Virus record (IMG/VR): IMGVR_UViG_3300032291_000368
Location: 1 to 20,183 of that record
Origin: a virus
Direction: 5' to 3' (one strand)
DNA: 20,183 bases
This document shows positions 1 to 20,183 of the stretch, one piece after another. The translations under genes were made by a program, and so were the position numbers. The notes below the pieces were generated by a model. It saw nothing but the letters and a program-made list of their open reading frames with translations. It made no database searches and was not told where the DNA came from. Each line of letters opens with the position of its first letter. The first letter of the stretch is position 1.

Positions 1-201
1 ACTATACTCGGTGATTACCCGAATAAATGCATGAATTTTTCCAGTATATTCATTCCTAAAAGTCATTTGTTGCAATAAGTATTGGGAATCACTACTGATT
101 GCAAAGTATTTATGTCTGATTTGTCCATCATAACTATACGCATTCGGGTATAATGTGTTATATATCGGACAAATTATATGCTTTTGCGTACTATAAGACA
201 C
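1..201 (-). CDS. Possible partial minus-strand ORF, unknown function
   Basis: Reading the minus strand leftward from a GTG at 201-199, the frame stays open for 67 codons to the window edge; a stop (TGA, 213-211) lies just upstream. The peptide begins MSYSTQKHIICPIYN and looks moderately protein-like (aromatic, mixed charge), but no family is recognised. A TTG at 210-208 is the only other upstream start, and there is no ATG near the beginning. No good promoter is seen before it. The competing + strand reading is an open frame of 25 codons ending in TAA at 76-78, which could instead be the tail of an upstream gene. If the minus ORF is real it would be the only minus-strand gene here and would mark a divergent boundary. 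It rests only on an open frame, so confidence is low. Confidence 0.3.
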   Translation of the reverse strand, partial: MSYSTQKHIICPIYNTLYPNAYSYDGQIRHKYFAISSDSQYLLQQMTFRNEYTGKIHAFIRVITEYS

Positions 202-241
202 ATTGTGCAATCAATATGCAATTCACCTATAAATTGTGCAA
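202..241. repeat. Direct repeat ATTGTGCAA, two copies 31 bp apart
   Basis: ATTGTGCAA occurs at 202-210 and again at 233-241, a 31-bp period or about three helical turns. A partial relative, ATGCAATTC, lies between the copies. The pair sits just upstream of the promoter at 255-286, in otherwise gene-poor AT-rich DNA, so it could be an operator. Chance is also possible for a 9-mer in AT-rich sequence. Confidence 0.35.
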
Positions 242-254
242 CCACTGATGCACA

Positions 255-286
255 TTTGGAACGCATTCCAACGAGTGCTATTTTTG
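255..286 (+). promoter_or_regulatory. Bacteroidota-type promoter before the tail operon
   Basis: TTTG at 255-258, a 20-nt spacer, and TATTTTTG at 279-286 match the Bacteroidota primary sigma-factor consensus (TTTG, 19-21 nt, TAnnTTTG) without a mismatch. The predicted transcript would begin within a few bases of the GTG at 290, so the first tail gene would be leaderless or almost so. The match is seen directly; activity is inferred. Confidence 0.6.
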
Positions 287-289
287 TGT

Positions 290-1423
290 GTGGCATTATC
301 TATCACTCAACAACCCAACAGTTATCATCCAGCATTCAATGACACCAACTTCGTGATCACGGAATCTTCAGGCGGTATCTACACAAAGGACAATTTCAAG
401 TTCATTGCTGATGTCAAGGTCGCATCAACTACCGTGGCAAAACTCAAAGCACCAATTTATTTTGGAAGTACGAACAAAGGTGTGTTCAACATTGGGCGAA
501 TCTTGGAATCTTATGTGACAAACAATTGGGAATTCACCGATTCATCACCAAGCGGATGCGTAAACTCATTCACGGATTACGAGGTGGAATTTGGGTATGA
601 GTACTCACCATCGGCAACGGGAACAATCACCGAATACCTTGACTTGACTTCAGCAACTGGAACGGTTTGGAACGCATCATTGAACCCATTTGATTTGGTG
701 ACTTATGCTGAAGGGCAATATCTCGCCACATCCACATCCGCAAAGTTCTTGACCAATGTGAGAACACGGACCATCCATAGAACGCAAAAGGATTGGTTGT
801 ATTGTTTAAAGGGAGATGCCACAAGCGTTTTGATTACTTACTCCGATGCCAGTACACAAACATTCTCTTTGCCATCTTCAAAGGTCGTGAGGATCCCCGT
901 GGGAAGTCAATTGACAATACCCGGTATTGCAACCTATTTTGATGTGGTGTTGAAGGCTGGGGGTACTTCCAAATCCGAGACATACCGATTCAACATAAAG
1001 GATGAATGCAGTAAGTACGAAACAACTGATATTTTCTTTATGAACAGATTGGGAGGGTTTGAATCCTTCCGTTTTAATATGGTGAGAAGAGACAACTTTG
1101 AAGTCACACGGAAACAATTCCAACAGAACCCATACTCACTCGGTGCGACATACGGATATCAAACATCGGCAAGAACTCGCACAAATTATCATACAGAGAC
1201 AAGCCAAAAAATCAAACTGTTCAGCAATTGGATAAACGATACGGAATCAGTTTGGCTGAAAGACCTGATTGAATCTCCGGTGGTGTATATGTATGACGGC
1301 ACTTTGTATGCGGTCAACATAGATAATGCCAACTACGAGCAGAAAAAGACGGTACAAGATAGGATGTTCAATTTAGAACTTGACATCACTCTTTCATTTG
1401 CTGACAAATCGCAACGCATATGA
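290..1423 (+). CDS. Tail tip/baseplate protein, possibly distal-tail (Dit)-like
   Basis: A 377-aa protein if translation begins at the GTG at 290, giving an N-terminus MALSITQQPNSYHPAF. Related Bacteroidota phage proteins, as I recall them, begin in this way, and a consensus promoter ends three bases upstream, so I prefer this start to GTG 236 or ATG 248, which would add an unrelated hydrophobic leader. The body is rich in beta-strand-like stretches with aromatic and polar alternation, as expected of a tail-tip beta-sandwich protein. It has no signal peptide, catalytic motif or repeats. It ends in an ATGA overlap with the 910-aa tail protein downstream, and the next gene is tape-measure-like, so a distal-tail or baseplate adaptor role is the likeliest reading. 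The virion role is inferred mostly from context; the gene itself is secure. Confidence 0.75.
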   Translation: MALSITQQPNSYHPAFNDTNFVITESSGGIYTKDNFKFIADVKVASTTVAKLKAPIYFGSTNKGVFNIGRILESYVTNNWEFTDSSPSGCVNSFTDYEVEFGYEYSPSATGTITEYLDLTSATGTVWNASLNPFDLVTYAEGQYLATSTSAKFLTNVRTRTIHRTQKDWLYCLKGDATSVLITYSDASTQTFSLPSSKVVRIPVGSQLTIPGIATYFDVVLKAGGTSKSETYRFNIKDECSKYETTDIFFMNRLGGFESFRFNMVRRDNFEVTRKQFQQNPYSLGATYGYQTSARTRTNYHTETSQKIKLFSNWINDTESVWLKDLIESPVVYMYDGTLYAVNIDNANYEQKKTVQDRMFNLELDITLSFADKSQRI

Positions 1424-4152
1424 TCAGGCTATTGGTCAACAACACCCCAGTTGATTTGTCTGCTGACTTTGACATCTCAATCAACAAGGCAATTGCCGAC
1501 ATCCGTGAACCACAATCACGATCTTCGGAATGGACAAAGACAATCACCATCCCCGGCACGGCACAAAACAACAAACTATTCTCACACATCTTTGAGGTTG
1601 AACATACGGTTAGAACATCCACACAATTTGCACCTGATTTCAACCCTAACAAGAAAGCATCAGCAGTCGTTCTGTTGGATGAGATAGAGCAGTTGAGGGG
1701 ATTCATCCGCTTGATTCAAATCAATGTTACAGATAGCACGGCAATCATTTATCAATGCAGTATTCACGGACAAACTGCTGATCTATTCACAACCATTGCA
1801 GAACGCAAACTAAATGCGTTGGATTTCTCGGAGTACAATCACTCCTTGTCATCAGGAAACATCTTCAATTCGTGGGACACAAGCATCATCAAGAACGGAA
1901 GCTCACAACCTTTTGCTTATGGTGATGGGTATGTGTATTCAATGATTGACAAAGGGCATGTGAGAAACATTGCGTTTTGGCAGTATAACGAACTCACACC
2001 TTGTCTTTATGCAAAGACCATCATTGATAAAATCTTCACTGGTGCTGGGTATTCATACACCAACGATTCTTTCTTCAATACAGACCGATTCAAGAGGTTG
2101 ATTATCCCACCACCAAACGGGTTGATTGCATCATCTACGCAGTTGACAAACCGATTGTTTTTGGCAAGTCGCTTGACAACAAGTCAGGCATTGACTTTGG
2201 GAACTACCTTGATATTCAACAACGACACCAGCGGTGGGGCTTTTGATAATGGCGGTAACTACAATCCAACTACCGGTGCTTATACTGTTCCCGTTGGTGG
2301 AACTTATTCCTTCTTCTTAGGATTGGATATCAACTTGACTCTTGATCCGTCATACCGCCCAGTTTTACAAGCGGAGATAGACATCAACATTGGGATGTAT
2401 GTCAATGGAGTTTTGAGGTCAACCAAATACATCTCTGTTGATCCAATGGCAATGCCACCTTTGTTGGAGTACGGATTCACAAATGTGGCTCTTTCAACAA
2501 CTGATGTTGTCACTTTCAAATTAACTCAAGTATATGACTGGGCAGATAAGTACACATTGACCAATGCGGATTTCACAATGAATCTCAATGTGAATTCAAC
2601 GGTTGAAAATGACATAACCGCATACACCTTCCAGTATGGGGAAACCGTGGATTTCGGAATCTTCTTCAATACCGAGGTAAAGCAAAGCGAATTGTTGATG
2701 TCTTTTGTGAAGATGTTCAACTTATACATTGAACCTGACAAAGATCAACCCAAGATTCTGCGTTGTGTTCCTCGTGATGAGTTCTACAACGGAAGTCAAT
2801 TGGATTGGACAGACAAATTGGATTATTCACAACCTGTGGAAATTGTTCCAATGGGTGAATTGGATGCAAATCCTTATGTGTTTAGTTACAAGCAAGGCAA
2901 GGATGATGGGAATGTCACCTACCAAGAGAACTATCAAACCACCTACGGACAAAGAACATTGCAAATTGACAATGACTTTGTCAAAAGTGAGAAGAAAATT
3001 GATATCGTTTTTGTACCTACCCAAATAAAGAACTACGACATAGGACAAAAGAACCTTGTTTTGTCATCGGTTGAAGGCAAAGAGGATGGTGATTTGAGGG
3101 TTTTGTACTATGGTGGATTGGTGAGTGGTGTAAGTTGCAGATTTATTATCTCCTTTATGGGGACAATTTCTATCCAGACATCGCAAGTCAAGACATCCAT
3201 TCCATTGACAATCCATTATGATTCACTTTCCAACCCGACTATTGACCTATTGTTTGGGATGCCGAGAGAAGTTGGTATCGGTGCTGGGTATAATTACACC
3301 AATGCGAACCTTGTCAATACTTACTATTACAGATTCATCCAAGAGATCACCAATAAGAACTCAAAAATTGTTCGGGCATACTTTAGATTAACTCCTTCCG
3401 ATTGGTATAACATACAATTCAAGAATCTGTATTTCTTTGAAGGGCAATACTGGAGATTGAACAAGGTTGAAAACTACAACCCCACCAATGAAGGTGTTTA
3501 CTTGTGTGAATTCTTGTTGGCTCAATTCATACCACCAGCAACAATCACCGTAAAAAGGATGGGTGCTGGAACTGCACAAGGAGCTCATACGGACATCTAT
3601 GGGGATGTGTATCCCGGTGGTAAATTTCCAATCAAACCAGGCATCAGCGGTGTTGGAGTTGGAACAACCGAAGGAAGTGGAATATTTGTGGGTGACAACA
3701 TCAGCGGAAACGGAATCAACAACAGCGGATTTGGTTCAACAGATATCAACTATGCAGATGGAGTGGACAACTCTGTTGCGTTGGTTTGTGATGACTTCAG
3801 TGTTCCCAAATCCAATACACTGTATGTTGGCAATTACGAGATGTATCCAAACTTTTTAAGTGGTGGTGCAGTTAAAACCGTATCAGCAAACTATTCGGCA
3901 ACCAAAGACGATTGGTTGATTTTAGCAACTACAACTGCCGGAAATTTTACAATAACTCTACCTGATCCAACTGGATTAAGTGGAAAAAGTTGGGTGATAA
4001 AAAAGCCATTACCAAGTCATCAAGTAACTATTGCAACGGCAACCGCTGCACAAATAGATGGCAGCGATTCACACACCCAAACATCAGCACACTCATACGA
4101 TGTCATCACAACTGATGGCGTTGAATTTTACATAATAAGCGAAGGACACTAA
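1420..4152 (+). CDS. Large tail tip/baseplate protein with fibre-like C-terminus
   Basis: A 910-aa protein whose N-terminal part (about 1-130: MIRLLVNNTPVDLSADFDIS, then a segment rich in IPGTAQN-type turns) resembles large tail proteins that follow the Dit-like gene in Bacteroidota phages. These are thought to act as baseplate hub or tail-associated adsorption proteins. Residues about 725-810 are rich in Gly, Asn and Ser and look like a flexible linker or shaft. The last 90 residues form a compact beta-rich module (NYSATKDDW ... ITLPDPTG ... GVEFYIISEGH) of the type found at fibre and collar tips, and similar in style to the end of the fibre protein at 8942-10042. It overlaps the upstream gene (ATGA at 1420) and its stop overlaps the next start (TAATG at 4150-4154). 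No peptidase or lysozyme motif was seen. Tail role is confident; exact position is inferred. Confidence 0.8.
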   Translation: MIRLLVNNTPVDLSADFDISINKAIADIREPQSRSSEWTKTITIPGTAQNNKLFSHIFEVEHTVRTSTQFAPDFNPNKKASAVVLLDEIEQLRGFIRLIQINVTDSTAIIYQCSIHGQTADLFTTIAERKLNALDFSEYNHSLSSGNIFNSWDTSIIKNGSSQPFAYGDGYVYSMIDKGHVRNIAFWQYNELTPCLYAKTIIDKIFTGAGYSYTNDSFFNTDRFKRLIIPPPNGLIASSTQLTNRLFLASRLTTSQALTLGTTLIFNNDTSGGAFDNGGNYNPTTGAYTVPVGGTYSFFLGLDINLTLDPSYRPVLQAEIDINIGMYVNGVLRSTKYISVDPMAMPPLLEYGFTNVALSTTDVVTFKLTQVYDWADKYTLTNADFTMNLNVNSTVENDITAYTFQYGETVDFGIFFNTEVKQSELLMSFVKMFNLYIEPDKDQPKILRCVPRDEFYNGSQLDWTDKLDYSQPVEIVPMGELDANPYVFSYKQGKDDGNVTYQENYQTTYGQRTLQIDNDFVKSEKKIDIVFVPTQIKNYDIGQKNLVLSSVEGKEDGDLRVLYYGGLVSGVSCRFIISFMGTISIQTSQVKTSIPLTIHYDSLSNPTIDLLFGMPREVGIGAGYNYTNANLVNTYYYRFIQEITNKNSKIVRAYFRLTPSDWYNIQFKNLYFFEGQYWRLNKVENYNPTNEGVYLCEFLLAQFIPPATITVKRMGAGTAQGAHTDIYGDVYPGGKFPIKPGISGVGVGTTEGSGIFVGDNISGNGINNSGFGSTDINYADGVDNSVALVCDDFSVPKSNTLYVGNYEMYPNFLSGGAVKTVSANYSATKDDWLILATTTAGNFTITLPDPTGLSGKSWVIKKPLPSHQVTIATATAAQIDGSDSHTQTSAHSYDVITTDGVEFYIISEGH

Positions 4153-5783
4153 TGGCATTAAACGCAAGTATTGACTTAACCGTCAACAAACCTGACTTCA
4201 AATCAATGAAGGCAGAAATCCGAGAACTGACAGTCGCAGCACAACAAGCCGTGATGCAGTTTGGCGAATTCTCACCCGAAGCAATAAGAGCAGAGAAGGC
4301 ACTTGCCGCTGCTCGTGATAGGATGGAGGATTTCAATGATCGTGTGGCAGCGGTGAACCCTGATAAGTTTGCACAAATCAACACGGTTGTTCAAGGTGTG
4401 GCTCGTGGATTCCAAGCAGCACAAGGGGCAATGGCTTTGTTTGGCAACCAGTCGGAAGAACTTGAAAAGACAATGGTCAAGTTGCAAGGTGCAATGGCTT
4501 TGGCTGAAGGTCTTGAAGGTCTTGGAAAGGTTCAACAGCAGTTTGGGGCAATTGCAAAGAACATCAAAGGGAATGTGATGAACGCATTCAAAGCGTTGGG
4601 CAATATGTCAACATTGGCATTCGGTGCAATTGGTGTTGCATTGACTTTGATCATTGCCAACTTTGATACACTCAAGAAAGCCGTGATGTCATTGATCCCC
4701 GGTCTTTCATCAATGGTCAAGTTTGTCGGTGGGTTGGTTCAACAATTTACGGATTGGGTTGGTATCACATCGGCACAGGACAGGGCATTGGAGAAACTCA
4801 ACAAGACAACTGACAAAGCCAATGAGCAACTTGATAGGGAGATTGCATTGCTTCAAGCCAGAGGAGACCAAGTTGGTGTGTTCAACAAGCAAAGACAAAA
4901 GTTAGAGAATGACCTTGCACAAGCTCGTGCAAACTACGGCAAGAACACGGAAAAAGAATGGGGTAAAATCATTCTTGATACAAAGAACGCATTGGCAGTT
5001 TTAGGAATTGAAGAACGGAACTTTCAAAACGAAAGAGTGAAAGCCGCTGGAGACAAAGAAAGAGAAAGATTGGCAGCCATCGCAAGAGCAAAGAAAGAGC
5101 AACAAGACAAGGAAGATGAACTTAATCGCAAGAACAAGGAAAAGGAAGAACAATTTCAAAATGAATTAAGTCAAATTGAAGGTCGTGGAATTGCAACAAG
5201 ATCATTGCTGACATTACAAGGCAAGACGGAAGCCGAGAAGATGCAAGATAAATTCAACGAGGAAAGAGCAATACAAAGACAAAAGGAAGTTGATGCCGAA
5301 GTTGCAGCGGAAAAAGCAAAGCAAAACGCAAAAGAGAATTTATATCGTGCATCTGTTGATTTGGCGAATTCAATCGCAGCATTGGCAGGAGAGCAAACCA
5401 AAACGGGCAAGGCAATTGCGTTGTCAGTTATCGCAGCGGATACGGCAATGGCAATTTCAGGTGCGTTAAAAGTTACTCAATCCGCTTCACCCGACAACAT
5501 CGCCACCGGTGGTCTTGCTGGTGCTGCGAAATACATTGGATTGGCTGCAATGATTTTGACCAATGCGAAGAAAGCACGAGACATCCTCAAAGGTGGTCAG
5601 CCGGGTGCAATGTCACCAATGCAATCCAGCGGTCAAGGTATGGCACAGATGGCAGCACCGAGAATCGGTTCAACATTGCCACAGGTAAACGGATTTGAAC
5701 AGCGAGTTTATGTGACCGAAGGTGACATTTCACGCACACAAGGTCGGGTTGCATCGTTGAAAAAGGTATCTGTTACACAATAA
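4152..5783 (+). CDS. Tape-measure-like tail protein
   Basis: A 543-aa protein rich in Ala, Gln, Glu and Lys. Residues 20-130 are helical. A hydrophobic stretch lies at about 154-171 (LAFGAIGVALTLIIANF) with a second at 181-197. A long charged coiled coil covers about 285-400, and the Ala/Gly-rich C-terminal part contains LAGEQTKTGKAIALSVIAAD, a type of segment common near the end of short tape-measure proteins of Bacteroidota phages. Such proteins set tail length and line the tail lumen. At roughly 1.5 angstroms per residue it would fit a tail of about 80 nm, which is a family rule of thumb and not a measurement. It is unusual that it follows the tail-tip genes, because it normally precedes them. 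A coiled-coil baseplate or internal virion protein is the alternative. Confidence 0.75.
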   Translation: MALNASIDLTVNKPDFKSMKAEIRELTVAAQQAVMQFGEFSPEAIRAEKALAAARDRMEDFNDRVAAVNPDKFAQINTVVQGVARGFQAAQGAMALFGNQSEELEKTMVKLQGAMALAEGLEGLGKVQQQFGAIAKNIKGNVMNAFKALGNMSTLAFGAIGVALTLIIANFDTLKKAVMSLIPGLSSMVKFVGGLVQQFTDWVGITSAQDRALEKLNKTTDKANEQLDREIALLQARGDQVGVFNKQRQKLENDLAQARANYGKNTEKEWGKIILDTKNALAVLGIEERNFQNERVKAAGDKERERLAAIARAKKEQQDKEDELNRKNKEKEEQFQNELSQIEGRGIATRSLLTLQGKTEAEKMQDKFNEERAIQRQKEVDAEVAAEKAKQNAKENLYRASVDLANSIAALAGEQTKTGKAIALSVIAADTAMAISGALKVTQSASPDNIATGGLAGAAKYIGLAAMILTNAKKARDILKGGQPGAMSPMQSSGQGMAQMAAPRIGSTLPQVNGFEQRVYVTEGDISRTQGRVASLKKVSVTQ

Positions 5784-5784
5784 C

Positions 5785-5798
5785 GCTATTTGAATAAG
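5785..5798 (+). promoter_or_regulatory. GCTATTT start-site block before the protease gene
   Basis: GCTATTTG followed by AATAAG lies directly before the ATG at 5799. The same block precedes the starts at 13059 (GCTATTTGATAGAG) and 8496 (GCTATTTTGTAAAG), and a looser form precedes 290. TATTTG resembles a shortened promoter -7 element, but no TTTG box is found about 20 nt upstream here. It may therefore be a weak promoter or a translation-initiation signal. Confidence 0.4.
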
Positions 5799-6380
5799 AT
5801 GAAACTTCCAGTTTACAAATTAGACATCAACGAATTTGACGAGGAAACAGGGATTGACTTTGTTTCTCTCGTTGAAAACGCAGCCATTCAAAAGGATTTT
5901 CTCGCATTCAGTGAAACGCCTATCAAATTTGCCATCCAAGATGAGGAGAAACGAATCGTGACTGGTGCTGCGATGATTGCCGATTTACCCATCTATCGCA
6001 GAGATGACATTCGTGGTGAATACTATGTGGTGTTTGACAAGGAATCTATCTTCAAGATTGCAAAAAAGTGGGCGAGGTCAAACCAGTACAACTCCGTGAA
6101 CGCACATCACAAAACACCCATAATGAATGGAGTGAGTTTGTTTGAATCATACATCATAGATCGTGAAAGAGGTGTGATGCCACCAAAGGGATTTGAAGAG
6201 GTTGCCGATGGTAGTTGGTTTGTCTCTTATCTCATTGACAACGATGAAGTTTGGTCACGAGTGAAATCCGGTGAGTTCAAAGGGTTCTCTGTTGAGGGTG
6301 TTTTTGACTTTCCTGAAGACAAAGAAGAACAACTCATTGAGCAGATGAAAGAGATTGTCTCAAGGTGGAATGGAAAGTAA
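5799..6380 (+). CDS. Prohead maturation protease, XkdF-like
   Basis: A 193-aa protein, a usual size for a phage head protease. It begins MKLPVYKLDINEFDEETGID and carries LVENAAIQKDFLAFSE at about 24-39, typical of the XkdF-like putative phage serine protease family. Candidate catalytic residues are the His pair in NAHHK (103-104) and Ser164 in FKGFSVEG, which matches the H...S arrangement of herpes/HK97-type prohead proteases. Such enzymes cut scaffold and capsid precursors during head maturation. The next two genes, an acidic scaffold-like protein and the major capsid protein, support this. I choose ATG 5799 over TTG 5790 because it directly follows the recurrent GCTATTT block and gives the family-like N-terminus. 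The assignment is strong; the catalytic residues are inferred from motif position. Confidence 0.85.
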   Translation: MKLPVYKLDINEFDEETGIDFVSLVENAAIQKDFLAFSETPIKFAIQDEEKRIVTGAAMIADLPIYRRDDIRGEYYVVFDKESIFKIAKKWARSNQYNSVNAHHKTPIMNGVSLFESYIIDRERGVMPPKGFEEVADGSWFVSYLIDNDEVWSRVKSGEFKGFSVEGVFDFPEDKEEQLIEQMKEIVSRWNGK

Positions 6381-6382
6381 AA

Positions 6383-6413
6383 TTGCAACAAGTAAACATA
6401 AACTCTAATTTTA
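6383..6413 (+). promoter_or_regulatory. Weak Bacteroidota-type promoter before scaffold and capsid
   Basis: TTG at 6383-6385, a 20-nt spacer, then TAATTTTA at 6406-6413. Each box has one mismatch to TTTG and TAnnTTTG (ATTG; final G to A). The ATG at 6419 lies five bases beyond, the same geometry as the better promoters in this window. A separate promoter for the abundant scaffold and capsid proteins would make sense, but the match is imperfect. Confidence 0.4.
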
Positions 6414-6418
6414 TACAA

Positions 6419-6955
6419 ATGAACGCAAAAGAAACACTCAAGGAAATCCGCACGATGTTGGGATTCTCTGAAGAAGAAATCAAAGTTGAGATGGCAACTG
6501 CCACCTTGACTGATGGAACAATCGTTGAATGGGAAGGTGAATTGGTTGTAGGAACTGCCATCTTCGTTCAAACTGCTGAAGGTTCAATCCCAGCACCTGA
6601 TGCAACTCACGAAGTTGAAGGTGGTTTGTTGGTGACAACTGTTGACGGTATCGTTACTGAAATCGTTGAACCCGAAATTGAAATCGAGATTGAAGCCAAA
6701 GAAGAGTTCGCAACTGTATCTCATTTTAATGATGTTGTGAGCAAGTTGGAAAGTGCAATCGCAGAATTGTCTGCAAAGGTTGTTGCATTGTCCGAGGTTA
6801 ACAGCAAACAAAAAGAAGCAATGAGCAAAGCAATTGATCTTATTGAGAAAGTTGCTGATTTGCCAAGCGAAACCCCAATCAAAACTCCCGTTTCAAACAA
6901 AAAGAATGATCAGTTTGAAGCACTTAAAAAATTCAAAAACGCAATAAATAAATAA
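6419..6955 (+). CDS. Probable head scaffolding protein
   Basis: A 178-aa acidic protein lying between the protease and the major capsid gene, the usual place of a scaffold. The N-terminal segment is short and helical (MNAKETLKEIRTMLGFSEEE), followed by a Val/Thr-rich beta-like region (TDGTIVEWEGELVVGTAIFV) and a run of EIEIE. Residues about 105-150 form a coiled coil (SKLESAIAELSAKVVALSEV), and the C-terminus is basic (ALKKFKNAINK), as in scaffolds that bind capsid through a basic tail. I start at ATG 6419; the upstream GTG at 6365 would overlap the protease gene and is less likely. No sequence family is recognised with confidence, so the role comes from position and composition. A decoration or capsid-associated protein is the alternative. 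Confidence 0.7.
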   Translation: MNAKETLKEIRTMLGFSEEEIKVEMATATLTDGTIVEWEGELVVGTAIFVQTAEGSIPAPDATHEVEGGLLVTTVDGIVTEIVEPEIEIEIEAKEEFATVSHFNDVVSKLESAIAELSAKVVALSEVNSKQKEAMSKAIDLIEKVADLPSETPIKTPVSNKKNDQFEALKKFKNAINK

Positions 6956-6959
6956 AACT

Positions 6960-7889
6960 ATGTCATTTTCAGTAGGAACACTCGCAAATTACACCAACGA
7001 ACAATCAACTGATTTGTTGGTTAAGGCTCTTTTCGGGAGCAAAACTGCAACTTTGTTGCAATCTTCTAACCAAGTTCAGGTAGGTGTAAAATCTGCATCT
7101 GCTTTGAACATCCTTGCTTCAACCGTTTTCTTCCAAGCCGATGGTTGTGGTTACAACCCAAGTGGTACAACTGCCTTCACTCAGCGTAACATCACTGTTG
7201 GTGCTGTGAAAGTTGAAGAAACTCTTTGCCCAAAGACATTGGAAGCCAAGTGGATGCAAACTCAAATCATGCCTGGTTCACCAACTATGATTCCTTTTGA
7301 AGAGCAAGTAGGTGCTGAAAAGGCTGCCGTTATTGCACAAACTTTGGAAGTTGCAATGTGGCAAGGTGATACCGCTTCTGGTAACCCTAACTTGAACCGC
7401 TTTGATGGTTTCAACAAAATCATTGCTGCCGCTTCTCCAGTATTGGCGAACTCTGCACCAACTACATTCTCTTCAATCACCGCTGCAAACATTGATGACA
7501 TCTTGGATCAGGTTTATGCCAACATCCCTGCTGCCGTTGCTGAGAAAACTGACTTGGTTTGTTTCTTGGGAGTTGATGCCTACAAATTGATGTTGGTAAA
7601 CTTGAAAAACGCTAACTTGTTTCACTATGTTGCCGATGCTGCCACTTCAATGGAAATGGTTTACCCCGGTACCAATATGAAGTTGATCGCTGTTGGTGGT
7701 TTGAACGGAACTAACAAGATTGTTGCTGGTTCTTTGAGCAACTTCTTTATGGGTACTGACTTGATTGACGAGCAAGAAGAAGTGAAAATGTGGTATTCAC
7801 AGGACAACGATGAAGTTCGTGTTCGTTTCACTTTCAAGGCTGGTGTTCAGGTTGCTTTCCCCGGAGAAATCGTTTACTTCACCCTTTAA
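6960..7889 (+). CDS. Major capsid protein, probably HK97 fold
   Basis: A 309-aa protein directly after the protease and scaffold-like genes. It has the mixed alpha/beta composition of HK97-fold capsid subunits: an N-terminal arm (MSFSVGTLANYTNEQSTDLL), a beta-rich loop region with an Asn/Gly/Thr segment near residues 60-75, a helical spine near 113-133 (EEQVGAEKAAVIAQTLEVAM) and a C-terminal beta domain (MWYSQDNDEVRVRFTFKAGV ... PGEIVYF). It lacks the long N-terminal coiled-coil delta domain, in line with a separate scaffold gene. The start is clear (AAAACTATG), four bases after the preceding stop, with A-rich upstream sequence and no Shine-Dalgarno site, as is usual for Bacteroidota. The codons look highly biased, as expected for an abundant protein. 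The fold is inferred, not aligned. Confidence 0.85.
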   Translation: MSFSVGTLANYTNEQSTDLLVKALFGSKTATLLQSSNQVQVGVKSASALNILASTVFFQADGCGYNPSGTTAFTQRNITVGAVKVEETLCPKTLEAKWMQTQIMPGSPTMIPFEEQVGAEKAAVIAQTLEVAMWQGDTASGNPNLNRFDGFNKIIAAASPVLANSAPTTFSSITAANIDDILDQVYANIPAAVAEKTDLVCFLGVDAYKLMLVNLKNANLFHYVADAATSMEMVYPGTNMKLIAVGGLNGTNKIVAGSLSNFFMGTDLIDEQEEVKMWYSQDNDEVRVRFTFKAGVQVAFPGEIVYFTL

Positions 7890-7901
7890 TCTTTTTAACT
7901 G

Positions 7902-8408
7902 ATGGCTTGTTTACTCACACAGGGATTCACTCTTGATTGCAAAGATGCAGTCGGAGGTATCAAATCAATCCACTTAATTTCTTGGGTTGATTCAAAGTTC
8001 ACCGTTGCAAGTGGTGAAGTAACTGCCACAACTGTTGCAAGTGGAGATGTTTATGATTACGAGTTGCCAAAAGGTACTGGATCATTGACAACCACAACCA
8101 ATGTATCTGTTGAGAACGGAACATCATTCAATCAATCGGATGTTGTTTTCAAACTTCGCAGATTGTCAACCACCAAGCGTAACGAAATGAAGCTCCTTGC
8201 TCAAGGTCGTTGCTATTGCATCGTTAAAAACAACAACGATGAATATTGGTTGGTTGGTAAGGAGTACGGATGTGATGTGACTGCAATGGTTGCAAACACT
8301 GGTACTGCTATGGGCGATAGTAACGGTTATGAAGTTACTCTTTCCGCTATCGAAGCGGAAGCACCTTACAAATTGCAAAGTTCAGTTGTTACCGCTTTGG
8401 GTATCTAA
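7902..8408 (+). CDS. Virion structural protein, tail-tube candidate
   Basis: A 168-aa beta-rich protein following the major capsid gene by 12 nt and followed by a strong terminator. The sequence starts MACLLTQGFTLDCKDAVGG and has a Thr/Ser/Val-rich middle (TTTTNVSVENGTSFNQSD). Its C-terminal part contains YWLVGKEYGCDVTA and MGDSNGYEVTLSAIEAEAPY. The motif GDSNGYxVTLSAxExE is, from memory, shared by small structural proteins of Bacteroidota phages often considered tail tube or major tail subunits. Size and beta content fit a tube subunit. No other protein in this window is a better tube candidate. A head-decoration protein is the main alternative given its place beside the capsid gene. It is real and virion-associated with good confidence; the exact role is moderate. 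Confidence 0.65.
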   Translation: MACLLTQGFTLDCKDAVGGIKSIHLISWVDSKFTVASGEVTATTVASGDVYDYELPKGTGSLTTTTNVSVENGTSFNQSDVVFKLRRLSTTKRNEMKLLAQGRCYCIVKNNNDEYWLVGKEYGCDVTAMVANTGTAMGDSNGYEVTLSAIEAEAPYKLQSSVVTALGI

Positions 8409-8434
8409 TTGATTCTTGTTTCATAGGTCAAATG

Positions 8435-8462
8435 GGGAGGGCAATATGCTCTCCCTTTTTTT
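8435..8462 (+). terminator. Strong Rho-independent terminator after the capsid operon
   Basis: A hairpin of nine base pairs pairs GGGAGGGCA (8435-8443, with one G-T wobble) with TGCTCTCCC (8447-8455) around a three-base loop ATA, followed by seven T residues (8456-8462). It ends the head transcript 27 bases beyond the stop of the preceding gene. The T-tract runs straight into the TTTG box of the next promoter. Confidence 0.9.
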
Positions 8463-8490
8463 GTTACATATTTTTACTCTCGCTATTTTG
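8460..8490 (+). promoter_or_regulatory. Bacteroidota-type promoter for the fibre module
   Basis: TTTG at 8460-8463, a 20-nt spacer, and TATTTTG at 8484-8490 resemble the Bacteroidota consensus; the -7 box is one base shorter than TAnnTTTG. The ATG at 8496 begins only five bases after the box, so the transcript would have almost no leader. The box also forms part of the recurrent GCTATTT block. Its place directly after a terminator supports a fresh start of transcription. Confidence 0.6.
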
Positions 8491-8495
8491 TAAAG

Positions 8496-8942
8496 ATGTT
8501 GGTAATTGAAAAAGCGGAATCAAAGAATTGGTATTTAACCCTGACTGAAAAAGTCACGATTGCGAATCCATACTTTCTTTTTGCGTTCACTCACAGAACT
8601 ACCAATGAACAAACGGTTGCAATCCTAACCGACATTTCAACCCACCCTGACAGATACAATGAATTTGCAGTTGTTGAGGGTTCAACATTTACTTTGGATG
8701 CTGGAGAATTTGAATATGTCGTTTATGCTCAAACATCACCAACCAATTTGTCTCCAGCATTGGCAGATGAAGAGGTTGAAAGCGGAATCCTAAAGGTTCA
8801 ATTTGATGTCACACGCACTTCATACGAGGTTACTCTGAATGAGAAAATCTACGAGATAGAACAACCCACACAAATACTATTCTTACTGCTTGAAAATGGG
8901 GATTTTCTTCTTCAAGAAAGCGGTGATAAAATCATACTATAA
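8496..8942 (+). CDS. Fibre-module virion protein, Ig-like/collar
   Basis: A 148-aa, beta-rich protein opening the fibre module. It starts MLVIEKAESKNWYLTLTEKV and contains PYFLFAFTHRTTNEQTVAIL and a Tyr-rich strand (FEYVVYAQTSPTNLSPA). It ends with a repeat-like motif ILFLLLENGDFLLQESGDKI, common at the ends of Bacteroidota phage fibre-associated proteins. Proteins with this first half recur next to tail fibres in such phages, which suggests a small Ig-like or collar subunit, although no biochemical role is known to me. Its stop overlaps the fibre start (TAATG at 8940-8944), which implies coupled translation. No signal peptide or membrane segment is present. The start is fixed by the promoter and GCTATTT block immediately upstream. 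Confidence 0.7.
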   Translation: MLVIEKAESKNWYLTLTEKVTIANPYFLFAFTHRTTNEQTVAILTDISTHPDRYNEFAVVEGSTFTLDAGEFEYVVYAQTSPTNLSPALADEEVESGILKVQFDVTRTSYEVTLNEKIYEIEQPTQILFLLLENGDFLLQESGDKIIL

Positions 8943-10042
8943 TGGCAGATCAAAAGATATCCCAATTAACCACCATCGTCACCGTTGATACGGCATCGGA
9001 TTTGTTTCCCATTGTTGATACATCGGCAGCGGAGACAAAAAAAATCACCCCATCAGCGTTGAAAACTGCATTGGCGTTGAACAATGTAGACAACACAAGC
9101 GATGCAAACAAGCCAATCAGTTCAGCCACACAGACGGCATTGGATGCGAAACAAGCAACCCTTGTAAGCGGTACGAATATAAAGACCGTAAACAACACAA
9201 GTTTGTTAGGTAGCGGTAACATTTCAATTTCATCGGCAGTTGCTTGGGGTGGGGTTACTGGCACTTTGTCAAATCAAACAGACTTGCAAACTGCATTGGA
9301 TGGCAAGGTTGATGAGAATACCGCAATTACTGGAGCAACCAAAACAAAAATCACCTACGATGCCAAAGGTTTGGTAACTGCTGGAGCAGATGCAACCACA
9401 GCAGACATCGCAGATTCAAGCAATAAACGCTATGTAACCGATGCCAATTTAACGGTGATCCAAAATACAAGCGGAACAAACACGGGCGACAATGCGGTAA
9501 ATAGTTTGTATTCGGGATTGGCTACAAGCAAACAGGATACTTTAGTTTCGGGTACAAACATAAAGACCATCAATAGCACTTCCCTTTTGGGTAGTGGTAA
9601 TATCAGCGTAGCACCAGCGACAGGAATTGATGCAACTGCAATCGCTGATGGCACAGTTACAAGCACAGAATTTCAATACATCAATTCGCTAACAAGCAAT
9701 GCACAAACGCAGATTGATGCAAAGACAAACAAACTGATTACCACCAACCGACAAACCGCATCTTATACTTTGGTTTTGAGTGATGCGGACAAATTGGTTG
9801 AGATGAATGTAGGCAGTGCAAACAATCTTACAGTCCCTTTGAATAGTTCTGTAGCGTTCAGCACAGGCACACAGATTCTTTTGGCACAATACGGAGCAGG
9901 ACAAACTACGGTTGTGGCAACGAGTGGGGTAACAATCCGAAGCAACGGGGCAAAGTTGAAATTGAACGCACAATATAGCGGTGCAACTTTGGTGAAGATT
10001 GCGGAAAATGAGTGGTATTTATTTGGAGATATAGCGTCATAA
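8942..10042 (+). CDS. Tail fibre protein with duplicated shaft module
   Basis: A 366-aa protein with the low-complexity Thr/Ser/Asn/Ala composition of trimeric fibres. Residues 1-45 (MADQKISQLTTIVTVDTASD ... DLFPIVD) match the common N-terminal attachment style of phage fibres. A module occurs twice, at about residues 70-96 and 197-223 (KQATLVSGTNIKTVNNTSLL against KQDTLVSGTNIKTINSTSLL). It contains TSLLGSGNISI, a motif widespread in fibre shafts. A middle segment, AITGATKTKITYDAKGLVTA, is another well-known fibre repeat. The last 95 residues form a beta-rich tip domain beginning RQTASYTLVLSDADK and ending EWYLFGD. The protein presumably contacts the host surface, together with the glycine-rich adhesin encoded next. 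Function is confident; receptor unknown. Confidence 0.88.
   Translation: MADQKISQLTTIVTVDTASDLFPIVDTSAAETKKITPSALKTALALNNVDNTSDANKPISSATQTALDAKQATLVSGTNIKTVNNTSLLGSGNISISSAVAWGGVTGTLSNQTDLQTALDGKVDENTAITGATKTKITYDAKGLVTAGADATTADIADSSNKRYVTDANLTVIQNTSGTNTGDNAVNSLYSGLATSKQDTLVSGTNIKTINSTSLLGSGNISVAPATGIDATAIADGTVTSTEFQYINSLTSNAQTQIDAKTNKLITTNRQTASYTLVLSDADKLVEMNVGSANNLTVPLNSSVAFSTGTQILLAQYGAGQTTVVATSGVTIRSNGAKLKLNAQYSGATLVKIAENEWYLFGDIAS
9149..9610 (+). repeat. Two-copy repeat encoding fibre shaft module
   Basis: The stretches 9149-9229 and 9530-9610 encode nearly identical 27-residue modules, but the DNA copies differ at many third positions. The duplication is therefore old and kept by protein-level selection, rather than a recent DNA duplication. 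Confidence 0.8.
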
Positions 10043-10043
10043 T

Positions 10044-10880
10044 ATGATACTTTCAACACACGGAATTTTAAGTTCAATTAGTGGCATAGTGCCAATTACT
10101 GCAACGGGAGGAACAATCACCTATTCGGGTGGTATGACTATTCACACCTTTACAAGTTCTGGAACATTCACTGTCTTAACCGCACCTGCTGGGGCAACTG
10201 TTGAGGCTTTAGTTGTTGCTGGTGGTGGTGGTGGTGGTGCTTTTTCTGGTGGTGCTGGTGGTGCTGGTGGCTTGATATATAACGCCACAAAATCAATATC
10301 TGTTACTGCTTATACAATTACAATAGGTAGCGGTGGTGTAAAACCAACATCAAATAGTGGAGGAAATACAAATGGTAATAACTCTGTTTTTGACACCTTG
10401 ACGGCTATTGGTGGTGGTCGTGGTGGTGTGCAAGGTTCAGAAAGTGGAAAAGATGGTGGTAGTGGTGGTGGTGCAACTGGAGGCGGAACTGTGAGAGGTC
10501 TTGGTACCGCCGGACAAGGAAATAATGGTGGCGCTGCAGATACTGGCACAACAGGTGCAAGTGGTGGTGGTGGTGCTGGAGCAGTTGGTGCAAATGCAGT
10601 ATCCACTACGGCTGGTGCTGGTGGTGTAGGTCTTGCTTACTCGATTAGTGGAACATCTACTTTTTATGCTGGTGGTGGTGGTGGTAGTTCGAATGTTGGA
10701 GCACTTAAAGGATTAGGCGGAAATGGAGGTGGTGGTAATGGTGAAGGTTTTAACTTAAACCCAGCCGCAACAAGTGGAGCAGCAAACACCGGTGGCGGTG
10801 GTGGTGGTAATTATTTCGCTGGTGCTGGTAATCAAGGGAACGGGGGTTCTGGTATAGTAATAATTTCTTATCCTACATAA
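10044..10880 (+). CDS. Glycine-rich phage adhesin
   Basis: A 278-aa protein with a short N-terminal beta domain (about 1-55, including GMTIHTFTSSGTFTV) followed by long glycine-rich stretches such as VVAGGGGGGAFSGGAGGAGG, interleaved with short polar or aromatic segments. It closes with GSGIVIISYPT, the usual end of this glycine-rich domain family in Bacteroidota phages and bacteria. The layout recalls glycine-rich adhesins such as phage S16 gp38, where polyglycine II helices carry variable loops that bind receptors. I propose that it tips or binds the fibre encoded just upstream; the similarity is of style, not aligned. It begins two bases after the fibre stop. The Gly codons are mostly GGT, in runs that could slip in frame. 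Confidence 0.8.
   Translation: MILSTHGILSSISGIVPITATGGTITYSGGMTIHTFTSSGTFTVLTAPAGATVEALVVAGGGGGGAFSGGAGGAGGLIYNATKSISVTAYTITIGSGGVKPTSNSGGNTNGNNSVFDTLTAIGGGRGGVQGSESGKDGGSGGGATGGGTVRGLGTAGQGNNGGAADTGTTGASGGGGAGAVGANAVSTTAGAGGVGLAYSISGTSTFYAGGGGGSSNVGALKGLGGNGGGGNGEGFNLNPAATSGAANTGGGGGGNYFAGAGNQGNGGSGIVIISYPT
10221..10238 (+). repeat. (GGT)6 tract in adhesin gene; others nearby
   Basis: Six GGT triplets in a row encode glycines at the start of the adhesin's glycine-rich part. A (GGT)5 tract lies at 10671-10685, and shorter runs at 10564-10574 and 10794-10808. Slippage would add or remove whole glycine codons without breaking the frame. Confidence 0.75.
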
Positions 10881-10883
10881 AAT

Positions 10884-11192
10884 ATGCAAGTTGCTAAAAT
10901 TGAAAATAACATAGTTTTAGAAGTAATCGTTGCTGATTCTGTTGAATGGTGTATTGAAACATTTGGCGGTGAATGGGTGCGAACTTACTACAATACACCT
11001 GGTAAAAACTTTGCGGGTTTTGGTTTTATTTATTACCCTGATAAAGACAATTTTTCAAGCCCACAACCCTATCCAAGTTGGACATTGGATGAAAATTGCT
11101 TTTGGCAACCGCCTACGCCATATCCTAATGACGGATGTTTATGGACTTGGGATGAAGAAACTTTAACTTGGATTAATCCAATTTGTAACTGA
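10884..11192 (+). CDS. Tail-fibre-associated protein (putative chaperone)
   Basis: A 102-aa protein rich in Trp, Tyr and Pro. The order KIENNIVLEVIVADSVEWC, then a GGEWVRTYYNTPGKNFAG segment, then YPSWTLDENCFWQPPTPYP and a WTWDEETLTW end, is characteristic of a small protein found beside fibre genes in many marine and Bacteroidota phages. Its role is not established to my knowledge; a fibre assembly factor or a small tip subunit are the usual guesses. It starts three bases after the adhesin stop, and its own stop overlaps the next start (TGATG at 11190-11194). There is no signal peptide or membrane span. The family resemblance is from memory and is fairly clear; the function is inferred from gene order. 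Confidence 0.7.
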   Translation: MQVAKIENNIVLEVIVADSVEWCIETFGGEWVRTYYNTPGKNFAGFGFIYYPDKDNFSSPQPYPSWTLDENCFWQPPTPYPNDGCLWTWDEETLTWINPICN

Positions 11193-11401
11193 TGAAACAC
11201 AGCGAATGGATGAAACCCACAACCGATGAAGTGAGAGAGTTGGAATACACACAACTCGAGCAGAACAACGGAAACGGCAAAGGCAATTTGTCTACAACTG
11301 TTCCCATCAATGGCGGTATGTGGGTTGTTCTATTAGCAGTGATTATATTTGGATTATGGAAGCAATACCGTATATCACGACACTCTACATCGGAATTTTA
11401 A
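11192..11401 (+). CDS. Small single-span membrane protein
   Basis: A 69-aa protein with a hydrophilic N-terminal half (MKHSEWMKPTTDEVRELEYT) and one hydrophobic segment at about 43-57 (MWVVLLAVIIFGLWK), followed by a short basic tail. This suggests one membrane span. It overlaps the preceding stop by one base and contains the start of a shorter overlapping ORF at 11356. It sits at the front of a run of small membrane and coiled-coil proteins that ends in a wall enzyme and a holin-like protein, so a lysis-related role is plausible. No family is recognised. The overlap with the upstream gene supports it being translated. Confidence 0.6.
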   Translation: MKHSEWMKPTTDEVRELEYTQLEQNNGNGKGNLSTTVPINGGMWVVLLAVIIFGLWKQYRISRHSTSEF

Positions 11402-11442
11402 TAGGCTATCAAATACACCGTAAAAAATGCAAAAGCAAATAA
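11356..11442 (+). CDS. Tiny overlapping membrane-peptide ORF
   Basis: ATG 11356 opens a 28-codon frame, MEAIPYITTLYIGILIGYQI followed by a basic end rich in Lys. It overlaps the end of the 69-aa gene and the first 16 bases of the 92-aa gene, and so bridges them in a third frame. The shape (short, one hydrophobic helix, positive tail) is typical of small membrane peptides and fits a holin-like or antiholin-like role in a lysis cassette. It is below normal gene-calling length, and no ribosome-binding site stands out. It fills what would otherwise be a 25-base gap, which slightly favours it. Confidence 0.35.
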   Translation: MEAIPYITTLYIGILIGYQIHRKKCKSK

Positions 11443-11705
11443 AACCCAATGCGCTACCTGTTAGCTTTGAACAATTTAAAAAGAACCCTGTGGCTGCCGT
11501 GGCTTTTTGCATGCTGTTGGCTGTTAGCTATTTGTATATGGACTTGCGTTCGGGCAATCAACAGCAGATTGACGAATGTCGCAAAGAGATGGCAGTACTA
11601 CGAGCAGAGCAGAAACAAGCATATAGGGCTTTGAAGACGGCAGATTCTGCATTGTCTGCAGCCATTACTGAACTACGCATCATTAATTCAATGAAGAAAC
11701 TATGA
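11427..11705 (+). CDS. Membrane-anchored coiled-coil protein, i-spanin-like
   Basis: A 92-aa protein with a short cytoplasmic N-terminus, a membrane span at about 22-38 (AAVAFCMLLAVSYLYMD) and a predicted periplasmic coiled coil (QQQIDECRKEMAVLRAEQKQ, then AYRALKTADSALSAAITELR). This topology is that of inner-membrane spanins, which join with an outer-membrane partner to disrupt the outer membrane at lysis. The gene overlaps the next one by ATGA (11702-11705), and the next gene is also an N-terminally anchored coiled-coil protein, so the two may act as a pair. No lipobox is seen in either. The spanin call is inferred from topology and place; the gene is secure. Confidence 0.6.
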   Translation: MQKQIKPNALPVSFEQFKKNPVAAVAFCMLLAVSYLYMDLRSGNQQQIDECRKEMAVLRAEQKQAYRALKTADSALSAAITELRIINSMKKL

Positions 11706-12145
11706 GATTGTTAATCATTTTTGCATTCGCTTTCATCGGTGGTTATTTGTTCACCGAATCTTGGGCACTTGAACCCAAGCCAGTTAGTGACATTGATGCG
11801 TTGTTGAAGAAGATTCAGCAAAACACACAAGCCGTTGGACAAGCCACTAAACAAGCACACGAGGTGAGTGAGAAATTGGTGGAAGCAAAAGTGGTTGAGA
11901 AAGAGCAATTGAAAGAAGCCGTGGTGAATGCTGAAAAGAAAGCCGAATCCGTGGTTCAACAGATGCAAGTTGTTCAAAACCAAATGGAGGTGTATGCCGT
12001 CAAGATGGTAGGTGCTGGATTGGATACTACCACCACACCAATTGAGTTCAAAGGAGTGATCTATGATGCTTATTTGAACTATCTTTCCGAAGGTGGAAAA
12101 GAAGATTTTGAATACTTTAGGGTTTATCTATGGCAGCCAAAGTAA
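11702..12145 (+). CDS. N-terminally anchored coiled-coil protein
   Basis: A 147-aa protein with a hydrophobic N-terminus (MRLLIIFAFAFIGGYLFTES), acting as a signal anchor or signal peptide, followed by a long coiled coil at about 35-105 rich in Gln, Glu, Lys and Val (for example EKLVEAKVVEKEQLKEAVVN). Its C-terminal tail (FKGVIYDAYLNYLSEGGKED) looks folded. It overlaps the i-spanin-like gene by four bases and the 39-aa basic-protein gene by 16 bases. There is no cysteine in a lipobox, so it is not a classical outer-membrane spanin. It may be the periplasmic partner of the preceding protein or a tail-associated protein. The family is not recognised. Confidence 0.6.
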   Translation: MRLLIIFAFAFIGGYLFTESWALEPKPVSDIDALLKKIQQNTQAVGQATKQAHEVSEKLVEAKVVEKEQLKEAVVNAEKKAESVVQQMQVVQNQMEVYAVKMVGAGLDTTTTPIEFKGVIYDAYLNYLSEGGKEDFEYFRVYLWQPK

Positions 12146-12249
12146 ACATCACATCATTTTGTGTGAAACCAAAAAACAAATTGGGAAGACATACCAAGCA
12201 CAAGAACAAACACAAGAGTTCAAAACCATATAAAGGACAAGGGAAATGA
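12130..12249 (+). CDS. Small Lys/His-rich basic protein (39 aa)
   Basis: ATG 12130 begins MAAKVNITSFCVKPKNKLGR and continues with HTKHKNKHKSSKPYKGQGK to a stop at 12249. Eleven of 39 residues are Lys, three are His and one Arg. Peptides of the pattern GRHTKHxNKxKSxKxYxGQG occur, as I recall, in many Bacteroidota phages just before a lysin gene, so conservation supports a real gene although it is shorter than usual cut-offs. Its stop overlaps the start of the next gene (ATGA at 12246-12249), and GGACAAGGG before that start may serve as a ribosome site. A nucleic-acid-binding or structural role is plausible from charge alone; the function is unknown. Confidence 0.75.
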   Translation: MAAKVNITSFCVKPKNKLGRHTKHKNKHKSSKPYKGQGK

Positions 12250-12821
12250 TAGATAAAATCAAACAAGCGATGAAGGTGAAGAACTACAAGTTCTTTGAAT
12301 CAGGTGATTACAACTTGAACATCATTGGGATTCGCAATTCCGATACTGGAAGCAAAGTGACAAATGTCTTTGATGACTTGTTAACCGTGAGTTACAAAAT
12401 CGGTGATGTGTGGCATTTTAAGAAATGGGCTGCGACAACGGATCCCGGCACAAAGGGAGTGAAGGAATTCCACAATGCACAAGGCGTTGCTCGTTTAGTT
12501 CCCGGACAATATCGTGGTTCACACGCAATCGGTTTGCATCAAGGCAAATACGAAGCGTTAAAACAAGCAAAGCCCGTCAAGGTTTATCGTGATGCTAACA
12601 AGGATATGAACTACGATACCAAGTTGATCACCGAAGGTATCTACGGAATCAACATCCACAAGGCTGGTGCAGATTCAACCTATGTTGAGAACTGGAGTGA
12701 AGGTTGTCAGGTGTTCAAAAAGTCAGCAGATTTTGAGGAGTTTATGGCTTTAGTCAAGAAGGCTGCCACATTGCACGGCAATTCATTCACTTATACACTT
12801 TTAGAAAGCAAAGATTTATGA
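12246..12821 (+). CDS. Cell-wall enzyme (endolysin candidate) with SxGC motif
   Basis: A 191-aa protein. Near its C-terminus it has GIYGINIHKAG (His138) and, about a dozen residues later, NWSEGCQVF (Ser151, Gly153, Cys154). This H...SxGC pattern recalls the catalytic signature of L,D-transpeptidase/YkuD-type domains, in which the Cys is the nucleophile. The enzyme could therefore act on peptidoglycan cross-links. Placement between small membrane proteins and a holin-like gene fits an endolysin. The N-terminal half (about 20-100) is mixed alpha/beta with Trp and Asp. There is no signal peptide, so export would need the holin. It overlaps both neighbours by ATGA. The reaction direction (hydrolysis or transfer) cannot be told from sequence. 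A virion-borne wall enzyme is the alternative. Confidence 0.7.
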   Translation: MIDKIKQAMKVKNYKFFESGDYNLNIIGIRNSDTGSKVTNVFDDLLTVSYKIGDVWHFKKWAATTDPGTKGVKEFHNAQGVARLVPGQYRGSHAIGLHQGKYEALKQAKPVKVYRDANKDMNYDTKLITEGIYGINIHKAGADSTYVENWSEGCQVFKKSADFEEFMALVKKAATLHGNSFTYTLLESKDL

Positions 12822-13042
12822 AAAAACTTTTAGAGATTTTCACGGGTGACAAAGGAGAGATGTCATCAAAACGATTCGTGGGCATTATCGGTGCTTTTGT
12901 TTTGTTTGCTACAATGGCTCATAATTCTCTCAGCCCTGCTGATATCGTACCTTCTCCAGAATTGGTGAGTGCGGTTGAATTCATCGTGATTGCTTGTCTT
13001 GGATTCACATCTATTGACAAGTTCTCAAACAAAAAAGATTGA
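12818..13042 (+). CDS. Holin-like membrane protein
   Basis: A 74-aa protein with two hydrophobic segments, at about 20-36 (FVGIIGAFVLFATMAHN) and 49-63 (LVSAVEFIVIACLGFTS), joined by a loop with Pro and Ser, and a short basic tail (IDKFSNKKD). The N-terminal piece (MKKLLEIFTGDKGEMSSKRF) is typical of short holin-like proteins of Bacteroidota phages. Two spans and a charged tail fit a class II holin, which would release or activate the wall enzyme encoded just upstream. The start overlaps the lysin stop (ATGA). It is the last gene before the GCTATTT block and portal. No experimental basis; the topology is convincing. Confidence 0.7.
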   Translation: MKKLLEIFTGDKGEMSSKRFVGIIGAFVLFATMAHNSLSPADIVPSPELVSAVEFIVIACLGFTSIDKFSNKKD

Positions 13043-13044
13043 TT

Positions 13045-13058
13045 GCTATTTGATAGAG
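13045..13058 (+). promoter_or_regulatory. GCTATTT start-site block before the portal gene
   Basis: GCTATTTGATAGAG stands directly before ATG 13059, almost identical to the block at 5785-5798 and with the same seven-base gap from GCTATTT to the start. A TTTG box is not found at the proper distance upstream, so it is either a partial promoter or a translation signal. It supports 13059 as the true start of the portal rather than the further TTG at 12990. Confidence 0.4.
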
Positions 13059-14948
13059 ATGATATTCCAAAGATTAAACTTTCACGATAATAAACTGCCT
13101 GTTTTCAAAGAGAACAAAGCGAAAGGATTCGTGACTTTTGGTGCTGACAATCTCTATCCTGATTTCTTAATTGAATTATTCAATAAATCACCCAAACACA
13201 ATGCCATCGTTTCTGCAAAAGCATCATACATTGCTGGAATTGGCACGGAGGTATTTGGTTCAAGCACGGAGGAGATTGCAAAAGCCGAAGCCAAACTCAA
13301 AAATATAAACGCCTACGAAACCTACGAAGAACTCAAAGCAAAGATTGCATACGATGCCGAGTTATTCAATGGGTTTGCAGTTGAGGTGATTTGGAACAAG
13401 GCAAAGACCGCACCTTCGGAATTCTATCACATTCCATTCAAAGATATCCGCAAAGGTCTTGAGGGTGATTATGTGTATTGTGCTGACTGGACAGATAGCA
13501 AAGCGGAGAAAATCCACTATCAACCATACAACCCAATCACAAGGGAATCAAAACAAATATATTATTGTCAATTTTACCGTCCCGGACAAGGCGAATATCC
13601 CTTGCCTGATTATGTAGGTGCGTTGAAATACATTGAGGTTGATACCGAGATTTCAAATTACTATTTGAATAGCATCAAGAACGGATTCACGGCACAAACT
13701 CACATCCAGTTATTCAAAGGGATCCCCACACCTGAAGAAGCTCGTGCAACTGCAAGGAGATTCAAAGAGAATTATCAAGGTACGGACAATGCCGGTGGGT
13801 TAATCATCCAATACAACGATCCAACGGAGAAGGAATCAGTCATTAACAACCTTCAACCATCGGATTTTGACAAGCAATTTGACTTGTTAAATAAGACCGT
13901 ACAACAAGAGATATTTGTTGCACACAAAGTCAACTCTCCAATGTTGTTTGGAGTTCGTGTGGAAGGTCAATTGGGAGGTCGTAGCGAGTTGATTGAAGCC
14001 TATGAGATGTTCCATCACGCATACATTGAACCCCGTCAACAAAAGATTGATGATACCTTCGCTTACTTGCTTGAACCTATCGCATCTGTGAAGTTGGAAA
14101 CAATCAACAAGCCACCAATCGGTCTTGACTATCAAGCGTTGTTTACTGCTGGAGTTATCACAAACGAAGAAGCAAGAAAGGAACTTGGATTGCCATTAAT
14201 CACCGATGTGAAACAATCATCTTTGAATGATGCTATCAATGCTTTGAGTCCGTTGGTTGCAAACAATGTGTTGTCAAATATGACAATTAACGAGAAACGC
14301 CAATTGGCAAATCTTCCACCGATTGCCGGAGGTGATGCTTTGCCATCCGCAGCACCAGTTGAAGCCGTTGCCCTATCAAAACAAAATCCTTTTGGATGGG
14401 ATGATGAAAGAGACATCAAGGTATTTCAACAATACGGAGAGAGTGCAGACAACTTTGAAGCCTATAAGTTTGAGTTCGTGGATGCCGTTGAAACTGCCAT
14501 CTTGAATGTGTTGAAAGAGAATAAAGGTCTTCAAGTTGGGGACATTGTCAACATCACCAAACTGGATGCAAAGGTTGTCGCTGATGCGATTGCTAAACTT
14601 GCCAAAGCGGAGTTGATTAAATCATACGAAGATGGTCTTGAAACAACCCCGAAAGGAGTTGAAGAAGTGAAGAGATTGCAAACCGAGATTGTGGTTCGTT
14701 ACAAATACGGATTAGCACCCGGCATTGAAGGTGGAATGATTATCCCTGGTTCAAGAGATTTTTGCCGACAAATTGATGGAAGCAACCGTGTATATTCAAG
14801 AGAGGATATCAATGCGATGTCAACTCAATTGGGATACGATGTATGGAAGCGGAGAGGTGGTTGGTATCACAACCCCGTCTTGGATGTGAACACCCCACAA
14901 TGTAGACATATTTGGGTTCAACAATTATTAAGGAGGATTAAACGATGA
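13059..14948 (+). CDS. Portal protein with winged-helix and MuF-like C-terminus
   Basis: A 629-aa protein. Residues about 1-400 are the portal: AIVSAKASYIAGIG near 49-62, then YVGALKYIEVDTEISNYYLN near 185-204, VNSPMLFGVRVEGQLGGRSE at 291-310, and GVITNEEARKELGLPLI at 365-381, a signature of phage portals. A linker leads to a segment at about 475-540 that looks like a winged helix (VGDIVNITKLDAKVVADAIA with a wing at YEDGLETTPKG). The end, about 565-620, has SRDFCRQI, YSREDI, YHNP and NTPQCRHIW, with Cys569, His604, Cys615 and His617, as in MuF/SPP1 gp7-like minor capsid proteins. Portal and MuF-like parts are usually separate adjacent genes, so this is a fusion. The stop overlaps the next ATG by four bases. 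Function is confident; the middle domain is inferred. Confidence 0.88.
   Translation: MIFQRLNFHDNKLPVFKENKAKGFVTFGADNLYPDFLIELFNKSPKHNAIVSAKASYIAGIGTEVFGSSTEEIAKAEAKLKNINAYETYEELKAKIAYDAELFNGFAVEVIWNKAKTAPSEFYHIPFKDIRKGLEGDYVYCADWTDSKAEKIHYQPYNPITRESKQIYYCQFYRPGQGEYPLPDYVGALKYIEVDTEISNYYLNSIKNGFTAQTHIQLFKGIPTPEEARATARRFKENYQGTDNAGGLIIQYNDPTEKESVINNLQPSDFDKQFDLLNKTVQQEIFVAHKVNSPMLFGVRVEGQLGGRSELIEAYEMFHHAYIEPRQQKIDDTFAYLLEPIASVKLETINKPPIGLDYQALFTAGVITNEEARKELGLPLITDVKQSSLNDAINALSPLVANNVLSNMTINEKRQLANLPPIAGGDALPSAAPVEAVALSKQNPFGWDDERDIKVFQQYGESADNFEAYKFEFVDAVETAILNVLKENKGLQVGDIVNITKLDAKVVADAIAKLAKAELIKSYEDGLETTPKGVEEVKRLQTEIVVRYKYGLAPGIEGGMIIPGSRDFCRQIDGSNRVYSREDINAMSTQLGYDVWKRRGGWYHNPVLDVNTPQCRHIWVQQLLRRIKR
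14930..14936 (+). promoter_or_regulatory. Strong Shine-Dalgarno site AAGGAGG
   Basis: AAGGAGG ends eight bases before ATG 14945 and lies inside the last codons of the portal gene. Most genes in this window and in Bacteroidota lack such a site, so it stands out and fixes the start of the connector gene. Confidence 0.75.
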
Positions 14949-15505
14949 CCAATTTTGTATATTTCATTTCAACCACTTACTTGAAGGACAACACCCCTTT
15001 GAATGAGAATGTGGACGATAAATTGTTGAAATCAGCAATCAAAGAAGCTCAAGAAATCTACATCCGTGATGTGATTGGTTCAGGAATCTATAATGAGTTG
15101 CAAGTACAGGCATTCGCTGGAACATTAACCCAGTTGAATACTACTCTTTTGGATTCGTACATTGCACCTTGTTTGAAGTATTACACATTGACCGAAGCAA
15201 TGCTTCCAATGACCTTCAAATTGATGAACAAATCGGTTGCATCTCGTGAGAGTGACAATGCAAGGGCGGTATCAGTTGAGGAGATGACAATGATTGAAGG
15301 GCGTTATCGTGACAAAGCGGAATACTATGCCAATAGATTGAGGGATTATCTCCGCACAAACACCAATGATTATCCTTTGTTCTTGAATCCCGGCAGTACC
15401 TTTGATACAATTAGACCAAAGAACACCGCTTTTGTCGGTGGTATTTATCTTCCCACATCACAAGATTGTTTCTGGAACTATGACTTCCCCAACGAGGACA
15501 AATAA
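14945..15505 (+). CDS. Head-tail connector, DUF6712-like
   Basis: A 186-aa, mostly helical protein placed directly after the portal. Motifs include YFISTTYLKDNTPLNENVDD near the start, IKEAQEIYIRDVIGSGIYNE at about 31-50, IAPCLKYYTLTEAMLPM near 73-89, and YRDKAEYYANRLRDYLRTN near 120-138. These match the DUF6712 group of Bacteroidota phage proteins thought to act like gp6-type adaptors, forming a ring below the portal. The tail (about 140-186) is Pro/Asn-rich and less ordered. The start has the strongest Shine-Dalgarno site in this region. There is no membrane span or enzyme motif. Family call from memory of motif order; the connector role is by context. Confidence 0.75.
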   Translation: MTNFVYFISTTYLKDNTPLNENVDDKLLKSAIKEAQEIYIRDVIGSGIYNELQVQAFAGTLTQLNTTLLDSYIAPCLKYYTLTEAMLPMTFKLMNKSVASRESDNARAVSVEEMTMIEGRYRDKAEYYANRLRDYLRTNTNDYPLFLNPGSTFDTIRPKNTAFVGGIYLPTSQDCFWNYDFPNEDK

Positions 15506-15553
15506 GTGGCAAAAAAACAACGAAGCCAAACTTCTCAAATTTCTCAAGAATGA
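15506..15553 (+). CDS. Very short bridging ORF (15 codons), doubtful
   Basis: GTG 15506 follows the connector stop without a gap and reads MAKKQRSQTSQISQE to a TGA that overlaps ATG 15550 (ATGA). It precisely fills the space between two tightly packed genes, and the Lys/Gln-rich beginning is gene-like. It may instead be untranslated spacer. The evidence is only the exact fit. Confidence 0.2.
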   Translation: MAKKQRSQTSQISQE

Positions 15554-15990
15554 CACTAAACCAAATAATAGCAAAGATTCAAACGGCAGCCGAAAGCCAT
15601 AAGATGGTTCACAAGTTTGGCGTTGGTCAGCAGTCAAATATGACGGTTGAGAATGTTGAATACTATCCTTTGGTTTGGTTGTATCCAGATGGCTTCAATT
15701 TGCAGTCAACTGGAAACTTGATGACATACAACTTTGCATTGCTTGTGATGGACAGAGTATTTGAAAGCGAGAGCAACACCATTGAGGTTCTTTCCGATAC
15801 TGCACAGATTATGACTGACATCTTCGCATTGATTGAAAACAACACACAAGATGATGAGGATTTTGAGATTGTGATCAACGGCAATGCGTCTCCATTCTAC
15901 GATTCAAAAACTGATATTCTCGCTGGTTATGCAATCAACTTCCAAGTCATCACTCCTTATTTACACAATACTTGCGTTGTTCCTGTTTAG
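15550..15990 (+). CDS. Tail completion/terminator-like protein
   Basis: A 146-aa protein with a helical start (MTLNQIIAKIQTAAESHKMV), then beta strands rich in aromatics (YYPLVWLYPDGFN, MTYNFALLVMDRVFESESN), a helix (IEVLSDTAQIMTDIFALIEN) and a last strand set ending in NFQVITPYLHNTCVVPV. This order is that of a small virion protein common in Bacteroidota phages between the connector and the neck protein, and it resembles tail terminators or completion proteins, which form a ring joining head and tail. The final part of the gene overlaps by 62 bases with the next gene, in another frame. The role is inferred from size, fold style and the connector upstream. Confidence 0.7.
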   Translation: MTLNQIIAKIQTAAESHKMVHKFGVGQQSNMTVENVEYYPLVWLYPDGFNLQSTGNLMTYNFALLVMDRVFESESNTIEVLSDTAQIMTDIFALIENNTQDDEDFEIVINGNASPFYDSKTDILAGYAINFQVITPYLHNTCVVPV

Positions 15991-16213
15991 TTGGTTGTGG
16001 GCGTTCTTCAATTATGATGAACCAGTCCGCTATATTAAACCACTAAATGTTGAGATGCACGAAAGGATTATAGTGAAGGAGAAAATCAAAAGGATGCGTC
16101 TAATTGATTCAATCAATCACTTTGATACAATATACCTTGACACCTTCAAACCTTCAGCAGAAGGGCTAAAAAAGGCAATAGGTTTGCACATCCACTTGGA
16201 TACCACTCTATGA
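15929..16213 (+). CDS. Small membrane protein, spanin-like
   Basis: A 94-aa protein from ATG 15929: a short polar start (MQSTSKSSL), a strong hydrophobic span at about 9-27 (LLIYTILALFLFSWLWAFF), then a charged, probably periplasmic segment (HERIIVKEKIKRMRLIDSIN). The ATG lies inside the preceding gene, giving a 62-base overlap; a start after the stop at 15990 would cut through the membrane span, so I keep the overlapping start. An upstream start at 15884 adds an unneeded 15 residues. Its stop overlaps ATG 16210. One membrane span plus a charged tail fits an accessory or spanin-like protein, here outside the main lysis cassette. No family is recognised. Confidence 0.6.
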   Translation: MQSTSKSSLLIYTILALFLFSWLWAFFNYDEPVRYIKPLNVEMHERIIVKEKIKRMRLIDSINHFDTIYLDTFKPSAEGLKKAIGLHIHLDTTL

Positions 16214-17049
16214 AAAACAATAACATCATTGTGATCCCAAAGCCGTGGGAAGAAACCAAAGTTCTTTTGATCTCGGATTTGCATTGGGACAATCCAAAAT
16301 GTGACAGAGATTTACTGAAGAAACATCTTGATGAAGCCTTGAAAGGAAACAATGATGTGTTGATCAACGGTGATTTGTTTTGCTTAATGCAAGGTGCATA
16401 CGATCCCAGGAAGAGCAAATCGGACATAAGACCTGAACACAATGTTGCAAACTATTTTGATGCCATCATCAATACTGCCGTTGAATGGTTTTTGCCATAT
16501 GCACATATCATCAAGTTTATCGGTTACGGCAATCACGAGACAAGCATCTTGAAGCGACAAGAGACCGATATCATTGAACGCTTTGTGACTTTGTTAAACT
16601 ATCGGGGAGGTACAGCAATTCAGGTGGGTGGTTACGGTGGATGGGTGAAATATCAATTCAACCATCACTCCAAAAAGATTGGATACAACATTAAGTATAT
16701 GCACGGGTTTGGCGGTGGGGGTCCTGTAACTCGTGGAACTATCCAGCACAACCGGATATCGGTGAATGTGGAGGGTGCTGATGCAATTTGGATGGGGCAT
16801 GTTCACGAAGATTACGAGATGACATACACCGTGGAATACTTGTCAGCCGTTGGAACTGTTTTGCTTCGTGATATTTTGATGATTCGTACTTCAGCCTATA
16901 AAGAAGAATACGGAGATGGTTCAAAGGGTTGGCATGTTGAAAGAGGTGCATCACCAAAGTTCACCGGAGGTCGTTGGTTGTATATGCTACCAACAAGAAC
17001 TGAGAAAGGTGACAGAGTAATTCGGGCGTACACACACAAGACAATATGA
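16210..17049 (+). CDS. Calcineurin-like metallophosphoesterase
   Basis: A 279-aa protein with the full metallophosphoesterase motif set: DLHW (Asp23, His25), NGDLF (Asp55), GNHE (Asn108, His109), YMHGFGGGG (His165) and GHVHE (His197, His199). These bind two metal ions and catalyse phosphoester hydrolysis; the substrate may be nucleic acid, nucleotides or phosphoproteins and cannot be read from sequence. It is 279 aa, with an insertion (about 60-100) and a C-terminal part after the last motif, and no second domain is obvious. It is linked by ATGA overlaps to the genes before (spanin-like) and after (unknown, 84 aa), so it is co-expressed with tail genes. Possible roles are DNA processing, nucleotide recycling or removal of a host signal nucleotide; only the fold is secure. 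Confidence 0.88.
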   Translation: MKNNNIIVIPKPWEETKVLLISDLHWDNPKCDRDLLKKHLDEALKGNNDVLINGDLFCLMQGAYDPRKSKSDIRPEHNVANYFDAIINTAVEWFLPYAHIIKFIGYGNHETSILKRQETDIIERFVTLLNYRGGTAIQVGGYGGWVKYQFNHHSKKIGYNIKYMHGFGGGGPVTRGTIQHNRISVNVEGADAIWMGHVHEDYEMTYTVEYLSAVGTVLLRDILMIRTSAYKEEYGDGSKGWHVERGASPKFTGGRWLYMLPTRTEKGDRVIRAYTHKTI

Positions 17050-17300
17050 TCAAGGTTCAAATCATACACGAGACGAAGAACGACAACTGGATGGGTTTGA
17101 TTGAAGGCGAATCCGACATCATTCAAATCTTGGAAGATGGAATGGTTGATGAACATCAAATCGTTGCCATATCCCAATTGTTTGAAAACACCCAACTCTA
17201 TATGCGAGGAGGTCACATCATCTTGATTGAGGAAAACTATTATACCTTTGTTGTCAAATGGATGCAGTCAACCCAACACACTACAAACAAGGCGAGATAG
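17046..17300 (+). CDS. Unknown small protein, 84 aa
   Basis: A small acidic protein (MIKVQIIHETKNDNWMGLIE) with beta-strand-like and helical stretches, including QLYMRGGHIILIEENYYTFV near residues 51-70. It overlaps the metallophosphoesterase stop by ATGA, and its last 43 bases overlap the DUF3310 gene. No family or catalytic motif is recognised. Co-expression with the phosphoesterase makes an accessory role possible. The long overlap with the DUF3310 gene is unusual but its end is fixed by the stop at 17298-17300. Confidence 0.55.
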   Translation: MIKVQIIHETKNDNWMGLIEGESDIIQILEDGMVDEHQIVAISQLFENTQLYMRGGHIILIEENYYTFVVKWMQSTQHTTNKAR

Positions 17301-17494
17301 AATGTATTGATGCCATTGAATCTGCCACCATCAAAAAGAAAGGATTGGTTGCGGTTTGTACTGGTAACATCATCAAGTACTTGTGGAGGTGCGAAGACAA
17401 GAACGGATTGGAGGATTTGTACAAAGCGAAGTGGTATCTTGACAAGCTCATCGCAGAAAAAGAAAAACAATCCAAGAAGAATGCTACCTTATAA
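17258..17494 (+). CDS. DUF3310 protein
   Basis: A 78-aa protein matching the DUF3310 family: NPTHYKQGEIECIDAIES near the start and GNIIKYLWRCEDKNGLEDLY at about 37-56, followed by AKWYLDKLIAEKE. DUF3310 proteins are common in phages, sometimes fused to or near nucleotide-metabolism proteins, but no activity is proven that I know of. The N-terminus from ATG 17258 matches the family closely, so the 43-base overlap with the preceding gene is probably real. The last codons carry GCTACC followed by TATAAG, which resembles the GCTATTT start block and precedes the next start. Confidence 0.85.
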   Translation: MDAVNPTHYKQGEIECIDAIESATIKKKGLVAVCTGNIIKYLWRCEDKNGLEDLYKAKWYLDKLIAEKEKQSKKNATL

Positions 17495-17495
17495 G

Positions 17496-17846
17496 ATGAA
17501 AACAATGATAAAAATTTTAACCTTTGGGATAATGTTTTGGTCGTTGAATTTATCAGGGCAAGTGCTGATTGATACCAATACAATCAAACAAGCCAACACA
17601 TATTTGGTCAAAGGTGCGATTGCAAGGGAACAAGTCACGCATTTACGAAAGATTGTGACATCGGATTCCATCATTATTTCGGAACAAGATTCAGTCATCA
17701 CCAAACAAAAGGTAAACATCGCATACTTGAATGCGGAGAATGATTCACTTGTGAAGCAAAATAAAGCCATCTCACGCACTTTGTCGGTCTTCAAGGGTAT
17801 AAGTATAGGTTTAGGGATTTTAAGCGTTTTAATGTGGCTACAATAG
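17496..17846 (+). CDS. Secreted or membrane coiled-coil protein, spanin-like
   Basis: A 116-aa protein from ATG 17496 (17481 is also possible). It has a signal-peptide-like start (MKTMIKILTFGIMFWSLNLS then GQ), a coiled-coil region at about 30-92 with TSDSIIISEQDSVITKQ and NAENDSLVKQNKAISRT, and a C-terminal hydrophobic span (FKGISIGLGILSVLMWLQ). This shape, with a hydrophobic segment at each end and a Ser/Asp-rich coil between them, recurs in Bacteroidota phages and is often viewed as a unimolecular spanin (fusing inner and outer membranes) or other lysis accessory. No lipobox cysteine is seen, which argues against the classical u-spanin design. It overlaps the neck gene by 13 bases. Function inferred from topology only. 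Confidence 0.55.
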   Translation: MKTMIKILTFGIMFWSLNLSGQVLIDTNTIKQANTYLVKGAIAREQVTHLRKIVTSDSIIISEQDSVITKQKVNIAYLNAENDSLVKQNKAISRTLSVFKGISIGLGILSVLMWLQ

Positions 17847-18370
17847 ACATTAACAAACTGCCTGATGCACTTGATACATATTTGGATGATGTCAATCAAG
17901 GCTCACTCCTTCAGCAAATCATTGTTGATTGGTGGAACAAGAAGGTGATTCCACCGATTTGGGCGAATCTTGACAACAAAAACATCAATGCTTCTTCCGT
18001 TCTTCGCCAATCTTTTGTTCCCGGAGAGATCACCAAAACGCCAACATCCATCAACACCATCCTTCTCGCTGAAGATTACTGGGAGTTTGTGGAATACGGA
18101 AGGAAGCCAACAAGAAATGGTCACACGGAAGGCACTCCGTATCTATGGCAGTCAATCAAAGAATGGATGGCATTCAAAGGAATCAAGCCACCACAAACGA
18201 TGACTTACGATTCAATGGCAAAGGCTATCGCAAACAAGATTCACCGCAGAGGGACGAAGGCACAACCATTCCTTGAGGATGCTTTCACGGAATCAATACA
18301 GATGGAATTGGTGAATGAGTTGAATGCTCGTTTCGGAGATTTGATATTCTCGGAAGACATAAAATTGTAA
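17834..18370 (+). CDS. HK97 gp10-like neck/tail-joining protein
   Basis: A 178-aa protein with the HK97 gp10-like pattern: SSVLRQSFVPGEI, then LAEDYWEFVEYGRKPTRNGH at about 79-98, LWQSIKEWMAFKGIKPPQT in the middle, and KAIANKIHRRGTKAQPFLED at 129-148. Such proteins form the head-tail or neck joint. The start is a GTG (17834; MATIDINKLPDA) lying in the last 13 bases of the preceding gene; no suitable ATG is near. It is followed by a 56-base gap holding the next promoter. Its placement away from the portal and tail-completion genes, with the phosphoesterase and DUF3310 genes in between, is odd. The family call is strong. Confidence 0.85.
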   Translation: MATIDINKLPDALDTYLDDVNQGSLLQQIIVDWWNKKVIPPIWANLDNKNINASSVLRQSFVPGEITKTPTSINTILLAEDYWEFVEYGRKPTRNGHTEGTPYLWQSIKEWMAFKGIKPPQTMTYDSMAKAIANKIHRRGTKAQPFLEDAFTESIQMELVNELNARFGDLIFSEDIKL

Positions 18371-18378
18371 CAAAAAGA

Positions 18379-18410
18379 AAAGTTTATTTGCATTATTAGA
18401 AAGTTTATTT
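18379..18410 (+). repeat. Direct repeat AAAGTTTATTT, 21 bp apart, over a promoter
   Basis: AAAGTTTATTT occurs at 18379-18389 and 18400-18410, a 21-bp period or two helical turns. The copies overlap the TTTG box and abut the -7 box of the promoter for the HTH gene, so a dimeric repressor, perhaps the HTH protein itself, could bind here. This is inferred from spacing. Confidence 0.5.
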
Positions 18411-18418
18411 TACTTTTG
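18387..18418 (+). promoter_or_regulatory. Consensus Bacteroidota promoter for the recombination operon
   Basis: TTTG (18387-18390), a 20-nt spacer and TACTTTTG (18411-18418) match the Bacteroidota consensus fully. ATG 18427 lies eight bases after the box, so the mRNA would start a few bases before or at the start codon. It lies in the only sizeable gap between the neck gene and the HTH gene and probably drives genes through to 20042. Confidence 0.7.
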
Positions 18419-18426
18419 CTCTTGTT

Positions 18427-18612
18427 ATGGATTACAACAAAGCAATTGAAACAATTAAACTTAAACGCAGACAAGGGCTATTTCAAATAGTCGCTCGTAA
18501 AACAGGGGTATCACTCCCAACGGTAAGAAAGTATTTGGTTGAGGGAAACATCGTTTCTCCAAAAGCCAAAGCAGTCATTGAAATTGCATTGAGGGAGGTG
18601 AACAATGATTGA
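18427..18612 (+). CDS. Small helix-turn-helix protein
   Basis: A 61-aa basic protein. Residues about 18-40 (LFQIVARKTGVSLPTVRKYL) read as a helix-turn-helix, with a turn at TGVS and recognition helix LPTVRKYL, preceded by a short helix and followed by another. It could be a regulator of the recombination operon, acting on the direct repeats over its own promoter, or an accessory DNA-binding protein. It is the first gene behind the strongest promoter in the window, and the next gene starts within its last codons. The HTH call is good; its target is inferred. Confidence 0.7.
   Translation: MDYNKAIETIKLKRRQGLFQIVARKTGVSLPTVRKYLVEGNIVSPKAKAVIEIALREVNND
18593..18601 (+). promoter_or_regulatory. 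Strong Shine-Dalgarno site GGGAGGTGA
   Basis: GGGAGGTGA lies three bases before ATG 18605, with its GGAGG core six bases from the start, inside the end of the HTH gene. It is the second clear Shine-Dalgarno site in a window where most genes lack one and supports 18605 as the start. Confidence 0.65.
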
Positions 18613-18865
18613 ATGTACTGCTAATGGGTGGATTTATGTTGCTCAAGATGGGGCAAAATATGTCTATACTGACCAACAAGTTGAGAACTACTTTCTTAAT
18701 AATCACTTTGAAGAGATTGAAGCCTACTTGATAAGTGCCAATGAGATGTTTCACGGATGCGTTACAAAGAATGTTGTGGGTGTGGCATCGGAGATTTTTC
18801 AATTCAAAGAACCTGAGAAGTTTACAATCTTCTTTATGCTCGGACAAAAAACAAATTTCCTATGA
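18605..18865 (+). CDS. Unknown 86-aa protein of the recombination operon
   Basis: A small protein (MIECTANGWIYVAQDGAKYV) with beta strands first, then a helical part (QQVENYFLNNHFEEIEAYLI), and an aromatic end (KFTIFFMLGQKTNFL). It overlaps the HTH gene by eight bases and the ERF gene by ATGA, so it is co-translated with both. Nothing in it suggests an enzyme, and no family is recognised. Its position suggests an early function linked to recombination or regulation. Confidence 0.6.
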   Translation: MIECTANGWIYVAQDGAKYVYTDQQVENYFLNNHFEEIEAYLISANEMFHGCVTKNVVGVASEIFQFKEPEKFTIFFMLGQKTNFL

Positions 18866-19398
18866 ATAAAAGCGAATCAATTAAGAACATCGCTGGTGCA
18901 TTGGTAAAATTCCAATCATCGGTGAGCAAGGTAGCAAAGGAAGCCAACAATCCTTTCTTCAAATCCAAGTATGCGTCATTGGCGAACATACTGGACACAA
19001 TCCAAAAGCCATTGAGCGAATGCGGTTTGGCAATCAGTCAATTCCCTGATGGGAACGCACTCACAACCATCATCCTTCACGCTGAATCAGGTGAGTGGAT
19101 GGAGTCATCCTATGTGATGCCGGTTGCAAAGCAGAACGATCCTCAAGCAATGGGAAGTGCAATGACCTATGCACGGAGGTATGCACTTGGTTCAATCCTA
19201 AACTTGAACATTGATGATGATGATGATGCAGAGAAAGCAATGGGAAGACAGATTCCAAAGAAAGATGAACTCACACCAAAACATCCATCTTGGACAAAAG
19301 CCGTTGAGCATCTCAAGACAGGGGGATTGATGACCGACATCACAAGCAAGTTTGAGGTATCTCCGGTGAATATGAAACTTTTAATCGGTGAGAAATGA
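18862..19398 (+). CDS. erf: ERF-family single-strand annealing protein
   Basis: A 178-aa protein with the ERF pattern: NNPFFKSKYASLANILDTIQ at about 29-48 leading to PLSECGLAISQ, then a beta segment (ALTTIILHAESGEWMESSYV), and QAMGSAMTYARRYALGSIL at 95-113 followed by DDDDDAEKA, an acidic run that is a hallmark of the family. ERF proteins bind single-stranded DNA and anneal complementary strands in phage recombination and genome circularisation. The partner nuclease gene follows with an ATGA overlap. The C-terminal tail (LTPKHPSWTKAVEHLKTGGL) may bind a partner such as SSB or the nuclease. The gene is complete and of normal length. The symbol is given for the family. Confidence 0.9.
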   Translation: MNKSESIKNIAGALVKFQSSVSKVAKEANNPFFKSKYASLANILDTIQKPLSECGLAISQFPDGNALTTIILHAESGEWMESSYVMPVAKQNDPQAMGSAMTYARRYALGSILNLNIDDDDDAEKAMGRQIPKKDELTPKHPSWTKAVEHLKTGGLMTDITSKFEVSPVNMKLLIGEK

Positions 19399-20042
19399 AT
19401 AACACACATCCAGTTATACACGCTTCTTTGAACGAAGAAGATTGGCAGAGGTTGAGAAGTTCACGCTTCACCGCTTCCGAAATCCATAAACTGATGGGAA
19501 CTCCGAAAAACAAATCGGAGTACCTGTCGGAAACTGCGAAATCATTTGTCTTTGAGAAGGCAGCGGAATACTTAACCGGTGCGAAATCGGAGATCTATGG
19601 TCGGGCTTTGGATTGGGGCAAGGAACACGAGAAGGAAGCCTTCCACTATTTCTCACAACAAACCGATGAGTTCTTCACTTACTACGGTGCAGAGACATAC
19701 ACCTTCATCACTTACGGTGAATGGGGTGGGTATTCACCTGATGCACTCGGTCACCAGTTGGTAGAAATTAAATGCCCTTTTAATTCAGGCAACCACCTTC
19801 AAAACTTCTTTATCAAAAACAACGAGCAGTTGAAGAGCAAACGCACGGAGTATTTTTACCAAATGCAAATGGGAATGATTGCAACCGGATTGGAAGAGGG
19901 TTTGTTTGTTTCATATGATCCACGAATGCCCATTGGGAAGAAGCTCACAACAACTCTCATAACTTTGGAAGAGGACATCCAAGAAATCATTGATGAGAAA
20001 TTGACCTACGCTGGGGAACTATTTTTGTCAATCACAAAATAA
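19395..20042 (+). CDS. YqaJ/lambda-exonuclease-like recombination nuclease
   Basis: A 215-aa protein with YqaJ-type motifs in order: RLRSSRFTASEIHKLMG (19-35), ALDWGKEHEKEAFHYF (71-86), GYSPDAL (112-118, Asp116), VEIKCPFN (123-130, Glu124 and Lys126) and EYFYQMQMGMIATG (152-165, Gln156). The Asp...Glu-x-Lys triad is the metal-dependent catalytic core of lambda-exo-like nucleases, which resect double-stranded DNA for annealing by the partner protein. The ERF gene is directly upstream and overlaps it, so the two form a classical recombination pair. Length fits the family. The start is an ATGA overlap with no rival. The gene ends at a TAA, followed by a gap with a promoter-like site. Confidence 0.9.
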   Translation: MNNTHPVIHASLNEEDWQRLRSSRFTASEIHKLMGTPKNKSEYLSETAKSFVFEKAAEYLTGAKSEIYGRALDWGKEHEKEAFHYFSQQTDEFFTYYGAETYTFITYGEWGGYSPDALGHQLVEIKCPFNSGNHLQNFFIKNNEQLKSKRTEYFYQMQMGMIATGLEEGLFVSYDPRMPIGKKLTTTLITLEEDIQEIIDEKLTYAGELFLSITK

Positions 20043-20071
20043 ATCGTTCATTCACAAAGCCAATTAGAAAA

Positions 20072-20079
20072 TAAATTTG
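20072..20079 (+). promoter_or_regulatory. Possible -7 promoter box after the recombination operon
   Basis: TAAATTTG matches the -7 box TAnnTTTG, but about 20 bases upstream there is only TTCA, a poor TTTG box. It stands in the gap between the nuclease and a new ORF at 20115. A weak or regulated promoter for the next genes is possible. No terminator hairpin was seen in this gap. Confidence 0.35.
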
Positions 20080-20114
20080 CATAAGTGAAAGAAAGTATGT
20101 TGTTTTGAATCACT

Positions 20115-20183
20115 ATGACACTTGACATAATTTATCCAATCGTTTTAACACCCATCGTTTTTGCGGTGGGTTACTCTATCCAT
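20115..20183 (+). CDS. Start of a hydrophobic protein, cut by window edge
   Basis: ATG 20115 opens a frame with 23 codons to the window end (MTLDIIYPIVLTPIVFAVGY then SIH). The sequence is a membrane-span-like stretch starting near residue 5. It may be a small membrane protein or the anchor of a larger one. Too little is present to name it, and it is the nearest plausible gene after the promoter-like box. Confidence 0.4.
   Translation, partial: MTLDIIYPIVLTPIVFAVGYSIH

Follow-up and report, generated by a model that had tools for sequence, protein, structure and literature searches.

A possible lipoprotein-free spanin pair and a predicted YkuD-fold endolysin in the lysis genes of a putative Bacteroidota phage

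How phages of Bacteroidota, the abundant crAss-like gut phages included, rupture the outer membrane of their hosts is still not worked out. The question is raised by the window, the whole 20,183-nucleotide stretch of viral DNA analyzed here, in which seven small frames on the + strand crowd between positions 11192 and 13042. An initial annotation described these frames as a lysis region, and all seven are present at the places it gave. The description is supported by the present analysis, although we infer every function in this region.

The first frame, A69 (11192..11401, 69 aa), has one C-terminal hydrophobic segment by hydropathy. B28 (11356..11442, 28 aa) may encode a membrane peptide; it had been described as nested but instead bridges A69 and C92. 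C92 (11427..11705) combines a predicted N-terminal membrane anchor with a periplasmic coil and is the first gene of a pair with D147 (11702..12145). These are followed by the small basic protein E39 (12130..12249), the putative wall enzyme F191 (12246..12821) and the likely holin gene G74 (12818..13042). The frames were said to overlap end to end, which is true of C/D, E/F and F/G (4 nt each) and of D/E (16 nt), but not of A69 and C92, which are separated by a 25-nt gap. Altogether, 53 ORFs of at least 25 aa overlap positions 10500-13800, and short frames alone are weak evidence of genes.

Most of the seven frames are regarded as genes because they are conserved in relatives. The order C-D-E-F-G-portal recurs in 63 of 126 distinct C..D regions, and C-D-E-F-G in 11 more. 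Median dN/dS between the window gene and its relatives is 0.07 for F (n=63), 0.12 for both G (n=52) and E (n=65), 0.20 for C (n=61, 23 of them with saturated dS) and 0.26 for D (n=46). C92, D147, E39, F191 and G74 thus form a conserved operon to which A69 and B28 are optional additions. A69 is present in 4 of the 116 distinct C..D regions that have at least 350 nt upstream. B28 accompanies it in the window and in two relatives (L049 and L201) and is absent from a third (L015); it is a doubtful gene, the weakest case of the seven.

The proposal of a Bacteroidota host is plausible from the portal protein, whose matches among 50,697 phage records number just 7, every one with Nonlabens/Persicivirga or Bacteroides as host. 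Against the same records, megablast of the whole window gives no match, and neither do D147, G74, E39, a longer E relative or sp116 (described below), while C92 gives one (LR745206).

Which proteins, then, act on the outer membrane? The starting idea was a spanin composed of C92, as the inner-membrane coiled coil, and D147, as an exported coil reaching the outer membrane via its conserved C-terminal part. The two genes are adjacent and overlapping, both encode coiled coils, and the pair is kept in 126 distinct regions and lies beside the holin gene in several gene orders. A 634-kb phage (L087) has a C relative, together with an overlapping second gene for a coiled coil. Alignments of D147 reveal the C-terminal motif YD..L.Y...GG..DFEY.R.Y, and its structural model is all-helical but poor (pTM 0.28). 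D147 had been called an anchored coiled coil; the coil stands, whereas the protein is probably exported and cleaved. An export and cleavage pattern is found in 112/112 distinct D proteins under a loose AxA-like rule built on signal peptidase I preferences, and a lipobox in 0/112. Neither C92 nor D147 has a lipobox or a visible outer-membrane anchor, and a D match is missing from 10 of 80 F loci. Moreover, cassettes of the L209 type place C-D next to a lipobox u-spanin; this coexistence is seen in 8 of the 126 regions, and the order C-D-E-G-uSpanin-M15 in 6 of 126. Because C-D is also found beside a lipobox u-spanin, C92 and D147 are not the likeliest outer-membrane proteins. The starting idea was therefore demoted to an unlikely one, and the earlier placement of the outer-membrane step in their cluster is not borne out.

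The likeliest candidates are instead two spanin-like proteins that the initial annotation had noted outside the cluster. The first, sp109 (15929..16213, + strand, 94 aa, its frame open from 15884), has the i-spanin layout of an N-terminal membrane anchor and a periplasmic part, as judged by hydropathy. The second, sp116 (17496..17846, + strand, 116 aa), is predicted to carry a signal peptide without a lipobox, a coil and a C-terminal membrane anchor, a u-spanin-like topology. The C-terminal hydrophobic segment is present in 83/83 distinct sp116 genes, the N-terminal hydropathy threshold is reached by 68/83, and a lipobox of the o-spanin or u-spanin kind is found in 0/83. sp116 starts out of frame inside sp109, by 98 nt (107 nt in one case), in 45 of the 83 genes. 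At 32 of the 83 loci, the window among them, a gap of 1282-1458 nt separates the two, and no sp109 lies within the available stretch at six (6/83). The pair is found between the holin gene and F in 12 of the 126 regions, in the order C-D-(E)-G-sp109-sp116-F. It thereby occupies the place in the cassette that a u-spanin gene takes in other phages.

Several features of the window count against a spanin role. The pair lies among head-tail genes, downstream of the portal gene, and is split by 1282 nt (16210..17494, + strand) that hold a calcineurin-like phosphoesterase and small genes outside the proposed system. Neither protein shows a visible outer-membrane anchor, and neither contains any Cys, unlike most two-component spanins, of which about 4% are reported to lack a periplasmic Cys (PMC6139136). 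From their position in the window, sp109 and sp116 could be head-tail or neck genes with no part in lysis. This reading is quite unlikely, given their position between holin and F genes in the 12 other regions and a signal and membrane anchor that fit an envelope role. Furthermore, in two 30-32 kb relatives with 127-nt terminal repeats, taken as complete (G003 and G004), sp116 is the only ORF to pass a strict filter for an N-terminal signal and a C-terminal TM segment. Across 72 bacterial-genome loci with F, 17 ORFs of this topology lie no more than 1.5 kb from F, against 3 at greater distances (0.081/kb vs 0.006/kb), although 12 of the 17 look like one family, so that the significance overstates their independence. 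Applied to the window, the filter yields no ORF and misses even the sp116 there, probably because only the initial 40 codons of each frame are tried and the frame of this sp116, as called, opens at a TTG upstream.

The absence of a lipobox from every candidate, as noted earlier, is confirmed, and D147, A69, sp109 and sp116 contain no Cys. A lipoprotein spanin elsewhere would have spoken against an unusual outer-membrane step; none was found in the rest of the window, nor in five relatives of 30-32 kb scanned with GTG and TTG starts allowed. The lipobox pattern used was the PROSITE form, and PMC6139136 gives a stricter consensus.

The wall enzyme proposed for the region is F191, by its fold model a YkuD-fold cysteine hydrolase. 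It matches phrog_3000 and phrog_33083, and the model is of high quality (pLDDT 96.1, pTM 0.92). Nearly all of the 35 VIA-align matches listed for it are L,D-transpeptidase-type structures; the best are LD-carboxypeptidases (Z 9.5 for Pgp2 with rmsd 3.7 over 128 aligned residues, 9.2 for Bd1075, 9.1 for Csd6), and the amidase DpaA is also among the matches at 7.9. Foldseek alone gives E 0.01. A PDB profile search for the fold yielded nothing convincing (Tlde1 at E 0.032 in 1/13 members), and the Pfam and NCBIfam models do not recognize F. The Cys-His-small residue triad and (S/T)XGC motif are conserved, with H138, S151 and G153 in 67/67 sequences and C154 in 66/67. F191 thus shares both fold and triad with Pgp2, Csd6, Bd1075 and DpaA but is a single domain of 191 aa that lacks a signal peptide and belongs to a phage lysis operon. 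The PhaLP database lists YkuD among phage lytic domains, with 10 proteins (PMC8310338); these are also YkuD-type but were assigned by Pfam/CDD models, which miss the F family here. F191 is likely the endolysin, and no second wall enzyme appears among the matches listed for G004, a 31-kb relative (25 of 27 Pfam families, 47 ORFs). F also occurs among the tail genes of Pseudoalteromonas phage ACA1 and is therefore not always a lysis gene.

The likeness to DpaA raises the possibility that no spanin is needed, F191 detaching outer-membrane proteins from the wall so that the loosened outer membrane fails alone. L,D-transpeptidases carry an Arg in the motif GC-phi-R-(M/L) (PMC12729407). It is absent from 67/67 F sequences (66 have V at position 156 and one has A), as is reported for DpaA (PMC10653827). 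Still, the best fold matches are LD-carboxypeptidases rather than DpaA, and F relatives adjoin lipobox u-spanins at two loci (L095 and L156), making spanin-free lysis distinctly unlikely.

G74 is a likely holin by size and hydropathy, with one strong hydropathy window and a second segment read by eye. Its gene adjoins C-D in 105 of the 126 regions and lies beside F or M15 in relatives, and a profile match (prob 90) links it to genes for two-TM proteins that adjoin F in bacterial genomes. E39 is probably a non-lysis protein. In phage phiKT, direct disruption of the outer membrane is the work of a disruptin; that E39, strongly basic, conserved and inside the operon, acts likewise is very improbable for a protein in which hydropathy shows neither a signal nor a membrane segment, that also occurs in 6 cassettes having a u-spanin, and whose longer relatives in other cassettes adjoin other basic proteins.

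Together, these observations suggest a two-part lysis system with about an even chance of being correct, built from G74, F191 and the lipoprotein-free sp109 and sp116. G74 would open the inner membrane, and F191 would then cleave either stem peptides in the wall or the bonds that fasten outer-membrane proteins to it. Both members of the pair would be held in the inner membrane, sp109 at its N-terminus and sp116, once exported, at its C-terminus. Their periplasmic parts are proposed to interact and, with sp116 presumed to reach the outer membrane, to carry out the outer-membrane step as a spanin-like pair with no lipoprotein member. C92 and D147 may serve as a holin-linked accessory pair for timing or assembly. 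Computation supports directly the operon and its conservation, the fold of F, the signal types, the topologies by hydropathy, the overlap of the pair in relatives and the common cassette slot; the activities, the contact of sp109 with sp116, the way in which sp116 gets to the outer membrane and the part played by C92 and D147 are inferences.

A similar layout occurs in crAss-type phages (Crassvirales), in which F is followed by an overlapping pair. Weak homology links sp116 to the second crAss protein (prob 82 over 27 columns), whereas profile comparison does not show homology of sp109 to the first (prob 0.5). This value replaces a prob of 98 from a comparison (A8 vs A10) that was circular, with three crAss sequences common to both profiles. 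Three of seven crAss-type second proteins (L090, L107 and L118) fit the lipobox pattern and could be lipoproteins. No clear sp109/sp116-like pair is seen around the endolysins of B124-14, P12024S and P2559S.

Published surveys provide the frame for comparison. u-spanins of the T1 gp11 type are reported for Bacteroidota phages (PMC12596118, PMC8776804), a lipobox-filtered survey describes such phages with u-spanins only (PMC12596118), and Bacteroides phage B124-14 and Croceibacter phages P2559S and P2559Y are listed as spanin-less (PMC6139136). No lipid-free spanin pair was found in the portions of the open-licence literature consulted. Our broader proposal, a tentative one that we hold less probable than not, is that many Bacteroidota phages, among them this freshwater-type group and part of Crassvirales, rupture the outer membrane by a lipid-free overlapping sp109/sp116 pair and a YkuD-fold endolysin, replacing both Rz/Rz1 and u-spanins. 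If true, a lipoprotein is no general requirement of a spanin. The proposal names two testable genes, along with a wall enzyme overlooked by the Pfam and NCBIfam models.

Like the overlapped two-component spanins of the Rz/Rz1 type (PMC6139136), sp109 pairs an N-terminal anchor with a periplasmic part, the start of sp116 falls, in many relatives, within the first gene but in another reading frame, and the pair lies near holin and endolysin genes in other phages. Unlike them, sp116 has a C-terminal membrane anchor in place of a lipobox, and the window genes are set apart. With u-spanins, sp116 shares the signal, periplasmic coil, C-terminal anchor and cassette slot; it differs from them in lacking the lipobox and in having a second, overlapping gene as part of the unit.

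The 20,183-bp window is one entire virus record, and the seven frames that the initial annotation recognized at 11192-13042 on the plus strand are present as described, apart from small corrections. C92, D147, E39, F191 and G74 (a likely holin) share an order and evolve under purifying selection, which supports them as genes. A69 is rare (4 of 116 regions), and B28 is doubtful as a gene. A Bacteroidota host is likely, since the portal resembles solely those of Nonlabens/Persicivirga and Bacteroides phages (7 of 50,697 phage records). Just upstream of the region, at 10044-10880, a gene encodes what is probably a tail protein, rich in glycine (PF21722, E 6e-26).

F191, the wall-enzyme candidate, belongs to phrog_3000, a family of unknown function, and further matches the endolysin family phrog_33083. 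Its relatives (family F) occur in 30 phage records, including crAss002, Rudgehvirus jaberico, Bacteroides phages DAC16 and SJC03 and P2-like Pseudoalteromonas phages, and at 72 bacterial-genome loci. A structure model built from 67 sequences (pLDDT 96.1, pTM 0.92) aligns most closely with Pgp2 (Z 9.5), Bd1075 (Z 9.2) and Csd6 (Z 9.1), followed by L,D-transpeptidases and DpaA (Z 7.9); Foldseek by itself gave only E 0.01. His138, Ser151 and Gly153 are invariant in all 67 aligned sequences and Cys154 is kept in 66. The published L,D-transpeptidase motif (PMC12729407) includes an Arg that is missing from all 67, a trait reported for DpaA as well (PMC10653827). From the fold matches, the kept residues and the missing Arg, we infer that F191 is a YkuD-fold hydrolase rather than a canonical transpeptidase. 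In the relative G004, 47 ORFs of 70 aa or longer matched 27 Pfam families, and the 25 displayed include no other wall enzyme; a second, unrecognized one is possible there because Pfam misses F too.

Members of F also occur in other settings. In a 634-kb phage (LR745206.1), a 508-aa ORF (L086:2065-3591) carries the F relative (match 3001-3576) in its C-terminal part. The N-terminal part of this ORF presumably resembles a baseplate spike, for which reason virions may also make use of the F-type domain. In phage ACA1, F relatives (L085:2953-3573) lie between tail tube and tail chaperone genes. At five loci of Pseudoalteromonas or Moritella genomes (L127, L128, L130, L136, L143), F is flanked by ORFs of like sizes (149-150 and 92-97 aa). 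In Flavobacteriia genomes (L098-L102, L104, L105, L109, L115), F is followed by recurring ORFs of ~230, 95 and 151-165 aa; the sequences displayed share an IANQFKGLPME-type start. Longer E relatives (L226:2097-2584, L234:4677-5167) adjoin a 114-aa basic protein that is conserved, pointing to E39 as one of a group of small, basic proteins of phages.

Gene order was counted in 126 distinct C..D regions among the loci examined; IMG/VR counts draw on the best 80 loci per scan, and hence on near relatives rather than the entire collection, with related contigs non-independent. C-D-E-F-G-portal accounts for 63 regions, C-D-E-F-G for 11, C-D-E-F for 12, C-D alone for nine, G-F-C-D for four and C-D-E-G for one. 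Twelve read C-D-(E)-G-sp109-sp116-F, with one more of this order cut before F. C-D-E-G-uSpanin-M15, combining a unimolecular spanin (u-spanin) with a putative alternative endolysin gene, is found in six, and two have other u-spanin-bearing orders. In the remaining five, G, C and D occur and the range covered has no endolysin; a conserved basic protein adjoins four of these. G is present in 105 regions, and 12 listed among the 21 lacking it stop 0-670 nt past D. Within the 126 regions, neither F with a u-spanin of the types searched nor M15 with sp109/sp116 was found; beyond this set, F adjoins a lipobox u-spanin in L095 and L156. The M15 gene of L209 matches endolysin family phrog_894. C and D accompany the holin irrespective of which endolysin or spanin is present, a pattern that fits a holin accessory better than a spanin. 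D had no match in 10 of 80 F loci from one scan. In the three of these that were read, the large phage contigs L055, L056 and L081, G-F is followed by an HESLH-motif secreted, peptidase-like protein (6574-7044 in L055) and by a secreted protein of ~630 aa in place of C-D.

The initial annotation saw no lipobox in its lysis candidates and set a lipoprotein spanin elsewhere in the genome against its account; a lipobox scan of the window and five relatives (30.1-31.9 kb, each with C, D, E, F, G, sp109 and sp116) revealed no such spanin. In the window, three frames matched; each lies on the minus strand across a longer gene, and the overlapping-frame filter removed all three. The relatives retained four matches: three internal starts in one 247-codon frame and a 44-aa frame on the strand opposite the genes. 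As a positive control, the identical scan recovers the u-spanins of L209 and L234. Terminal repeats measure 127 nt in G003 and G004 and 19 nt in G001, with none found in G002 and G005; G004 is taken as complete because its repeat is direct and 127 nt long.

The candidate spanin-like pair, sp109 (15929-16213) and sp116 (17496-17846), lies outside the seven-frame cluster. By hydropathy, on which these and the other topologies rest, all 83 distinct sp116 proteins have a C-terminal hydrophobic segment and 68 reach the N-terminal threshold. None of the 83 carries a lipobox, and in 81 the signal region has G, S or A before its first Q, as would match signal peptidase I cutting. In G003 and G004, sp116 is the sole ORF passing the filter for an N-terminal signal and C-terminal TM. 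The two genes overlap in 45 of 83 cases (44 by 98 nt and one by 107 nt) and are 1282-1458 nt apart in 32, as they are in the window; sp109 is absent from the examined stretch in six. The 1282-nt insert of the window (16210-17494) holds a phosphoesterase-like gene. We read sp109/sp116 as occupying the place of a u-spanin. No membership of the spanin families is claimed, because the lipoprotein test proved negative; a spanin-like action of the pair is a distinct and tentative proposal. The chances are roughly even that the whole forms a two-piece lysis system in which sp109/sp116 carry out the outer-membrane step, and the wider proposal, a lipid-free pair in many Bacteroidota phages, is more tentative.

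Around F in the 72 bacterial-genome loci, ORFs with a signal and C-terminal TM are ~13 times denser within 1.5 kb than farther away (17 vs 3); 12 of these 17 look like one family and five fit a lipobox. In crAss-type phages, F is followed by a gene pair laid out like sp109/sp116. With re-called starts, the second gene at six loci opens in the +1 frame and overlaps the first by 77-125 nt; the starts as annotated for crAss002, jaberico and cr127_1 give 20-50 nt instead. This pair may be partly lipidated, since three of seven second proteins fit a lipobox (L090, L107, L118); in L096, which is almost identical to L118, Tyr replaces the lipobox Cys. By profile comparison, the first proteins are not demonstrably related to sp109 (prob 0.5), and the second proteins are weakly related to sp116 (prob 82, 27 columns).
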